Of a DNA stretch of 64,000 nucleotides, positions 1 to 64,000 are shown piece after piece (the first letter of the stretch is position 1; each line of letters begins with the position of its first letter). The notes below the pieces were generated by a model. It was not told the DNA's origin, did not search any database, and was given only the letters and a program-made list of their open reading frames with translations. The position numbers and the translations under genes are program-made. Origin of the DNA: Desulfosporosinus acidiphilus SJ4 (lineage in GTDB: Bacteria; Bacillota; Desulfitobacteriia; Desulfitobacteriales; Desulfitobacteriaceae); assembly GCF_000255115.2 (NCBI RefSeq), contig NC_018068.1:3567977-3631976 (forward strand), read 5' to 3'.

Positions 1-308
1 TATGAACCTTTGTTAGTAATCTTTACGGCTGACTCATTAGCCTTCGCTGCAGTAATTGTCTGATTGGTCTTAGTTGCAGAATTTCCACTCTGGGTATATG
101 TTGCAGTTCCTGTGACAGCGGCAGTATTTCCTGCTCCGCCTGGCTGCCCGCCTGGGCCGCTTGGTCCATTGTTTCCAGAAGATGCTGAAGTTGACGTTGA
201 GACTGAAGCTATGGCGCTGTTTGAGCTTTTCGCACTTCCACAACCATTTAAAAAAAGTAGTGAAGATGTAATTAACATGCATACCGGAATAATAAATTTT
301 CTTTTCAT
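1..308 (-). CDS. Secreted lipoprotein, N-terminal part (runs off left edge)
   Basis: The minus strand is open from an ATG at 306-308 to the window edge. It starts MKRKFIIPVCMLITSSLLFL and continues into NGC, a lipobox with the acylated Cys at residue 23, so the product should be a lipoprotein anchored outside the membrane. After the Cys comes a Ser/Thr/Ala-rich linker with Gly-Pro-Gly repeats (about residues 26-60), then a segment ending AVKITNKGS at the edge. The start is set by AGGAGG at 319-324, ten bases upstream; an ATG at 315 in another frame is too close to that site. The last visible stretch resembles the opening of beta-helix 'carbohydrate-binding domain' lipoproteins of Clostridia, which is inference from a few residues. 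Confidence 0.75.
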   Translation of the reverse strand, partial: MKRKFIIPVCMLITSSLLFLNGCGSAKSSNSAIASVSTSTSASSGNNGPSGPGGQPGGAGNTAAVTGTATYTQSGNSATKTNQTITAAKANESAVKITNKGS

Positions 309-436
309 TTTCCATTGGCCTCCTTGAAACTTATGTTTAACACCCTATCAATTATTTAATAACCCTATTAGTATTATCCATGATTATACTGAATCTATAA
401 TGAACATTAACTGAAAGTATCCTGAAAATAGTAACG

Positions 437-480
437 TTAAAAGGACTAAGCTATCCAATTAGATAGCTCAGTCCTTTTAA
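437..480 (-). terminator. Intrinsic terminator downstream of the hydrolase pseudogene
   Basis: Arms 437-455 and 462-480 form a 19-bp stem with a single mismatch and a six-base loop. AT-rich arm ends give U-rich sequence on either strand, so it may act in both directions. It follows the hydrolase stop at 511. Confidence 0.75.
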
Positions 481-510
481 TACATTAAAAGCATGGAACA
501 ATCTGACGAT

Positions 511-1238
511 TTAAGTATCTGTTTCTAAAAACTCAAGAGCTAGTTTGTCAAATTCTCTGCTATTACTTAACAAAGCTGGATGTGAACCAGTTGGGTAGAA
601 AAGCAATTTCGAACTTCTCAACTTATTGGAAAATGTTTTCAGACGAAATTCTATATCCCTAATCAATTCATCTTGAAGACTTCCGGTTATTAATACTGGC
701 ACGGTTATTTCTGATAAATCACCGCAATAGTATCCCTTTCTGGATAAACTAGACTGTTCGATCATTTTAGTATCAGCATCTACTACTTTCTTCCACCTAA
801 GGCCGTGCATCAGAAACCAAAATAGTATTGAACGTAAATTTCCCTTCGCTTCTTCACGCTGGTCTCTCAGAGTAGCAACATCTTCACTATTTAGAGAATC
901 GCCTCCAAAGCTATCTGCAATGATTTTGCCAACAAGCAATGGTTCTAATAAAGCCATGTTTAAGGCGACAATGGCTCCCCCACTCGTTCCGATTAGGTTT
1001 ACTTTATTAAAGTTTAACGTTTGACATAACTTAATGGCAACCCTAGCATTATAACGCCAATAATCCACTGGAAACTCCTGCAACATTTCAGATTTGCCAT
1101 GCCCAGGATAATCTATTAAAACAACCCGGAATCGTTCGGCTTAGAATTTAACTTTTGGTGTAAACATCTTTGAAGAAGCAGTATTACCATGTAAGAACAA
1201 CAAAGGTGTGTTACCCTTCCCAACTAGTTTGTAATTTA
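511..1238 (-). pseudogene. Alpha/beta hydrolase, broken by a stop codon and an IS insertion
   Basis: The 191-codon open stretch (511-1086) covers only the C-terminal two thirds of an alpha/beta hydrolase: GTSGGA is the nucleophile elbow (Ser nucleophile), an Asp lies in the GSLQDELI segment and the catalytic His in PTGSHPALL. Reading upstream in the same frame, the N-terminal core continues as LLFLHGNTASSKMF, then an in-frame TAA at 1141-1143 where family members have a residue before the AERFRVVLIDYPGHGKS strand. The frame then meets the IS at 1239. On the far side of the IS it continues from 2874 for some 15-20 codons before merging with transposase debris. The gene therefore cannot give a full product; a C-terminal fragment from 1086 would lack the oxyanion-hole strand. 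Confidence 0.8.
1232..1238. repeat. Target-site duplication TAATTTA (left copy)
   Basis: TAATTTA at 1232-1238 is repeated exactly at 2874-2880 on the other side of the insertion sequence. Removing the element and one copy rejoins the hydrolase reading frame. Confidence 0.9.
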
Positions 1239-2873
1239 GGGATTACTGAACAGTCCCCATATTTTTAGTTTCTAGGCAACAAACAAAATCTCCCAACTCG
1301 AAAAAAGGCGTTTCCCAAAAAAGGTACAAAAGATCCCGGAGGCGCTTCCCCAGGTTCATGATGATGAACTGTAAGCCAATGACCGTCTCACTCGTTTCTT
1401 TGAGACGTACCATTATTCGACCTAGTCCATAACGACGTTTTCCTTCACCGAATTTCGCCTCGACTGCATTTCTTAGGCCTGCCTCTTGTTTCTCTAGCCG
1501 CCTTTGTTCTAAATGCTCTTTTTTATCCTTCGAGGGTCGACCTAGTTTGGGCCCGTTAAGCCGAATGCCATGTAACTTGCAGTACTGCAGGTTGTCTCGG
1601 TTCCGATATATTTTATCGGCAATCACGGATTCAGGATAGTTTCCATGGCGCTCCTTATAGGTTTCTACCGAATCAATCAGGGTGGTGCCCTCATTAAAGG
1701 CTTCCCAACTCAACTTCTCGATCCAAGCAAATCCGTTGACGATACTTATGGCAACTTTCGCTCCAAATTCTGTGGCTGCTGTTTTTTTACCCCTCACAAT
1801 CGGGCGAACATGCGGTTGGCTAATGCTCACGATACGCTCTTCTATAGTGTGGACTCGTTTGTCATACATGGTTTTTTGCTGTTCAAAGAGTGTTTGTATG
1901 GTTTCTAAGTCTTTTTGCTGCCGTTTACTGAGTCCTTCTGGGTACTTGGCTGATAGTTTCAAGACGATCTGAAGGTCTCTTGTAACGAAGCTCAGCTGTT
2001 TCCGAATGGCCTTGCGGATTTCACGACTTCTGGGTTTCCGATTCTTTTCTAACTTCAGATAGAGTTTACGTGCCTTTTGTCGATAGGTTCTTGGCTTGAG
2101 CTCTTTCCCTATTTGATTCTCATGCAAGGTGTCCACCATGGCCTCTAACTTTTCCCGTGCGTCATTTAGTAGAGAAAAATCCGTGGGATATTTCACATCG
2201 GCCGGGGTGCATGTGGCATCCAAAATGAGTTTTCCGTGGTTTTGTTGGGGTGGTTGCTCACTGCTTGCTTGATCTTCACGACGATTGTCGTCTGTACAAC
2301 CTGAACTTGGTGGGGGAGTGTTTTGATCTTTATGATCTTCAGTTTCCGTCTTTGTTTCTCCCTTACATAAGGCTTCGTTCAGTTCAGCAATTACCTTAGC
2401 GTCGAGGCGTTTCCGAAAATGGACCATACTCGATGAATCGAACGGTGGAGTGGTTTGAAATTCCTCCAGCCCGATGAAGTATTGCAAATAGGGGTTTTCC
2501 ATGATTTGTTGGACGGTTTCTTCGTCGGAAAATCCACACTTTTCTTTGATGATGAGGGCACCCAATGCGACACGAACTGGTTTCGCAACATTTCCAGTAT
2601 GCTTTGGGAAATGAGAAGCATATCGCTCTTCAACAACGTTCCAGGGAATCAAATCGGCCATCTTGACCCAACGGTTATTCGCATCAAGTTTGCCGCCTGC
2701 AAAAAATCTGAAGTCTTCGAGTAAGCTAATTTGACCTGTAGGTTTTCGGTACATTTTCGTCCCCCATCTGCAAGGTTTTTCGACCATATTCATCCTTTAT
2801 CTTGCTTTATTATACCACGAAAATGGCCTTAGTTCCTACTCCCATGCAGGTTTCGAGGTTATTCAGTAATCCC
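1239..2873 (-). mobile_element. Complete insertion sequence, 1,635 bp, IS5/IS1182-like
   Basis: Perfect 12-bp terminal inverted repeats GGGATTACTGAA (1239-1250) and TTCAGTAATCCC (2862-2873) enclose one transposase gene. The element is flanked by exact 7-bp copies of TAATTTA (1232-1238 and 2874-2880), so both ends are defined at base level. The transposase stop codon lies inside the left repeat. Exact ends, identical flanks and an intact gene point to a recent insertion. The family label rests on the DUF772-type N-terminus; the 7-bp duplication is not typical of the IS5 groups I know, so the subfamily is open. Confidence 0.92.
1243..2754 (-). CDS. IS5/IS1182-like transposase
   Basis: DDE transposase of about 503 residues. 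The N-terminal DUF772-type helix-turn-helix part (MYRKPTGQISLLEDF, GALIIKEKCGFSDEETV, NPYLQYFIGL) is followed by a catalytic domain with LILDATCTPADVKYPTD (first Asp), VIADKIYRNRDN (second Asp) and EAKFGEGKRRYGLGRI (Glu). The middle (about residues 140-190) is a hydrophilic linker. The reading frame is open from 2793, but family members begin at MYRKP, so the ATG at 2754 is preferred; neither start has a strong Shine-Dalgarno site. The gene is intact and probably active. Its stop overlaps the left inverted repeat. Confidence 0.9.
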   Translation of the reverse strand: MYRKPTGQISLLEDFRFFAGGKLDANNRWVKMADLIPWNVVEERYASHFPKHTGNVAKPVRVALGALIIKEKCGFSDEETVQQIMENPYLQYFIGLEEFQTTPPFDSSSMVHFRKRLDAKVIAELNEALCKGETKTETEDHKDQNTPPPSSGCTDDNRREDQASSEQPPQQNHGKLILDATCTPADVKYPTDFSLLNDAREKLEAMVDTLHENQIGKELKPRTYRQKARKLYLKLEKNRKPRSREIRKAIRKQLSFVTRDLQIVLKLSAKYPEGLSKRQQKDLETIQTLFEQQKTMYDKRVHTIEERIVSISQPHVRPIVRGKKTAATEFGAKVAISIVNGFAWIEKLSWEAFNEGTTLIDSVETYKERHGNYPESVIADKIYRNRDNLQYCKLHGIRLNGPKLGRPSKDKKEHLEQRRLEKQEAGLRNAVEAKFGEGKRRYGLGRIMVRLKETSETVIGLQFIIMNLGKRLRDLLYLFWETPFFELGDFVCCLETKNMGTVQ

Positions 2874-2880
2874 TAATTTA
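2874..2880. repeat. Target-site duplication TAATTTA (right copy)
   Basis: Exact partner of 1232-1238, directly abutting the right inverted repeat of the insertion sequence. Confidence 0.9.
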
Positions 2881-2939
2881 GCCTTATAATATGCGGGTCA
2901 GTGAAATTGCTATAGAATAGAAATCATCGAAACAGGGAA

Positions 2940-3151
2940 TACGCTTTTTTCTTTGACCATCATACTGACTGGCATTTTCATCAAATTTAACCTGGAACCG
3001 CCATTCCTTTGGCTCTTGCTTGTCTTCTCCATTGATGCAGGGTAGCCTCCGATAATCCTGTTTCTCAAGCAATAGCACTTACCGCTTGATTTTGTGGTGG
3101 CATCATCTTCATCATGAGTGAATACTTAAATTCCTCACTATACTTTGCCAT
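2940..3151 (-). pseudogene. Degenerate IS3-type transposase OrfA remnant
   Basis: An ATG at 3149-3151, preceded by a strong GGAGGAGG ribosome site, opens MAKYSEEFKYSLMKMMPP and then QNQAVSAIA, followed by an in-frame TGA, then ETGLSEATLHQWRRQARAKG. That is the helix-turn-helix of IS3-family OrfA proteins. Soon after, the frame is lost and the next family-like stretch (EPKEWRFQVKF) is in another frame. A nonsense codon plus a frameshift make this a dead remnant. No OrfB catalytic domain is seen downstream; the remnant runs into the hydrolase remnant just right of the IS. Confidence 0.75.
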
Positions 3152-3153
3152 TA

Positions 3154-3412
3154 TTATCCTCCTCCGAGTGCCGTTAACTCACTATACTTCTCTCGGAGGT
3201 CTATGACAACTATTCTGACACAAGGGGGGGGGGCAACGGTAGTATAACCAAGAAATTGATGCCAAGCAGAAATAAATTTGCGAAAGATTATTGACAGTAC
3301 CTGAGTCACGAAGGCCATTAGTTTTTGACGGTCATATTTTTTTGTTTTTACCATCTTTCTTGCATAAGAGAAAAGCATCCAGATTTTAGTCTGAATGCAC
3401 CTATTATACTTC
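3154..3412. other. Mobile-element debris with a ten-G tract; doubtful small ORF
   Basis: No convincing gene. The minus strand holds a 74-codon frame (3154-3378) whose first 48 residues look protein-like (KTKKYDRQKLMAFVTQVLS) but whose tail runs through a run of ten G (3224-3233) and through the ribosome site of the OrfA remnant. It has no ribosome-binding site. It is probably a fragment of an older element truncated at the G tract. Confidence 0.35.
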
Positions 3413-3724
3413 TTATATTAAATTTCGATATTCTCTTCTAGCATCCACGATGGCATATATAATAACTAACTCAGCCTCTTCGTTTATCTTATAAAACACA
3501 AGAGGTCCTTCGACAATTATTACTCTATACCCTTGCTTTTTTAAAATCGAATATCTAGGAATACTTCCCGACTCTGGAAACTCCTGAAGACGATTGATTG
3601 CCGTTTCAATCTTATCCAAATAGCCTAGTGCAATATCAACATTACCTGAATCATCTGCAATATAAAAAACGAGTTCACGGAGCTGTTCCTCTGCTTTATC
3701 CGTTCGTAAGATTTTATACTTCAT
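3413..3724 (-). CDS. RelE/ParE-family toxin
   Basis: A 103-residue protein of the RelE/ParE toxin fold: N-terminal strand YKILRTDKAEEQLRELVFYI, the helix pair with a conserved Leu-Pro-like segment (RLQEFPESGSIP), then the C-terminal strands GYRVIIVEGPLVFYKI and IIYAIVDARREYRNLI with the family's Arg-rich end. Such toxins either cleave ribosome-bound mRNA (RelE) or poison gyrase (ParE); which applies cannot be told by eye. Five bases separate it from the antitoxin gene upstream, the usual antitoxin-toxin order, so both are probably made from one promoter at about 4033-4061. Confidence 0.85.
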   Translation of the reverse strand: MKYKILRTDKAEEQLRELVFYIADDSGNVDIALGYLDKIETAINRLQEFPESGSIPRYSILKKQGYRVIIVEGPLVFYKINEEAELVIIYAIVDARREYRNLI

Positions 3725-3729
3725 CCATT

Positions 3730-3999
3730 CTACCTTTCCAGTAAAGATGCACGAAGATCATCAAACGAATCCTGAATTGCTGCTACCCTTCCATGTTTCA
3801 CATCGTCTTCCGCTTCCGCAAGTGTTCTGAGTAATTCCAGTTCGGATTTCATCTGATAGTAATCCTGCAATCCAAGAACTGCTGTATCTCCTCGTCCATT
3901 TACCGTAATAATTACTGCATCCCTTGATTCTCTGCACTGCCTAGAAATTTCACTATAATGATTCCTTAAATCTGCTGACGGTCTGATTGCTGCTTCCAT
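3730..3999 (-). CDS. Phd/YefM-family antitoxin
   Basis: About 89 residues starting MEAAIRPSADLRNHYSEISR, the classic Phd/YefM opening (a short N-terminal DNA-binding domain that includes the ADLRN motif), followed by VIITVNGRGDTAVLGLQDYY and a charged helical tail that should wrap the toxin. The frame is open to 4065, but the ATG at 3999 fits the family length and has a GGTGAT ribosome site eight bases upstream. The protein should neutralise the RelE-type toxin encoded next and repress the shared promoter. Confidence 0.85.
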   Translation of the reverse strand: MEAAIRPSADLRNHYSEISRQCRESRDAVIITVNGRGDTAVLGLQDYYQMKSELELLRTLAEAEDDVKHGRVAAIQDSFDDLRASLLER

Positions 4000-4032
4000 G
4001 ATATCACCGCTTTTCGATATATATATAGTCAT

Positions 4033-4061
4033 ATCATATCGTAAAATGACTATTCTTTCAA
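4033..4061 (-). promoter_or_regulatory. Putative sigma-A promoter of the toxin-antitoxin pair
   Basis: On the minus strand TTGAAA (4056-4061) and TATGAT (4033-4038) are separated by 17 bases, 34 bases upstream of the antitoxin ATG. The AT-rich, partly palindromic stretch between -10 and start could be the antitoxin operator. Confidence 0.55.
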
Positions 4062-4065
4062 TCAA

Positions 4066-4437
4066 TTATTCTTGCCGTATATTATGATGATATATTCTTA
4101 TTCTATTTCATTTCTTCTTCAGTAGTACAACTGTCCCTGTATGCTGCGTTCATGGAAACAGATTTTCCTTGAAAACTTACAATAAAGTTACGCCAACGAG
4201 AAAGTTGGTGCTCTCTCTTTTGTGCTTTTCCGATAAGGTACGGGAAAGAATACCTGTTTAGCGTCTTTTCTCCTCTAGATGACCTCCGAGGACGAGAGCT
4301 GGATCTCCATTACGTTATGTATCATATCCCTCATCATTGCGTACCAAGCTCCCCAATGCAGCAATGTAGCCATCAATTATCTGGTAAATACGAACCTCAG
4401 GCTCTTCACCTATAAATTGATGGCGGTTACGCTGATC
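4066..4437. other. Gene-free stretch with hairpins and an open frame after the kinase stop
   Basis: No recognisable gene. Directly after the kinase stop the minus strand stays open in frame for 40 more codons (DQRNRHQFIGEEPEVRIYQI and on), protein-like but unidentified. Further on there is a short hairpin CCAAC/GTTGG near 4193-4210 and another around GGTACGGGAAAGAATACC near 4237-4254. This may be debris of a lost element. Confidence 0.3.
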
Positions 4438-6213
4438 TTACCCAACATGCTTGGGAAATTTTATAATAAAAGAGGTTCCATTTTTTCCCGTCTCAAAATC
4501 GAACGAAGCATTATGTCGTTGCGCAATGCTTTGAGAAATTGCCAAACCAAGACCTGTACCAGTATCTTTTGTCGTGAAAAAGGGAGTCCCCACTCTTTTC
4601 TGGATTTCAAGAGGTATTCCTGGTCCATCATCTCGAATTACCAGAACAACTTTTGCAGGTTCTTGCAGCGTACTGATGGTTACACTCCCCCCAGTATGAG
4701 TAGCTTCCAGTCCATTCCGAACAATGTTCAAGATAAGTTGTTTTATTTCATTTGTATCAAGCAGTATATTCTCAGTTTCATTCAAATTTAGACGCACCTC
4801 TTTATTGTTGTTAAAAGCATCCGCCTGCATTAGAGGATATAAATTGTAAACAATATCATTAATATTTTGGTACTTTGCATGTTCGACGTTAACCTTTGCT
4901 AACGACAAGAAGTCCGTAATAATGAGGTTTGCGCGATCAATTTCACTAATCATCAACTCCAAAACCTCACTCTGTTCTTTAAAATTTGGTTTTGTACTCA
5001 GTAATTGAAGAAACCCTCTTACCGAAGTTAGTGGATTTCGAATTTCATGGCCGATTCCTGCCGCCAATTGGCCGATTAAGTTAACTCTTTGTAAACGGTT
5101 TAACTCATTTTGTTGCTCTTTGATACTGGTAACATTTTGAAAGAAGATGGTTAATCCGTCTTCGAATGGATATGCATGATATTCATAGTATTGATGAAGT
5201 TGTCCAAAGCCTACGTCCTCCCAATGAAGAGATTTCCTCTCTATCATTGCCTGTTTAATTTTAAGCTCTGTTTTTGTAGCTGCTATTCTAGGACAAGCCT
5301 CCCATAAATTTAATCCTAAAATGTTTTCATTATCAAATAGTTCTTTGGCAACCCTGTTTATATAAGTACACTGCCAATTATTATCAAACGTCAAAAATCC
5401 ATCTGTTACCCCTTCTAATATTCTTTCTATTCTTAATCTCTCAAATTCCAATTCTGAGTTCATTTGATTAAGATTTTCTGTATAATAAGATAATTGATTC
5501 ATCAAGGGTTTCAGTTCCGGAAGTTTTTGGATAATTCCTTCATTTTCAGTAGATGCTTCATGTCTCTGGATTATCATCTCGGTGAATTCTTCCAAATAAA
5601 ATTGTATCTCGTTAAAATATCGGCGAACTAAATTCACGATTAAGGCAGATACTAAAAGCAATGCAATAATTGTAAGTGTTAAAATCTGAAAGGGCTCGAA
5701 AAGGACATTTGTGGCTTTAAGATATAACCAGGCATAACCGTTCAATGTACCATTAATATAGACAGGTTTTTTAGTAAATATTGCCCCATTCTCGCCCCAT
5801 GAAGTATTCGTATGATGATCTAAAACCATTTCTTTTAATGAGGCATACTTAGTATTATTTAAAGGAAAATTGGTGTCCAAATCAATATCATAGTAACCGG
5901 AAAGATCTTTGTTGTCACTTTTTAGCAGAGGACTTAATATTGTATCTATCTCATTAATTTTTGCCTGTTTACTTTCATCGGCCTTTCTTTTAATCCTATT
6001 TATCAAAAGAGCATTTTTATTAAGATCTTGTTCAATAGACGATTCCCTCATCCAGGACTGGTTTTCGAGTTTTAATTCTACATTATTCCAAAATAGATTC
6101 TCTGTAGATATGGCAAATATTATCATGAAAATAAATAAAATCACTGTTATTTTAGTTAAGGTTTTCTGAATTACAGATTGTTTATTTAACATCGTTTTTA
6201 TATTTTTTAACAT
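4438..6213 (-). CDS. PAS-containing sensor histidine kinase, sporulation-kinase-like
   Basis: 591 residues. Two membrane segments (about 22-37 and 175-195) flank an external sensor region of about 135 residues. Then come a coiled linker, a PAS-like domain (about 263-365), a HisKA dimerisation helix with GQLAAGIGHEIRNPLTSVRG (phospho-accepting His389) and a HATPase_c domain with NIVRNGLEAT (N box), DDGPGIP (G1) and GTGLGLAISQS (G2). The H-box sequence matches the orphan KinA-E type kinases that feed Spo0A. No response regulator lies nearby. The ATG has AAGGAG 8 bases upstream. It sits downstream of the agrB/agrD-like genes, which makes it the best candidate receptor for the peptide; this is inference, since classical AgrC kinases have a different six-helix sensor. 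Confidence 0.88.
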   Translation of the reverse strand: MLKNIKTMLNKQSVIQKTLTKITVILFIFMIIFAISTENLFWNNVELKLENQSWMRESSIEQDLNKNALLINRIKRKADESKQAKINEIDTILSPLLKSDNKDLSGYYDIDLDTNFPLNNTKYASLKEMVLDHHTNTSWGENGAIFTKKPVYINGTLNGYAWLYLKATNVLFEPFQILTLTIIALLLVSALIVNLVRRYFNEIQFYLEEFTEMIIQRHEASTENEGIIQKLPELKPLMNQLSYYTENLNQMNSELEFERLRIERILEGVTDGFLTFDNNWQCTYINRVAKELFDNENILGLNLWEACPRIAATKTELKIKQAMIERKSLHWEDVGFGQLHQYYEYHAYPFEDGLTIFFQNVTSIKEQQNELNRLQRVNLIGQLAAGIGHEIRNPLTSVRGFLQLLSTKPNFKEQSEVLELMISEIDRANLIITDFLSLAKVNVEHAKYQNINDIVYNLYPLMQADAFNNNKEVRLNLNETENILLDTNEIKQLILNIVRNGLEATHTGGSVTISTLQEPAKVVLVIRDDGPGIPLEIQKRVGTPFFTTKDTGTGLGLAISQSIAQRHNASFDFETGKNGTSFIIKFPKHVG

Positions 6214-6236
6214 CTTTAGGCTCCTTAGATAAGGGT

Positions 6237-6289
6237 AAGGATTACAACTTAAAGCTGGGTCATAAACCCAGCTTTAAATTGTAATCCTT
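6237..6289 (-). terminator. Long inverted repeat between agrD-like gene and kinase gene
   Basis: Left arm 6238-6260 and right arm 6266-6288 form a 23-bp stem with one mismatch around a five-base loop; the core is AAAGCTGGGT/ACCCAGCTTT. There is no clear U-run on the minus strand, so it may be a partial terminator, RNA-processing or stability element that sets kinase expression below that of the peptide genes. Confidence 0.6.
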
Positions 6290-6322
6290 GTATAATATAC
6301 TATTGCAACTTATAAATTGGAC

Positions 6323-6445
6323 TTACTTTTGTAAGGATTTTGGAGCTGTGGGTTGGTAACCAAGCCATCCACAAGCAAAAACTGAGGTTACGTTAGCCAA
6401 CAAAAGAAGACCCGCTGCTATGAATGTAAATATTACTCGCTTCAT
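6323..6445 (-). CDS. agrD: AgrD-like cyclic lactone autoinducer precursor
   Basis: A 40-residue ORF: hydrophobic leader MKRVIFTFIAAGLLLL then ANVTSVFA, then CGWLGYQPTAPKSLQK. The pattern Cys, three to four mostly hydrophobic residues, then YQP-x2-P-x2-L is that of clostridial cyclic lactone peptides. AgrB would cut after the ring and join the C-terminal carboxylate to Cys25 as a thiolactone, giving a CGWLG or CGWLGY ring. A very strong ribosome site (AAAGGAGGTGG) precedes the ATG, which overlaps the agrB stop codon as ATGA, so the two are translationally coupled. Confidence 0.88.
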   Translation of the reverse strand: MKRVIFTFIAAGLLLLANVTSVFACGWLGYQPTAPKSLQK

Positions 6446-7026
6446 AGTTCCACCTCCTTTCTGTTAAAAATCGGGAACAAGGTTATACATTGATAAGTGA
6501 TCCCTAAAAGTGAACTCACTTTTAGAAGGTTTAACTGGGTAAAATTTAAAACTACCATAACTACCAAGACAAAGATAATCGACAGAATTTTAAGCGTTCT
6601 TCGTAGTTTTTTTGAACGGATGGGTTTTCCGGGACTATCGACGGGAGCCAATATTCCAACGGTAATTAAACAAAATAAAATGAACGGTAATCCAAATTTT
6701 ACCTGCACTAATTCAAACCTAATGGCTTGTTCTGAAATGAAGCCAATAAAGGTATAAATAATCGCTCCAGACATCAAACATTTGAACGGAGTATTGAAGT
6801 GAGCCCCCCCTGATAATCTCCTTAGAGATCCGCCGAAGAAGGTTGCAATTAAAGCAGGAATCATTACATGGAAAATGTAGCTAGTTAGAACGACTAAAAG
6901 CGTTCCAGTGATAGATAGAATAAACGTCTCGACAGCGTAAGACAATATTTCTTTTTTTTCATTATCCAACTTCGTCTCCATAACAATGGTGTCTGAAATC
7001 TGGTTACTGAGATCAGAAAGATTCAT
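6442..7026 (-). CDS. agrB: AgrB-like peptide-processing membrane protease
   Basis: 194 residues, polytopic. The conserved AgrB active-site segment reads RRLSGGAHFNTPFKC, with His76 and Cys83 in the spacing of the catalytic His/Cys pair. Four to five hydrophobic segments follow or surround it. AgrB proteins cleave the C-terminal tail of AgrD and form the thiolactone ring at the membrane. Start ATG at 7026 has an AGGA site seven bases away; the gene overlaps the preceding membrane-protein gene by 14 bases and the agrD-like gene by four, so the three form one unit. Confidence 0.9.
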   Translation of the reverse strand: MNLSDLSNQISDTIVMETKLDNEKKEILSYAVETFILSITGTLLVVLTSYIFHVMIPALIATFFGGSLRRLSGGAHFNTPFKCLMSGAIIYTFIGFISEQAIRFELVQVKFGLPFILFCLITVGILAPVDSPGKPIRSKKLRRTLKILSIIFVLVVMVVLNFTQLNLLKVSSLLGITYQCITLFPIFNRKEVEL

Positions 7027-7486
7027 GTTTTCCTATAAAACCTCTTTTTCTGTATTTTTCCAAGAGAAAGGCGGTTAAAAACAATAGAATCACTTGAGGT
7101 TCAAATATTAAAATTCGGGGAATTAAATTCGTCATTAGAGTATCTGGATCAATATTAAATATTTTTATTAGCGTTGAGACACAAACTAATTCATAACCAA
7201 TAAGTATCAAAAAGCCTAGCGTACTTCCTAAAAAGGAAATTGCAATGTCTCCTTTAGCCCAAAAGACTAAGAATAAAAATAATAAAATAATTAAAATGAT
7301 AGTATGTAAACCAAAAGGGACAGGAAGCTTCCTTACTAAATAGGCTGCTATTGCTAAACAAGTTCCAATAGTAACTATTTTAGGCCATTTCATTTTGGCA
7401 TTCGCAATAGTAAAAGCTAACACTGTAAGAGCAATTTGCTCCGGGATTCCTTGAAATATCAAGCTGATAAAAGGCATTGAGTTCAA
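7013..7486 (-). CDS. Multi-pass membrane protein of the agr-like operon
   Basis: 157 residues, almost all hydrophobic, with about five membrane segments and a short basic C-terminus (EKYRKRGFIGKHESF). I do not recognise a named family. It starts with TTG (7486), seven bases after a GGGGG ribosome site, and its end overlaps agrB. Position and membrane topology suggest a part in peptide export or perception, for example a stand-alone version of the transmembrane sensor that AgrC kinases normally carry fused; this is speculation from context. Confidence 0.75.
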   Translation of the reverse strand: MNSMPFISLIFQGIPEQIALTVLAFTIANAKMKWPKIVTIGTCLAIAAYLVRKLPVPFGLHTIILIILLFLFLVFWAKGDIAISFLGSTLGFLILIGYELVCVSTLIKIFNIDPDTLMTNLIPRILIFEPQVILLFLTAFLLEKYRKRGFIGKHESF

Positions 7487-7597
7487 TTTTAATCCCCCTG
7501 AATTTTCAAACTACTTATATTTTAATAATAGTTCTATAAATATGACAATATTCCTGCTAATAATTTTGTGAATTTACTATAATATTCAATAACTATT

Positions 7598-7800
7598 ACC
7601 CGCTTACGAACGATTCTCCAGTTCTTCCCCGCTTTCGACTTCGGATTCCAACGCAGCGTATCCAATGAACAGATGCTAAGGTTGTCCGATATGACTTGGG
7701 TGAGCAAGCGTTCAACATTTGTTTCCTGGGACCACCCGGTATTGGGAATTATGCATTTGGCTATATCCTTAGAGGTACAGGCTTTAAACCTAGGTTAGGT
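7598..7800 (+). pseudogene. IS21-type IstB ATPase remnant
   Basis: Plus-strand fragments of an IstB helper ATPase occur in alternating frames: FFPAFDFGFQRSVSNEQMLR then LSDMTWV, next EQAFNICFLGPPGIG in a second frame (degenerate Walker A, the GKT replaced), then IMHLAISLEVQALNLG back in the first frame. At least two frameshifts and loss of the P-loop Lys make it non-functional. Nothing of istA is recognised beside it. The rest of 7487-7839 holds no other gene. Confidence 0.7.
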
Positions 7801-7839
7801 TTGCTTATAGTTCAAAGACCATCGATATCTTTATTTCTT

Positions 7840-9135
7840 TCAAATCTTACTAGAACCCTGAATAACATCAACATCTTTACGTTTATACGATTTATACATC
7901 AAAGTATAGAGTAGACCAGAACAAAAAATTATTATTGCTCCTAAATCACCTACATGTTGAGGACCAACCCTACTCGTTAACAACCCAACGAGCACCATGG
8001 ATATTCCAAGAAGGGTTGCTTTCAGGGTTTCGGATACAGAAAAAACTCTTCCCTGTATCACATTTGGCGTTAAGGAAGCGATAATCGTCAGTTCAATAGC
8101 ATTACTTAACGCACTTGCATAGCCTACGCCTATGAGCCCAAGCATCGCTCCACTAAGGTTCGGACTATTGACAAAAAAGATCTGAAACAATGCATCAAGG
8201 ACTAAGGTTAAGCCCACAGTTGCTTGCATTCGTTTATAGTTTCCTTTAAACAAACGCTCTGTTGTAAAACTACCCACTATGGTTCCGACCCCCAACGAAG
8301 CATACAGAAGCCCTAACCCCTTGCTCCCTCCACCAAATACCTGATCCACCATGACAGAAATTAAAACATTGATGGCCCCCCCTCCGATCGCCCCACCCAT
8401 GAAGAGATAAACAACGAATGCAACAGGTTTATTCCGAGTAATTCCGTATACACCGATTTTAAAGGATGCCCAATAACTGACGATTAGCTTCGTAACATCA
8501 ACATTTGCATTTTTACTCTTAGCGATAGGCATAACGGAATCCCTATATTGAGCAAATTCACTACGAGCGCCTTTTACAAGAAAGAAAGCTGAAAAGATAA
8601 AGGAGAACGCATTGAACACAAAGGCAATCGAAACGCCAAACTCCGCAATAGTAATTCCAGCCAAGCTAAATCCCAAAATCATGGCAATGCCATTAAGCCC
8701 AGTCGTAATAGAACTGGCAATGCCGATATTTTCTTTCTTAACTATGCTCGAAAGATATGCCGAGCGGGCAGGACCATAAAAAGCTGAAAAGAATACGAGA
8801 GTTGTGCTTAATACATAGACAAGCCATATATCTTCCATACGCAAAACAAATAAAAAACCGAGGGCCAAAACGGAGCGAATAAGGTCACAAGCAATCATCA
8901 CCTGTGTCCTACGCAATCGGTCACTTAGAACCCCCCCGATCGGACCCGCGATGAGGTATGGAATCACGCGCATCGCCAAGGTCACTCCCACAGCAAGAGA
9001 AGAATGAGTTAGAGTTAGAACTAACGTTATGACAGCAATACTATTAAACCAATCTCCCAATGAACTGACAAACGCCGCGTAAATTATGCGTCGGAATAAT
9101 ATATTGTCACGGATAAAACCCACTTTTCCCCACAA
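7840..9135 (-). CDS. MFS exporter
   Basis: 431 residues with about twelve membrane segments of the major facilitator family, EntS/MFS_3-like: SLGDWFNSIAVITLVL near helix 1 and the cytoplasmic loop motif GGVLSDRLRRTQVM between helices 2 and 3. These proteins export small molecules (drugs, siderophores) with proton antiport; the substrate cannot be read from sequence. Start is TTG at 9135 with GAGG nine bases upstream. It lies four bases downstream of the ArsR-type regulator, so the two are co-transcribed and the exporter is probably the regulator's target. Confidence 0.85.
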   Translation of the reverse strand: MWGKVGFIRDNILFRRIIYAAFVSSLGDWFNSIAVITLVLTLTHSSLAVGVTLAMRVIPYLIAGPIGGVLSDRLRRTQVMIACDLIRSVLALGFLFVLRMEDIWLVYVLSTTLVFFSAFYGPARSAYLSSIVKKENIGIASSITTGLNGIAMILGFSLAGITIAEFGVSIAFVFNAFSFIFSAFFLVKGARSEFAQYRDSVMPIAKSKNANVDVTKLIVSYWASFKIGVYGITRNKPVAFVVYLFMGGAIGGGAINVLISVMVDQVFGGGSKGLGLLYASLGVGTIVGSFTTERLFKGNYKRMQATVGLTLVLDALFQIFFVNSPNLSGAMLGLIGVGYASALSNAIELTIIASLTPNVIQGRVFSVSETLKATLLGISMVLVGLLTSRVGPQHVGDLGAIIIFCSGLLYTLMYKSYKRKDVDVIQGSSKI

Positions 9136-9139
9136 TGTC

Positions 9140-9748
9140 TTAATCCTCTCTTTTCCATAGTTCTGGAGGATTCATTTCATAGATCCCATTGTCTCGGTAC
9201 ATATATCGGTAGATAATGAACTCGCGCCGAATGGTTGCGTAATCAGGATAAAAGTTTTTAATGTGCTCGTTAATCTCTTTTTCCGAATACTTTCGCCCTA
9301 CCACTAATCCTTCTAACATCCGTTCCAAAACAAATCGTTTTTTCTTATGCTGAACAGGAATTTGTTTCAGTTTACCATCAGGTGTAAAGAAATTCCTGAG
9401 AACGCCATCACGTTCCTTTTCCAGACTATCTAAAATGCTTGCCTCCCATTCAATTTTCATGAGCCTATTGTTTGCTGGTTCAAGGATGACATTTATCGTT
9501 GCCTGAGCATCCTGTTGTAATGTCATTTCCTCCAAAGAAAAATAAATCGTGTTCTTCTCTCGTCTAGTTTTCACAAGACCTGCATCGCGAAGTCTTGCCA
9601 TGTGGTGAGTAATCGTCGAAGGGGTTATTCCAAGGCGTTCAGCAAGGGCCTGACCATGGTGAGGCTCCTTCGCCAAAATTGCCAGAATACGAATACGTGT
9701 AGGGTCAGATAATGCCTTGTGAAAATTAATAATTCGATTTAGTTGCAA
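9140..9748 (-). CDS. ArsR-family regulator with C-terminal DUF2087 domain
   Basis: 202 residues. The N-terminal winged helix reads KALSDPTRIRILAILAKEPH with recognition helix ITPSTITHHMARLRDAG and wing TRREKNTIYFSL, typical ArsR/SmtB. The C-terminal half (about 115-200: FVLERMLEGLVVGRKYSEKE, FYPDYATIRREFI) is the DUF2087 domain often fused to such regulators. No metal-binding CxC motif is present, so the ligand is unlikely to be arsenic-like. TTG start at 9748 with GGGAG about ten bases upstream. It probably represses itself and the MFS exporter through the palindrome at 9824-9835. Confidence 0.85.
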   Translation of the reverse strand: MQLNRIINFHKALSDPTRIRILAILAKEPHHGQALAERLGITPSTITHHMARLRDAGLVKTRREKNTIYFSLEEMTLQQDAQATINVILEPANNRLMKIEWEASILDSLEKERDGVLRNFFTPDGKLKQIPVQHKKKRFVLERMLEGLVVGRKYSEKEINEHIKNFYPDYATIRREFIIYRYMYRDNGIYEMNPPELWKRED

Positions 9749-9823
9749 TGGTTTATCACTCCCTTTTCTACAATCCCCGACAACACCCTATTTATAAGAA
9801 TTACCAAAAAGGATTTGACAAGT

Positions 9824-9861
9824 ATCTAATTAGATTGTAATCCAATTAGTATTGTTGTCAA
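9824..9861 (-). promoter_or_regulatory. Promoter and palindromic operator of the ArsR-MFS operon
   Basis: Minus-strand TTGACA (9856-9861), 16-base spacer, TACAAT (9834-9839). A perfect 12-bp palindrome ATCTAATTAGAT (9824-9835) overlaps the -10 edge and the expected start point, where bound ArsR would block polymerase. Confidence 0.65.
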
Positions 9862-10222
9862 GTTTCTGCCACTGTATTCCCACTCCTGTCCATTTTTGTC
9901 TATGCTCAGTGAAACATCATCACTCATCGATTTCAGCTATCGTCAATTACCATTATCTTAGCCTCAAACTCAAACCTACTCTAATGCTAGTTCCGGCAAT
10001 TGGCGGCGTTACATCGCTGCAGACATTACTCCCCCAAACGGGGACAGCTATGACAAAATTATGGCGATCACCTACAGCCCGATCGAAGTCCAGTAATGGT
10101 AAGCGATGGCAGGAGGTTACTTCACGACGCCAACATATCCACCACTTACAAAATTAAGACCTCACGGTTGACCATGCACATGCTTATTTTGCACTTACAA
10201 ATATCTTTTCTCTAATTAAAGA
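9862..10222. other. Gene-poor stretch upstream of the ArsR-MFS operon
   Basis: No complete gene. Apart from the short coding remnant at 9962-10096 nothing is recognised. The segment around 9855-9900 (TGTCAAGTTTCTGCCACT and on) looks like the end of an IS21-type element by memory only; with the istB remnant at 7.6-7.8 kb it could mean the ArsR-MFS pair lies between IS21 debris. Confidence 0.3.
9962..10096 (+). pseudogene. C-terminal coding remnant, unidentified
   Basis: Forty-four sense codons then TAA, reading PQTQTYSNASSGNWRRYIAA then DITPPNGDSYDKIMAITYSP. Composition is protein-like and unlike random intergenic DNA, but there is no start codon or ribosome site and a stop directly precedes it. 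I do not recognise the family. Confidence 0.3.
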
Positions 10223-10266
10223 AGCTTCCTTATGGGCAACAAGTTGTTCATGCCCATAAGGAAGCT
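10223..10266 (-). terminator. Intrinsic terminator after sigK
   Basis: Perfect 16-bp stem AGCTTCCTTATGGGCA/TGCCCATAAGGAAGCT with a 12-base loop, followed on the minus strand by TCTTTAATT. It lies 64 bases beyond the sigK stop. Confidence 0.8.
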
Positions 10267-10329
10267 CTTTTCTATCAATGCAGAGTTAAAGAAGTTCTAT
10301 CCTTCCCTTTCCAGTAAATCATTGCCATA

Positions 10330-11073
10330 TTATTTCGGATCAATCCTCTTCATCTCTTCCATCAGCTTTTGAATCGCCTTTTTTTCAATCCTTGACACAT
10401 AAGACCGTGAAATCTCAAGAACTTTAGCGATCTCACGCTGGGTCCGCTTAGGGCTGTTCATAAGCCCATAGCGCAATTGAAGCACCATCTTTTCTCTCTT
10501 GGTAAGCTTTTTAACGAGCTCCAATAACGCTTTCTGCTCCGAAGCATTTTCAACCCTGATAGAAATATCCTCTTCATTGGAACCTAAAACATCAATGAGA
10601 GAAATCTCATTCCCTTCTTTATCCATGCCAATGGGATCGTAAATAGATACCTCACCCCGGGATTTCTTCAAGGATCTCAGATGCATCAAGATCTCATTTT
10701 CAATGCACCGGGCCGCATAGGTGGCCAGCTTAGTCCCCTTCCCGGGATCAAAGGTGTTAATGCCTTTAATTAAACCAATCGTTCCGATGGAGATCAGATC
10801 ATCCCCATCCTCTCCCGTTCCGTCAAATTTTTTGACAAGATGAGCCACTAAGCGCAAATTGTGCTCAACCAAAGTATTACGCGCGTCCTCCACTTCAGGA
10901 GTTAGAGTAAACGGCTGGGCAGATTTGCTCTTGCTCAAAATTGCTAGATACCGAGCTTCTTCATGTTCACTTAAAGGCTGGGGAAAAGCATTGTTATTGA
11001 TATAGGAAACTAGCAGGGATACTCCCTTAAGCGCAGATAAGGCAATTGTAACCAACAAAAATTCAGCGAACAC
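10330..11073 (-). CDS. sigK: Sporulation sigma factor SigK (pro-sigma-K)
   Basis: 247 residues, uninterrupted. A hydrophobic pro-sequence (about 1-25) precedes NNAFPQPLSEHEEARYL, the conserved mature N-terminus. Region 2 carries EHNLRLVAHLVKKFDGTGED and DLISIGTIGLIKGINTFDPG, region 2.4 KLATYAARCIENEILMHLR, and region 4 LQLRYGL and REIAKVLEISRSYVSRIEKK. Sigma-K directs late mother-cell genes for spore coat and lysis, and the pro-peptide is normally removed by a membrane protease. No skin-type element splits the gene. GTG start with AAGGGG upstream. It follows the pilus cluster by about 100 bases on the same strand. Confidence 0.96.
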   Translation of the reverse strand: MFAEFLLVTIALSALKGVSLLVSYINNNAFPQPLSEHEEARYLAILSKSKSAQPFTLTPEVEDARNTLVEHNLRLVAHLVKKFDGTGEDGDDLISIGTIGLIKGINTFDPGKGTKLATYAARCIENEILMHLRSLKKSRGEVSIYDPIGMDKEGNEISLIDVLGSNEEDISIRVENASEQKALLELVKKLTKREKMVLQLRYGLMNSPKRTQREIAKVLEISRSYVSRIEKKAIQKLMEEMKRIDPK

Positions 11074-11170
11074 CCTCTCACCCCTTTCGAGCCATGTTCA
11101 TAACTATGCTCGAAAAAGGAGAATTGTGCTTTTCCACTGAATAATAAACTCTTTTAACAGATAAAACCTC

Positions 11171-11785
11171 TTAGGGGCTAAACATCTTTTCCGGAGAATC
11201 CACACCGATTGGGGAATTCATAAAGGTTGGTTTATCGCCGCCGGAAACGTTGGAATTTCCATTAAGGGCACTGGCCGTCAGTTTCAAATCCGCCCGCATA
11301 TTTCCTTGCGAACCGGAGAGATTCACACTTTTAACTGCAAGACGCTGTCCCGCTCCAAATTGCAAATCATGAATCATTGCCAGTAAATCCGCTGTTTTGC
11401 CCAAGCAGCTTAAGCTTATTCCCATCTCTTGATAGGCACCTTTGTTTTGGGCTTGATCGAAGGTAATTGACTGAGGATTTACTCCGTGTTGTTTGGCTAA
11501 GGTATAAAGGGCAACGATTATTTGCGGCTTATCCAGTCGATTAGGAAGTTTAGCTTTTAATTGCATGACTTCCTTCTCTAAGGTTTCAATGTTTTTTTGC
11601 AACCCGGTACTATCAGTTTTGTGCAATAATAATTCCTGATACTTATTTTGCAATGATTTTAGGCGTAAACTATCACTTTTAATGACCTCCCACTGGGGCA
11701 GAAATAGAAATTTTATGTACGAATAACAGAGGCCGAACATTATGATCACTAAAAGTATAATGGCTTGCAGCTTTTCCTTTTTCAT
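11171..11785 (-). CDS. pilO: Type IV pilus assembly protein PilO
   Basis: 204 residues: one N-terminal membrane segment (about 8-28), a coiled coil (about 40-80: LKSLQNKYQELLLHK, LEKEVMQLKAKLPNR) and a small alpha/beta C-terminal domain. This is the PilO layout; PilO pairs with PilN to form the periplasm-side (here wall-side) part of the alignment complex linking PilM to the pilus. It is the last gene of the pilM-pilN-pilO trio, with a 55-base gap after pilN. The C-terminal 30 residues are Gly/Ser/Pro-rich and disordered-looking. Confidence 0.8.
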   Translation of the reverse strand: MKKEKLQAIILLVIIMFGLCYSYIKFLFLPQWEVIKSDSLRLKSLQNKYQELLLHKTDSTGLQKNIETLEKEVMQLKAKLPNRLDKPQIIVALYTLAKQHGVNPQSITFDQAQNKGAYQEMGISLSCLGKTADLLAMIHDLQFGAGQRLAVKSVNLSGSQGNMRADLKLTASALNGNSNVSGGDKPTFMNSPIGVDSPEKMFSP

Positions 11786-11840
11786 CCTTTCTGCTCCTTG
11801 ACCCCTCCATCCAACCTGCTGAAGTTGACTGAAAGAGAAT

Positions 11841-12383
11841 CTACTTTAACAATAAATTAAGATTTAAACTTTGAACCTTATCCTGTAAAGAAACATTTTG
11901 CAGATTAACTTCCTGAAACATCCCTGAATCACGAAGGCTGACCCATAAACGGGCCACATCCACTGGGTTCGGAACACTTACGCTCAGGGCTACGCTATTT
12001 TCCTGTAGGGCAAACGAGTTGATAATTGTTCCAATCGGTAACATCCCCTTCAGCTTATCCAAAACAGACCCCGGATCATGAGTGCTTTTTTGGATAGTAT
12101 TCAACGTCTGTTGCTCTTCTTGAACTTCTTTTTTAAGAGCATTCATTTTGCTGACTTGGGTTGAAATCTCTCTAAGGGAGGAGATGTTCTCTTCAGCCTT
12201 GTTAATATCTCGTGCTAATTTATAATCCCAGAGCCAAGGAGTACTGCCTATAATTCCAAAGATCATGAGACCTACGATTCCCCAAATTACTGCTTGTGTT
12301 TTAAACTTTGAAGGGCCGTTTGATTCACGAGCCAGACTGGTAACCCAACGTTGGGCAAAATTGAATTCGTTTTTTTCTTTCAT
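11841..12383 (-). CDS. pilN: Type IV pilus assembly protein PilN
   Basis: 180 residues. A cytoplasmic N-terminus (FNFAQRWVTSLARES) is followed by a membrane segment (about 30-52), a coiled coil (about 55-105) and a C-terminal ferredoxin-like part. PilN's short N-terminus binds PilM, matching the gene immediately upstream, whose stop abuts this start with no gap. It heterodimerises with PilO. Confidence 0.82.
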   Translation of the reverse strand: MKEKNEFNFAQRWVTSLARESNGPSKFKTQAVIWGIVGLMIFGIIGSTPWLWDYKLARDINKAEENISSLREISTQVSKMNALKKEVQEEQQTLNTIQKSTHDPGSVLDKLKGMLPIGTIINSFALQENSVALSVSVPNPVDVARLWVSLRDSGMFQEVNLQNVSLQDKVQSLNLNLLLK

Positions 12384-13520
12384 TTAGCCCTCCCGCATGG
12401 CTATACCATAAAGACTGCCATATTTCATTCCGTATTTTTGAAATGTTTTCGTCCTACGGTTAAAACGAGGCCGCCAAGCATTGGGAAAACCCACCTGAGT
12501 ACTGATATCCAAATTAGATTGAAAAATTTCTTCCAAGTAGGGAAGATCCGAATATTCCCCTGTCAGATAAATAAAATCTAGAGTTTTACCAAAATGCCGG
12601 GCTGCAAAAAAACTAAAAAAGTTTGCCAAGGATTGCAAAACATTTTGTAACGCCGTCTCAATCTCCTTTTTGGCCCAAGCCTGCAGCTTAGCGGTTTGCA
12701 AATCATCGTCTGTTTCTTCTGGGTGTCCATTCTCATGCCCTACTGATAAAGAACTTAAAGCATTTTTCACTTGATCTAAGCCGTCCAACGAAACCTCTAT
12801 ATCTGAATACAAAAAAAACACTCCGTGCTCCAAGAGGATAAACTCCACACGCTCTGAATTCATATCTACAATGGCTAAATCCAAGGAAGTCTCCGTCTCA
12901 ACGTTAGCCTTGAGCAAATCCTTCGAAGTTAACTTTGAATAAAGCCTGGCCAAACTATCAGCAGCTAAATCCACCACTTTGGGTTGAATGCCAATTTCTC
13001 TCCACTCAGACCATAACCTTTCCCAGTGATACTTGGGAATAGCGGCCAGAAGAACCCGCTGGCGGAGTTCCCCCTCTTCGGAAAAACGTTCCAGCAAGCG
13101 ATAGTCGACAACGTAGTCCGAAATATTCAAAGTGAAGTACTGCTCCACTTGATCAGTTAAAAGCTTGTCCAAATCGTGGTTCGCCAGAAGCGGCAGAGTG
13201 ATCATTCGTGTAATCACCCCCGGACAAGAGATGGCAATACGAAGTTTATTGATAGGAACATGATTATTATGCAGCCACGTCTTAAGCAGGTCTGTTTTTG
13301 TTCCGCCCAACGGAAGCTTCACTTCGGGATCTTTTTCTTCAATAGATAAGTTCTTTTCTAAGCTTTCGCCCTCATCCCCTAAGGTTTTATATTCAATTGG
13401 CGCATGATATTCAGCTATATGAAGAATATCCAATTTTAATTTGCGGCGGGCGACTTTAGCGACAATCCAGCGGTCACCTCGTACAACTGCCAGCCATTGT
13501 TTCCGTATAAGCACTGTCAA
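12384..13520 (-). CDS. pilM: Type IV pilus assembly protein PilM (actin-like)
   Basis: 378 residues, no membrane segment. The N-terminal half follows the PilM/actin-ATPase fold: an early strand (WIVAKVARRKLKLDIL), ISCPGVITRMITLPLL, LDKLLTDQVEQYFTLN and YRLLERF, the segments used to bind PilN and nucleotide; later VDLAADSLARLY, LAIVDMNSERVEFILLE and FIYLTGEYSDLPYLEEIF. PilM is the cytoplasmic ring around the pilus motor. It lies between the large PilX-like gene (57-base gap) and pilN (no gap). Confidence 0.82.
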   Translation of the reverse strand: MTVLIRKQWLAVVRGDRWIVAKVARRKLKLDILHIAEYHAPIEYKTLGDEGESLEKNLSIEEKDPEVKLPLGGTKTDLLKTWLHNNHVPINKLRIAISCPGVITRMITLPLLANHDLDKLLTDQVEQYFTLNISDYVVDYRLLERFSEEGELRQRVLLAAIPKYHWERLWSEWREIGIQPKVVDLAADSLARLYSKLTSKDLLKANVETETSLDLAIVDMNSERVEFILLEHGVFFLYSDIEVSLDGLDQVKNALSSLSVGHENGHPEETDDDLQTAKLQAWAKKEIETALQNVLQSLANFFSFFAARHFGKTLDFIYLTGEYSDLPYLEEIFQSNLDISTQVGFPNAWRPRFNRRTKTFQKYGMKYGSLYGIAMREG

Positions 13521-13577
13521 TCCCCTTTTTAAGCTAATACTAGGTCATCTTTAAGGTTAGATCCTCTTATTGCATAT

Positions 13578-15101
13578 TTAATTGTTCAAAATAGTTTCTT
13601 TTTCCCATAAAAGCCCTTTGCCATTCGTTCCACCGGTACCGGAATTTGAGGCCGGCGGGTTAACCGTTATATATCCGTTCCCTACCTTTCCCCTATAAAT
13701 GGCTGTAATAGGAACAGTCTTAGGTATTGGGATCGAGATAGGTGTAGACTCACGAATCGTACCTGTGACAGCATCGGCAGATAGGCCTGTAGCAACATTG
13801 TGATCAACCGTCGCATAACTAGAATTAGAACTGCTCCAGGTTGCTGAATTTGTTACATCCTTTGTAGAACCATCAGAGTAAATGGCTTTCGCAGTATAGG
13901 TTTGTTTCTGGCCTACAGTGACAGAGGCCGTCATCGGGGATATCATCACTCCCAAAAGAACAGGGTCTGCAGGTTGCGAAGATAATAAATACCAGGCATT
14001 TGAAGTCCCCGGTATTTTATTTTTATTATAGTAATTCGCTCTATACCAATGTCCATTGTAAACGACGTCATTATAGGTGTTGTCGTCGCCGGGGTCATAA
14101 ATATTGAAAGATTTCCATTCAGTGGTTAATTGTTGCCAACTACTGTCTAATCCGGGCTGCTTGAAGTCCGCATTGCCGTTATCATGGGCTCGATAAAGTT
14201 CACCATTGTAAACAACGATATCCCCTGCGTTATAATCATTAGCGTTCGCCCAATCATTTGTCAGTTCTTGCCAAGGACTGCCTATTAAACCCGGTTGTTG
14301 ATTATAGGTGTACCACCTGGATCTAAATAACTGAGAATTATAGGTTACATAGTCTCCCGCAGCATGATAAACATTAAAATTCCGCCACTCGTAGGTTATC
14401 TCGTTCCAGGGATTATTTAATAGTCCCGGCTGTTGATTTTCGGACCAATTGCTCTGAGTCACTTTAAACTTCTTACCTTGGTAACAAACAATATTTACAG
14501 CATCAAGCTCATAGCGATTAAATGACCGCCATTTTATGGTGATCTCCTGCCAAACATCATCTCTTCCGGGTATTTCATTCTGATCCGCATACCAAAGATT
14601 ATAAAAATATCGCTTATTACCGTTGTCATCTATATAGGTTACATGCGTATTTGCGATAGAATAAACGGCCTTAGGATCCCAAAGGGGATAATTCAGGTTT
14701 AGATCCTCTTCTTGACAATCATCTCCACCGTTGCCACCATACCCATATTCCGCTTGTTTAACCCTTCGATCCTCAAGATACTCGCCGGTGCTTGTCACAG
14801 TAAAGGAAGTCGTTCCGTTAGTGACCGTAACCTTAAAGTCACCGCTTTGCCCGGGAGGTGTCAATGGCGGCAGTGTAAGAGTCCCTCCCTTCGCCAGAGT
14901 CCCATCCGCTATAGCCTTAAGTCCGGCGGCTATTCCGTACTGGATGCCCGCTTCAGCCAAATAATAAGCTTTTAGCCCCTTATCTTCCGAAGATTCATTT
15001 TTAGCTTGATAGATTATGGTCGTGAAAAATATTCCCGAAATAGCCAGCAAAACCATCACGATAATTACGGATGTCAGCAGGGCTGAACCTCTTTCTTGCA
15101 A
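13578..15101 (-). CDS. Large PilX-like minor pilin with five Trp/Pro-Gly binding modules and an Ig-like domain
   Basis: 507 residues. Residues 1-60 are a PilX-type N-terminus (RGSALLTSVIIVMVLLAISG, then GLKAYYLAEAGIQYGI), a membrane helix that would pack into the pilus. About 135-380 holds five repeats of roughly 48 residues with the scheme Y-x-x-G-D-x-V-x-Y-x-G-x-x-Y/F-x-x-x-W ... QPG ... W-x-x-(I/L)-T: for example DYVTYNSQLFRSRWYTYNQQ and DIVVYNGELYRAHDNGNADF. This resembles CBM5/12 chitin-binding modules. About 385-480 is a Big_2-type Ig-like domain (TASVTVGQKQTYTAKAIYSD). It probably sits at the pilus tip and binds polysaccharide. TTG start, GGAGG eight bases away. Confidence 0.8.
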   Translation of the reverse strand: MQERGSALLTSVIIVMVLLAISGIFFTTIIYQAKNESSEDKGLKAYYLAEAGIQYGIAAGLKAIADGTLAKGGTLTLPPLTPPGQSGDFKVTVTNGTTSFTVTSTGEYLEDRRVKQAEYGYGGNGGDDCQEEDLNLNYPLWDPKAVYSIANTHVTYIDDNGNKRYFYNLWYADQNEIPGRDDVWQEITIKWRSFNRYELDAVNIVCYQGKKFKVTQSNWSENQQPGLLNNPWNEITYEWRNFNVYHAAGDYVTYNSQLFRSRWYTYNQQPGLIGSPWQELTNDWANANDYNAGDIVVYNGELYRAHDNGNADFKQPGLDSSWQQLTTEWKSFNIYDPGDDNTYNDVVYNGHWYRANYYNKNKIPGTSNAWYLLSSQPADPVLLGVMISPMTASVTVGQKQTYTAKAIYSDGSTKDVTNSATWSSSNSSYATVDHNVATGLSADAVTGTIRESTPISIPIPKTVPITAIYRGKVGNGYITVNPPASNSGTGGTNGKGLLWEKETILNN

Positions 15102-15116
15102 AGCGTTCTCCTCCCC

Positions 15117-15698
15117 TTAATTCAAGCGAGCCCAGGTCATCAATTCATAGGGTTGAGAATCGTTGTGACCACCGACCGTAATATTGATTTTTACCATACG
15201 TTCATCATGAGCGTCCGAGGTAAGATTGATCTGTGCAATGTCATCGGCAATTAGATACTTATTGAATTCGTCCTTCAAGTACCATAGGCTGCCTGCGGCT
15301 TTACTCTGATCGTATTCAAAAAATATCTTCGTTGAAGGCGGCGGCTGATCTTCGGAGTCGGGTGTCTGAATAAAGATTAAACAAGGATCGTTATCTCCCT
15401 GCGATTCGGACGCTGCCGCGGCCGCGTTGGCGTATTGATAGATTCCCTGGTTCGTGGAGGTGGATTTAAAATAGGTATAGCAGTTTAACCGAAGTTCATC
15501 TAAGAGCTGCATCATGGCAATCCGTTCTTTTTGTTCTAATTCATTTTGCTTAGAAGCGGAATTATAACCGGATATCTCGGAGTGCATGAACTGAGAAGCA
15601 TACAGCAACAATAAACTAAAAATTGATAGGGCGATCATAACTTCCAGGAGCGTAAACCCTCGGGTGCTGTTCTGAATTGTTCCCTGCCTTTTCATCAT
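15117..15698 (-). CDS. Minor prepilin, PilW-like
   Basis: About 193 residues. A basic leader MMKRQGTIQNSTRG is cut before FTLLEVMIALSIF (Gly-Phe prepilin peptidase site, Glu at +5), followed by the hydrophobic alpha-helix and a globular domain with ELEQKERIAMMQLLDELRLN, typical of PilW/GspJ-type minor pilins. The frame is open from 15713, but the ATG at 15698 has AGGGTGG upstream and overlaps the preceding gene as ATGA, indicating coupled translation. One of three minor prepilins expected to prime assembly beneath the PilX-like tip protein. Confidence 0.82.
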   Translation of the reverse strand: MMKRQGTIQNSTRGFTLLEVMIALSIFSLLLLYASQFMHSEISGYNSASKQNELEQKERIAMMQLLDELRLNCYTYFKSTSTNQGIYQYANAAAAASESQGDNDPCLIFIQTPDSEDQPPPSTKIFFEYDQSKAAGSLWYLKDEFNKYLIADDIAQINLTSDAHDERMVKINITVGGHNDSQPYELMTWARLN

Positions 15699-16087
15699 TG
15701 TTCCACCCTGCAAGTTGTTAGTGTGATAGGATCTGGTGAGTGTGTCGTTGGGGGAACAACAGAAACAGTCACCGTAATAACTTTCATCTGCCCCTGAATA
15801 GGGGCCAGTTCAGTTCCGGAATAATCGCTGGAACTAACCACCACCTGAAAACCAGAGTATTCAGGGCTCCCTGAGTCGTTTCCCTGAATAATTGACTGAT
15901 TTTCAAGCACACGTTCCATTTGACCGGCGGCATAAAAAAGCATCCGTTGCCGAAGCTCATCGTGAGAACGATAGTGATACATCGCTGAGTCACTCTTAAC
16001 GACAAACGTAACACCTATTAGCAAAATGCTGATGGCAAAAACCACCTCAAGGAGGGTCATACCCTCGTCTCCCTTGTGCCTCATCAT
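15695..16087 (-). CDS. Minor prepilin, PilV/GspI-like
   Basis: About 130 residues: leader MMRHKGDEG, then MTLLEVVFAISILLIG (Met replaces the usual Phe at +1, Glu at +5 kept), then a helix with MLFYAAGQMERVLENQ and a C-terminal beta domain ending LTTCRVEQ, as in PilV/GspI proteins. The longer frame from 16117 lacks a ribosome site; CAGGGAG lies seven bases before the ATG at 16087. It overlaps the next prepilin gene by four bases. Confidence 0.8.
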   Translation of the reverse strand: MMRHKGDEGMTLLEVVFAISILLIGVTFVVKSDSAMYHYRSHDELRQRMLFYAAGQMERVLENQSIIQGNDSGSPEYSGFQVVVSSSDYSGTELAPIQGQMKVITVTVSVVPPTTHSPDPITLTTCRVEQ

Positions 16088-16117
16088 AACGTCTCCCTGT
16101 CTTATGCCAGAACGCAA

Positions 16118-16609
16118 TTACCATTGAACTGTAATGTTTCCTGTTTGTATCTCAAGAACGATAACCACTGAACTGCCCGTTCGAACTGCAGATAAGACAA
16201 TATTAATCTTACCGTTGCTGCCCGGTGAGTTTTCCACAAAGCCCCGAGCATCATAAGCCACATAGGGCAGGCCTTTTGCCTTACCGGCATTAATCATTAA
16301 ACCTTGGCTTTCAGCGCCGGAAGCATCAAAGTTCACCCCACTGTCTAAGCTTTGCGCCCCTCCATACTCCTTGTCATCGCCATCAATTACCTCAACACTG
16401 GTTCTGTCCATGGCCAGATAGATTTCTTTCCTCTGATCCAAGGCAAGCTGCTTTGCATATCTCAACTGTCCGATCACCGTCTGGGCAGAAGACTCCAAGT
16501 GATAATAATCCATCACCGCCTGATACTTAGGAAGAGTCACGGTGGCTATTATCCCAATGACCGCCAATACCAACATGATCTCAATCAGAGTGAAGCCGCG
16601 TTCTTTCAT
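16118..16609 (-). CDS. Minor prepilin, FimT/GspH-like
   Basis: 163 residues. Very short leader MKERG, then FTLIEIMLVLAVIGIIATVT with Glu at +5, then QTVIGQLRYAKQLALDQRKE (FimT/GspH signature) and a C-terminal beta domain ending in TGNITVQW. Its ATG overlaps the pilC stop (TAATG), so it is co-translated with pilC. Expected to be a low-abundance component of the tip-priming complex. Confidence 0.85.
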   Translation of the reverse strand: MKERGFTLIEIMLVLAVIGIIATVTLPKYQAVMDYYHLESSAQTVIGQLRYAKQLALDQRKEIYLAMDRTSVEVIDGDDKEYGGAQSLDSGVNFDASGAESQGLMINAGKAKGLPYVAYDARGFVENSPGSNGKINIVLSAVRTGSSVVIVLEIQTGNITVQW

Positions 16610-17823
16610 TATCTGGCACCGCTGACGCCGCTTGCCATATTGAAGATCGGCAAAGCAATGGAAATAATTAACCCACCGGCAAAAATACCGATGATGATGG
16701 TAAAAAGCGGCTCTATTAAAGACACTAGGCGTGTAAGTCCAATCTCGACTCGTTTATCGTAGTGATTGGCAACTTCAAGCATTAATTCCTCCATACGTCC
16801 GGTCTCTTCGCCAATGGACATCATTTGTATAACCAAAGGATCAAAGAACGGTTCCGCCCCAAAAGCCAAGGCCATGGTTTCTCCCCGGATTATTCGCTCT
16901 TTGGCTCTCCCAACAGCCAAACGAGGTACTTCGTTACCCACGATGTTTTCCAGTGACGTTAAAATCGGAACAATGGGCAGCGAGGAATGTAAAAATAAAG
17001 CAAGAGTTCTGCTGAAGCGAGCTATGACAACGTCTTTCATGCTCTTGCCAATAACAGGTACTTGCAGCAGCGAGGAATCCAGGACATAACGATACTTTGG
17101 GATTTTGAACAGCCGGACAATCAAACCCATGATAATCATTGCCATGAGCAAGAGATAAAGTCCGTTGTGACTAAGATAATCTGCTCCATTAATAATCATC
17201 CGAGTTGGAATGGGAAGGGTTTGACCCGTTCCTTTCATTAAATCGGTGATTTCCGGCAGAATAAAGTTGATAAACAGCATGACAAGTCCGATTAAGACAA
17301 TCGTAAGTATGATAGGGTAAATTGAAGCACTGGTCACCTTTTTGCGAATAAAGTTTTCTCGCTCATAATACTCAGCCATACTGACAAGAACAGAATCCAG
17401 ATTCCCGCTTTCTTCACCAACATTGACTAAATTAATCAGCAGCTCCGGTAAAGCTCCCGGGCAGTCTCTCATGGCCATGGATAATGAATCTCCGCGGCTG
17501 ACACTGCGGTGAATGGTACCCACAACCTCTTGAAGACGCTTGTCCTCCACCTGGGCCTGAAGAATCTCCAGACCGCGTACTAAATTGGCCCCCGAACGAA
17601 TCATCATTGCCATTTGCGAACAAAAGGAGGCCAGAGATTCAGCTTTAACTTTATTTTTAAAACTTATTGTCAGCAATCGGCTAATCCCAGATACCTTCTC
17701 TAGGGAGATCACCTGCCAATGATTTTCGAGCATTTGCCGTTTCGCGGTTTCAAGATCAACTGCATCCAAGACACCGTTCTGCACGCGCATTTCTTCATTA
17801 ATAATTCGATAGCGAAATTGCAT
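16609..17823 (-). CDS. pilC: Type IV pilus inner-membrane platform protein PilC (GspF family)
   Basis: 404 residues with two repeated GspF (T2SSF) domains, about 65-190 and 270-395, each with a cytoplasmic helical bundle (FCSQMAMMIRSGANLVRGLE; FSRTLALFLHSSLPIVPILT) and membrane helices, plus the NVGEESGNL / SIGEETGRM motifs that recur in the two halves. PilC sits in the membrane and couples PilB's ATPase movement to pilin insertion. Twenty bases separate it from pilB. Confidence 0.93.
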   Translation of the reverse strand: MQFRYRIINEEMRVQNGVLDAVDLETAKRQMLENHWQVISLEKVSGISRLLTISFKNKVKAESLASFCSQMAMMIRSGANLVRGLEILQAQVEDKRLQEVVGTIHRSVSRGDSLSMAMRDCPGALPELLINLVNVGEESGNLDSVLVSMAEYYERENFIRKKVTSASIYPIILTIVLIGLVMLFINFILPEITDLMKGTGQTLPIPTRMIINGADYLSHNGLYLLLMAMIIMGLIVRLFKIPKYRYVLDSSLLQVPVIGKSMKDVVIARFSRTLALFLHSSLPIVPILTSLENIVGNEVPRLAVGRAKERIIRGETMALAFGAEPFFDPLVIQMMSIGEETGRMEELMLEVANHYDKRVEIGLTRLVSLIEPLFTIIIGIFAGGLIISIALPIFNMASGVSGAR

Positions 17824-17842
17824 TTCTGCTGTTCACCTCAGC

Positions 17843-19558
17843 CTATTCGTTTACATAAGCAACTCTCAGGAGCTCATCGACGGTGGTAACGCCTTCTAAA
17901 ACCAACCGTGATGCAGCTTGCTTAAGCGGCTTCATTCCATGAGCAAGGGCATAAGCCCTTAATTCATCCGCAGTTGCTCTCCGGTCAATGAGCTGACGAT
18001 GCCCAGCTGTAAGCTGCATTATTTCAAAAACCGCGATTCTTCCTTTATAGCCGCTTTTATTGCAATAGGGGCAGCCCTTTCCCTTCTTTAAGAGAATCCG
18101 GTTCTCAGGGGGAATCTCAAGCAGGGTATGTTCTAAAGGTCCCGCTTCATACTCCATGGCACATTGCTGGCAGATGCGCCGCACCAATCTTTGGGAAATA
18201 ATTCCCAAAACCGAAGCAGAGATTAGAAACGGCTCAATCTCCATATCCATAAGACGAGCGATAGAACTTGCAGCGTCATTGGTATGAATCGTGGATAACA
18301 CAAAATGTCCTGTTAAGGCTGAGCGCACAGCAATTTGGGCTGTCTCATTGTCCCGCATCTCTCCCACCATAATCACATCCGGATCTTGCCTTAAGATAGA
18401 GCGTAATCCTGTGGCAAAGGTAAGTCCGGCTTTCGGGTTAACCTGAATTTGGTTGACTCCCCTAAAGTTAAACTCCACCGGGTCTTCCAGAGTCACCAGG
18501 TTTTTTTCCGGGACATTCAGTTCTTTCAGAACCGTATAAAGCGTCGTAGTTTTTCCGCTTCCCGTCGGACCGGTAACCAGGACGATGCCGGAAGGTTTGG
18601 AGATTAAACTTTCAAAGAGGTTTAAATCGCTTCCGCTAAGCCCCAGAGCTTCTTTATCCAGGATAACACTTGATTTGTCCAAAATACGCAGGACAACTTT
18701 TTCGCCATACATGGTTGGTGTTGTGGATACCCGAAGATCAATCATCTTCTCCCCGACCAGATAGGAAATCCGGCCATCCTGCGGTAAACGACGCTCCGTA
18801 ATGTTTAGGTCCGCCATAATTTTTACCCGGCTGACCACCGGATTGGCCATACTGATAGGAGTAAGCATAATCTCCCGCAGCACGCCATCAATTCGAAAAC
18901 GCACTCTCAGTTCTTCTTCAATCGGCTCAATATGGATATCACTGGCCTGATTGTTGACTGCGTTCTCGATAATTGTATTGAGAAATTTGACAATAGGAGT
19001 TGATTCCTCATCTATGATTTCTCCCTCAATAGCGTTTAGTGAGGCCAAAGTTGAGGTCATCGCCATAGACGTTACTCCCATTTTCTTGGCATATTCCCGA
19101 GCAGCCTTTTCCGCTCCGCTCCGTCCATAGAAACGATCAATGGCCAGAAGGATATCTGCCTTTTTGGCCAAACAAGGCTTAACAGCCATACCTGCCGCCA
19201 AACGTAAATCATCTAAGGCAAAATAATCGGTGGGATCACTCATCGCCACCAATAACTGTCCATTTTCTAGTTCTACAGGTAAAACGCCATATTTTCGGAC
19301 AACGTTTTCCGGGAGCGCCTTAAGCACCTGTTCCGGCACGGCCAAGCGGTTCAAATCTATGGAAGGCAGCCCCAATTGACTTTGCATGGTCCGCAGAATT
19401 TCCTCTTCCATGACAAGACCCTGTTTAATTAACACTTCACCAAGACGAAGACCCAAGGTCTTCTGCAAAGCTAAAGCCTCATCTAGTTGAGTCGGTGAAA
19501 TTGCCCCACCTGTTACGAGAATTTCTCCGAGACGTTTGCGATCCTGTCGTAGGGACAA
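17843..19558 (-). CDS. pilB: Type IV pilus extension ATPase PilB (GspE family)
   Basis: 571 residues. The N-terminal MshEN domain (about 8-150) has two motifs of the type that can bind c-di-GMP (RKRLGEILVTGGAISPTQL; LRLGEVLIKQGLVMEEEIL). The ATPase domain has GPTGSGKTTTLYT (Walker A), VTLEDPVEF (Asp box), DPDVIMVGEMRDNETA (Walker B) and STIHTNDA (His box), followed by a four-Cys zinc site (CQQC ... CPYC). TTG start at 19558; GGAGG is separated from it by a run of eight C, so spacing depends on a homopolymer. An intrinsic terminator (19597-19624) lies between the upstream pilin and this gene. No pilT retraction ATPase is in the window. Confidence 0.94.
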   Translation of the reverse strand: MSLRQDRKRLGEILVTGGAISPTQLDEALALQKTLGLRLGEVLIKQGLVMEEEILRTMQSQLGLPSIDLNRLAVPEQVLKALPENVVRKYGVLPVELENGQLLVAMSDPTDYFALDDLRLAAGMAVKPCLAKKADILLAIDRFYGRSGAEKAAREYAKKMGVTSMAMTSTLASLNAIEGEIIDEESTPIVKFLNTIIENAVNNQASDIHIEPIEEELRVRFRIDGVLREIMLTPISMANPVVSRVKIMADLNITERRLPQDGRISYLVGEKMIDLRVSTTPTMYGEKVVLRILDKSSVILDKEALGLSGSDLNLFESLISKPSGIVLVTGPTGSGKTTTLYTVLKELNVPEKNLVTLEDPVEFNFRGVNQIQVNPKAGLTFATGLRSILRQDPDVIMVGEMRDNETAQIAVRSALTGHFVLSTIHTNDAASSIARLMDMEIEPFLISASVLGIISQRLVRRICQQCAMEYEAGPLEHTLLEIPPENRILLKKGKGCPYCNKSGYKGRIAVFEIMQLTAGHRQLIDRRATADELRAYALAHGMKPLKQAASRLVLEGVTTVDELLRVAYVNE

Positions 19559-19596
19559 GGGGGGGGCCTCCTTTCTTGGACTTAAAAGAAGATAGT

Positions 19597-19624
19597 AAAA
19601 GGGTGTTTAGATAAACACCCTTTT
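19597..19624 (-). terminator. Intrinsic terminator between the pilin gene and pilB
   Basis: Perfect 12-bp stem AAAAGGGTGTTT/AAACACCCTTTT with a four-base loop and a short U-run on the minus strand. Partial read-through here would keep the major pilin far more abundant than the assembly machinery. Confidence 0.75.
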
Positions 19625-19646
19625 CTAAAACAACCTAATATTTATC

Positions 19647-20105
19647 CTATGGCTTAATAGTTATTGTCTTATAGACGATGCCCTTACTATCTAAAGCCGT
19701 TATATTTACCTGAGATACATAACCACTAGAACCCATGGTTGTGTTTAAATACACCTCACCAGGTACAGATGGTCCAACTCCGTCTGTACTGGGTATTGCA
19801 ATATTATTATTCTCAAACGGATTTTGCATCTTGTCAGTGGGATCAGTTATAAGAGCATTGTAAACTTCACTTGCAATGGTGCTTGCATCATGGCCAGATG
19901 TAGTATTCCAATCGCTTATTCTCGATTGCACATATCCTTGCACCATTCTTAAATTAGTATCTAAACCAGTTGTTCTCGCCTGAGTCTTAACCGTCCCCAC
20001 TTTAGGTACCAACACAATGGCCAAAATCCCAATCACCGCAATAACAATCATAAGTTCGATGAGCGTAAAACCTTCATCATTTCCGCGCTTGATCATCTTT
20101 TTCAA
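19647..20105 (-). CDS. Type IV pilin (probable major pilin)
   Basis: About 153 residues. A basic leader MKKMIKRGNDEG is cut before FTLIELMIVIAVIGILAIVL (Glu at +5), followed by a C-terminal domain of about 115 residues with few Cys and a Gly/Ser-rich beta part (GEVYLNTTMGSSGYVSQVNI). The frame is open to 20135, but a TTG at 20105 has AAAGGG nine bases upstream, while the first ATG has nothing close. It is the first gene of the pilus cluster, has its own promoter (20183-20212), and is followed by a terminator, as expected for a major subunit. Confidence 0.82.
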   Translation of the reverse strand: MKKMIKRGNDEGFTLIELMIVIAVIGILAIVLVPKVGTVKTQARTTGLDTNLRMVQGYVQSRISDWNTTSGHDASTIASEVYNALITDPTDKMQNPFENNNIAIPSTDGVGPSVPGEVYLNTTMGSSGYVSQVNITALDSKGIVYKTITIKP

Positions 20106-20182
20106 CTTATTCATCCCTTTCTTGCATTTTTTCATTAAGGAAATATAAGTCCTTCGCCCTATTGACTTGTCTCATATAAGCA

Positions 20183-20212
20183 ATATTAAACGTTTACCTT
20201 ATTAGCCGTCAA
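20183..20212 (-). promoter_or_regulatory. Putative promoter of the pilin/pilus cluster
   Basis: Minus-strand TTGACG (20207-20212), 18-base spacer, TAATAT (20183-20188), in the 199-base gap before the pilin gene. No c-di-GMP riboswitch fold was recognised in this leader. Confidence 0.45.
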
Positions 20213-20304
20213 CAGGATAAATTGTATAATATTAGAAAAAATACATTGTTATTCGACAAATAAATTTAAGGAAATATAAAAACTAACATAATTATCAGAG
20301 GACT

Positions 20305-22671
20305 TTAGCTTAAAAGACCAATTCCTATTAGTTTTCTTAATTTTCCTTCGCTGCTCTTTAACTGGGGCTGACTTTGTACGGCAAGGTGAATATCTCTGGA
20401 ACCCTCCGCTTTATTCCCCCCCTGTTCCTTAATGATTCCTTCAAGCAGTAGGGCTGCACAGCCGTATTCCCTGTCAAAACGAATCATTTCCAGTTCATTA
20501 ATGGCTAACGTTCTTTGCCCCAGGAGGCTTAATGCTTCAGCATGGTAAATCCATAAACGTGGCGTAACCGCCACCATTGGCCCGGAACGCCGCATTCGCT
20601 GCTGTTGATCGGTTCGTTGAGCAAAACGAGTATTAATTTGGCCGGGTAAGCTTTGGACTTGTTCCAGGACTTGTACTGCTTCCTGCTTATTTCCGTTCTC
20701 AAGAAGCTGTTCCGCATAGTCCAAGGCATATTGAGCTCTTTCTTCATATCCCTGGGAATAAAGATATGACAGTTCCTGACATTTTATAGCTTCTTGATAA
20801 GCTCTTTCCGGATACCCCGTAAAAGAATAGACTCTTGCCGCTGCACTGCGCAGAGTCGGATCGGTAGAATTCAATGAAGTGGCCTGTTGGACATGCTGTG
20901 CAGCCAGACGAATCAGGCCTTGGTTGTGATCTGCAGATCCTTCCGCCAGCTCTGCCTGAGCTAAATTGGCGTAAACACTTGACTGGAAGGGAAAATAGTT
21001 CAGAGCCGTTTGGCTTTCTTGAATGGTGGCTATATAAGACCCGGCCCTGAGAGAATCGGCAGCTAGAGCAGCCTGGCGTGTCCCTTCCTTCATATTAATA
21101 CTTCCTGAGACCAGGGCGGCTCCCAACAGAATCATCAGCGCCGTAACTCCGCGGACAAACTTCGGCGAATAACGGAAGTTCTGAGAAACAAGTTTCTTAC
21201 CGTGAGTCTCTTGCTCCACTGACAAAGCAAGATCCTCATTCTTCTCATCGCAACCCAGCACTGCCATCAAAATTACCATTGCAAAAAAGATAGCACTTTC
21301 GGAAAGATCAAAATCCATCAAACTATGCAGGAAGATGCCGATGACCGAAATTCCCAGCAAATAATTCCAATCATTGGCTCGCTCTCGCCATGTTTTTAGC
21401 CAGCGCCTAAGAAAGCCCAGCCAGATCAGAGAGTAGAACAATAATCCGGGAATCCCCGCTTCCACTAGGATTTTAATAGGTTCGTCATGAGTTTCTTTCG
21501 AAGAATATAAATAACTTTGATAACCTTTATATGCGACAACCCAGCCGTTTCCCCCAAACCCAAAGATCGGCCGCTCCCTAACCATTTTGAGAGCATCGTG
21601 ATAAAACGCGAATCGTTCCTGTAAATTATGATCCTGGGGATCTATAGATTGGATTTTAGTCACTATGGTATTGGACCCTCTGCCTTCACCCCAGGCGGGC
21701 GCGATTAAAGGCAGTGTTCCAAGGACTAATATCCCCAAAATAACGATGATTCCCGCAGTTCTAATTTCTCTACCCGGCACACGTCCCCTTATTCCCTGCT
21801 CAAGCCATACGATAAACCATATACCCATCAATCCGATACAAGGCCATACAAGTACGGAGAGAGATTTCATATTACCCGCCCAGGCAATCTGAGTCCAATT
21901 ATCCACAGCGCCCCACAAACCAAGAGCCAGCAGCATAAGTAGGAACCTATCCTTTTTCCGAAACGATAAAAGAACGAGCAAGAGCACCGGCAAAAATAGA
22001 ACATAAGCTCCGCGAGACTGAGAAGCAACTAAGCCCAAAAGATTCAGATACAATAAACTTGCGGCCAGATATCGCTGCCATCCGGGCTTTGCTTCCCGAA
22101 AAAGCAATATGCAGACAGGAATAACCATCAGCATATAGCCGCCTAACGCATTATGATATTGAAACGTTGAGCTCAGGATTGCGCCCCAACTTCCGGCAAC
22201 CTGGGGAAGGCCAATGCTGGAGCCGATTCCGACACAAGTCACCAAAGCTCCTGTTAGGGCAAAAATCCAAACACCTACCTTAATGGCATCCTTGGTGAGC
22301 AGCTGAACTGATGCATAGTATAGACTTAGGTAACCAAGGATACGCATTGCGGCTAATATTGCATCTCCAATACTGGCTGCCGAAGGAATACATACTAAGT
22401 ACCATAATGCTAAACCTGTAAATCCAAGATCCATCAAGTTCAAAGAAAAGGGGAAGCTTTCTCTGGAAAAAAAACGTCTTAAAGCAGTGACTCCTGAAAT
22501 GATACCTATGATTATTAGAAAATTGAAACAGTCATCGTTAAAATAAAGTCCTCGAAAAAATGGGGACAAAAAAAGAACGATCCCTATCCCAAGCTGCAGC
22601 CAGACCCGCAAGCCGAATCGTTTTTTTAGATGATTATTCTGTATTTGATACTCCATATCTATTACAACCAA
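20305..22671 (-). CDS. O-antigen ligase/polymerase-like membrane protein with C-terminal TPR region
   Basis: 788 residues. About 12-14 membrane segments fill residues 20-520, with the Wzy_C/O-antigen ligase core around YASVQLLTKD, YHNALGGYMLMVIPVC and a large external loop carrying FAFYHDALKMVRERPIFGFG and then KETHDEPIKILVEAGIPGLL, the family's glycan-transfer loop. The C-terminal third (about 540-780) is helical and TPR-like. These enzymes ligate or polymerise lipid-linked glycans. Lying between two pilin genes, it may glycosylate pilin like PilO/PglL-type transferases; otherwise it could build a surface polysaccharide. The start is uncertain: TTG at 22671 and ATG at 22656 both have poorly spaced ribosome sites. 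Confidence 0.8.
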   Translation of the reverse strand: MVVIDMEYQIQNNHLKKRFGLRVWLQLGIGIVLFLSPFFRGLYFNDDCFNFLIIIGIISGVTALRRFFSRESFPFSLNLMDLGFTGLALWYLVCIPSAASIGDAILAAMRILGYLSLYYASVQLLTKDAIKVGVWIFALTGALVTCVGIGSSIGLPQVAGSWGAILSSTFQYHNALGGYMLMVIPVCILLFREAKPGWQRYLAASLLYLNLLGLVASQSRGAYVLFLPVLLLVLLSFRKKDRFLLMLLALGLWGAVDNWTQIAWAGNMKSLSVLVWPCIGLMGIWFIVWLEQGIRGRVPGREIRTAGIIVILGILVLGTLPLIAPAWGEGRGSNTIVTKIQSIDPQDHNLQERFAFYHDALKMVRERPIFGFGGNGWVVAYKGYQSYLYSSKETHDEPIKILVEAGIPGLLFYSLIWLGFLRRWLKTWRERANDWNYLLGISVIGIFLHSLMDFDLSESAIFFAMVILMAVLGCDEKNEDLALSVEQETHGKKLVSQNFRYSPKFVRGVTALMILLGAALVSGSINMKEGTRQAALAADSLRAGSYIATIQESQTALNYFPFQSSVYANLAQAELAEGSADHNQGLIRLAAQHVQQATSLNSTDPTLRSAAARVYSFTGYPERAYQEAIKCQELSYLYSQGYEERAQYALDYAEQLLENGNKQEAVQVLEQVQSLPGQINTRFAQRTDQQQRMRRSGPMVAVTPRLWIYHAEALSLLGQRTLAINELEMIRFDREYGCAALLLEGIIKEQGGNKAEGSRDIHLAVQSQPQLKSSEGKLRKLIGIGLLS

Positions 22672-22729
22672 CTCCTACAGTTAAGCAATAACTAAGCAAT
22701 GGCCTTCTGGGCCTTGTTTTGCTTTAAGT

Positions 22730-23191
22730 TTAGCGCTCTACTTTTGTTTGAAGATCCTCAATAGACTTTCCGTTTTCATCGATGGCAAAAACATCAGCAC
22801 TGTGGTCAGCATGGGAATAGACTACAACCGCTCCATTATAGTTTGGGTTATCATCCCAGGTAGTTTCTTCAGAATCGAAAACATATACTGCTTTGGTGCT
22901 TGTTTGATCGAGAGAGTCAAGTGTGTCGACTCCTTTTTCATTAGTTATAGGATTAGCCATATTGGCCATGGTTGCATTTAAATCATCAGAAATATCGTCC
23001 TTTGACGGCATACCTGAGATTGCTATTACAACAGATCTGACATTCGTTTCAATACCTGTTACCTTAGCGGCTGTTTTGACCTCCCCGAAGTGAGGAATTA
23101 AGGCTAAGGCCAAAATCCCAATAATCGCGATCACTATCATAAGTTCAATGAGTGTAAACCCATCATCTCTATGTAATTTAATCACCGTCAT
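22730..23191 (-). CDS. Second type IV pilin
   Basis: 153 residues: leader MTVIKLHRDDG, then FTLIELMIVIAIIGILALAL (Glu at +5), IPHFGEVKTAAKVTGIETNV, and an acidic C-terminal domain with two DDN/DHSADVF-type segments. AAAGGGG lies eight bases before the ATG. It shares its helix and the PHFGEVKTAAKVTG/PKVGTVKTQARTTG segment with the pilin at 19647, so the two are paralogues; the acidic C-terminal part differs fully. Its gene is 58 bases upstream of the ligase-like gene, suggesting co-transcription and perhaps co-function. Confidence 0.85.
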   Translation of the reverse strand: MTVIKLHRDDGFTLIELMIVIAIIGILALALIPHFGEVKTAAKVTGIETNVRSVVIAISGMPSKDDISDDLNATMANMANPITNEKGVDTLDSLDQTSTKAVYVFDSEETTWDDNPNYNGAVVVYSHADHSADVFAIDENGKSIEDLQTKVER

Positions 23192-23514
23192 ATATCGCCC
23201 CTTTATTCACATAAAAATGTTTCTAATAACATTTAATTTCCCTTGAAAGATAATTTCCATCTTCAGTTTGCACATTTTAATATATCCTCATCATTATACC
23301 AGAAATTGAAATTCATACCATTGCTAATCTTCTAAACAGCAATTTTTTTAGCATAACATGATTAATAACTTTCGAATGGTGTTCTCCGCTATCCCCTATT
23401 CGTTAAGTTTCTTAGCCTTTTGCCATTGAACAACGCAATCCTGAAATTTCATTTATTTAATAAAAAGGATTTTTATTATAGATAGAGAAATTATTGGTAA
23501 AGGAGGGTGAAGAA
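23192..23514. other. Divergent intergenic region, AT-rich
   Basis: About 320 bases between two divergently transcribed genes. It must hold both promoters, but I see no confident -35/-10 pair, riboswitch or long repeat. Confidence 0.4.
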
Positions 23515-25380
23515 TTGCTTACCAGAAAACACGTACTTCTCTGCACGTTCTTTATTACGATGATTATCTTCATTAATGTGCCATCCGCCTGTGCGGCTAC
23601 TCCCGCTGACAGGATTTCCGGCTATGACCGCTATCAAACCGCCGTAGCTGCCAGTCAAAAGGGTTGGCCTGACGGATCAGATATTGCCGTCCTCACCTAT
23701 GGCGACGATTATCCTGACGCTCTAAGCGCCGGACCCTTAGCCCACAAATTCGATGCACCGATTTTATTAACCGGTTCTTCTGATTTAAATCCAGATACGG
23801 CCGAGGAGTTACTGCGTCTGAAAGTCCGTAAAGTTTATATCGTCGGAGGATATGCGGTTGTCTCTAAACACATCGAAAGCAAGCTTTCTGCCATGCATAT
23901 TGTTGCTATCCGGCTTGCAGGAGATGATCGTTATGATACTGCTCTTAAAGTAGCTCAGAAAGTCGGATTAAGTAATGGAGTGTTTGTTGCCCTCGGCACA
24001 GATTTTCCCGACGCTCTGTCGGCAGGACCGGTTGCAGCGGCTAATGATATGCCTCTCTTGTTAGTCCCGCCACAAGATTTAACCGAAAGTGAAAAGGTCT
24101 TTCTCGATAGAAATATAATTCCCTCAAGTATTATTATTGACAATCCGGAACTTAGTGACCAAGTGATTCGGCAGTTTCCGAATTACGAAGAAATTAACGG
24201 AGATGACCCTTATGAGCGAAATATCAATTTAATCACAAGGTTCGAAGATAATCTTGACTTTGATACTCTTTATTTTGCAACCGGTGAGAATTTCCCGGAT
24301 GCACTGGCTGCTTCAGCTTTAGCACCTAAAAACAAGAATCCTTTGCTCTTACTCAAAGGGAATACTATATCAAGCCAGGCAAACTCATTTATTAGCTCAA
24401 ACATTATTTCTCAACTCTATATCATGGGGGGAGAAAGTGTAATCAGCGCCTCCACTGAAGCAAACCTTGCAGATCTTCCCCCCCAAATCGCCTCAGTTGA
24501 TAATATGTCAGACACTGTTCAAGAAAAACAAGCGTACGAGCCTCCGAAAACTGTTACTGTGACGACCACAAACGGTTCAAAGGCTAAAGTTCCCGTAACC
24601 TGGACAATGACTGCTCTGAACGCCCAGTCGGCCGGAACCTATGATTTGGAGGGGACAATCAAGAATTTCAGCCAAAAAGTTCATCTTAGTTTAACTGTTA
24701 CCCCGGTTTGGAATAGAATCACTGCTGAAGTCATTCAAAATGGGCACTATGAATTTCCGACAACCGTTGATGCCATTCTAAAGGATCATACCGTGAAAAC
24801 ACTTCCCGTCACTTGGGATATTACGACTGTAGATTTAAGCAAAGTTGGCACCTATAAATTTGAAGGAACCGTTCCTGATCTTACCCAAAAGGTAAGCTTA
24901 ATACTGAAAGTCACAGCAGACAGTGAACTTGAAATTCCAGATGCCGCCCTTAAACAGATTATTTATCAAAGAATCAATAAAGCCCCCGGCTCAATAATTT
25001 ATAAGAGTGATGTTCTTGGCATAACAGACTTATATGCTGTAAATTCAGGAATTACAGATTTAAGCGGATTAGAGTACTTTACAAATTTAAAATCTCTTTA
25101 CCTCAGCAAAAATAAGCTCAGTAATCTTAACCGTTTGGCAAAACTGACGAACTTAACCCATTTAGATCTTAGAAACTGCGGGATTGACGATGTTTCTCCC
25201 TTAAAAGGTCTAACCTCTTTAACCTTTCTTGATGTAGCAGTAAATAATATTGATGACTTTACTCCTCTGGAAGAATTAACAACGCTAAGGTCGTTGTATC
25301 TAAGCGGGAATCTCACCAGAGATTACAGCCCTGTAAAAGCCTATTACAATTATCTTACCGAAAAAGACTTCAACCTTTAA
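23515..25380 (+). CDS. Secreted surface protein: three CWB2 repeats, two Ig-like domains, leucine-rich repeats
   Basis: 621 residues. A signal peptide (about 1-28) ends at ACA before ATPADRISG. Three cell-wall-binding repeat 2 units follow (about 28-320), each with an R-x-x-G-x-x-R-Y-(D/Q)-T-A-like opening, (D/N)FPDALSA or DYPDALSA and a V(Y/Y)IVGG/YIMGGESV-like end; these bind secondary wall polymers. Two Ig-like domains of the Big_4 type (KVPVTWTMTALNAQSAGTYD; LPVTWDITTVDLSKVGTYKF) occupy about 325-465. Leucine-rich repeats of the internalin kind fill about 490-610 (LTNLTHLDLRNCGIDDVSPL). The TTG at 23515 has GGAGG eight bases upstream; the longer frame from 23494 begins inside that site. 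Likely a wall-attached binding protein. Confidence 0.9.
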   Translation: MLTRKHVLLCTFFITMIIFINVPSACAATPADRISGYDRYQTAVAASQKGWPDGSDIAVLTYGDDYPDALSAGPLAHKFDAPILLTGSSDLNPDTAEELLRLKVRKVYIVGGYAVVSKHIESKLSAMHIVAIRLAGDDRYDTALKVAQKVGLSNGVFVALGTDFPDALSAGPVAAANDMPLLLVPPQDLTESEKVFLDRNIIPSSIIIDNPELSDQVIRQFPNYEEINGDDPYERNINLITRFEDNLDFDTLYFATGENFPDALAASALAPKNKNPLLLLKGNTISSQANSFISSNIISQLYIMGGESVISASTEANLADLPPQIASVDNMSDTVQEKQAYEPPKTVTVTTTNGSKAKVPVTWTMTALNAQSAGTYDLEGTIKNFSQKVHLSLTVTPVWNRITAEVIQNGHYEFPTTVDAILKDHTVKTLPVTWDITTVDLSKVGTYKFEGTVPDLTQKVSLILKVTADSELEIPDAALKQIIYQRINKAPGSIIYKSDVLGITDLYAVNSGITDLSGLEYFTNLKSLYLSKNKLSNLNRLAKLTNLTHLDLRNCGIDDVSPLKGLTSLTFLDVAVNNIDDFTPLEELTTLRSLYLSGNLTRDYSPVKAYYNYLTEKDFNL

Positions 25381-25468
25381 CTGTGCAGCCCAAGAATATT
25401 GACACCAATAAATACAAATCCAATTTTATTATCCAAGAACTCAGAATTTGAATTTAGTATTAGAGATT

Positions 25469-25525
25469 AAAAAACAAGAGTTCATGCTCCTTCCACTTCT
25501 AAAGGAGCATGAACTCTTGTTTTTT
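25469..25525. terminator. Bidirectional terminator between convergent genes
   Basis: Perfect 24-bp stem (25469-25492 and 25502-25525) with a nine-base loop. Arms begin with six A and end with six T, so it serves both the plus-strand surface-protein gene and the minus-strand DUF4911 gene. Confidence 0.92.
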
Positions 25526-25554
25526 CGAGACAATCATAATGCAGGTCTATGGTA

Positions 25555-25794
25555 TCAGACAAAATGCACCTCTAAAGGCATCTTTTCTACTGCTTGCTTT
25601 AGCTCAGGCCAACAATCCTTCGTTGTTTGAAACATGACTTCTCCTAGCTCTTTATTGGTGGTCGTCACAATACCAAGATGGCCTAACCCCTCCACAAGCT
25701 TACAAAGCATTTGAATTTGCGAACGATCTATGCGCGCTCTTATCACGAGGCCATCGTCTGGAACTCGAATTCCTGCTTGCTCCGAGAAATTCAT
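25555..25794 (-). CDS. DUF4911 protein, copy 1
   Basis: 79 residues, soluble, alpha/beta. The core IRARIDRSQIQMLCKLVEGL, GHLGIVTTTNKELGEVM and CWPELKQAVEKMP is that of the small DUF4911 family of Clostridia, of unknown function. It is clearly homologous to the next gene upstream (same GLGHLG(I/V)VTTTNK core), so the pair arose by tandem duplication; 26 bases separate them. Confidence 0.8.
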   Translation of the reverse strand: MNFSEQAGIRVPDDGLVIRARIDRSQIQMLCKLVEGLGHLGIVTTTNKELGEVMFQTTKDCWPELKQAVEKMPLEVHFV

Positions 25795-25820
25795 TATTAT
25801 TTACATCCCCAATCACTTTT

Positions 25821-26066
25821 TTACAAGAACTCTATTTCAAAGGGCATCTGTTTGATAGCTCTCCTCAAATCGGGCCAGCAATGTTTCGTCGATTGAATCA
25901 TTACTTCCCCTAGTGCCTTATTCGTTGTTGTTACAACACCCAAATGTCCCAAACCTTCAACAAGTTTATCGAGCATTTGCATCTCCGACCGCTCCATACG
26001 CGCTTTAACAACGACATCAACATCCGAAAACAAGCGGCTTGATAACTCTGGCAGATTACAATTCAT
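25821..26066 (-). CDS. DUF4911 protein, copy 2
   Basis: 81 residues, paralogue of the preceding entry: VVKARMERSEMQMLDKLVEG, GHLGVVTTTNKALGEVM, CWPDLRRAIKQMP. The N-terminus differs (MNCNLPELSSRLFSDVDV). It is followed upstream by the U32 peptidase gene on the same strand, 65 bases away, so the three may form an operon with the U32 protein first. Confidence 0.8.
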   Translation of the reverse strand: MNCNLPELSSRLFSDVDVVVKARMERSEMQMLDKLVEGLGHLGVVTTTNKALGEVMIQSTKHCWPDLRRAIKQMPFEIEFL

Positions 26067-26131
26067 CCATTTCTCTCCCCAACTTATAAGCTATCGACAG
26101 GTAATATAAGCTAAGCTAATAACCACATCAC

Positions 26132-27391
26132 CTATTTCTTATCACTCTTCGCCCGCCGCAAAATACCGTAGGGCAGAATTTTCTTAGGAGTCCTAATCCT
26201 CAGCTTCTGTTGAGCATGGCGAGCCACCTCTACAGGTTCCCCCTCAGTATTCCACATCTCCTGCACTTGGAAAGACCAGGGATCCCCCTGGGGCGTCAAG
26301 ACTTCCAGAACCTCTCCCCGCTTGAAGTTGTTCCTCTGCTCCACCCAGGACATGACTTCGCCTGATGGCATTGACAGACCTTGGGCATCTTCTTCCCGCA
26401 AACTAACTCCTACAAAATCATAGTCCCGCACATAATGAGACGTTTCGAGGTTATGGGATTTAGCTCCTGGTTTGCCAAAAAGGAAGCCATCAGAATAATC
26501 CCGGTGACTGACTTTATCCATCTCCTCCAGCCAGCGGGGCAGTTTTTCCCGGAAGGCTGCTTCTCCCTCCTCCCAGAGGGTATCTATCGCTTCTCGATAG
26601 ACTTTAATGGTACTGGCTGCATAATGGACGCTTTTCATCCGTCCTTCAATCTTATAGCTGTCCAAGTTAAGAGGTTTTAAAAGGGGCAAATGAGGCAGCA
26701 AACATAAATCATGGGAGTTAAAAATATATGTTCCCCGTTCATCTTCTTCGATGGGGAAAACTTCCCCCGGGCGTTTCTCTTCCACCAATCCATAACCCCA
26801 GCGGCATGGTTGAGTGCATTCCCCTCGATTGGCATCTCTTCCTGTCAAATAGTTGCTCAGCAGACACCGGCCTGAATAGGACATGCACATGGCCCCGTGA
26901 ATGAAAACCTCCAAGCCGCCCTCAGCTTTAGTACGCATTTCCCGCAGTTCTTCCAGTGACAGCTCCCGAGCGAGAACAATCCTTTCTACTCCCTGTTTTA
27001 GCCAGAAACGAACGGAATAAGAATTGGTATTATTGGCCTGAGTACTCAAATGTAAAGGCAAGCGGGGAGACACTTCTTTAGCTAGAGCAATAATTCCGGG
27101 GTCTGAGACAATAGCCCCGTCTACTCCTAATGTTTCTAAGTGTTTTAAATAAGCCGGCAATTCTTTAAAATCTGCTTCGTGGGCAAAAATATTTACGGTA
27201 ATGTAGATCTTTTTTTTGCACTCATGAGTCCAAACAACAGCCCTCGCCAATTCATCCGGATCAAAATTGCCTGCGTAAGCTCGCAGACCAAAGGATTGTC
27301 CTCCCATATAAACTGCATCGGCCCCATAAGCCAGTGCATAAGTAAGCTTTTCCCAATCTCCCGCAGGAGCTAATAATTCAGGCTTTTTCAT
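26132..27391 (-). CDS. U32 peptidase family protein (TrhP/RlhA-like RNA hydroxylation)
   Basis: About 419 residues. MKKPELLAPAGDWEKLTYAL and YGADAVYMGGQSFGLRA open the TIM-barrel-like U32 domain; the signature EVFIHGAMCMSYSGRCLLSN and GECTQPCRWGY carry the conserved Cys residues that hold an Fe-S centre in this family. A C-terminal beta-barrel follows (about 330-410). Family members YegQ/TrhP and RlhA use prephenate to hydroxylate tRNA U34 or 23S rRNA; which RNA this one modifies cannot be decided here. The frame is open to 27415, but the ATG at 27391 has AGGGG eight bases upstream and matches the family start. Confidence 0.88.
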   Translation of the reverse strand: MKKPELLAPAGDWEKLTYALAYGADAVYMGGQSFGLRAYAGNFDPDELARAVVWTHECKKKIYITVNIFAHEADFKELPAYLKHLETLGVDGAIVSDPGIIALAKEVSPRLPLHLSTQANNTNSYSVRFWLKQGVERIVLARELSLEELREMRTKAEGGLEVFIHGAMCMSYSGRCLLSNYLTGRDANRGECTQPCRWGYGLVEEKRPGEVFPIEEDERGTYIFNSHDLCLLPHLPLLKPLNLDSYKIEGRMKSVHYAASTIKVYREAIDTLWEEGEAAFREKLPRWLEEMDKVSHRDYSDGFLFGKPGAKSHNLETSHYVRDYDFVGVSLREEDAQGLSMPSGEVMSWVEQRNNFKRGEVLEVLTPQGDPWSFQVQEMWNTEGEPVEVARHAQQKLRIRTPKKILPYGILRRAKSDKK

Positions 27392-27420
27392 TGAGTATCC
27401 CCTAATCTTTTTCAAAATCA

Positions 27421-27573
27421 GCGTACGTCTGGCTCAATCCCATCCCTGAGTGGTACCGGAAAAGAATCCAGGATTATGAAGCAATAGAAATGGTACGGAA
27501 CATCGTTCCGGTGCATAAATTAACGTTCGAGGGACTTGATCGGACCATTATGAAATTAATGATACGAAAGTAG
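27421..27573 (+). pseudogene. C-terminal remnant of a VWA/CoxE-type protein
   Basis: Fifty sense codons then TAG on the plus strand, opposite to its neighbours: AYVWLNPIPEWYRKRIQDYE, then EMVRNIVPVHKLTFEGLDRT. WLNP ... aromatic/basic ... ATP-like ending is the usual C-terminus of CoxE-like von Willebrand factor A proteins. There is no start codon or ribosome site and the neighbouring DNA is not coding in this direction, so it is a fragment left from a lost gene. Confidence 0.5.
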
Positions 27574-27578
27574 TCCTG

Positions 27579-28604
27579 CTACTGATACAATTTGATATTT
27601 TTCAGATGTTCTGCATAAGTCTTAGCAAAGGCATGGTAGCCATCTTTCTTAGCCACATAGTACAAATAATCCGTTTTAGCCGGATACAGAGCCGCTTGAA
27701 GGGAAGCATCTCCCGGATTGGCTATGGGACCAGGGGGTAAGCCACGATGCAGATACGTATTATATGGCGAAGGAATTTGAAGATCCTTGTTAAAGAGTTT
27801 CTGCTTGGGCGCATCCAACAGAAATTGAATTGTGGCATCAACCTGGAGAGGCATATTGTCCTTTAAACGATTCATCAAAACTGAGGCAATTAACGGGCGA
27901 TCTGTTTCTTTTACTGCTTCCTTTTCTACGAGTGAGGCCAAGGTTACCCACTGAAGTACTGATAGTTTCATGCTTGAAAGCCGAGTTTGAACTTCTGGTG
28001 TCAGTTCCTTGGCAAACTGTTGAAGAAACATGTCAATCACAGCATGAGGACTCGTCTTGGGATCGATAAAATAAGTGTTTGGCGAAAGAAACCCTTCCAA
28101 ACGATGGTTTCCCTTGGGAGTCCCTTGTAAAAATGCGTAGGGAAATGTATCTTCAGTTACTACCTTTGTATACTCTTCTTTACTTCCCAGTCCCTTTTGC
28201 ACAAGAAGCTCAATAATCTGCTCCGTGGAATAACCCTCCGGAATCGTAATTCTGATAGAATCTGCAACCTGTTGCCCTTTAATTAAGCGTTCAATTATTT
28301 CCTCCGGTGTCATCGTCGGTGCAAGTTCATATTCCCCGGCAAACATCTTAAAACTTGTCTGCTGTGACTTGACTAACCAACGAAACATGAAAGAACTTCG
28401 GATAATATGACGCTGTACTAATTCTTCTGCTAATTGATCGGTTGTCGTCCCTGACGTAATGGTAATTTTAACACTATTCCCTGTAGACGAGTAGGGCTTA
28501 GTGGCCCAAGACCACCAAGCCAACAATACCATACAGCCCGTTAAGATAAGCAATATGATTCCCGTACGTAACTCCCTACTCTTTTTTTTAGGACACATTT
28601 CCAC
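27579..28604 (-). CDS. mltG: Endolytic murein transglycosylase MltG
   Basis: 341 residues: one N-terminal membrane segment (about 14-32), a LysM-like part (ITITSGTTTDQLAEEL), and the YceG catalytic domain with ASLVEKEAV (catalytic Glu), ADRPLIASVLMNRL-like NRLKDNMPLQVDATIQF, SPYNTYLHRGLPPGPIANPG and the C-terminal YYVAKKDGYHAFAKTYAEH. MltG cuts nascent peptidoglycan strands and sets glycan length. GTG at 28604 or ATG at 28598 are equally possible starts; the ribosome site is weak. It follows the vanW gene by 29 bases. Confidence 0.94.
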   Translation of the reverse strand: MEMCPKKKSRELRTGIILLILTGCMVLLAWWSWATKPYSSTGNSVKITITSGTTTDQLAEELVQRHIIRSSFMFRWLVKSQQTSFKMFAGEYELAPTMTPEEIIERLIKGQQVADSIRITIPEGYSTEQIIELLVQKGLGSKEEYTKVVTEDTFPYAFLQGTPKGNHRLEGFLSPNTYFIDPKTSPHAVIDMFLQQFAKELTPEVQTRLSSMKLSVLQWVTLASLVEKEAVKETDRPLIASVLMNRLKDNMPLQVDATIQFLLDAPKQKLFNKDLQIPSPYNTYLHRGLPPGPIANPGDASLQAALYPAKTDYLYYVAKKDGYHAFAKTYAEHLKNIKLYQ

Positions 28605-28633
28605 TCTCTCTTTCCGAAGCCCCTAGGTAACCC

Positions 28634-29926
28634 TTACGTTCCGACCTTCAAGATACGATTTGCCGGTGCATAAGAGTCACGACCCACCAACTGCTTTGTG
28701 ACACTTCCATTATCCTGTATTACTTTATACACGCTGACAATAGTACCATTCGTGCCGGTTTGTTCCACTTTTATTCTGCCCTTCGGCAAACTCGCATCAT
28801 AACGCCTTATAGTTTTATATTTAGTAACCTTCTCGACTTGTCGTTCAATACGAACAGTTTGTCCATTTTTCTTACCATAGAGCTTAATCGTCAAAACCCC
28901 AGGTTTAACATCACTTTTTAAGTAAACTAAACTGCCCGTATTATTTTGAAATTTAAAATCAATATTGGGATAATTGACTGTAGCATCCTGACCCGCCGGA
29001 ACATAAGTTACAGCGACATCATGAGGCACTCTTTCAGCCACCTTTAAATTGCTAAGTAAAACAGCATTATAAAGGGTCGAGGAAACCTGGCAAACGCCCC
29101 CTCCTGTCCCTTTAACATACTCGCCGTTGATGATGACATAAGCCTGTTTATACCCATTTTCAGCCTCACGAGGCCCTACCGCTTGATTGAAGGAAAATGT
29201 TCCACCCGGTTTTATGACTTTACCATTTAATGCTTTAGCGGCCGCCGTTAAATTTTCAGTACGGTTGACTTCCCCGGTAGAAAATTTGGTGCTGTATTCA
29301 CCTATAACAGAATCAAAAGCTAAAGCCTTAAGCGATTCAGTGCTAACTGCGGCGGGAACTTCTGCCAACGGAACTTCAATTTTTTGAGGAACTTCAGCAA
29401 GGGAATTCTTTTGTAGGTTAGAGATGAATTGATCCACGGCAACTTTACTGCCATTTTGGGCAGGAGTAATGACAACTTTATCACCTTGGATCTTATACGT
29501 AGCATTTTGAGGCGGCTTGTTAAATTTCTTTAATTTCTCTTCGAGAACCTGAACCGCCACCGATGGTTCCGCTTTCAAAACACTCGCGGTTACTTTTTGG
29601 GGACTTTGCAAAGTATTTTCCACGGTTTTTTCGGTATCCAAGTCGAACCCCAACTCTTTTAAGGTGATCGGAACCTCTGTTCCATTGTACAACAGGATTC
29701 GAGATTCTTCCAGTTTGTCCTTCGCCCAGTCCTCAATTTTCGCGGATACCTCATTTACCTGTGTCCCGCTTAAATCTAAATCATCCACTTTTGTTCCTTG
29801 AGGAATTACCGAGCTTTGAGTGGAAGGTCTCTGGGTATTGAGATTCGATTGATTCGAATTCGAATTCGGACTACAACCTCCGATTAGCCAAAACATTAAA
29901 CTGCATAACAAAATAACTTTTTTCAA
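28634..29926 (-). CDS. VanW-family lipoprotein with G5 domain
   Basis: About 430 residues. Signal peptide MKKVILLCSLMFWL then IGGC, a lipobox. A peptidoglycan-binding_4-like region (about 50-215) precedes the VanW domain (about 220-355) with NRTENLTAAAKALNG, GGTFSFNQAVGPREAENGY and GGGVCQVSSTLYNAVL, and a G5 domain (about 365-430). VanW proteins are surface proteins of unknown biochemical role, first seen in vancomycin-resistance clusters; there are no van genes here. The TTG at 29926 has GGAGG eight bases upstream. Together with mltG it forms a small envelope operon. Confidence 0.9.
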   Translation of the reverse strand: MKKVILLCSLMFWLIGGCSPNSNSNQSNLNTQRPSTQSSVIPQGTKVDDLDLSGTQVNEVSAKIEDWAKDKLEESRILLYNGTEVPITLKELGFDLDTEKTVENTLQSPQKVTASVLKAEPSVAVQVLEEKLKKFNKPPQNATYKIQGDKVVITPAQNGSKVAVDQFISNLQKNSLAEVPQKIEVPLAEVPAAVSTESLKALAFDSVIGEYSTKFSTGEVNRTENLTAAAKALNGKVIKPGGTFSFNQAVGPREAENGYKQAYVIINGEYVKGTGGGVCQVSSTLYNAVLLSNLKVAERVPHDVAVTYVPAGQDATVNYPNIDFKFQNNTGSLVYLKSDVKPGVLTIKLYGKKNGQTVRIERQVEKVTKYKTIRRYDASLPKGRIKVEQTGTNGTIVSVYKVIQDNGSVTKQLVGRDSYAPANRILKVGT

Positions 29927-30028
29927 CGCCCACACCTCCACTTTCGTGGATTTAGTATTTCCGTTGAGATCAGGCTTTATCGCGAGGATTTAATCATTTA
30001 AAAAATAACTATCATTAAAAATACAAAT

Positions 30029-30070
30029 GACAGAAGTCTCACAAGAATAATCCCCGTGAGGTCTTCTGTC
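30029..30070 (-). terminator. Intrinsic terminator after the DUF1292 gene
   Basis: Arms 30029-30042 and 30056-30070 pair with one bulge (GACAGAAG..CTCAC with GTGAG..CTTCTGTC). On the minus strand it is followed by a T-rich stretch (TTTGTATTTTT). Confidence 0.75.
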
Positions 30071-30138
30071 ATGACAGTATTATAATTTCAGAGTTTCATT
30101 GTTTTTCATTGTTAAATATTACTATTTAAATCTCGAAA

Positions 30139-30462
30139 TTAGTCCTCTTCAGCATCAACTAAATTTTCCCAGGCGTCAGCTACTTTTTCCCACTCTTCGT
30201 CATCTTCTATGTCCAGCAGCATCTCGCCTCCCTCGGCATCCTTTCCGAGTTTAAGAATAATGGCTTCATCAGCATCTTCATCTTCAGAGTCTTCCTCCGA
30301 AATAGGCATCAAGACAAAATAGGTCGAGCCATCGACTTCCAATGTGTCTAGATGAAGAAACTCATGGTCTTTTCCTTCATCATCTGTGAGAACGACTGTA
30401 TCAAACTCTTCAGCGTCGTGCTCACAATGGTCATGGTCATGGTCATGCTTATGATCAGACAT
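30139..30462 (-). CDS. DUF1292 protein with His-rich N-terminus
   Basis: About 107 residues, very acidic. A His/Asp run (MSDHKHDHDHDHCEHDAEE) precedes the DUF1292 domain (FDTVVLTDDEGKDHEFLHLD, STYFVLMP, EEDSEDEDADEAIILKLG). DUF1292 proteins are common in Firmicutes next to ruvX and have no assigned function; the His stretch may bind metal. The ATG at 30462 has AGAGG eight bases upstream; the GTG three codons earlier overlaps that site. Confidence 0.85.
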   Translation of the reverse strand: MSDHKHDHDHDHCEHDAEEFDTVVLTDDEGKDHEFLHLDTLEVDGSTYFVLMPISEEDSEDEDADEAIILKLGKDAEGGEMLLDIEDDEEWEKVADAWENLVDAEED

Positions 30463-30525
30463 GTGATTCACCTCTTATCTAAGAATATGGTCATTGTACT
30501 ATTATAGGTAATGATTGTCAAATAT

Positions 30526-30948
30526 TCAATTAGGAATATTTCTTGCATGTCTGCGATCCAAATATCCTTGAAGAATAAAAACCGCCGCCATTTTATCAAT
30601 CACCTGTTTCCTTTTACCCCGGGACACATCGGCTTCCAGCAAAGTCCTCTGGGCCGCAACAGTGCTGAGACGCTCATCCCAGCGTTCTACAGGAAGCCCA
30701 AACTCCGAGCTCAAGCGCTCTATGAATTCATCCGTCAAAGCACAGCGAGGCCCTAACGTCCCATTCATATTCTTCGGATAGCCGATAACAATCTCAGATA
30801 TCCCATACTCCTGAATCAACATCCCCAGTTCCTCTATCTCAGATTTAGAGCGCCGAATTGTCTTAACCCCCTGCGCCGTATAAAACAACTCATCACTCAC
30901 CGCCACCCCAATCGTCTTCGAGCCAAAATCCAAACCCATAATCCGCAT
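30526..30948 (-). CDS. ruvX: Putative pre-16S rRNA nuclease / Holliday junction resolvase RuvX (YqgF)
   Basis: 140 residues with the RNase-H-like YqgF fold: [20 protein letters not shown] (first catalytic Asp), [17 protein letters not shown] (the conserved GxPxNMxG loop), [19 protein letters not shown] (second acidic site) and [13 protein letters not shown] (third Asp replaced by family-usual Asp/Ala region). YqgF trims the 5' end of 16S rRNA in E. coli and is also annotated as a resolvase. It follows the usual ireB-ruvX-DUF1292 order, here with an aldo/keto reductase inserted. Confidence 0.93.
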
Positions 30949-31001
30949 ATAACTACCCTCCTCAACCCAGAATTCATATCAAAGCCCCACGCCCCACAAG
31001 A

Positions 31002-31149
31002 AACGGGCGATCCCCCCAAAAAACCTCTTCCACCTGACCCCTGAGCTGGGGGAGTTGTATGGCCGGAGCTGAGCGATTTACGCTAGTTTGCGAAGCGGAG
31101 CCCATACAACTCCCCCCGACCCCAACGTCTCCCGTGCAAATCGCCCGTT
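31002..31149. repeat. Nested inverted repeats between ruvX and the aldo/keto reductase
   Basis: Inner arms GGGGGAGTTGTATGG (31048-31062) and CCATACAACTCCCCC (31102-31116) are perfect over 15 bp around a 39-base loop; outer arms AACGGGCGAT (31002-31011) and ATCGCCCGTT (31140-31149) are perfect over 10 bp and nearly symmetric. The region is GC-richer than its surroundings. On the minus strand a GG-TTTTTT-GG tract follows the inner hairpin, so it could terminate reductase transcription; it may also be a small mobile repeat. Confidence 0.65.
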
Positions 31150-31158
31150 CATCTCTAA

Positions 31159-32100
31159 TCATACGATTTTTAAGCAAAAATGCGGACAAACCCTCCCGCA
31201 ATATCCACACAACACACACGCCTCATGATCAACAACCGCCGTCTCCTCAAGCTGCAACGCCTTCTGCGGACAAACCTCCACACAACGCCCGCATCCTTGA
31301 CACCAATCCGCAATGTACAGTTTCCTAGGTTTATGCCTAACCCTTTCTTTAAGGGCACCAGGCACTTCTTGGCCTGATACCAGAAGAAGATTATAATCTA
31401 CTTCATCCTGACTAGACATGCCTAAAGCCATGGCTTGAACCCCCGGAATCCTTCTGACAAAATCAACGGCTCTTTGAGGGTCTTGGCTTAAATGTCCGCC
31501 CCCAAAAACTTTCATCGCATAAATCCCGATTCCGAGCTCTGCTGCAAAAGATAGGGCCTTTAACATATCGTCTAAAGAACCATCTATAATACCCAGCCCT
31601 TGAAAATTCAGGATTGGATGAATCACATCCAGTCCGGGCTGAAGTGCCCCTGCACGAACACCTTCCACAGCATGAGTTGAAATTCCAATCCAGCGCACCA
31701 TCCCCTTTTCTTTTGCACGCAATAATTCTTCCCAAGCTCTTGAATGTCCTTTTAAAGTCAGTGCACTTTCTTGTTCATGGAGCAAAAAGAAATCCAAACA
31801 ATCTCTATTGAGTCCGGAACGTGCTTTCTCCAAACTTTTCCTTATGTCTTGCTCCGTCACAGCGTAAGACTTGCTGATGATGCGAACCTGAGGATAACCC
31901 TTGATAGCTTGGGCTATTTGACCGTAGTTATCATAAATTTCTGCTGTATCAAGCCAATTTATTCCCTGCTCAAAGGCATACTTTAAAACTTCAGTTCCCT
32001 GAGCTTCAGTGACCCGGCCTTGCAAAGGGGAAATTGCCAAACTCCCGAAGCAAATCTCAGACACTTCCGGCCCCCACGAACCTAGTTTAACCTGATTCAT
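31159..32100 (-). CDS. Aldo/keto reductase with C-terminal 2x[4Fe-4S] ferredoxin domain
   Basis: 313 residues. The AKR barrel shows FEQGINWLDTAEIYDNY (Asp and Tyr of the catalytic tetrad), IISKSYAV (the Lys strand), FFLLHEQES (His position) and YAMKVFGGG. The last 60 residues are a ferredoxin: CQGCGRCVEVCP and CVLCGYCGRVCP, each CxxCxxCxxxCP, enough for two [4Fe-4S] clusters. Such fusions are common in strict anaerobes; the substrate is unknown. The gene lies between ireB and ruvX, which are usually adjacent. Confidence 0.88.
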   Translation of the reverse strand: MNQVKLGSWGPEVSEICFGSLAISPLQGRVTEAQGTEVLKYAFEQGINWLDTAEIYDNYGQIAQAIKGYPQVRIISKSYAVTEQDIRKSLEKARSGLNRDCLDFFLLHEQESALTLKGHSRAWEELLRAKEKGMVRWIGISTHAVEGVRAGALQPGLDVIHPILNFQGLGIIDGSLDDMLKALSFAAELGIGIYAMKVFGGGHLSQDPQRAVDFVRRIPGVQAMALGMSSQDEVDYNLLLVSGQEVPGALKERVRHKPRKLYIADWCQGCGRCVEVCPQKALQLEETAVVDHEACVLCGYCGRVCPHFCLKIV

Positions 32101-32133
32101 CTCTATCTCCTTCCGTGGTCAAAGGCGAAATAA

Positions 32134-32170
32134 CGAACCCCGCACCACGATATTGTAATGCGGAGTTTCG
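32134..32170 (-). terminator. Possible weak terminator after ireB
   Basis: CGAACCCCGCA (32134-32144) pairs with TGCGGAGTTTCG (32159-32170) allowing a bulge; minus-strand TTATTTCG follows. U-run is poor. Confidence 0.4.
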
Positions 32171-32221
32171 AAGTGATTTTACATAAAACATTCTTTTAAA
32201 AGTCTAAGCCTTGATCTGGCT

Positions 32222-32473
32222 TTATTTCTCTTGCAAGTAGGTCCTAACAAGCTCTTCAATCAGCTCAAAGCGTTCAAGTTTACGAATCATTGCCCGGGCC
32301 TGATTGTGGCTGGTGATATAGACCGGGTCACCCGACATCAGATAGCCCACCATTTGGTTAATAGGGTCATATCCCTTTTCTTGTAATGCCGCATAGACTT
32401 TCTGCAGAACATCACGAGCGGATACATCTTCCCCGACAGCCTTAAACATCATGGTTTCTTCCATACGATCCAT
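32222..32473 (-). CDS. ireB: IreB-family regulatory protein (DUF965/UPF0297)
   Basis: 83 residues: [60 protein letters not shown]. This is the near-invariant IreB family, the small dimeric protein phosphorylated by the IreK/PrkC kinase in enterococci and linked there to cephalosporin resistance. Its gene typically follows alaS, as here (74 bases). ATG with GGGGGACAGG upstream. Confidence 0.94.
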
Positions 32474-32546
32474 TTTCCTGTCCCCCTTTCGCTGTCCTTA
32501 GCATAACCTACTAACTATATATTCTCGCTGTCCTACTTTTTCTCCT

Positions 32547-35177
32547 CTATTTCTTCAGTTGACCTCGAAGAATTGTTGGCACTTTATCTATAGCCTCGCC
32601 CACCTTACCGGGATCTTTTCCGCCTGCTTGAGCCATATCCGGTCGGCCGCCGCCGCTTCCACCGGCGATTTTTGCCACTTCTTTTATAATCTGTCCGGCA
32701 TGAAGCCCGCTTAAACCTGTAGGACTGACAGTTGTTACAAAGTTTACTTTTCCTTCACTGACAGCACCCAGAACAATCACACCGCTCTTAAGTTTGCCTC
32801 GTAATAGATCGGCCATCTGGCGGAGTCCTTCCATATCGGCAGCTTGGACTTGGGCAGCAAGAGCAGAAATCCCTTCAATCTCGACGACTTTGCCTAATAA
32901 CCCTTCCGCTTCGTTTTTACTCAATTTAGCTTGAAGATGGGATACCTCTCGTTCCAGATCTTTAACTTGGGTCACTAAACCTTGAACGCGTTTGCCTACA
33001 TCGGCCGGTTGAGCCTTCAGGGCCTGAGCGACTTCTGTTACTTGCTCTTCAAGAGAACGAAGATAAGCTAAAGCTTCTAAGCCGGCTACTGCTTCGATTC
33101 TGCGCAAACCAGCCCCAATCCCGCCTTCACTGAGTATTTTGACCAGCCCGATTTCACCGGTGCTGTGGACATGAGTCCCGCCGCACAATTCTTTACTAAA
33201 GGTTCCCATAGTTACAACACGTACTGTATCGCCATATTTTTCTCCGAAAAGAGCAGTAGCCCCGCTCTTTTTAGCCTCATCCAACGACATTTCCGTTGCA
33301 TCAACGTTCATATTCTTTAAAATTGCTTCATTAATTAATCCTTCAACTGCTTTTAAATCACTAGGGGTAAGCGGCGAAAAATGAGTGAAGTCGAAACGCA
33401 AGCGTTCAGGTGTCACCAGAGATCCGGCTTGCTGTACATGCTCTCCCAGAACAGAACGCAGTGCCGCCTGCAAAAGATGCGTAGCACTGTGATGCCGTGC
33501 TGTCGCAGAACGCGCAGATGTTTTAACGACGGCTTCCACCGTTTCGCCCAAATGCAACACTCCGGTGAGGATTTGAATACGGTGATAGAAGGTACCTGTT
33601 ACTCCTTTTTTTACCTCCAAGACTCGTGCCTCAGCACGGGGTGTTCTCAGAACACCCTCATCTGAAACTTGACCGCCGCTCTCGGCGTAGAAAGGAGTTT
33701 CTGAGAGAAAAATTGTCACTTCTTCGCCTTCTCCGGCATCTTGCCTTTCGTCTCCATCCACAAACAAGCCTTCGATCTTGGCCTCACATGATACTTGATG
33801 GTAACCGAGAAAAGGCGTTACTCCCAAGGCTTTGGCCCTTTGGATCAAATCCGCGCTTTCGGCGGCAGCCCTCATTTGCTGAGACTGTTCTTTAGCCCGC
33901 TGACGATGTTCTTCCGCTGAAGCCTGGAACGAAGGCATGTCCACAGAAAGTCCTTGCTCAGCTAGGATTTCTTCCGTCAACTCCACCGGGAAGCCATACG
34001 TCTCGTATAGGTAGAAAGCATCGGAACCGCCTAAAACTGTTTCACCCTTCTCGACAAGCTCCCTGACCTTTTCTTGCAGCATTTGGGTTCCTTGATCCAA
34101 GGTAGCCTGAAAGTTTTTCTCTTCTAAATTCAAATGATTAATAATAAAATTCTCATTGTCTTTCAGTTCCGGATAGGCTTGAGCATAATCTCTTTGAATA
34201 ATTCGGAATACTGACTCTAAAAATGGTTTATCTATTCCGAGAAGCTTCGCATAACGAACAGCCCGTCGCAAAATCCGACGCAAGACATACCCGCGCCCCT
34301 CATTGTTCGGTCGTATGCCATCGGCCAGCATGAAAGAAATAGCCCGAACGTGATCTGCCACTACTTTCAAGGCCAGATCATTTTTAGGATTCTCCTTATA
34401 CTTAATGCCTGCAAGATCGGCAACGAAATCGATAATGGGTCGGAACAAATCCGTATCGAAGTTAGTCTCCACCCCTTGCATGACTGAGGCAATACGTTCA
34501 AGACCCATCCCGGTATCAATATTTTGTTTAGGCAGTGGCGTTAACACGCCTGCTTCATCCCGATTATACTGCATGAAGACCAAATTCCAAATTTCCAAAA
34601 AGCGGTCACAATCGCACCCTACAGCGCACTCCGGCCGACCGCACCCTCTGGTCTCACCGAGATCAACATAGATTTCCGAACAAGGTCCGCAAGGACCTGT
34701 GGGGCCGGCGGCCCAAAAATTTTCCGGGTCGCCGATAATTCTTTCCGGCTTAACCCCTGCTTTCTCTATCCATAGTTGTCTGGCTTCATCATCTTCAGGA
34801 TAAACGGTGATCCAAAGTTTTTCTGCAGGAATCTTCAAGACTTGAGTAACATACTCCCAAGCCCAGGGAATAACTTCCTTTTTGAAATAATCGCCAAAGG
34901 AAAAGTTCCCCAGCATTTCAAAATATGTATGGTGACGTGCGGTCTTCCCCACTTCTTCTAAATCAGGTGTCCGGACACACTTCTGAGCCGTTGTCGCTCT
35001 GGGAAAAGGTGGCTCGACGCGACGCTGGAAATATGGTTTAAAGGGAACCATGCCCGCAACCGTTAATAACAAGGTTGGATCGTCCTTGGGAATGAGTGAA
35101 GCGCTAGGTAAGATCTTATGCCCTCTCTCTTCAAAAAACTTACGAAACATGTCCCTTAATTCATTACCTGTATACAT
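32547..35177 (-). CDS. alaS: Alanyl-tRNA synthetase
   Basis: 876 residues, full length. Class II catalytic domain with the usual start ELRDMFRKFFEERGHKILPS, DPTLLLTVAGMVPFKPYF and GNFSFGDYFKKEVI; tRNA-recognition domain; editing domain with HSATHLLQAALRSVLG (HxxxH) and KELCGGTHVHSTGEIG (CxxxH zinc site); then a C-terminal coiled coil and a DHHA1-type Gly-rich end (GGSGGGRPDMAQAGG). Charges tRNA-Ala with alanine. ATG with AGGAG upstream. A 300-base leader containing an attenuator-like structure (35329-35400) and a dispersed repeat precedes it. Confidence 0.97.
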   Translation of the reverse strand: MYTGNELRDMFRKFFEERGHKILPSASLIPKDDPTLLLTVAGMVPFKPYFQRRVEPPFPRATTAQKCVRTPDLEEVGKTARHHTYFEMLGNFSFGDYFKKEVIPWAWEYVTQVLKIPAEKLWITVYPEDDEARQLWIEKAGVKPERIIGDPENFWAAGPTGPCGPCSEIYVDLGETRGCGRPECAVGCDCDRFLEIWNLVFMQYNRDEAGVLTPLPKQNIDTGMGLERIASVMQGVETNFDTDLFRPIIDFVADLAGIKYKENPKNDLALKVVADHVRAISFMLADGIRPNNEGRGYVLRRILRRAVRYAKLLGIDKPFLESVFRIIQRDYAQAYPELKDNENFIINHLNLEEKNFQATLDQGTQMLQEKVRELVEKGETVLGGSDAFYLYETYGFPVELTEEILAEQGLSVDMPSFQASAEEHRQRAKEQSQQMRAAAESADLIQRAKALGVTPFLGYHQVSCEAKIEGLFVDGDERQDAGEGEEVTIFLSETPFYAESGGQVSDEGVLRTPRAEARVLEVKKGVTGTFYHRIQILTGVLHLGETVEAVVKTSARSATARHHSATHLLQAALRSVLGEHVQQAGSLVTPERLRFDFTHFSPLTPSDLKAVEGLINEAILKNMNVDATEMSLDEAKKSGATALFGEKYGDTVRVVTMGTFSKELCGGTHVHSTGEIGLVKILSEGGIGAGLRRIEAVAGLEALAYLRSLEEQVTEVAQALKAQPADVGKRVQGLVTQVKDLEREVSHLQAKLSKNEAEGLLGKVVEIEGISALAAQVQAADMEGLRQMADLLRGKLKSGVIVLGAVSEGKVNFVTTVSPTGLSGLHAGQIIKEVAKIAGGSGGGRPDMAQAGGKDPGKVGEAIDKVPTILRGQLKK

Positions 35178-35211
35178 TCCTTAAACACTCCTTTAGCTTC
35201 ATCCCGCTAAT

Positions 35212-35328
35212 AAAGAAAACTTAGCTGGCGCTCACGAAGACACTGTCTTCGCACGAATTAGCATACTTGCAGACACTGTCTTCGCACGAATTAGCATTCT
35301 TGCAGCCTCCGGCGAAAGCGGCAGGTAT
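35212..35328 (-). repeat. Dispersed terminator-associated repeat, copy A (with internal duplication)
   Basis: Shares AAAGAAAACTT.GCTGGCG, CACGAAGACACTGTCTTCGC and CGAATTAGC..CTTGCA with copies at 36578, 57210 and 60480. CGAAGAC/GTCTTCG forms a short hairpin. In this copy a 33-bp unit is tandemly duplicated (35238-35270 and 35271-35303, one mismatch). It lies between the alaS attenuator and the alaS start. Confidence 0.8.
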
Positions 35329-35400
35329 AAAAAAATAATCTCTTCCCTGTTACTGTCAGGGACGAGATGTCTTAGAGCTGCTACCCTGCTTAATTTCGGG
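35329..35400 (-). promoter_or_regulatory. alaS: Attenuator in the alaS leader, T-box-like but divergent
   Basis: On the minus strand CTCGTCCCTG (35357-35366) pairs with CAGGGAAGAG (35340-35349), then a run of seven T (35329-35335): an intrinsic terminator. Just upstream AGGGTAGCAGCTC (35375-35387) could compete by pairing its AGGG with CCCT, as a T-box antiterminator does, but it departs from the AGGGTGGNACCGCG consensus and I cannot see a normal stem I. Regulation by uncharged tRNA-Ala is plausible, not shown. Confidence 0.5.
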
Positions 35401-35485
35401 CTGATAAACATTTATTCTCATTGTTTTACACAAATTCTCATTGTTTCTAAAGTATATACAGGGAATGAGTTCTTTGTCAACCACC

Positions 35486-36547
35486 TTAAACGCGGGATGA
35501 GACAAGCTTATTATAGATGTGCTTGATCACAACCTTAATGACAGCTGCAAGAGGAACTGCAAACAACAATCCCCAAAACCCCGCTACCTCGCCGCCGGCC
35601 AACAGGACAAACATAATCCACAGCGGGTGAAGTCCAACACTGTCTCCCATCAGTTTTGGTGATATTAAATTTCCTTCAATCTGCTGAACAACCAAGATAA
35701 CCAGAACTACCTTTAAGGCCATTCCCGGAGACTTAATTAAGGCTAGCAGTACTGAAGGCACGGCTCCGATGAAAGGCCCGAAATAGGGAATTAAGTCAAA
35801 TACCCCACACAACAAGCCGATCAGTAAGGCATAATCCATCCCCACCAATTTTACCCCGATCCCAATAAGGAATCCAACAATTACTGCCACGAGCAGATTA
35901 CCCTTCACAAATCGCCGCACGGTATGGCTTATGTCTTGCCACAAACGTCTCCAACCCATACGCTGGCGCTGAGGAACCAAGCGGAAAAATCGTATTCCGA
36001 TCTTCTTCCAGTCAGCCAACAAATAGATAGTAATCATCGGAGATAATATGTAAAGCGTCACACTGGACAAAACACTGGGTAAACTGGCTATAACCTTTTT
36101 GAGCCATTCAGCAAGTAAAATTTCCCCCTGCCCAAGGTGTTGGTCTATGACGATAGCTACCCTGTTGGGCAATCCACTTTCTTTAAAATGCTCACGAAAT
36201 TCATCGATTCGTTCTGACATTGTCTGCAGCGTGGCCGGCAGAATTGAAGCTAACTTACCTAGTTCCGTATAAATCGTCGGAAGTACCAGAAAGATTGTCA
36301 TGGCAATAATAAATAATATTCCGGTGAAAATTATAGCAATTGATTTATTACGACTAATTCCATACCTCTCCAGCCCTTCAACAAAGGGGTTCAATAAATA
36401 GGCCAGCAAAAATCCCAAAACAAAGGGGCCCAAGATCGTTCGAACTCTTATCAGCACCAGTATTCCCAGAGCAAGGCAGAAAACGGCAAATAACCATTTC
36501 CAAGGAAGCCTCTTCCAATAGGGATGGGTTATATTCGCATTCATCAA
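35486..36547 (-). CDS. AI-2E family transporter-like permease
   Basis: 353 residues with about eight membrane segments: an N-terminal pair (LGILVLIRVRTILGPFVLGF, LLNPFVEGLERYG), a soluble middle part, and the conserved C-terminal block LIGLLCGVFDLIPYFGPFIG and PKLMGDSVGLHPLWIMFVLL. Despite the family name, members include sodium/proton antiporters and exporters, so autoinducer-2 transport should not be assumed. Starts at TTG 36547 or the ATG next to it. Transcribed toward alaS, but the attenuator lies between them. Confidence 0.88.
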   Translation of the reverse strand: MMNANITHPYWKRLPWKWLFAVFCLALGILVLIRVRTILGPFVLGFLLAYLLNPFVEGLERYGISRNKSIAIIFTGILFIIAMTIFLVLPTIYTELGKLASILPATLQTMSERIDEFREHFKESGLPNRVAIVIDQHLGQGEILLAEWLKKVIASLPSVLSSVTLYILSPMITIYLLADWKKIGIRFFRLVPQRQRMGWRRLWQDISHTVRRFVKGNLLVAVIVGFLIGIGVKLVGMDYALLIGLLCGVFDLIPYFGPFIGAVPSVLLALIKSPGMALKVVLVILVVQQIEGNLISPKLMGDSVGLHPLWIMFVLLAGGEVAGFWGLLFAVPLAAVIKVVIKHIYNKLVSSRV

Positions 36548-36577
36548 GGATAACGCCCTCGCTCATCATAATGGTAT

Positions 36578-36670
36578 AAAGAAAACTTGACTGGCGCGCG
36601 AAGACACTGTCTTCGCACGAATTAGCTCTTCTTGCAGTATTTAACCGTAGGTTATACTTTCAGATAGTAT
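36578..36670 (-). repeat. Dispersed terminator-associated repeat, copy B
   Basis: The most complete copy: AAAGAAAACTTGACTGGCGC, CGAAGACACTGTCTTCGCAC, GAATTAGC..TTCTTGCAGTAT, then GGTTATACTTTCAGATAGTA next to the T-run of the terminator at 36671-36697. Confidence 0.8.
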
Positions 36671-36697
36671 AAAAAAAGCGCGCCAAGCGCGCGCTTT
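36671..36697 (-). terminator. Intrinsic terminator downstream of the zinc-ribbon/PRC genes
   Basis: Nine-bp stem AAAGCGCGC/GCGCGCTTT with a five-base loop, followed on the minus strand by seven T. Confidence 0.9.
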
Positions 36698-36755
36698 AGC
36701 AAATCCAAATTAGATTCATTTCCTTAACTCGGATTCTAGAAACTTCATACCACGC

Positions 36756-36848
36756 TTCAGTCACCCGCTTTTAGGCCCTGCAAGAATCACACGAAGGCCT
36801 AAAACTGCCATCAACGTGCTACCTTTAACCTCCTTGAGGTTCGAAAAA
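36756..36848 (-). promoter_or_regulatory. T-box-like antiterminator/hairpin remnant with a possible leader peptide
   Basis: On the minus strand AAAGGTAGCACG precedes a hairpin TTTTAGGCC/GGCCTAAAA whose loop (TTCGTGTGATTCTTGCAG) is of the sort found in T-box terminators; there is no U-run here and no room for stem I outside the upstream gene. A 16-codon ORF (36761-36811: MAVLGLRVILAGPKSG) overlaps the hairpin. Either a decayed T-box tail or a leader-peptide attenuator; weak evidence. Confidence 0.3.
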
Positions 36849-37043
36849 TTATTCTGCGACTGCGCTGGAAGTCTCCTGGGCTATAGACGGGTCATTCCAA
36901 GCAACCAGCGAACCGTCTTCTGCCAAATCGTAAACGACAACTTTGTCTGTCTGGGTTGTGAATTCCACACAGCAATCCCAACAATAGAACTGTTCAACCC
37001 CTACTTTACCAATGGCGCGCCCTGAGCAAACCGGACAATTCAT
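36849..37043 (-). CDS. Small zinc-ribbon protein
   Basis: 64 residues: MNCPVCSGRAIGKVG then EQFYCWDCCVEFTT, a CxxC...CxxC zinc ribbon at residues 3-26, then a short strand-rich tail (KVVVYDLAEDGSLVAWND) and an Ala-rich end. No named function. It overlaps the PRC-barrel gene by four bases (ATGA), so the two are co-translated. Confidence 0.75.
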   Translation of the reverse strand: MNCPVCSGRAIGKVGVEQFYCWDCCVEFTTQTDKVVVYDLAEDGSLVAWNDPSIAQETSSAVAE

Positions 37044-37534
37044 GATTGAAAGCCCCCTTCATTTGCTTGATCCAAGGGAGATACTTGATTATCAACGATT
37101 AAGATATCTTTCCCATCGATCATGACGTGCGGCCGCAGGATCGTGCCCCGGCCATGAAGAAGGTCTGCGAAGAGTCCGTCAGAGATCTCAAAGCCAACCA
37201 ACTTTTCCGCGGAATCATCAACAAAAATATCCTCAATCGTTCCTCTTGAGTCTCCAGCTTGGGTATAGACTTCGTTCCCGATTTTTTCAGACCATCGTGT
37301 TCCCTGGAGTTCTTCCAAATTCTTTTCTTGGATTGTTACAGCATCCTTGCCCACGCTCACAATGGCCCTGCGGGGAATTCCTTTCGTTGAGTGAAAAAGA
37401 TGCCCGCCTTCTAGGAGAATCCCGGCAAGTTCATCCTTGGTAGTATCCAAGACCAAATCCTGGACCCACCCGACGGCGGCTCCATTTTTCAAATCCAAGA
37501 CCGGCAAACCGACAATCTCACGTGAGCGACGCAC
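37040..37534 (-). CDS. PRC-barrel domain protein
   Basis: 164 residues with two PRC-barrel units: GLPVLDLKNGAAVGWVQDLV (about 8-75) and GNEVYTQAGDSRGTIEDIFV (about 85-155). PRC barrels occur in RimM and in small regulatory proteins of sporulating bacteria; no specific role can be assigned. It lies upstream of and overlaps the zinc-ribbon gene. Confidence 0.85.
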   Translation of the reverse strand: MRRSREIVGLPVLDLKNGAAVGWVQDLVLDTTKDELAGILLEGGHLFHSTKGIPRRAIVSVGKDAVTIQEKNLEELQGTRWSEKIGNEVYTQAGDSRGTIEDIFVDDSAEKLVGFEISDGLFADLLHGRGTILRPHVMIDGKDILIVDNQVSPLDQANEGGFQS

Positions 37535-37607
37535 CTCTTCACCTCCTAAGAAATCCTAACTATACTCTTCCCCGGTACTCAGAAATTCATTCATAAAATT
37601 GGTAAAA

Positions 37608-38711
37608 TTAATAAACAGTTTTTGAGGTGATTTTGCCCCCGCCTACAACCAAATTTCCTTGATAAAAAACGACGGCTTGCCCTGGTGTCACTGCGCGCTG
37701 AGGTTCAGAAAAATTCACTAGGACACCGGAAGTCTTTCCGTGAGTTGAAGGAGTTACTGTTGCTTCAGCCCCGGCAGAGTTATAACGAATTTTCGCTTTA
37801 ACCTTGATTGGTTCTTTTAAATCGGAAATTGAAATCCAGTTTAAATCCGTTGCCCAAAGGGAGTCGGAATAGACCTCCTGGTCTTCTCCCAAAACAACCT
37901 CATTACGAGAGGGGTTTAAACCGATAACATATTTGGGTTTTCCAAAAGCAATCCCCAGTCCCTTGCGCTGACCAACGGTATAATGAATAATCCCCTGATG
38001 TTTTCCTAAAATATTTCCCTGGAGATCTACAAAATTCCCAGGTTTAATCTTAGCGTTGGATCGCTGGCGGACAAATGAAGCGTAGTCATTATCAGGTACG
38101 AAGCAGATCTCTTGACTGTCCGGTTTGTTCGCGACCCCTAAGCCCAATTTACCGGCCATTTTACGAACTTGATCTTTCGTATACTCTCCCAAAGGGAATA
38201 TTGTATGCGCCAGTTGTTCTTGATTTAACATATAGAGGGCATAGGTTTGATCCTTACGTTCATCAGAACTTTTACTTAACAGAAAGCGGTCGCTGACAGG
38301 GTCGCGTAATACTTGGGCATAATGACCTGTTGCTATGTAGTCCGCTCCCAAGCCACGAGCTTTGCGCAGCATTTCTCCGAATTTAACATATTTATTGCAG
38401 GCCAGACATGGGTTAGGAGTTTCTCCCTGCAAATAAGACTTAGTAAAATAGTCTACCACTGATTCCTGAAAATAGGAGCGAAAATTCATAACATAATGGG
38501 GTATTCCCAGTTGATACGCAACCCGCCGGGCATCGTCAATAGCCGATATAGTACAACAGCCGCCTTCTACTTCCGGTCCGGCCGATTCCCAGATCTGCAA
38601 AGTTACCCCAATCACTTCATACCCCTGTTCTTTAAGTAAAGCGGCGGCCATGGAACTATCCACACCGCCGCTCATACCAACCACAACTTTAGGCTTTGTT
38701 GTCAGAGCCAT
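37608..38711 (-). CDS. mnmA: tRNA-specific 2-thiouridylase MnmA
   Basis: About 367 residues. PP-loop KVVVGMSGGVDSSMAAALL binds ATP; NPCLACNKYVKFG holds the first catalytic Cys and PDSQEICFVPD the second; GQRKGLGIAFGKPKYV and the C-terminal beta-barrel complete the fold. Transfers sulfur to U34 of tRNA for Lys, Glu and Gln. The sulfur donor, cysteine desulfurase, is encoded two genes upstream, so iscR-nifS-nifU-mnmA forms an Fe-S and tRNA-thiolation operon. ATG at 38711 preferred; GTG at 38717 is possible. Confidence 0.96.
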   Translation of the reverse strand: MALTTKPKVVVGMSGGVDSSMAAALLKEQGYEVIGVTLQIWESAGPEVEGGCCTISAIDDARRVAYQLGIPHYVMNFRSYFQESVVDYFTKSYLQGETPNPCLACNKYVKFGEMLRKARGLGADYIATGHYAQVLRDPVSDRFLLSKSSDERKDQTYALYMLNQEQLAHTIFPLGEYTKDQVRKMAGKLGLGVANKPDSQEICFVPDNDYASFVRQRSNAKIKPGNFVDLQGNILGKHQGIIHYTVGQRKGLGIAFGKPKYVIGLNPSRNEVVLGEDQEVYSDSLWATDLNWISISDLKEPIKVKAKIRYNSAGAEATVTPSTHGKTSGVLVNFSEPQRAVTPGQAVVFYQGNLVVGGGKITSKTVY

Positions 38712-38717
38712 AATCAC

Positions 38718-39095
38718 CTATTCCTTTTTTCCCTGTTTTTCATGGTAATCTTTAATGGCTGCATGAAGGGCATCGGCTGCCAGGTTGGAACAGTGCATTT
38801 TTGCCGGTGGCAGCCCGCCTAAGGCTTCGGCCACAGCGGCATTGGAAATTTCCAAGGCTTCTTCAAGAGTTTTTCCTTTAACCATTTCCGTAACCATACT
38901 GCTTGTCGCAACGGCGGCTCCACAGCCAAAAGTCTTAAACTTAACGTCTTTTATAATATCCCCTTCTACGTCCAGGTAAATACGCATGATATCTCCACAT
39001 TTAGCATTCCCAACTTCGCCGACACCGTCAGCGTTTTCAATTTCTCCTACATTACGAGGATTTGTAAAATGATCCATCACTTTTTCAGTGTACAT
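38718..39095 (-). CDS. nifU: Fe-S cluster assembly scaffold NifU/IscU
   Basis: 125 residues: HFTNPRNVGEIENADGVGEV, GNAKCGDIMRIYLDVEGD (first cluster Cys), FKTFGCGAAVATSSMVTEMV (second Cys) and PPAKMHCSNLAADALHAAI (third Cys). IscU-type scaffold on which NifS-derived sulfur and iron are assembled. It is the short, single-domain form. Lies between nifS and mnmA. Confidence 0.95.
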   Translation of the reverse strand: MYTEKVMDHFTNPRNVGEIENADGVGEVGNAKCGDIMRIYLDVEGDIIKDVKFKTFGCGAAVATSSMVTEMVKGKTLEEALEISNAAVAEALGGLPPAKMHCSNLAADALHAAIKDYHEKQGKKE

Positions 39096-39214
39096 TCTTC
39101 ACCCACTCCTTTATCCGTTTTTCAACAATTGCTTTGAATGATTTTCTAGTTGGCTCTCTGACAGCATCAGAGACTTTTAATTTAGATTCAATTGAGTTTG
39201 CGTCATTCGAATTT

Positions 39215-40399
39215 CTATGCTTGCTTTGCGTGCATCGCTTGATCGTAGAGCGGGGACATCATACGCAAACGCTCAACGATCTTCGGTAATTGTTCAAGTA
39301 CATAGTCAATGTCTTCTTCGGTATTTTGACGTCCAAGAGTAAAGCGCAGCGAACCATGAGCTATTTCGTGAACTAACCCCATTGCCAGCAAGACATGGGA
39401 AGGGTCCAAGGAACCCGAGGTGCAGGCCGAGCCGCTGGAAGCCGCAATTCCAAGCATATCGAGAGAAAGCAGCAGGGACTCACCTTCAACAAATTGGATG
39501 CTGACATTGACATTGTTGGGCAATCTCTTTTCGCCCAGAGGTCCGTTGATCTTGACATAGTCAATCTTCTCAACAATGCCATTTAAAAGTTTATCCCGAA
39601 GTTTACTGAGCCGCTGAGCATCTTCAGCTATTCGCTGACCGGCAAGTTCACAAGCCTTGCCGAAGCCTATAATTCCCGGTGTATTTTCAGTCCCCGAACG
39701 ACGTTTCTTTTCCTGTCCGCCGCCATAAATCCGGGGAGCAACCCGGACTCCTTTACGGATATAGAGTGCTCCGACCCCTTTAGGACCGTAGATTTTATGG
39801 CTTGAGATGGTCAAGAGATCGATATTCATGGCTTTTACATCAATGGGAATTTTGCCAAGAGACTGAACAGCATCCACATGGAAAACTATGCCGTGTTCTT
39901 TGGCCAGCTTGCCGATTTCGGCAACAGGCTGAATTGCTCCAACTTCATTGTTGGCGTGCATCATTGTAATCAGAATTGTGTCCGGGCGAATAGCCTTCTT
40001 GATGTTTTCGACCGAAACAATACCCTCTTCATCTACCGGAATAATTGTTAGGTCAAAACCGTTTTTCTCCAAATATTCGCAAGTCTCGAGAACAGCGTGA
40101 TGTTCCACCGAAGACGTAATAATATGCTTGCCTTTCTTACTCAAGGCTTCTGCTGATCCTAGAATAGCCAGATTATCAGCCTCTGTTCCTCCGCTGGTAA
40201 AGGTAATTTCTGAAGGTTCAGCACCGATTAGTTCAGCAACCTGACGCCGGGCTTCCTCCAGTGCCTGTTTGGCTTCTCTGCCAAAACTATGAACACTTGA
40301 GGGATTTCCATATTTCTCAGTATAGTAAGTCATCATTAAAGCCGCTACTTCCGGATCAACCGGGGTGGTTGCACTGTGATCTAAATAAACACGCCGCAT
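39215..40399 (-). CDS. nifS: Cysteine desulfurase NifS/IscS
   Basis: About 394 residues. MRRVYLDHSATTPVDPEVAA opens the fold-type I PLP enzyme; SSVEHHAVLE, HANNEVGAIQPV and TISSHKIYGPKGVG (PLP Lys after His) mark the active site, and SSGSACTSGSLDPSHVL contains the persulfide Cys on its mobile loop. Supplies sulfur to NifU and MnmA. The frame is open to 40483, but the ATG at 40399 has AGGGAG eight bases upstream and matches the family start. Confidence 0.96.
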   Translation of the reverse strand: MRRVYLDHSATTPVDPEVAALMMTYYTEKYGNPSSVHSFGREAKQALEEARRQVAELIGAEPSEITFTSGGTEADNLAILGSAEALSKKGKHIITSSVEHHAVLETCEYLEKNGFDLTIIPVDEEGIVSVENIKKAIRPDTILITMMHANNEVGAIQPVAEIGKLAKEHGIVFHVDAVQSLGKIPIDVKAMNIDLLTISSHKIYGPKGVGALYIRKGVRVAPRIYGGGQEKKRRSGTENTPGIIGFGKACELAGQRIAEDAQRLSKLRDKLLNGIVEKIDYVKINGPLGEKRLPNNVNVSIQFVEGESLLLSLDMLGIAASSGSACTSGSLDPSHVLLAMGLVHEIAHGSLRFTLGRQNTEEDIDYVLEQLPKIVERLRMMSPLYDQAMHAKQA

Positions 40400-40433
40400 A
40401 GGCTCACTCCCTTTATTTATTGCTGCTAAATGG

Positions 40434-40886
40434 TCAAATATAGTACATATACAAGCTGCGTTCAGTTTCAAGCTTTCGAGCATCTTCCAGCATTGTTTCC
40501 AGCGTGATTGAATCTAAAACGTCTGCTATCGAGTTTCGAACTTTCTCCCAAATCGTCCGGGTAATGCAATATTCCGCCTTAGTACAACATTCCGGATCTT
40601 CCTCGGAAACACATTCTGTGGGAGCAATAGGGCCTTCTAAAACACGTATTATATCACCGACTTTTATTTTGTCGGGTTCTCTCCCTAATAAGTACCCCCC
40701 TTGCGCTCCTCGAACGCTTTTCACCAGTCCGGCTTTACGCAATCCCGCAATAAGTTGCTCAAGGTAATGTTCAGAAATTCCTTGCCTTTCCGCAATGCTT
40801 TTTAAAGATACGGGACCATCTCCCATATGCTGGGCTAAATCGAACATAGCCCTGACACCATATCGACCTTTGGTTGAGAGTTTCAC
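40434..40886 (-). CDS. iscR: Rrf2-family regulator IscR
   Basis: About 151 residues: MKLSTKGRYGVRAMFDLAQH, helix-turn-helix SLKSIAERQGISEHYLEQLI, wing RGAQGGYLLGR, and the cluster loop CVSEEDPECCTKAEYC with Cys residues spaced as in [2Fe-2S]-binding IscR. It senses Fe-S demand and represses the nifS-nifU-mnmA operon it heads. GTG at 40886 with AGAGG nearby; the longer frame to 40904 contains the ribosome site. Confidence 0.92.
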   Translation of the reverse strand: MKLSTKGRYGVRAMFDLAQHMGDGPVSLKSIAERQGISEHYLEQLIAGLRKAGLVKSVRGAQGGYLLGREPDKIKVGDIIRVLEGPIAPTECVSEEDPECCTKAEYCITRTIWEKVRNSIADVLDSITLETMLEDARKLETERSLYMYYI

Positions 40887-40940
40887 ACCCTCACCTCTTT
40901 CCAAGAAAGATTAAATGTTCTATAACCTTTTTTCAACTAT

Positions 40941-40969
40941 ATCTTATTAAAACAGTCGGGATTTGTCAA
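40941..40969 (-). promoter_or_regulatory. Promoter of the iscR-nifS-nifU-mnmA operon
   Basis: Minus-strand TTGACA (40964-40969), 17-base spacer, TAAGAT (40941-40946), about 55 bases before iscR. A 9-bp inverted repeat GCTTAAGGA/TCCTTAAGC lies further up, around 41017-41048, between this and the divergent rarA. Confidence 0.6.
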
Positions 40970-41148
40970 GGCTATATCCAACTCTTTTACTATTGTTTTT
41001 AGCAGGGGTCATATAAGCTTAAGGATATAGTAAAAATCTCCTTAAGCCTTGGAAAACCATGTGCTATAATTTAAGTAATACTTATGCTAAGAAAGTGTAT
41101 AATGCAAGTTTAACGTTCTAATAGTACCTAGAAAGGACCGTTCAACCA

Positions 41149-42432
41149 ATGAATTTATTCTCAGCAACCTTTGATCAACATCAAGTTGCGCCTCTCGCAG
41201 AAAGAATGCGCCCTAGAACCCTCGATGAATATATTGGACAGCGCCACATCCTTGGTCCGGGGAAACTTCTCCGCCGCGCTATTGAAGCAGACCGCATTTC
41301 TTCCTTGATTCTCTACGGCCCGTCCGGTACAGGCAAGACCAGCTTAGCTCAAGTAATTGCCTCCCAAACCACCTCGCACTTTGTGCGGATTAATGCTGTT
41401 ACCTCAGGTGTTAAAGAACTCCGCGAAATAACATCACAGGCCGGCGAAGATCTTCACCTCTATGGAAAACGGACCTTAGTCTTCTGCGATGAAGTTCATC
41501 GCTTTAATAAAAGTCAGCAAGATGCCCTCTTGCCCTCTGTGGAAAATGGAACCATTACCTTCATTGGAGCAACTACCGAAAACCCCTTTTTTGAGTTAAA
41601 TTCAGCACTTCTCAGCCGCTCAACATTGTTTCATTTGGAACTGCTTACTTCCGCAGAAGTTCGTCTCGGCCTGGAAAAGGCTTTAAATGACGCGGAGCGC
41701 GGCTTAGGCAGGTATAAAGTTGAAATATCACCCCAAGCCTGGGAGCATTGGTTAAATTATGCCAACGGTGATTTGCGCAGAGCCCTGAATGCCTTGGAGT
41801 TGGCCGTGATGACCACTCCTGCAGCGGAGGGAATTCGTCATATTTCTTTGGAAATAGCTGAAGAATCAATTCAGCAAAGAGCACTGCGTTTCGACAAATC
41901 CGGGGATAACCATTATGACATCATTTCCGCATTTATTAAAAGTATGCGTGGTTCGGACCCCGATGCCGCTCTCTATTGGCTCGCTGTTTTGCTGGAAGCA
42001 GGCGAAGACCCTCGTTTTATTATGCGCCGAATTATCGTTCATGCTTCAGAGGATGTCGGCCTTGCCGATCCCCTGGTTATGCTTCAGGCGCAGGCCGCCG
42101 CCAATGCCTTGGAATGGGTTGGGATGCCAGAGGCAAGAATCCCGATGGCCCAGGCGGTCTTAGCCATTGCAACCGCACCTAAAAGCAATAGCACTGTGGA
42201 AGGCATCGACAACGCTCTTGCCTATGTAAAAAAGCATCCCACAGGGGAGGTTCCCCTCCACCTGCGAAGCAGCAACTACCCAGGTGCCGATAAATTAGGC
42301 AATGGTCAAGGATATCTCTATCCTCATAACTATCCCAATCACTGGGTAAAGCAAAGTTACCTTCCTTCCCAGATCCAGGGACAAGTTTTTTACACTCCCT
42401 CAGGTATGGGAAAAGAACCTTCGAAAGATTAA
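41149..42432 (+). CDS. rarA: Replication-associated recombination protein RarA (MgsA)
   Basis: 427 residues, AAA+ clamp-loader-like ATPase: [20 protein letters not shown], Walker [18 protein letters not shown], Walker [21 protein letters not shown], sensor 1 [20 protein letters not shown], then the family C-terminal domain ([40 protein letters not shown]). Acts at stalled replication forks. It is the only complete housekeeping gene on the plus strand. ATG with GAAAGGA upstream. Confidence 0.96.
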
Positions 42433-42439
42433 AAAAGGG

Positions 42440-42739
42440 GGCTCTTCACACCATCCCAAGAGCCTCCCGTGGAGAGTATCTTCAGAGACACTCGGCCAAT
42501 TGCACGCTGCGGGAGTATGGGGAGTGAACTCGTTCCGCTAAAGCTGAACATCAGAGCTTCGGTGACGAAAGTATCCTGTTGGACAGTTTCGCCGAAAGCG
42601 CCTAGTCAATAACAAATGCTATTGTGCTGAAGGATGGCCTCTATCCACCTTGCTCATCGTCTCGGCCGATGTCAGGTTAGTCTCACTTAAGCTAGAGAAA
42701 AGTATAAAACCTAAAGTAGTCCTGCTTGATCATATTTAT
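42440..42739. repeat. Non-coding stretch with second dispersed repeat, copy 1
   Basis: Directly after rarA an imperfect hairpin GGGGGCTCTT/AAGAGCCTCCC (42447-42477) may end rarA transcription. From 42472 the sequence GAGAGTATC, TTCAGAGACACTC (42481-42493), CCAA..GCTGC.GGAGTATG recurs in order near 54528-54596. The rest (to 42739) is GC-richer and hairpin-rich without a coding frame. A structured RNA is possible but I cannot match one. Confidence 0.45.
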
Positions 42740-42784
42740 AAAGAGAGACCGCCGAAATCTTAGGATTTTCAGCGGTCTCTCTTT
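42740..42784 (-). terminator. trxA: Terminator after trxA
   Basis: Perfect 13-bp stem AAAGAGAGACCGC/GCGGTCTCTCTTT with further pairing inside; AT-rich tail on the minus strand. It also faces the plus strand. Confidence 0.85.
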
Positions 42785-42856
42785 GGCTGTTTTTCAACAA
42801 CCTGGTCGTCTAAGAACTTATTTTACAGACTCGTCTGTGTCTATTCTTGATTTGTT

Positions 42857-43192
42857 TTAGAATTTGAGTTGAGCTTCAATCATTTTCACGAGGTCGGGTT
42901 TTCCGCGGAATCCTACGATTTTTTCTACCAACCTGCCGCCTTTAAAGATCGCAAGGGTAGGAATGCTCATAACTCCATATTGGCCGGCAATAGGTCCATT
43001 CTCATCAACATCGAGTTTCCCGATGACCATTTTACCAACATAAGAATCTGCCAACTCTTCAACCACCGGTGCTACCATTCGGCACGGACTGCACCATGGA
43101 GCCCAAAAATCTACTAAGACCGGTTTGTCAGACTTTAATACTTCCGAGTCAAAATTTGCTGTCGTAAAGGTTTTTACATTTGCACCTGCCAT
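42857..43192 (-). CDS. trxA: Thioredoxin
   Basis: 111 residues with the thioredoxin fold: VLVDFWAPWCSPCRMVAPVV, KLDVDENGPIAGQYGVMSIP (cis-Pro76 loop) and GFRGKPDLVKMIE. The active site is CSPC rather than the usual CGPC, which should shift redox potential slightly. It lies 33 bases downstream of a CsoR-type regulator and shares its promoter, so it may be induced by that regulator's ligand. Confidence 0.93.
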   Translation of the reverse strand: MAGANVKTFTTANFDSEVLKSDKPVLVDFWAPWCSPCRMVAPVVEELADSYVGKMVIGKLDVDENGPIAGQYGVMSIPTLAIFKGGRLVEKIVGFRGKPDLVKMIEAQLKF

Positions 43193-43225
43193 GATAATCC
43201 CCCCATTTAAATTAATTTAAATTAG

Positions 43226-43507
43226 TTACTTAATAAATTTGCTGAGCACCCCGATTAGTTCTTCAATAGCACCTTCCTGATCATTGCTTTCAACAGCGTT
43301 ACGCATACATCCGCGAGAATGATGTTCAAAAACAATGGTACCGACTTTGTTAAGGGCAGCACGCACTGCCGCGACTTGGATCAGCACGTCGACACAGTAC
43401 TTGTCGCTCTCAACCATACGCTGGATTCCCTTAACTTGACCTTCAATTTTTTTAAGTCTGCGCAGGAGATCTTCTTTTGATTCTGCATAAGTCGTTGAAT
43501 TTATCAT
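43226..43507 (-). CDS. csoR: CsoR-family metal-sensing repressor
   Basis: About 93 residues, all-helical DUF156 protein: LLRRLKKIEGQVKGIQRMVE, DKYCVDVLIQVAAVRAALN and FEHHSRGCMRNAV. The C...HxxxC pattern (YC, then H-SRG-C) matches the Cu(I) ligands of CsoR rather than the two-Cys CstR type. The frame is open to 43567, but ATG 43507 has GGAGG nine bases upstream. An operator-like TACCC...GGGTA lies just before it. No copper exporter or chaperone gene is next to it; the downstream partner is trxA. Confidence 0.85.
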   Translation of the reverse strand: MINSTTYAESKEDLLRRLKKIEGQVKGIQRMVESDKYCVDVLIQVAAVRAALNKVGTIVFEHHSRGCMRNAVESNDQEGAIEELIGVLSKFIK

Positions 43508-43523
43508 ACCGTATTTCCTCCGA

Positions 43524-43578
43524 TACCCTAAGGGGGTAGCTACAATGCTATTATATCTAAGCATCACGGTTATGTCAA
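43524..43578 (-). promoter_or_regulatory. Consensus promoter with CsoR-type operator
   Basis: Minus-strand TTGACA (43573-43578), exactly 17 bases, TATAAT (43550-43555). Downstream, TACCCTAAGGGGGTA (43524-43538 as read on the plus strand) is a TACCC/GGGTA inverted repeat of the CsoR operator type, placed over the early transcribed region. Confidence 0.8.
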
Positions 43579-43659
43579 ATAGTTCCCCGAAAAATTCAAG
43601 AGTATTATGCCGGATAATTTGCAGGCAATGATTCTCTAGGTGTAAGTACTATTTTAAAA

Positions 43660-45429
43660 CTATTTTAAAACTATTTTAATACTAAGCTCCTTCAATTGCT
43701 TCTCCGCTACAGGTGACGGTGCATGAACCATTAGATCCGAGGCACTTTGTGTTTTCGGGAAGGCAATAACATCTCTAATGTTATCTTTTCCAGTGAGGAG
43801 CATGATCATACGATCAAGTCCAAAGGCAATCCCGCCATGAGGAGGTGTTCCAAATTCAAAGGCTTCCAGCAGATGTCCAAATTGAGCGACTGATTCCTCC
43901 TCGGATAATCCTAACAGCCTGAATAGCTGCTCTTGAACTCCCCGGCGATGAATCCGAATACTCCCGCCGCCAAGTTCGGTACCGTTGAGAACCATATCAT
44001 AAGCTTTAGCCCGTACCTTGAGCGGTTCTGTCTCTAAAATCGGCAGATCTTCATCCATGGGCGCAGTAAACGGATGGTGAATAGCGACATACCGTTTTTC
44101 TTCCTCATCATACTCCAAAAGAGGAAATTCCGTGACCCATAAGAAATTAAACATATCCTCAGGGATAAGATTCATTCGTTTAGCAAGTTCTAAGCGCAGA
44201 TGTCCCAAAGCATCACAAACAACGGAGTACTTATCGGCAACAAAGAATAAAATATCTCCGGTTTCCGCCTTTGTAATATCGATCAAGGCTTGCATTTCTT
44301 CTTCCGTGAAGAATTTCGTGATAGGAGATTTGATTCCTTCCTCGGAAAAGACAATCCAGGCTAAGCCCTTCGCCCGGTATGCACCGACGAATTTTCCCAG
44401 ATCATCTATTTCACGCCTGGGCATTCCCGCGCACCCTTTGGCACAAAGGCATTTTACGCTTCCGCCATTGGCCACTACATTGGCAAATACCTTGAACCCC
44501 GACTTTCCAACGATTTCTCCCACATCAATGAGTTCCATGCCAAAGCGCGTATCCGGTTTATCCGAACCATAGCGGTCCATCGCTTCTTTATAGGTTAGGC
44601 GCGGGAAAGGCACTGTGATGGAATTGCCGATGGTTTCCGAGAAGATTCTAACCATCAGCTGCTCCATCATAGCAAGAATATCTTCTACTTCTACAAAAGA
44701 CATCTCAACATCAAGCTGAGTAAATTCCGGCTGCCGGTCTGCTCTAAGATCTTCATCCCGGAAACAACGGACGATTTGGAAGTATTTTTCCAATCCCCCA
44801 ACCATCAGCAATTGCTTGAATTGTTGCGGAGACTGAGGCAAGGCATAAAATTCTCCCGGGTGAACGCGGCTGGGAACAAGATAATCTCTGGCCCCTTCAG
44901 GTGAAGAATTAACAAGCATCGGTGTTTCAATTTCATAAAAACCCTGGCTGTCAAAAAAATTGCGCATGACTTGGGTTACTTTGTGCCTTGTTTTAAATAC
45001 AGCTTGCATTTCCGGCCGGCGCAAATCAAGGTAACGATATTTCAATCGCACGGTTTCATCCACATCAACCTGATCAACAAGATAAAAAGGCGGTGTTTTA
45101 GCTCCGTTTAAAATTTCCAGCTGAACTGCCAGGACTTCAATTTTTCCGGTGGCTAAATTGGGATTGACCATCCCTTCAGGGCGGGCAATGACTTGTCCTA
45201 AAATCGAGACAACATATTCTGAGCGGAGACTTTCCGCTAAACTAAAACTTTCTTTCATTTTTTCGGGGTCAAAAACGACTTGCACAAGACCTGAGCGATC
45301 CCGAAGATCAACAAATATCAAGCCCCCATGGTCACGGCGGCGCTGAACCCATCCTAACAGGCGTACCTCTTCGCCCACGCGGTCTAAATCTAACTCTCCA
45401 TTGGGAACGCGTTCTGAAAATACTGTCAT
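43660..45429 (-). CDS. aspS: Aspartyl-tRNA synthetase
   Basis: 589 residues, bacterial-type. N-terminal OB fold ([20 protein letters not shown]), class II motif 2 ([20 protein letters not shown]), bacterial GAD insertion domain (about 290-410), and motif 3 near [20 protein letters not shown]. Charges tRNA-Asp; whether it also misacylates tRNA-Asn cannot be told from this window. Three bases after hisS, forming the common hisS-aspS operon under the T-box. Confidence 0.96.
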
Positions 45430-45432
45430 TAC

Positions 45433-46704
45433 TTAAACTCCTCTCTGGTACTTCGAATAAACTACTTCAATGGCTTTAGGCAAAGGAACTTCGGTCTGTT
45501 CGCCCGATGTTAAATCTCTTAAGAGAAGAACCTGTCGCTCCAACTCCTCTTCTCCGAGAATAAGGGCAAACTCAGCGCCCTCCCGATCGGCAGCTTTCAT
45601 CTGCGCTTTTAAGCTGCGGCCCAGAAGATCCATCTGGACAGGGATGCCCTTCCCCCGTAAAGCATTCATAAGGGCAAATCCTTCATTTTGAGCTTTATCT
45701 CCCAAAGCAACCAGCATGGCAAAAAGTTTAGGCTTAGCCTCGGGAAATTTACCCTGAACTTGCAGGGCAGCTAAAACCCGCTCTAACCCCATGGCAAAGC
45801 CAATGCCCGGAGTGGCAGGACCCCCGATTTCTTCCACAAGGCCGTCATAACGCCCGCCTCCGCAGATGGCGCTCTGAGCTCCGATTTCCTCCACCATGAC
45901 TTCAAAAGCTGTTTTAGTATAGTAATCCAGACCTCTAACCAAGCGGGGATTGACTTTATAGGATACTCCCGCACCGGATAAGAGGCTGAGCACGTTATCA
46001 AAGTGCGAACGGCAGCCATCACAAAGGGTGTCTAACGTCGTCGGCGCTCCTTCAGTTACTGCCTGACAGTGAGGGTTTTTGCAATCTAAAATCCGCAGAG
46101 GATTTCGTTCATAACGTTCCTGGCAGTCCTGACACAACTCGGACTTACGTTCCTCCAAGAACTTATGCAATTGCTCCCGATGAGCGGCCCGGCAAGTCGG
46201 ACATCCTACCGAATTAAGATGCACTTCCAAGCCAGACAGTCCGAGCCTCTGATATAAATCCCAAACCAAACAAATGACCTCGGCATCTACTAGGGGTTGA
46301 TCAGCCCCTAAGACCTCCACTCCAAATTGATGAAATTGACGAAATCGTCCGCTTTGAGGGCGTTCATAACGGAACATCGGCCCTTGGTAATACAACTTAA
46401 CAGGCAGAGGCTGTCCATAGAGTTTGTCCTCAACATAGGCACGGCAAACAGAAGCCGTTCCTTCCGGTCGTAAGGTCATGGACCGATCACCTTTGTCTAA
46501 AAAGGTATACATTTCTTTCTTGACAATATCGGTGGTTTGTCCTACCCCTCGCTGAAAAAGTTCTGTCGCCTCAAAGATTGGCGTCCGAATTTCTTCATAT
46601 CCATAGTCTCGACAAACTCTGCGAATCGTTTCTTCGAGATAGTGCCACTGTTCAATGGTCCCCGGCAACAAATCCTGCGTACCTTTGGGTCGTTGAATTG
46701 CCAT
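45433..46704 (-). CDS. hisS: Histidyl-tRNA synthetase
   Basis: 423 residues, class II: PKGTQDLLPGTIEQWHYLEE, motif 2 LYYQGPMFRYERPQSGRFRQ, histidine A motif LVRGLDYYTKTAFEV and GGGRYDGLVEEIGGP, C-terminal anticodon-binding domain. A Cys-rich insert (CPTCRAAHREQLHKFLEE, CQDC, CDGC) resembles zinc-ribbon pairs seen in clostridial HisS. First gene of hisS-aspS and directly downstream of a T-box leader. Confidence 0.96.
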   Translation of the reverse strand: MAIQRPKGTQDLLPGTIEQWHYLEETIRRVCRDYGYEEIRTPIFEATELFQRGVGQTTDIVKKEMYTFLDKGDRSMTLRPEGTASVCRAYVEDKLYGQPLPVKLYYQGPMFRYERPQSGRFRQFHQFGVEVLGADQPLVDAEVICLVWDLYQRLGLSGLEVHLNSVGCPTCRAAHREQLHKFLEERKSELCQDCQERYERNPLRILDCKNPHCQAVTEGAPTTLDTLCDGCRSHFDNVLSLLSGAGVSYKVNPRLVRGLDYYTKTAFEVMVEEIGAQSAICGGGRYDGLVEEIGGPATPGIGFAMGLERVLAALQVQGKFPEAKPKLFAMLVALGDKAQNEGFALMNALRGKGIPVQMDLLGRSLKAQMKAADREGAEFALILGEEELERQVLLLRDLTSGEQTEVPLPKAIEVVYSKYQRGV

Positions 46705-46724
46705 AGTTCTGCCTCCTTCTGTTA

Positions 46725-46765
46725 TTAAAGAAAATACAACTAAAGGTTATACTTTCCGATAGTTT
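46725..46765 (-). repeat. Dispersed terminator-associated repeat, copy C (short)
   Basis: Only the outer parts remain: TTAAAGAAAA and AAAGGTTATACTTTC.GATAGTTT, adjoining the T-run of the T-box terminator, between it and the hisS start. The central GAAGACACTGTCTTC hairpin is missing. Confidence 0.65.
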
Positions 46766-47010
46766 AAAAAAAGTCCTCGTTCCTTGCTTTGCGCAAGGGA
46801 CGAGAACTTCTCGTGGTGCCACCCTTATTGACGGAATTCATCCGCCCACTTTTTAGTCGTTAACGAGACCAGCCGCAGTGTCAGCTACTCCCATTTGGCT
46901 GTCCCGCTGCGTATCTCTCAGGCTAGTTCCAGTCATGCTAGCCCTCCCTGTAGAAAGTTATACACAGAAGCTTCCAGATGGTTTTCGTGAATAGCTAATA
47001 CTTTAACATT
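46766..47010 (-). promoter_or_regulatory. T-box leader of hisS-aspS
   Basis: The minus strand shows the canonical T-box core AGGGTGGCACCACGAG (around 46810-46826), then a terminator with arms CTCGTCCCTTGC (46793-46804) and GCAAGGAACGAG (46776-46787) and seven T (46766-46772). About 180 bases upstream of the core form the stem I/II region. Uncharged tRNA binding the core would favour the antiterminator and read-through into hisS-aspS. The specifier codon was not assigned by eye. The rest of the gap to 47106 is AT-rich and presumably holds the promoter. Confidence 0.92.
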
Positions 47011-47106
47011 TAACATGTACATAATAGTTTATCCATTATTTTAACAAATAATTGCTATTTGTCAATGGAACGAAAAACAGCCTGTTATGCAACACTTTTC
47101 AGAATG

Positions 47107-47727
47107 TTACAACAAAAAAGGATTATCTCGTTTTTCCTCTCCGATACTTGTCTCTTCCCCGTGACCGGGCAGAACTCTTGTATTATCAGGCAGAATAAAA
47201 AGCTTCTCTTTAATCCCGCCAAGAAGCAATTCCATGGAGCCTCCCGGAAAATCTGTTCGTCCGATTGAACCGGCAAAGAGAGTATCGCCGCTGAATAATC
47301 CTTCCGGACTCCAGAAACATACTCCTCCCGGGGAATGACCGGGGGTATGAATGACCTTCAAATGTTCCTTGCCCACAGCGATTTCCTGTCCGTCCTCCAA
47401 GAGGAAATCAGCGCTCTTAAGGACGACTCCCGGACCGAAATAGCTGGAGAGATTTTTTTTGCCGTCCGTTAACATTTCCGCATCTCCTGCATGAATGCCG
47501 ACTCGGACTGTTCCTAATAAATTTCTAAGTTCATCCACCGCTCCAATGTGATCAACATGCCCATGGGTCAGCAAAATATAGTCAACTTGGAGACCTTTCT
47601 CTTGCACCCATCTGTAAATCCTTTTCCCATCAGCCCCCGGGTCAATGAGTACGGCTTTCTTGCTATCCATACAGGCATAGAGATAGCAATTTGCCCCCAT
47701 GGGCCCCACTGCCTGTCCTTCAATCAT
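47107..47727 (-). CDS. MBL-fold metallo-hydrolase (glyoxalase II-like)
   Basis: 206 residues: LLTHGHVDHIGAV (HxHxDH dinuclear metal site), HTPGHSPGGVCFW, LFSGDTLFAGSIGRTDFPGG and VLPGHGEETSIGEE. This short YqgX/YcbL-like class hydrolyses thioesters or related substrates; true glyoxalase II proteins are longer. Fifteen bases downstream of dtd, in the relA-dtd gene string common in Firmicutes. Confidence 0.9.
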   Translation of the reverse strand: MIEGQAVGPMGANCYLYACMDSKKAVLIDPGADGKRIYRWVQEKGLQVDYILLTHGHVDHIGAVDELRNLLGTVRVGIHAGDAEMLTDGKKNLSSYFGPGVVLKSADFLLEDGQEIAVGKEHLKVIHTPGHSPGGVCFWSPEGLFSGDTLFAGSIGRTDFPGGSMELLLGGIKEKLFILPDNTRVLPGHGEETSIGEEKRDNPFLL

Positions 47728-47742
47728 TGACTTAACCTCCCT

Positions 47743-48192
47743 CTAGAACGTTTTCTCACTGTCTAAGAGAATAGTCACCGGCCCATCATTAATCAGTTCT
47801 ACGTCCATTTCCGCTTGAAATATACCGGTTTTAACAATGAAGCCCTTGCTGCGAAGCCCTTCTGCCGTCTGCTCAAAGAGAACCCTCGCCCTGTCCGGCG
47901 GCGACGCTGCCGTAAAGCTTGGCCGTTTCCCGCTCCGGCAATCTCCGTAGAGGGTGAACTGGGAAACCAGCAAAATTTCTCCCCCAGAATCTTGGAGGGA
48001 ACAATTCATTTTTCCTGCCTTATCTTCAAATATCCGCAGACCGCCAAGTTTATCTACCATCCACGCAATATCGGATTCACCATCCTTCAGGCCCACTCCT
48101 AAGAGCACCAAGAGCCCGGCAGAAATTTCCCCCACTGTTTCACCCTTTACTTTAACCGAAGCGCGTTTAACACGCTGAACAACACTGCGCAT
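47743..48192 (-). CDS. dtd: D-aminoacyl-tRNA deacylase
   Basis: 149 residues: [60 protein letters not shown] (SQxT motif) and GPVTILLDS (GP cis-Pro motif). Removes D-amino acids and glycine from mischarged tRNAs. ATG at 48192 with AGGAGG eight bases upstream. One base separates its start region from the relA stop. Confidence 0.95.
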
Positions 48193-48193
48193 G

Positions 48194-50413
48194 TTATTTT
48201 CCTCCTGAGTAAATCCGCTCGACATCCGTGATGTCTTTGATCTTGCGAATTTTGTGCATGACCATTTTTAATTGTTCAAGATTGCGAATCTCCACCCGCA
48301 ATTGAATGTGAGCCGCATCATCTTTTCCTACCTTAGCGTTAATTCCCAGGATATGAGTTCTTGTGTCTAAGACCGTGTTCATAACTTCTGTGACCAGTCG
48401 CGGCCTATCTATGCCATGGATCTTAATGTCTACCGGATAGGTAGAATCCACTTCATCAGCCCAAACAACCTCTACCACCCGCTCCTGCTCATCTTGAGAA
48501 TGATTCAAGATATTAGTACAGTCTTTACGGTGAATCGAAACCCCGCGTCCCCTGGTTATATAACCGATAATCGCATCACCGGGCAAGGGATTACAGCAAC
48601 GGGAAAAACGCACTAAGACATTGTCCACGCCTTTGACTCTTACACCCTGGGAAGCCTTCCCATAATGATTCTGAGCGGGAGTTTTTCCTTCACTTTGCTG
48701 AAGAGCTGCTAATTGCATCTTTTCTCGTTCTTCTTTAGTCAGGTCTTCACGCAAACGCATCAGTACTTTATTGGGAGTCAGTACCCCATCTCCAATCGAT
48801 GCATATAAGTCATCGATGCCGACCAAGTTTTGACTCTTCCCTATGGCCATAAGGCTCTCATGCTTCAAGACAGACGTTGGATCTAAACCGAGCTTGCGAA
48901 CTTCTCTCTCTAGACTTTCTTTGCCACGGATAATATTATCTTCACGCTGCTCCTTCTTGAACCACTGGCGAATTCTGTTCTTTGCCTGGGAGGTCTTGAC
49001 AAAAGCAAGCCAATCCCGGCTTGGGGCACCGCCTTGTTTCGATGTGAGAATTTCAATAATATCCCCGTTGGCCAGCTTTGTGTCCAGAGGTACTATCCGA
49101 CCGTTAAGTTTTGCTCCGACACAGCGATGTCCCACATCGGTATGCACACGATAGGCGAAATCCACCGGACAAGAATCAGCCGGTAATTCCACAACATCCC
49201 CTTTCGGGGTAAAGACAAACACCGTATCGGCGAACAAGTCAATCTTTAAGGACTCCATGAATTCCCCGGCATCTCTCGATTCATGCTGCCATTCCAAAAG
49301 TTGCCTCAGCCAGGACAGCTTCTGCTCAAAATTGACACTGGCCGCCGACCTGCCTCCGCCGCCACCGGCAGGTTCCTTGCTGCTTGCTTCTTTATATTTC
49401 CAGTGGGCAGCAATTCCATACTCAGAGGTTCGATGCATTTCACAGGTACGAATCTGAATTTCAAAAGGCTCTCCATGCTCGCCGATTAAGGTTGTATGAA
49501 GGGACTGATACATATTAGGCTTAGGCATGGCAATATAATCTTTAAAACGGCCCGGAATCGGTTTCCAGAGCGTGTGAATAATCCCTAAAGCACCATAACA
49601 ATCATTGACAGTTTCTACGATCACTCGAATGGCCATAAGATCGTAGATTTCACTTAATTCCTTATGCTGAGTGGTCATTTTTCGATAAATGCTGTAAAAG
49701 TGTTTTGGGCGTCCAGCAATATCGGCATAAATTTCCACCTCGTTCAAACGTTTGCGCATTTGAACAATGACCTCATTTATATAGGCTTCCCGCTCTCGGC
49801 GTTTTAAAGCAATTCCTTCTACCAAATCGTAATATTCCTGAGGTTTAAGGTAACGAAACGATAAATCCTCCAACTCCCATTTAATCCGAAAAATCCCCAA
49901 GCGGTTCGCCAAAGGAGCAAATATTTCCAATGTTTCCTGAGCAATTTCTTTTTGCTTTTCTACGGAATGATATTTCAAAGTGCGCATATTATGCAAGCGA
50001 TCGGCAAGTTTAATCAATATTACACGGATATCTTTGGCCATGGCCAAAAACATTTTGCGCAGATTTTCAACCTGTTGTTCAACCTTGCTTTTATAGGCAA
50101 TTCTGCCAAGCTTTGTTACGCCATCGACTAGCAAGGCGATTTCTGGGCCAAATTCTCTTTCAATATCTGCAATGGTATACTCAGTATCTTCCACAACATC
50201 GTGAAGCAAGGCTGCCGCAATGGTTGCCTCGTCCATTTCCAAATCAGCCAGAATCTGTGCGACTTCCAGCGGATGAAGAATATAATCCTCTCCTGAATTG
50301 CGAAGCTGATTGCGGTGTGCTTTTTCAGCAAATCGATAGGCCTTGTCCACAATCTCCAGGCGTGCTTGGGGAGTCGTATTTTGCAGTTTTATCCATAATT
50401 CTGCGAAGGACAT
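48194..50413 (-). CDS. relA: Bifunctional (p)ppGpp synthetase/hydrolase RelA/SpoT
   Basis: About 739 residues. N-terminal HD hydrolase domain intact ([44 protein letters not shown]); synthetase domain with [12 protein letters not shown] and [14 protein letters not shown]; then TGS ([17 protein letters not shown]), helical and ACT domains ([17 protein letters not shown]). Both activities should be present, as in Rel enzymes of Firmicutes, which make and degrade the starvation alarmone. ATG 50413 has GAGGAG upstream; the longer frame to 50446 is not needed. Confidence 0.96.
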
Positions 50414-50449
50414 TGGAGAACTCCTCTCATCCGATCTAAGAAGCAAAGA

Positions 50450-50968
50450 TTATTTTTCGTATTCTACCAAAGAAAAAACAGGATAATCAACGAGTTTTTC
50501 GCGCCCCTTTAAAAATGTCAGTTCAATGAGAAAGCCCATTCCGACAACGTCTGCCCCAATTTTTCTCATTAAGTTTGCTGTCGCTGCCATCGTCCCGCCG
50601 GTAGCGAGTAAATCATCGACAACCACAATTCGTTCACCGGAATGAATGGCATCTGCGTGAACCTCTAAAGTATCTGAACCATACTCTAAGGCATAGGTTT
50701 CACTGATGGTCCGAGCCGGCAGCTTTCCAGGCTTGCGAACCGGTACGAAGCCAATCCCCAAAGCATAGGCCACGGGAGCACCTAATAAAAATCCCCGGGC
50801 TTCTGGTCCAACAATAACCTCAGGTTTCCAAGGCTTAATTTTTTCTACCATTTCATTGACTGCCGCACGATAAACGTCTCCGTTTTTCAGAAGTGTCGTA
50901 ATATCTTTATACGAAATACCTTCCTTGGGAAAATCAGCGATGACGCGAATATGTTCATTAAACTTCAT
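50450..50968 (-). CDS. apt: Adenine phosphoribosyltransferase
   Basis: 172 residues: [40 protein letters not shown], and the PRPP-binding loop [18 protein letters not shown]. Converts adenine plus PRPP to AMP (purine salvage). In the recJ-apt-relA order typical of Firmicutes; 15 bases after recJ. Confidence 0.96.
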
Positions 50969-50983
50969 GATCTTGCCGCCCTT

Positions 50984-53407
50984 CTATAGTTTCTCTCCCC
51001 ATATTGTAATAGTTTTTAAAAGTGTTTTTTGAAAATTTAAAGCTTGTTCATACCGCCGTTTACTGTAGCGATAACGAACTGAAGCTTCAAGCTCTAATTT
51101 ACCTTCCACCGGTACCAACTCCAGGGAAACTTTCGCGCATCCGCCAAGACAGCGGACAAGTCCTAATTCCTCAAAGACCTTCAGAGCTGTCCTCCAATCC
51201 TGCTCTTTTTCAGAGGTAAGCCGAACCTCAAAGGGTGATCGTTCAGACGCTAAATTCCTAAGTTCACGATAAACTTGAATAAGTTCCTCACGGGTTAAAT
51301 AATTGCATTGTTTACGAATCTTCTCCTCTTGAACTTCTCGGCTGCCAAGCAAGGCTAACTGAGAGATCCCCAAACCTGCAAATTTTTCTATTCCTGCCTC
51401 AAAATCATCTTCGGAGAGCGGCAGTCCAAGGATTAAGCCCAAACCCTCAGTCTGTCTAAATCCGCCTGGATGAGGACTTGGAGGATTCATTGCCTCAGAT
51501 CGGAAATAGTCTCTAAACAACGTATCATCCCAAGGTTGTAATCGCAACTCATTTTGCGTCGTATCCCAAACCCAAATTCTTTTTTTATCTTCTGAATCCC
51601 ACTGGTTAGGAAATAATTGATGCCCGTTTAACCAGACAATCTCATAACCTTCCTGGGCCACAGCAATTTCTTGCCAAACCTTATTGTTCTTATCATCTTT
51701 GCTGATCCAGTCCGCTTGTGGTTGTATATCTTTAATCATCAATTGAACTTTATCTTTACCCTGAAATGTATTCCAGTCTAAACTAAAGGCCGTATCCAGC
51801 CTTGAGGTATTTACGAGTTCCTTTAACCGGTCACCGATTCGAAAAGCAATCCCCTCAAGTTCACCATGAGTTCCAAACTGAAATTTTAAATGGTTCCTTT
51901 CTTTGCCCACAGCATTCAAGGAATACATTGGAATCCCTTGAATCGCCAGGGTCGGACCGGAATTGCCGAAACCAAAAGGCCCCAATTGTTCAAGTTCATG
52001 AAGCAATCCTGCGGTCACTTCTTCCATGGAAATCTTGCGATCGATCGTTAAAATTTCTTGAAATAGTGATTCCTCAAAGGCCTCTGCTTGCTGATTAAGT
52101 CCTTCCCTCAGCCGCGGGATATTTTCTGTAAGAAGGGAAAACCCAGCAGCAGCGGTATGGCCCCCATACTTTATTAAAAAACTATCCTGTGTTTTTAATT
52201 GTTCCAACACCGGATAACCCGGAACTCCTCGAGCCGACCCTTTGGCTTCATTTCCTTCTTCCGAAATCATAAACACCGGACGATAATAACGTTCCACTAA
52301 GCGAGAAGCTACAATCCCGATAACCCCATGATGCCAGTGGTTTGCAGAAAGAACAATGACTCTGGGCAGAGGACCCTGCTCGATTAGGGAAATCGCTTCT
52401 GCTAAAATTTCCTGTTCCGTATCCTGCCTTGAACGATTTTCCTTCGTCAGCAAACGCGCCAGTTCTACGGCTCTGGCTGAATCTTCGGTGATGAGTAGTT
52501 CTAAACCCTCTCGTGCACTATCCATACGGCCCGCTGCATTGATTCTTGGTGCCACCATAAATCCGATTTGGCCGGCCTTAAGAGGTTTGTTCTTGAGACC
52601 GCATTCTTCAAGGAGAGCATCGAAGCCTGGGTGGCAAGTTTTTTCCATCTGCCGAAGACCATAATCAACCAAAACCCGATTTTCTCCGACCAATGGAACT
52701 AAATCAGCAATGGTCCCCAGGGCCACCAGATCGAGCAAATTAATTTCTATCTGGAAATCACTGCTGCCATTCCCTAAAGACTGAATAAGTGCTTGGGCTA
52801 ATTTAAAGGCCACACCCACACCGGCCAGATCTCGAAAGGGATACCCCGAACCGCCAATTTTAGGATTTAATAGGGCAAAAGCTTCCGGCAAAAGCTCAGG
52901 CGGTTCATGATGATCGGTAATAATGATGTCAATACCCAGTTCACGAGCAATGGCCGTCTCGGAAACAGCCGTTACTCCACAGTCAACGGTAATAATCACT
53001 TTAACATTTGCCTTCGCGGCTCGTCTGACTGCCTCTTCATTCAGCCCGTATCCCTCGTCTTGCCGGTGAGGAATATAGGCTACAGCTTGAAAGCCAAGAT
53101 CAGTCAGTACCTTATATAATAAAGCAGTACTGGTTACACCATCGACATCGTAGTCTCCGTAGACCAGAACCTTTTCTTGCTTTTCCAAGGCTAAGGTCAG
53201 TCGTTGAATAACCCGTTCCATAGGTTGGAAGCAAAAAGGCGAAGCTAAGCTTAAGACCGTTGGATGCAAAAATTCAATAACTTCCTTAGGTTCCCGAAGC
53301 TTCCTTTGCACAAGAATATCTGAAACGATGGTAGAGATACCAAGAGATTCGCTGATTCCTTTAGAGATTTGTTCCGGCGTTGATTGCAGTGCCCAAATAC
53401 GTTTCAC
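50984..53407 (-). CDS. recJ: Single-stranded-DNA-specific exonuclease RecJ
   Basis: 807 residues. DHH domain with VLVYGDYDVDGVTSTALLYK and IITDHHEPPELLP, RINAAGRMDSA, DHHA1 domain with KYGGHTAAAGFSL, then an OB fold. The C-terminal 240 residues extend beyond the core (WVWDTTQNELRLQPWDDTLF onward) as in other clostridial RecJ proteins. Degrades 5' single strands in recombination and mismatch repair. Confidence 0.95.
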   Translation of the reverse strand: MKRIWALQSTPEQISKGISESLGISTIVSDILVQRKLREPKEVIEFLHPTVLSLASPFCFQPMERVIQRLTLALEKQEKVLVYGDYDVDGVTSTALLYKVLTDLGFQAVAYIPHRQDEGYGLNEEAVRRAAKANVKVIITVDCGVTAVSETAIARELGIDIIITDHHEPPELLPEAFALLNPKIGGSGYPFRDLAGVGVAFKLAQALIQSLGNGSSDFQIEINLLDLVALGTIADLVPLVGENRVLVDYGLRQMEKTCHPGFDALLEECGLKNKPLKAGQIGFMVAPRINAAGRMDSAREGLELLITEDSARAVELARLLTKENRSRQDTEQEILAEAISLIEQGPLPRVIVLSANHWHHGVIGIVASRLVERYYRPVFMISEEGNEAKGSARGVPGYPVLEQLKTQDSFLIKYGGHTAAAGFSLLTENIPRLREGLNQQAEAFEESLFQEILTIDRKISMEEVTAGLLHELEQLGPFGFGNSGPTLAIQGIPMYSLNAVGKERNHLKFQFGTHGELEGIAFRIGDRLKELVNTSRLDTAFSLDWNTFQGKDKVQLMIKDIQPQADWISKDDKNNKVWQEIAVAQEGYEIVWLNGHQLFPNQWDSEDKKRIWVWDTTQNELRLQPWDDTLFRDYFRSEAMNPPSPHPGGFRQTEGLGLILGLPLSEDDFEAGIEKFAGLGISQLALLGSREVQEEKIRKQCNYLTREELIQVYRELRNLASERSPFEVRLTSEKEQDWRTALKVFEELGLVRCLGGCAKVSLELVPVEGKLELEASVRYRYSKRRYEQALNFQKTLLKTITIWGEKL

Positions 53408-53487
53408 AGTATACCCCCTAGACTATCATTATAAGCTAGAAGAAAAACTACAGCAACCATTGTCGAAATATGATCTCTCAGTAATCC

Positions 53488-54459
53488 TTATTCTCTGCTG
53501 TCCAAACTATGGACTTGGTCTTTTGACCTCTGACAACTCTCACATCTAAGATTTCCACCATCCTCAACAGGACATTCCGCTCCAAGGCTATTGCATGGCT
53601 CGACATGAATAAGTATATGAGTTCCCTGAAGTTTCTGATTGATTTCAGCTTCTATGCGATCACACAAGTCATGAACCTCAACTACGGGAGTATATTTAGC
53701 AACCACTAAATGCAAATCGACATGTCTTTCTGACCCAGCCCTTCGAGTTCTTAATTTGTGAAACTCCACAAATTCGTCTTCATGAAGCTTCAGCACTTCG
53801 TTTATGATCTCCAGCTCTTGCTCCGGCAAGCTGACATCCACGAGCGGGGCAAATGCTTCTCGCGTCAAAGCAAAGGAAGCTTTAATAATCAAAAGCGCAA
53901 CTCCAATTGCCACAATAGGATCCAAGATCAGCCAGCCCGTTATTTTAATCAATAACAGGCCGCAGAAAACACCCAATGAGGTGTACACATCCGTTCGCAA
54001 ATGGAGAGAATCCGCTTCCAAGGCGATCGAATCGGTTTGTTTAGCTACTTTCATTAACTTGGAAGATACATAAAAATTGATGAGTGCTGAGGAACCCATA
54101 ATCAAAAGACCTATTTCTAAATTTTCAACAGCAGTATCGCTGCCCGCTAAAATGTCTGAGGCTTTCTGCACTGCTTCAACAATAATCATAATTGCAGCCA
54201 CAAAAATTAAAACAGCCTCAATCGTACCTGAAACATTTTCAATTTTTCCATGTCCATAAGCATGATCGGAATCGGCAGGTTTCTCAGATTGCTTCACGGC
54301 AAAAAGTGCAATAAGTGCCGCAATCAGATCAATTCCCGAATGAATCCCGTCGGACAAAATACTTATGGAACCACCTAGCAAGCCAATTACAACTTTCGCC
54401 AGCGTTAAAAACGTATTTGAAGCAACCGATAAACTCGCCACTTGAGTTTTTTCATTCAA
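53488..54459 (-). CDS. Cation diffusion facilitator (metal efflux)
   Basis: 323 residues. Six membrane segments; metal-site helices ISILSDGIHSGIDLIAALIA and LVDVSLP-flanking region, plus DHAYGHGKIENVSG between helices 2 and 3, all as in CDF exporters of Zn, Fe or Mn. A cytoplasmic ferredoxin-like domain follows (about 210-295). Unusual is a C-terminal tail with three Cys (GAECPVEDGGNLRCESCQRS), which could bind metal and sense its level. Metal specificity is not readable by eye. Confidence 0.9.
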   Translation of the reverse strand: MNEKTQVASLSVASNTFLTLAKVVIGLLGGSISILSDGIHSGIDLIAALIALFAVKQSEKPADSDHAYGHGKIENVSGTIEAVLIFVAAIMIIVEAVQKASDILAGSDTAVENLEIGLLIMGSSALINFYVSSKLMKVAKQTDSIALEADSLHLRTDVYTSLGVFCGLLLIKITGWLILDPIVAIGVALLIIKASFALTREAFAPLVDVSLPEQELEIINEVLKLHEDEFVEFHKLRTRRAGSERHVDLHLVVAKYTPVVEVHDLCDRIEAEINQKLQGTHILIHVEPCNSLGAECPVEDGGNLRCESCQRSKDQVHSLDSRE

Positions 54460-54660
54460 TTATAATCTCCCCCCTTTAAAGAACCCTCGCCATCGATCTC
54501 TTCTCTCCATCCCCATAGATCTCCAGTGAGAGTATCGCACTTGTTTGGTTTCAGAGACACTCAACCAACCATACTGCAGGAATATGCGTAAAGAGTTGCA
54601 GTGTGGCGATAAGCTCGTCCGCTTATCATCTTCGCCGGCGGCCGCCCAGTATTCTGACAC
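54460..54660. repeat. Non-coding stretch with second dispersed repeat, copy 2
   Basis: GAGAGTATC (54528-54536), TTCAGAGACACTC (54550-54562) and CCAAcCATACTGCAGGAATA occur in the same order as near 42472-42520, with a 13-base insertion between the first two blocks. No gene is supported here. Confidence 0.45.
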
Positions 54661-54668
54661 TATAAAAA

Positions 54669-54696
54669 TGGGACTTCTTTATCAAAAGAAGTCCCA
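54669..54696. terminator. Hairpin terminator between the CDF gene and the membrane-protein gene
   Basis: Perfect 12-bp stem TGGGACTTCTTT/AAAGAAGTCCCA with a four-base loop. It lies downstream of the membrane-protein gene at 54806 on the minus strand. Confidence 0.75.
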
Positions 54697-54805
54697 CGGA
54701 TTTCTCCGCTGCCCCAAATTTTGGGCCCAGCAAATGCCTGACAATTTCAGTATATGACAAAGATATCAAATTGTGCAACTTATAGCAAGATTTTTATTGG
54801 ATTTT

Positions 54806-55366
54806 CTAGAGTGTCATAATATTTCCAAAGATAATTCCCCCGATACAAAGGATTATGCGAAAAATCGCGGGAGCAAAACTCCATAGTAAATTTCTATTGC
54901 TGTTCTTTGGGATTAGGCCCATTCCGATCACAAGAATCCATAAAATAATTGCCGCCACAGGGGTCATAAATGCTCCAAAAAAAATTAGTCCAACCAATCC
55001 TCCAACTAAGCCGCTGACAATATGGGTTTTGCCGGCAATTTTCCCCAGAACAAACTGTGAGAGGATGCCAAAAGCACCACCAATAAATAAAGGGATTTCC
55101 CAATGCCAAAATTGTGGCCCTAAGGAATGAAATCCCCAATTTAATATCGAAAGGACTGCCATAGCAGCTATGGTTCCTCTTATCCCTCCAAAGAAAATTA
55201 CTCCTCCGGAAACTAGGAGCAATATTTCAAATGCCACTAATTGTAAAAATCCCAACAACTCTCGCCCCCGATTTTCTTTAATGTTATTATGGCCCAATAA
55301 TATCCAATCTAATCCAGAGGAAAAGCGTGTAAGGGGGATGGTCCTTTTGACACACTTTTGCGGCAC
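54806..55366 (-). CDS. Small Gly-rich multi-pass membrane protein
   Basis: Up to 186 residues with five to six membrane segments and repeated Gly pairs (VSGGVIFFGGIRGTIAAM, IFIGGAFG-like, GLVGGLVGLIFFGAF). No family is recognised with confidence; it recalls DUF456-type proteins. The start is unsure: the frame opens with GTG at 55366, but the first 35 residues are polar and lack a ribosome site, and TTG codons near 55258 could be the real start. Confidence 0.6.
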   Translation of the reverse strand: MPQKCVKRTIPLTRFSSGLDWILLGHNNIKENRGRELLGFLQLVAFEILLLVSGGVIFFGGIRGTIAAMAVLSILNWGFHSLGPQFWHWEIPLFIGGAFGILSQFVLGKIAGKTHIVSGLVGGLVGLIFFGAFMTPVAAIILWILVIGMGLIPKNSNRNLLWSFAPAIFRIILCIGGIIFGNIMTL

Positions 55367-55372
55367 ATAGCG

Positions 55373-55402
55373 AAAGGGGGTAACGGCTGCGTTACCCCCT
55401 TT
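55373..55402. terminator. Terminator after the small hydrophobic peptide genes
   Basis: Perfect 13-bp stem AAAGGGGGTAACG/CGTTACCCCCTTT with a four-base loop and A/T-rich ends; the next upstream gene stop is at 55440. Confidence 0.85.
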
Positions 55403-55439
55403 TCTCGGTTAATTATTGTGATCCTTATCTATCTAAATC

Positions 55440-55529
55440 TTAGAAGATGACTCCTAAAGCAATTAAGATCAACACAGCTATAGCGATAATTCCAACCCCT
55501 ACACAGCTGCCAAAACCATATCCGTACAT
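55440..55529 (-). CDS. YjcZ-like sporulation-type micropeptide, type A copy 2
   Basis: 29 residues: MYGYGFGSCVGVG, then one membrane helix IIAIAVLILIALGVIF ending at the stop. The Tyr-Gly head and short C-terminal helix match the YjcZ-type small proteins annotated in spore formers. GGGGTGATTTA precedes the ATG. It is the last of four tandem genes and closely resembles the 55718 gene. Confidence 0.8.
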   Translation of the reverse strand: MYGYGFGSCVGVGIIAIAVLILIALGVIF

Positions 55530-55553
55530 TAAATCACCCCCGAACTAGTTTAC

Positions 55554-55667
55554 TTAGAATACAATACCTAAAGCGATAAGCAAAAGAATGATCACAACAA
55601 CGATTCCAATTCCTGCACCAAAACCAACACCTGTTCCACAACCTACTCCAGCTGCTCCGAAAGCCAT
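55554..55667 (-). CDS. YjcZ-like sporulation-type micropeptide, type B copy 2
   Basis: 37 residues: MAFGAAGVGCGTGVGFGAG, then helix IGIVVVIILLLIALGIVF. GGAGG lies eight bases before the ATG. It shares MAFGA and the helix with the 55888 gene (type B). Confidence 0.82.
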   Translation of the reverse strand: MAFGAAGVGCGTGVGFGAGIGIVVVIILLLIALGIVF

Positions 55668-55717
55668 CGAAATTTCCTCCTTAAAATCTATAGTTTATCT
55701 ATCCCCTAAAGGTTGAT

Positions 55718-55852
55718 TTAGAATATAACACCCAGTGCGATAAGAATAAGAATTGCGATTGCGATAATTCCTACTCCAACTCCACGGCCTACTCCCACTG
55801 GGGCAACAGGCGCACAACATCCGGCTCCGTATCCTACACCATATCCGTACAT
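55718..55852 (-). CDS. YjcZ-like sporulation-type micropeptide, type A copy 1
   Basis: 44 residues: MYGYGVGYGAGCCAPVAPVG, VGRGVGVG, then helix IIAIAILILIALGVIF. TAGGAGG lies nine bases before the ATG. Same head and helix as the 55440 gene with a longer Gly/Pro/Cys segment. Confidence 0.83.
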   Translation of the reverse strand: MYGYGVGYGAGCCAPVAPVGVGRGVGVGIIAIAILILIALGVIF

Positions 55853-55887
55853 AACTTTAACCTCCTAATTCCATTCGAAGAAAATTA

Positions 55888-56013
55888 TTAAAATACGATA
55901 CCCATTGCGATTAAGAGAAGAATAATCACTACTACAACAGCAATTCCTGGCAAGAAATTGGGTGTGCAAACTACTCCATCAACACCGTTAACAGGACCTG
56001 CTCCGAAAGCCAT
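55888..56013 (-). CDS. YjcZ-like sporulation-type micropeptide, type B copy 1
   Basis: 41 residues: MAFGAGPVNGVDGVVCTPNF, LPG, then helix IAVVVVIILLLIAMGIVF. A strong TAGGAGGTAA site precedes the ATG. First gene of the tandem set. The 263 bases upstream to the deacetylase gene hold that gene's terminator and no other feature I can support. Confidence 0.82.
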   Translation of the reverse strand: MAFGAGPVNGVDGVVCTPNFLPGIAVVVVIILLLIAMGIVF

Positions 56014-56233
56014 ATCAATTACCTCCTATTTGAAACATTATTTTCGGGCTCACTTTAATTTATGTTAGAGGTTCAAAAATGTTAATATTTTACTCTAAAT
56101 CCTTATTCGTCCATAATGGTTTTTTTAAACCCGGTTGGATACAGTCTCTTCCAGCCGATCCCGGGCAGCAGAAGTTAGCTCCTTATACTGCAGAAAAGGT
56201 ACCGCTTTGTGGCAGAGAGGTCCGTTCTACTAC

Positions 56234-56269
56234 AAAAAAATACTCACCGCCTTACGGCAAAGAGTATTT
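56234..56269 (-). terminator. Terminator after the polysaccharide deacetylase gene
   Basis: Stem AAATACTC/GAGTATTT (56238-56245, 56262-56269) with inner GCC/GGC pairing, then seven T on the minus strand. Confidence 0.8.
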
Positions 56270-56276
56270 CTATCGT

Positions 56277-57149
56277 TTAATAATTAGGATGTTGAATACG
56301 CCGGATAAACTCCTTCATTCCCATATTCGAATAACAAAATACCCTATGAACATGATAAGCATCTCTATGAGAATCAGCCCATCCCCGAAGGGTTGTAAAA
56401 GCCATGCGAAACCCAGCCTTTTTCACAGCTTGAACAACTTTATCATTAAAATCTCCATAAGGATAAGCAAAATAGTCCACAGAACGGCCTAAACCCTTTT
56501 CTAAAGTATTCTTAGAATTTATCAGTTCGCTTAAAAGAGGCGAAGGGGCCAATTTAGTCAAATAGGAATGATTTTGCGTATGGTCCGAGATGTCCCAGCC
56601 ATTTGCAGACAGCTCTTTGAGCTGCGGCCATGTTAAAAAACCCTTTTCGCCAATACATCCCGATATCATAAAAACAGTTGCCACATAACCGTATTTTTTT
56701 AGAATTGGAAACGCTGTTTGATAATTATCGGCATATCCATCATCAAACGTTAAGAGAAAAGGCTTCTGGGGCAGCACCCCATTATGATATATGGATTCAT
56801 ATAATTGAGTAGGGGTGATGGAATGATACCCATGACTGGATAAATAGGCAATTTGCTCTTCAAATTGCTCTGGCGGCATTCGTATTTCATTGTTTGCCTC
56901 TTGCATAATGGAATGATAATAAAGAACAGGTACCTCGGGGGGAAACTTCTCAGCATTCGTATCATTTGAAGTTGAGGGCAAATTATGTGATGGTTTTATG
57001 TCAGAATTAAGAGTCGGAGAAGCAGGCACTTGCACTTTCTGGTTGTTAGATATTGACCTTTGATAGGTGCAGCCGGCAAGAACAAGGGTCAGGCTTATTA
57101 ACATCGTCAGCTTAATGATTTTCGCCAACATCTTATCTTCAGTCACCAC
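56277..57149 (-). CDS. Polysaccharide deacetylase lipoprotein
   Basis: Up to 290 residues. Signal peptide with lipobox LVLAGC, a polar linker (about 30-70), then a NodB-type domain: PVLYYHSIM, PFLLTFDDGYADNYQTAFPI (catalytic Asp-Asp), ISDHTQNHSYLTK (metal His residues, HxxxxH type), YFAYPYGDFND. Such enzymes remove acetyl groups from peptidoglycan or other surface glycans. The start is either GTG 57149 or the ATG at 57131; neither has a well-spaced ribosome site. Confidence 0.88.
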   Translation of the reverse strand: MVTEDKMLAKIIKLTMLISLTLVLAGCTYQRSISNNQKVQVPASPTLNSDIKPSHNLPSTSNDTNAEKFPPEVPVLYYHSIMQEANNEIRMPPEQFEEQIAYLSSHGYHSITPTQLYESIYHNGVLPQKPFLLTFDDGYADNYQTAFPILKKYGYVATVFMISGCIGEKGFLTWPQLKELSANGWDISDHTQNHSYLTKLAPSPLLSELINSKNTLEKGLGRSVDYFAYPYGDFNDKVVQAVKKAGFRMAFTTLRGWADSHRDAYHVHRVFCYSNMGMKEFIRRIQHPNY

Positions 57150-57209
57150 CTTACATTCATCCTATATTTTACCATATATTCCTTGCTTTTAAAAACCTGT
57201 CAATCTCTG

Positions 57210-57269
57210 AAGAAACCTTGGCTGACGCCCACGAAGATATTGTCTTCGCATGTATTATCATCCTTACAG
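57210..57269 (-). repeat. Dispersed terminator-associated repeat, copy D
   Basis: AAGAAACCTTGGCTGACGCC, CACGAAGATATTGTCTTCGC, TGTATTATCATCCTTACAG: a diverged copy of the family, between the secDF terminator and the deacetylase gene. Confidence 0.65.
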
Positions 57270-57330
57270 AAATTCTTTTCGCAGGTGTTTAGCCCCAGAG
57301 GCAGACGACTGCCAGGTTGCATTGATAAAG

Positions 57331-57375
57331 AAAGGCGTTGTCACTCCACTATAGTAGTGAAATGACAACGCCTTT
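57331..57375 (-). terminator. Terminator of the secD-secF operon
   Basis: Perfect 13-bp stem AAAGGCGTTGTCA/TGACAACGCCTTT with extra pairing of the inner CACT/AGTG segments; minus-strand tail CTTTAT. Confidence 0.8.
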
Positions 57376-57444
57376 GGGTATTTTGCCCCGCTTTTGGTTT
57401 TCTGAGTTAAGTTTTTACACAACCCCGCTCTTTAAAGGATCTAA

Positions 57445-58389
57445 TTAGGCACGAACAGCTTTACCGCCTTTTGTTGGCTTTTTCATACGAGTTTTAATTT
57501 CTACGAGAATTTGACTGGCATTAAATATGGAGGAATACGCTCCACTGAATACCCCGATAAGCATAGCAAGCGAAAAGACTTTCGTTGATTCTCCACCTAA
57601 AATAAATACTGAGAACAAGGCAATTAAGACGGTTACAACCGTATTAACGGAACGACGCATTGTTTGCCATACGGACTTATCAACCATATCCTCATAGCTG
57701 TCGCCGCGTCTCATTCTTGTCTCGTTTTCACGAATCCGGTCGAAGATAACCACCGTATCATTAATGGAATATCCGAAAATGGTTAGGACTGCTGCCACGA
57801 ACGTAGAATCGATTTGCCATTGGAACAGAGAAAACAGACCGACAACTACTAAAACATCATGCAGCAAGGCAATAATCCCTGAGATGGCAAAAACAAACTG
57901 AAATCTGAAAGAGATATAGGCTATCATTAAACCCATGGCAATAAGTAAGGACCAAAAGGCATTGCGGGTAAGTTCTTGTCCCATGGCCGGTCCAACCTCA
58001 TCTACTTGCAACGTCTTTTTATCATAATCCGCTACCTTCTTCTGCAAAGCCGTCATTAATTGAGTTTGCTTCTCTTGTTGAAGGGCTTCTGTTCTAATCA
58101 GAACTGATTTATTTCCATTAGATAATTGAACTTCACCGCTCAGTCCGACAGATTTCATAGTATCGGTTACTGCACTTTGAGTCACAGCTTTAGTAAAGTT
58201 TGCTTCAATCATCGTTCCGCCCTTGAAATCAATGCCCAAATTTAGCCCGTGAATAAAGAGGGAAATGATTCCCGGGATAATAACTAACAGCGAAAGGGCA
58301 AACCACCAATAACGTTTTTTAACGATATTAAAATAGAGCGGATGTATTTTTTGAACTTCTTCATAAGTTGCCGGATGTCCTTTTTCCAT
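57445..58389 (-). CDS. secF: Protein translocase subunit SecF
   Basis: 314 residues, six membrane helices of the RND type: GLNLGIDFKGGTMIEANF, DEVGPAMGQELTRNAFW, ALLHDVLVVVGLFSLFQ, TIFGYSINDTVVIFDRIREN and TVLIALFSVFILGG. With SecD it uses the proton gradient to pull secreted proteins. Its ATG overlaps the secD stop by one base. Confidence 0.97.
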   Translation of the reverse strand: MEKGHPATYEEVQKIHPLYFNIVKKRYWWFALSLLVIIPGIISLFIHGLNLGIDFKGGTMIEANFTKAVTQSAVTDTMKSVGLSGEVQLSNGNKSVLIRTEALQQEKQTQLMTALQKKVADYDKKTLQVDEVGPAMGQELTRNAFWSLLIAMGLMIAYISFRFQFVFAISGIIALLHDVLVVVGLFSLFQWQIDSTFVAAVLTIFGYSINDTVVIFDRIRENETRMRRGDSYEDMVDKSVWQTMRRSVNTVVTVLIALFSVFILGGESTKVFSLAMLIGVFSGAYSSIFNASQILVEIKTRMKKPTKGGKAVRA

Positions 58390-59633
58390 TATACATCCCT
58401 CCTAATGCCAAACCATGCCGTATTTAATTTTGCGCTTATCCCTACAATTAAACGTAAGACTAAACGTGTAAAGGTAAGTGCTGTAAACAAACTGGCAACA
58501 ATACCAACTCCCAAAGTCAAGGCAAATCCTTTAATGGTCCCCGTACCAAAATAATATAAAGTTAAAGCAGCTATCAACGTTGTAACGTGAGCATCAATAA
58601 CTGTGATAAAGGCACGGCTAAAACCTGATTCAACACCTGCTCGCAAGGATTTTCCGGCTCGAACTTCTTCTTTGATTCTTTCGTAAATAATAATATTGAA
58701 ATCCACTGCCATCCCTATAGAAAGGATGAATCCGGCTATTCCCGGAAGAGTAAGTACCACTCGGAACATCCAGAAAACCCATAATACAATGAGGCCATAG
58801 ACAACTAATGAGAAATCAGCGACAACTCCCGGCAAACGATAAAAGACAAGCATAAATAAGAAAATAAAGATTAAACCATAAATCCCTGCCTGAATACTTT
58901 TATGTAGAGAGTCAATCCCCAAGGAAGCTCCTACCTGATGTTTTTCAGTAATCGACATGCTGACAGGCAAAGAACCTGAACGCATCAAAACTGCATCATT
59001 GGCAGCGGCTTGAAGAGTTGCATAACCGGTAATTTCAGCCTGTCCATTGGTAATCGGAACGTTAACAGTTGGATTCGTTAATAACTTGTCATCGAGATAA
59101 ATTCCGATCCTTTGACCGATATATTTTGTCGTTAAATCAGCGAATTTTTTGGCACCGTCCGATGAGAAGGTTAAATTAACTACATACCCTCCAGCACCCG
59201 TGGTACTTTGGTCCTGACCCGCTTTAGCATCGGTAAGTTCAGCCCCCTGTAAAACCACGTTACCTTTAGGATCTTTAAAGGTTAGCTGAGCCGTAGTTTT
59301 CAGGACGTTAACTGCCTGATCGGGATCGGAAACCCCCGCTAAGTCCAGGACTATACGTTTATTGTTGTAATCTGTTTGGATAATCGGTTCGGATACCCCT
59401 AGGTCGTTAACCCGTTTAGAGATAATCGCCTTTGCCTTATCCATATCATCATTAGTAATTGGTGCCCCACTTTTATTGGGCTGGGCTTGTAAAACCAAGT
59501 GAACTCCACCGCGCAGGTCAAGTCCCAATGGGATACCCTTGGCGGGATCCACAAGAGGTTTTATCGATAGCGCCACTGCTGCCGCTACAACAAGCACCAG
59601 CGTTACGAGTTTGATGATGTTTCCCCGTTTCAT
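58389..59633 (-). CDS. secD: Protein translocase subunit SecD
   Basis: 414 residues: GIPLGLDLRGGVHLVLQA at the N-terminus, the external P1 domain (about 60-240), then the membrane part with RSGSLPVSMSITEKHQVGAS, GIAGFILSIGMAVDFNIIIY and ERIKEEVRAGKSLRAGVESG. SecD and SecF are separate proteins here, unlike the fused SecDF of bacilli. ATG with AGGAGG-like GGGAGG upstream. Confidence 0.97.
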   Translation of the reverse strand: MKRGNIIKLVTLVLVVAAAVALSIKPLVDPAKGIPLGLDLRGGVHLVLQAQPNKSGAPITNDDMDKAKAIISKRVNDLGVSEPIIQTDYNNKRIVLDLAGVSDPDQAVNVLKTTAQLTFKDPKGNVVLQGAELTDAKAGQDQSTTGAGGYVVNLTFSSDGAKKFADLTTKYIGQRIGIYLDDKLLTNPTVNVPITNGQAEITGYATLQAAANDAVLMRSGSLPVSMSITEKHQVGASLGIDSLHKSIQAGIYGLIFIFLFMLVFYRLPGVVADFSLVVYGLIVLWVFWMFRVVLTLPGIAGFILSIGMAVDFNIIIYERIKEEVRAGKSLRAGVESGFSRAFITVIDAHVTTLIAALTLYYFGTGTIKGFALTLGVGIVASLFTALTFTRLVLRLIVGISAKLNTAWFGIRRDV

Positions 59634-59745
59634 CTGCTTTCCTCCCTTTTAGTATGAATGGGACTTGCCCATGCCAATCCTCATTATAAAACCTTCAGGA
59701 TTCCCATGTCAATCTGAGAAAGAACACTGGGATCCCCAGTAAAAA

Positions 59746-60408
59746 TTACAGTAGTTTAACCTCATTAATTTTCAGTTCGAACTTCGTATTGAGAAATCCT
59801 GCAGCTTTGCGGCATAATAACATTCGTGCCAGAAAGATTTCGAAATACTCCATAACTGGGCAAATCTCAGTGTCAATGGTTAATTCCAAAGCCACCCGTT
59901 CTTGAGGATAAACGCGCAGAAACGATTTTTCCACAGCATAATTGACTCTGTCATGAATATCAAATGTAGATAAGTCCAAATTTCGAACTCGAGAACGGTG
60001 CACATCTGATTTATCGGCTAGGATCAAGGCTGCGGATATATTATTGACCGGATTCCCGTCAGTTTCGTCGTGATTGCCAATCGCTCCGATAATTACGGCA
60101 ATTTCTTCGGGGTTCATACCGTGTCTTTGCAGGATGCTTGTAGCTAAGATCGCTCCTGTTTGAGCATGAGAAACTCGGTTAACTGCATTCCCGATATCAT
60201 GAAGATAACCGGCGATGGCAGCCAATTCGCACTCTCGTTCAGTATGTTCCATTTTCTCTAATATATTCGAAGCAATATGGGAAACAAGACCGACATGCCT
60301 TAGGCCATGCTCGGTATATCCAATTGCCGCAAGATGTCTGTTCCCTGCTTCTATCAGACTGTGTACATAAGGATCTCCTTTTATATCCAGCAATGTAACC
60401 CTTGGCAA
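59746..60408 (-). CDS. HD-domain protein (putative metal-dependent phosphohydrolase)
   Basis: About 221 residues. HD domain with TEHGLRHVGLVSHIA (first His), LAAIAGYLHDIGNAVNR (HD pair) and ADKSDVHRSRVRN (last Asp); C-terminal ligand-like part of about 90 residues. HD proteins hydrolyse phosphoesters, often nucleotides; the substrate is unknown. The frame is open to 60609, but its first 55 residues are translated from a dispersed repeat. TTG at 60408 has GGAGG eight bases upstream and opens MPRVTLLDIKGDPYVHSLIE, the family-like start; the ATG at 60441 lacks a ribosome site. Lies between secD and yajC. Confidence 0.82.
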   Translation of the reverse strand: MPRVTLLDIKGDPYVHSLIEAGNRHLAAIGYTEHGLRHVGLVSHIASNILEKMEHTERECELAAIAGYLHDIGNAVNRVSHAQTGAILATSILQRHGMNPEEIAVIIGAIGNHDETDGNPVNNISAALILADKSDVHRSRVRNLDLSTFDIHDRVNYAVEKSFLRVYPQERVALELTIDTEICPVMEYFEIFLARMLLCRKAAGFLNTKFELKINEVKLL

Positions 60409-60479
60409 AACAATCTCCTCCTGCCGGCGAGCATAAATCATGAGAATTCGTTTCGTCTTCTTATTTCTTTCAGGAAGTG

Positions 60480-60573
60480 TAAAAAAAACTTGGCGGGCGT
60501 CCGAAGACACTGGCTTCGCACGTATTAATTCTTCTTGCGGTATACAACCGAAAGTTATACTTTCTGACAGTGT
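60480..60573 (-). repeat. Dispersed terminator-associated repeat, copy E
   Basis: AACTTGGCGGGCGT, CCGAAGACACTGGCTTCGCA, TATTAATTCTTCTTGCGGTA and AGTTATACTTTCTGACAGTG in the same order as copy B, next to the yajC terminator. Confidence 0.8.
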
Positions 60574-60598
60574 AAAAAACAAGTGGGGCCGCCACTTG
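60574..60598 (-). terminator. Terminator after yajC
   Basis: Stem CAAGTGG/CCACTTG (60580-60586, 60592-60598) with a five-base loop, then six T on the minus strand. Confidence 0.8.
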
Positions 60599-60652
60599 CT
60601 TTTATCCAATTGTTCAAGTGAGATTTATCAGTATACCCAAGGACTCAAAGAG

Positions 60653-61054
60653 TTAGGCGTTTTCCTTTTCAGAATCATTGGGCTGTGAATCTTCTTTTTC
60701 CAGATTGATTTCTTTGTTATTCGTCTTATCGTTCTTGTCGTTCTTGTCGTTCTTTTTAGCGTTCTTTTTAGGATCCTCAGCATTAATGTCCCGATTCTCA
60801 ACACTTGTTATTGCTGATTTTGCAACTTCAATCTCTACTTTGTCGGCAATTTGCAGCATCACGGAATTATCTTTTACTTTTGTGATCTTGCCATAAATTC
60901 CGCCGGAAGTTAAGACACGATCTCTTACACGCATCCCAGCGAGCAGCGCTTGCCGCTGTTTTGCTTGTTTTTGCTGTGGTCTAATCATCAGAAAATACAT
61001 AATACCGAAAAAGACAACAAAATAAAGGACTAAAGACATGGTCGACTGATTCAT
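60653..61054 (-). CDS. yajC: Preprotein translocase subunit YajC
   Basis: 133 residues: one membrane helix (about 7-22, LVLYFVVFFGIMYFLMI), the signature RPQQKQAKQRQALLAG, then a small beta domain (RVLTSGGIYGKITKVKDNSV). The C-terminal 40 residues are a Lys/Asp/Asn/Glu-rich disordered tail. Part of the SecDF-YajC complex; the secD and secF genes lie downstream in the same direction after the HD gene. Confidence 0.95.
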   Translation of the reverse strand: MNQSTMSLVLYFVVFFGIMYFLMIRPQQKQAKQRQALLAGMRVRDRVLTSGGIYGKITKVKDNSVMLQIADKVEIEVAKSAITSVENRDINAEDPKKNAKKNDKNDKNDKTNNKEINLEKEDSQPNDSEKENA

Positions 61055-61156
61055 TTTTTAAAATCCCCCTTAATTTATTCTTGGTACATATTCCCTATGT
61101 TATGGCAAAAATCCTTCTCTTGGATTCACGAATAAAAACTCACTTGCTTTAATTGC

Positions 61157-62311
<1,155 letters not shown>

Positions 62312-62315
62312 TCAT

Positions 62316-63338
62316 TTAACGAATAAACATAGCATCTCCAAAGCTATAGAATCGATAGTTCTGCTCCACTGCAACCTTATAAGCCCGTAGAATAAGCTCT
62401 CGTCCCGCTAAAGCACTGACTAGCATCACCAAAGTGGACTTAGGGAAATGGAAATTTGTCAAAAGAGCGTCCACGATCTGGAAGGCATATCCCGGATAGA
62501 TAAATATATCTGTCCATCCCTCTCCAGGGATTACCCTTCCCTGCCGTCCCACAGACTCCAACGTCCGAGCAGCCGTTGTGCCCACTGCAATTACTCGTCG
62601 CCCTTCCTGTTTGGCCCGATTAATTCGTTCTGCTGCCTCTGCTTCCACTCGATAATATTCGGAATGCATAACATGTTCCTGAACATTCTCTACCTTTACC
62701 GGCCGAAAGGTTCCCAGACCTACATGGAGAAGAATCTCCACAATCTCCACGCCTTTCGCTTGTAAATCACTGATAAGCTCAGGAGTAAAATGCAATCCGG
62801 CTGTAGGGGCGGCAACTGAACCGCGTTCTTTGGCATATACGGTCTGATAACGTTCTTGGTCTTCTAATTGAACAGTAATATACGGAGGTAAAGGCATCTC
62901 TCCGAGTTGATCCAAAATAGTCTCAAAAACTCCTGTGTATATAAATCGAATCTTTCGATTGCCATTTTCTAAGATTTCCAACAGCTCACAGCTAAGCAAG
63001 CCATTGCCAAAAGTTACATTTTGGCCGACCTTTAAGCGCTTGCCCGGCTTGACTAACGCCTCCCAGACATCGAGTTCCAGGCGTTTTAAAAGAAGGACTT
63101 CCATTTTAGCTTGGGAACCTTCTTTTTCGCCAATCAAACGCGCAGGAATCACCCGGGTATTATTAAGTACCAGTACATCCCCTGCATCTAAAAGAGCAAG
63201 GAGATCGCGAAAGGAATGATGCTCTAGGGAACCGCTCTGCCGGTCCACAACCATTAAACGCGAGGCATCCCGCGGCTCTACCGGATGTTGAGCAATTAAC
63301 TCCTCCGGCAAATCAAAATCGAACTCCGAAACATTCAC
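62316..63338 (-). CDS. queA: S-adenosylmethionine:tRNA ribosyltransferase-isomerase
   Basis: 340 residues: [55 protein letters not shown] and [17 protein letters not shown], all QueA signatures. Transfers ribose from SAM to preQ1 in tRNA, making epoxyqueuosine. Twenty-five bases before tgt. Confidence 0.96.
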
Positions 63339-63363
63339 GCTATCTTCTCCTTAAATCATGGCC

Positions 63364-64000
63364 TTAAGCACCATTTCCATCAGCTGTTGCAATCGACACA
63401 TTACTATAGTAGAAATGCAAAATATCTGCGTAGCTATATCCCAACTGCGCCATATGATAGGCTCCCCATTGAGACATCCCTGCGCCGTGACCCCAGCCTC
63501 TTCCTTCAAAGATAAAAACACCGTAGGGCTGAGGAACCGGACTAACCCCTAAAGAAGAACTGACGATCTTGGAAAGACGCGGTCCTGAATTGGCCGGGTA
63601 TCGCTCCGAAGAATCTCTAAGCCTTCCGTAATCTAAAACCCCCAGCAAGGGGGGCACACCCCGAAAGTTAGCTTCTATTTCGCTTGTGGGAAAATTATAG
63701 GTCTTAAATAATGTCCCCAAAAAAGCATTCGCTTGTATTTCTTGGCCAAAAGGATAAAAAGCCTGAACAAATTTTCGGCCCGAGATGGATAAAGAGTTGC
63801 CAAAGCTATCCGTTAGTATGACGTTTTTAACCCGACCGGAAACAAATTTATCAAGTTTCACCTTTTTAATCGGTCCTAAGCCAAAAGCGGAACCCAACTG
63901 CGGCGCAGAAACAACAAAATGCCAGCGGCCCGCTGCTCCTCCAATTTCGTCAGAAAATGGATCAGGATGGGCTACATTGTGAATATCGGAATTTCCCCAT
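63364..64000 (-). CDS. SpoIID/LytB-domain protein, C-terminal part (runs off right edge)
   Basis: The frame is open from its stop at 63364 to the window edge (about 211 codons). Visible motifs: WGNSDIHNVAHPDPFSDEIG near the edge, VRNVILTDSFGNSLSISGRK-like middle and the family end FEGRGWGHGAGMSQWGAYHM, ending YSYADILHFYY. SpoIID proteins are lytic transglycosylases acting in spore engulfment; SpoIID-like proteins also occur outside sporulation, so spoIID itself cannot be asserted without the N-terminus. Confidence 0.88.
   Translation of the reverse strand, partial: WGNSDIHNVAHPDPFSDEIGGAAGRWHFVVSAPQLGSAFGLGPIKKVKLDKFVSGRVKNVILTDSFGNSLSISGRKFVQAFYPFGQEIQANAFLGTLFKTYNFPTSEIEANFRGVPPLLGVLDYGRLRDSSERYPANSGPRLSKIVSSSLGVSPVPQPYGVFIFEGRGWGHGAGMSQWGAYHMAQLGYSYADILHFYYSNVSIATADGNGA

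Follow-up and report, generated by a model that had tools for sequence, protein, structure and literature searches.

The minus strand of a 64,000-nucleotide stretch of the Desulfosporosinus acidiphilus SJ4 genome (the window) encodes a sensor, AgrB, AgrD and a PAS/HisKA kinase, which we propose to be a split-receptor agr quorum-sensing operon feeding the sporulation phosphorelay. We assign this reading a probability of roughly 0.58. According to the model, AgrB would cut and cyclise AgrD to give a small thiolactone peptide with the predicted ring CGWLG, and this peptide would be bound by a lone five-helix AgrC sensor domain of 157 residues. Inside the membrane, the sensor would then influence the two-TM orphan kinase of the same operon, altering the flow of phosphate from the kinase to Spo0F and on to Spo0B and Spo0A. 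Cell density could thus inform the decision to sporulate, with the peptide either raising or lowering sporulation. The sequence itself establishes which genes are present and that they stay linked in relatives, the homology of the sensor to AgrC, the family and specificity residues of the kinase, and the occurrence of Spo0B and Spo0A; the structure of the peptide, its binding, the contact between sensor and kinase, and phosphotransfer are inferred. The features of the locus are as follows.

4438..6213, minus strand: orphan sensor histidine kinase, 591 aa (Pfam, TM scan, AlphaFold2 model, tree)
5002..5049, minus strand: H-box His389 and specificity residues T-S-G-F-Q-L at H+7, +8, +11, +12, +14 and +15 (compared with Table 1 of PMC6136694)
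6235..6291, minus strand: long hairpin between agrD and the kinase gene, stem of about 26 bp, core AAAGCTGGG/CCCAGCTTT
6323..6445, minus strand: AgrD pro-peptide, 40 aa (TIGR04223; alignment)
6359..6373, minus strand: predicted autoinducing-peptide ring Cys25-Gly-Trp-Leu-Gly29 (AgrD alignment and clostridial analogy)
6442..7026, minus strand: AgrB peptidase, 194 aa (PF04647, E 8.5e-37; catalytic His76/Cys83)
7013..7486, minus strand: free-standing AgrC-type sensor domain, 157 aa, five TM helices, without a kinase part (AlphaFold2 model, homology, profile, conserved residues)

Gene content and predicted peptide

All four genes lie where an earlier note, made from the sequence alone, had placed them, and its description of a five-helix protein, an AgrB with His76 and Cys83, an AgrD and a PAS/HisKA kinase with the quoted H-box was borne out. 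As that note also observed, no receiver or LytTR gene adjoins the kinase gene at the window locus; the closest receiver identified elsewhere in the genome lies at a distance of 109 kb. The locus holds the only AgrB copy in the D. acidiphilus SJ4 genome. The sensor gene, which begins with TTG, overlaps agrB by 14 bp, and agrB and agrD overlap by 4 bp. AgrD scored 29.4 bits against NCBIfam TIGR04223 (cut-off 19) and possesses a conforming leader, the Cys ring residue and the Pro-x-x-Pro tail (C-GWLG-YQPTAPKSL). The predicted ring is followed by a conserved YQPxxPKSL recognition tail; positions 26–29 differ among species and their flanks are invariant. Five-membered rings and a Pro-x-x-Pro tail have been described for clostridial AgrDs (PMC8748961). 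No phage match was found for the cassette. One plasmid record matched and was set aside as probably a contaminating contig.

The hairpin between agrD and the kinase gene has a predicted folding energy of −43.7 kcal/mol (z −7.3), and relatives carry the same core at the equivalent place. Since the genome search returned a single locus in D. acidiphilus SJ4, a repeat element was ruled out, and Rfam gave a chance match only (rli40, 18 bits against a gathering score of 100). The hairpin is likely to be a leaky terminator or an RNA-stability element. Because so strong a structure stands between the two genes, expression of the kinase may be uncoupled, a point against the proposed circuit.

The free-standing sensor protein

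The AlphaFold2 model of the 157-residue protein contains five helices (mean pLDDT 92.9). In a single-sequence search the protein matched an AgrC-like kinase of 485 aa at its N-terminal end (E 4.6e-15). To this comparison we added a sensor profile built from kinase-linked sensors only, with no AgrC included. Run against 9,210 ORFs, the profile matched residues ~5–146 of intact or fused AgrC-like GHKL kinases, with E values from 8e-20 to 3e-12; among the ORFs of more than 300 aa it matched nothing else. AgrC is represented in this comparison by the fused AgrC-like GHKL kinases. Plasmid GHKL proteins, considered as possible yardsticks, had no annotated agrBD adjoining them and no match to the sensor profile. 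Residues P15, E16, R52, H61 and E99 of the sensor are conserved and are common to AgrC sensors. Searches of the PDB with the AlphaFold2 model yielded nothing significant (Foldseek best E 1.9; VIA Z below 5); as the PDB is also without any sequence relative, the comparison of folds weighs neither for nor against the assignment.

The arrangement of TM helices points in the same direction. Fused AgrC proteins show a 5+2 pattern, and in the split AgrC of relatives the sensor gene stops after TM5 and the GHKL gene opens with two TMs. The window locus likewise pairs five TM helices in the sensor with two in the kinase, and the cut falls at the same boundary. Here, however, the two-TM partner is a different kinase (HisKA/HATPase_c, not GHKL), and the sensor protein, which ends after TM5, is devoid of a GHKL kinase (HATPase_c_5). 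Homology identifies the 157-residue protein as AgrC's sensor half, encoded as a separate protein. The earlier statement that AgrC is missing from the locus is therefore half true: the kinase half is absent and the sensor half is present. Of the two roles previously suggested for the 157-residue protein, separate sensor or exporter, the former is upheld and the latter was dropped, because no transporter match was obtained and the protein is homologous to AgrC sensors.

The kinase, its linkage and competing explanations

The kinase consists of TM 18–36, an ectodomain (~42–165), TM 177–195, PAS 261–365, HisKA 381–441 and HATPase_c 486–588; its AlphaFold2 model is of modest confidence, and the ectodomain is its fastest-changing part. 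Davidson et al. 2018 give an orphan gene, a PAS domain and TxGFQx specificity residues as the marks of Spo0F-directed kinases, with TAGFQL in KinA, TVGFQL in KinB, TSGFQI in KinC and TTGFQL in the D. acetoxidans kinase (PMC6136694). The kinase of the window is an orphan, reads TSGFQL and has a PAS domain, albeit with a marginal score (PAS_4, 23.2 bits against a cut-off of 23.1; the match is stronger in the relative L055). Within the genome, TxGFQx was found in 9 of the 20 kinases that lack a receiver within 2.5 kb, compared with none of the 29 that have one (Fisher p 8e-5). Phylogeny, which the earlier note had suggested as a check, placed the kinase in a clade of 23 rows (support 100/99) whose members are orphan or agr-linked kinases, apart from a single one that has a receiver next to it. 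The genome also contains a Spo0B gene, located between L27 and Obg, and two Spo0A_C genes of the Spo0A type. A good candidate for Spo0F, so assigned on similarity (44% identity to B. subtilis Spo0F) and neighbourhood, is flanked by the alr/pyrG side and transaldolase/glpX. Together these data favour the sporulation-type kinase proposed in the earlier note, which had based it on the H-box, and assignment of the protein to the Spo0F-directed type is well supported but not proven. Three genomes of the same genus (G008, G014 and G028) have Spo0B and no cassette, so the cassette is not essential for the sporulation machinery. Counting against the sporulation reading, Dehalobacter restrictus (L061), which is not reported to form spores, retains an intact kinase, AgrB and AgrD.

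In nearly all fetched relative loci with readable agr flanks, the kinase adjoins sensor-agrB-agrD on the same strand, and the linkage is therefore not attributable to chance. Absence of such co-occurrence had been named beforehand as grounds for rejection, as had a LytTR regulator or AgrC as the conserved partner elsewhere, and neither ground applies. These lineages do have LytTR and AgrC partners, yet at other loci, which belong to a different sensor branch. In relatives, too, the cassette kinases have neither a receiver nor a LytTR gene as a neighbour. Two gene orders were observed, with the kinase last in genus g1 and first in family f3; the linked genes of f3 further include one for a GGDEF-HD enzyme. 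Kinases of the same clade have joined sensor-agrBD loci independently (L089, L090, L099 and L110 on the tree). The sensor gene lies 11–12 bp from a kinase gene and away from agrBD in L077, L079 and L080, and beside a kinase gene with no agrB in L094, L107 and L182. In most loci the sensor gene overlaps agrB, and many loci carry two sensor genes. Across the phylum the free sensor adjoins HisKA kinases, GGDEF-HD-GYP enzymes or GHKL/LytTR, and on the sensor tree the type of neighbour has changed repeatedly. Since in sister loci members of this sensor family are linked not to a kinase but to GGDEF-HD-GYP enzymes, a neighbour need not be the partner of the sensor, which also weighs against the proposed pairing.

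It is conceivable, although unlikely, that the Spo0F-type kinase senses a signal of its own through its ectodomain and PAS domain, the shared operon serving for co-production with the peptide and the sensor having some other output. The kinase indeed has a complete sensory apparatus, the hairpin partly separates the transcription units, and the GGDEF-HD enzyme linked in family f3 could be the output of the sensor. Against this, linkage survives the change in gene order, the kinases of this clade joined sensor-agrBD loci more than once, and several loci have adjacent sensor and kinase genes with agrBD neither between nor near them. In addition, distances for the sensor and for the kinase ectodomain vary together more than the catalytic domain accounts for (partial r 0.69, a value that shared ancestry can inflate).

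We regard as distinctly improbable a scheme in which the kinase ectodomain binds the peptide and the 157-residue protein merely assists AgrB/AgrD, for instance as a chaperone, an exporter or an immunity factor. Its homology to the sensor half of AgrC, its presence beside GHKL kinases and LytTR regulators as split AgrC and its occurrence beside kinases without any agrB all speak against an accessory role, even though the common sensor/agrB overlap fits a complex with AgrB and the rapidly changing kinase ectodomain counts in favour of the scheme. Peptide-sequence distances correlate better with those of the sensor (partial r 0.38) and of AgrB (0.41) than with those of the kinase ectodomain (0.27), a small difference. 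There is an even slimmer chance that the output of the operon runs through a response regulator encoded far away in the genome and having no part in sporulation. The genome has at least 43 receiver-like stretches and the specificity residues are degenerate, but the six positions fall inside the spectrum of verified phosphorelay kinases (PMC6136694) and are conserved among cassette kinases of two families.

Comparison with known systems

A split-receptor operon of this kind offers a testable answer to how agr-type peptides could trigger sporulation, and the question is directly accessible because a candidate receptor and a candidate entry point to the phosphorelay are encoded side by side. The hosts of the cassette are environmental, partly culturable bacteria. 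A free sensor beside cyclic-di-GMP enzymes would, if real, connect an agr peptide directly to a second messenger. More tentatively, and at slightly less than even odds, AgrC sensors may constitute a family of stand-alone receptors that can be combined with different output enzymes (Spo0F-type HisKA kinases, GGDEF-HD-GYP cyclic-di-GMP enzymes and GHKL kinases). Members of this family, perhaps among them the products of the two C. perfringens genes upstream of agrB, would then supply the peptide receptor that has been lacking for many agr loci without AgrC. Neither the sensor plus sporulation-kinase nor the sensor plus cyclic-di-GMP-enzyme arrangement is described in the open-access papers searched, although a description may exist.

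The window locus shares with S. aureus agrBDCA the AgrB peptidase, the AgrD pro-peptide and an AgrC-type multi-helix sensor domain; it differs in that the sensor has a gene of its own, the kinase belongs to the HisKA/PAS rather than the GHKL type, and AgrA/LytTR is absent. The C. perfringens locus CPE1563-CPE1562-agrB-agrD lacks AgrC (PMC2706048), as does agr1 (agrB1D1) of C. difficile, which affects sporulation (PMC8534292). Both resemble the present locus in having agrBD without adjoining AgrC/AgrA, but neither contains a linked kinase. The two genes of unknown function before agrB in C. perfringens recall, by gene number only, the many loci here with two sensor genes. Agr system 1 of C. autoethanogenum (agrD1-agrC1-agrB1) has no agrA and adjoins a spo0E-like gene (PMC8748961). 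It is likewise an agr locus without AgrA and with a possible link to sporulation, whereas AgrC is present there and a Spo0E-like gene takes the place of the sporulation kinase. KinA–E and Dtox_1918 of Desulfotomaculum acetoxidans (PMC6136694) have in common with our kinase an orphan gene, a PAS domain, TxGFQx and genomic Spo0F/Spo0B/Spo0A; unlike them, the kinase described here shares its locus with the genes of a peptide-signal cassette and of a stand-alone AgrC-type sensor.

Organization and conservation of the operon

The genome, 4.99 Mb in three contigs, carries a single copy of AgrB, and the four genes described in the earlier note were all located on one strand, together with a hairpin:

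7013-7486, minus: sensor (157 aa)
6442-7026, minus: AgrB
6323-6445, minus: AgrD
6235-6291: hairpin between agrD and the kinase gene, 26-bp stem, core AAAGCTGGG/CCCAGCTTT, fold z −7.3
4438-6213, minus: kinase

The sensor and agrB genes overlap by 14 bp, and agrB and agrD by 4 bp. By its AgrB and AgrD this is an agr-type system. As previously claimed, no LytTR or receiver gene was found adjoining the operon. The hairpin ends 21 nt from the kinase start, too short a distance for an intervening promoter, so that the kinase gene is probably read through the hairpin at a lowered level or from a promoter overlapping it. It is possibly a leaky terminator setting the kinase level. The hairpin occurs at the same position in most relatives of family f1, and its core sequence is kept in other genera of that family; in family f3 the hairpin that follows agrD is another one.

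Sensor homologues were present in 41 of 61 relatives. Conservation of the gene order, a check proposed earlier, was observed in two arrangements: sensor(-sensor)-agrB-agrD-kinase in genus g1, and kinase-sensor(-sensor)-agrB-agrD, often with a GGDEF-HD-GYP gene next, in f3. In both, the cassette kinases keep the specificity residues [TS][TS]GFQ[LFMI]. A DDE transposase lies nearby (1243-2793). The genes flanking the operon differ from those in relatives, so either the operon or the region around it may have been relocated. A ParE/Phd-type toxin-antitoxin pair (3413-4065) is located just downstream of the kinase gene. In Dehalobacter restrictus, for which there is no report of spore formation, the sensor gene (L061, 6276-6746) is frameshifted and kinase, agrB and agrD are intact; in genome G016 (L034, 1942-5404) the kinase gene is in two pieces, separated by open frames of 369 and 185 aa that are likely a mobile element. 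These two single cases prove nothing alone.

The C-terminal end of AgrD reads SVFAC-xxxx-[YH]QPxxPxxLQ. Directly behind the cysteine come four residues that differ among close relatives, between flanks that are invariant or nearly so. By analogy with the five-membered rings described for clostridia (PMC8748961), the predicted ring is Cys-Gly-Trp-Leu-Gly. Once the kinase core was controlled for, peptide distances still correlated with those of the sensor (partial Mantel r 0.38) and of AgrB (0.41; both p 0.0005), and more weakly with those of the kinase ectodomain (0.27). Because the kinase core used as control is a weak proxy for species history, closer tracking of sensor and AgrB by the peptide is suggestive only.

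The kinase and the sporulation phosphorelay

Davidson et al. 2018 (PMC6136694) pick out candidate sporulation kinases of phosphorelays as orphans that have a PAS domain and a string of specificity residues, for instance TAGFQL; in the window kinase this string reads TSGFQL. The pattern TxGFQx occurs in 9 of the genome's 49 HisKA kinases, all nine without a receiver within 2.5 kb, whereas the 29 kinases that have such a receiver all lack the pattern (Fisher p 8e-5, which overstates independence as the nine are related to each other). A tree built from 59 kinase cores places the window kinase among nine cassette kinases that form one clade (support 100/99). This clade lies within a larger one of 23 (100/99), whose members also include the TxG[FY]Qx orphans of this genome and a single receiver-adjacent kinase. 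Residues and phylogeny thus uphold the assignment to the sporulation type.

The genome carries Spo0B between ribosomal protein L27 and Obg, and Spo0B occurs in nearly all near relatives, cassette present or not. The best Spo0F candidate shares 44% identity with B. subtilis Spo0F and, judged by neighbours named by eye from their sequences, lies on the alr/pyrG side of transaldolase and glpX. Two genes are of the Spo0A_C type (L119, 3892-4833; L120, 3284-4081), the second a divergent paralogue. The putative output would be phosphotransfer from the window kinase to this relay, which may raise or lower sporulation.

Sensor partners and the relation to AgrC

In a phylum-wide search the sensor was found in 141 of 398 genomes. 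Among the examined loci with AgrB also near, its neighbour was a HisKA kinase (36), a GGDEF-HD enzyme (21), both (9), a split GHKL AgrC (20, 16 with LytTR) or a fused AgrC (4), counted per locus and neighbour kind for same-strand genes no more than 3.8 kb away, with g1 over-represented. On well-supported branches of the sensor tree the HisKA label requires at least nine changes, GGDEF at least seven and GHKL two; the sensor has therefore switched between outputs many times. Six loci (L077, L079, L080, L094, L107 and L182) have sensor and kinase genes side by side, with agrBD elsewhere or missing, which argues that the kinase is the sensor's partner, to which it would be coupled. In 16 loci (L052, L053, L054, L058, L078, L083, L084, L086, L087, L091, L096, L102, L108, L109, L111 and L112) sensor-agrB-agrD is followed directly by a membrane GGDEF-HD-GYP gene, suggesting peptide input to cyclic-di-GMP signalling. 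Most GGDEF-HD enzymes examined keep the GG[DE]EF and HD-GYP motifs; no GGDEF motif was seen in those of L074 and L092. A sequence named as a Klebsiella pneumoniae plasmid (L072, NZ_CP061968.1, 7982-20416) carries sensor-agrB-agrD-GGDEF-HD and other genes, of 58% GC and resembling those of the window's phylum; it is probably a contaminating contig.

Among relatives of the window sensor was a 485-aa open frame (E 4.6e-15, single-sequence query), which is an AgrC-like kinase since it bears SPOB_a and HATPase_c_5 and adjoins AgrB and a LytTR regulator. A profile of 37 kinase-linked sensors, from which the four split-AgrC sensors of the sensor alignment were excluded, matched four fused AgrC-like kinases over their N-terminal ~140 residues (E 8e-20, 4e-18, 3e-17 and 3e-12). 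Among 9,210 ORFs it hit nothing else longer than 300 aa. This agrees with the first of the earlier note's two proposals for the 157-residue protein, a separate sensor or an exporter. In at least 16 loci, with AgrB and LytTR close by, AgrC is split into a 5-TM sensor gene followed by a GHKL gene beginning with two TM helices. AgrC is therefore composed of a 5-TM sensor and a 2-TM kinase. The boundary between the two genes in these loci coincides with that in the window, in which the HisKA kinase is the 2-TM partner. P15, E16, R52, G59, H61, E99, R124 and P130 are common to the kinase-linked and AgrC sensors. From helix limits and charge distribution we infer that E16, R52, H61 and R124 are located close to the outer side of the membrane, where they plausibly form a putative pocket for peptide binding.

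The earlier statement that AgrC is missing holds for the GHKL kinase, but the sensor half of AgrC is present as the 157-aa protein. Compared with the canonical agrBDCA operon, in which LytTR and GHKL kinase were the two components looked for, the window operon has neither; it would work like a split AgrC in which a sporulation-type kinase has taken the place of the kinase half.
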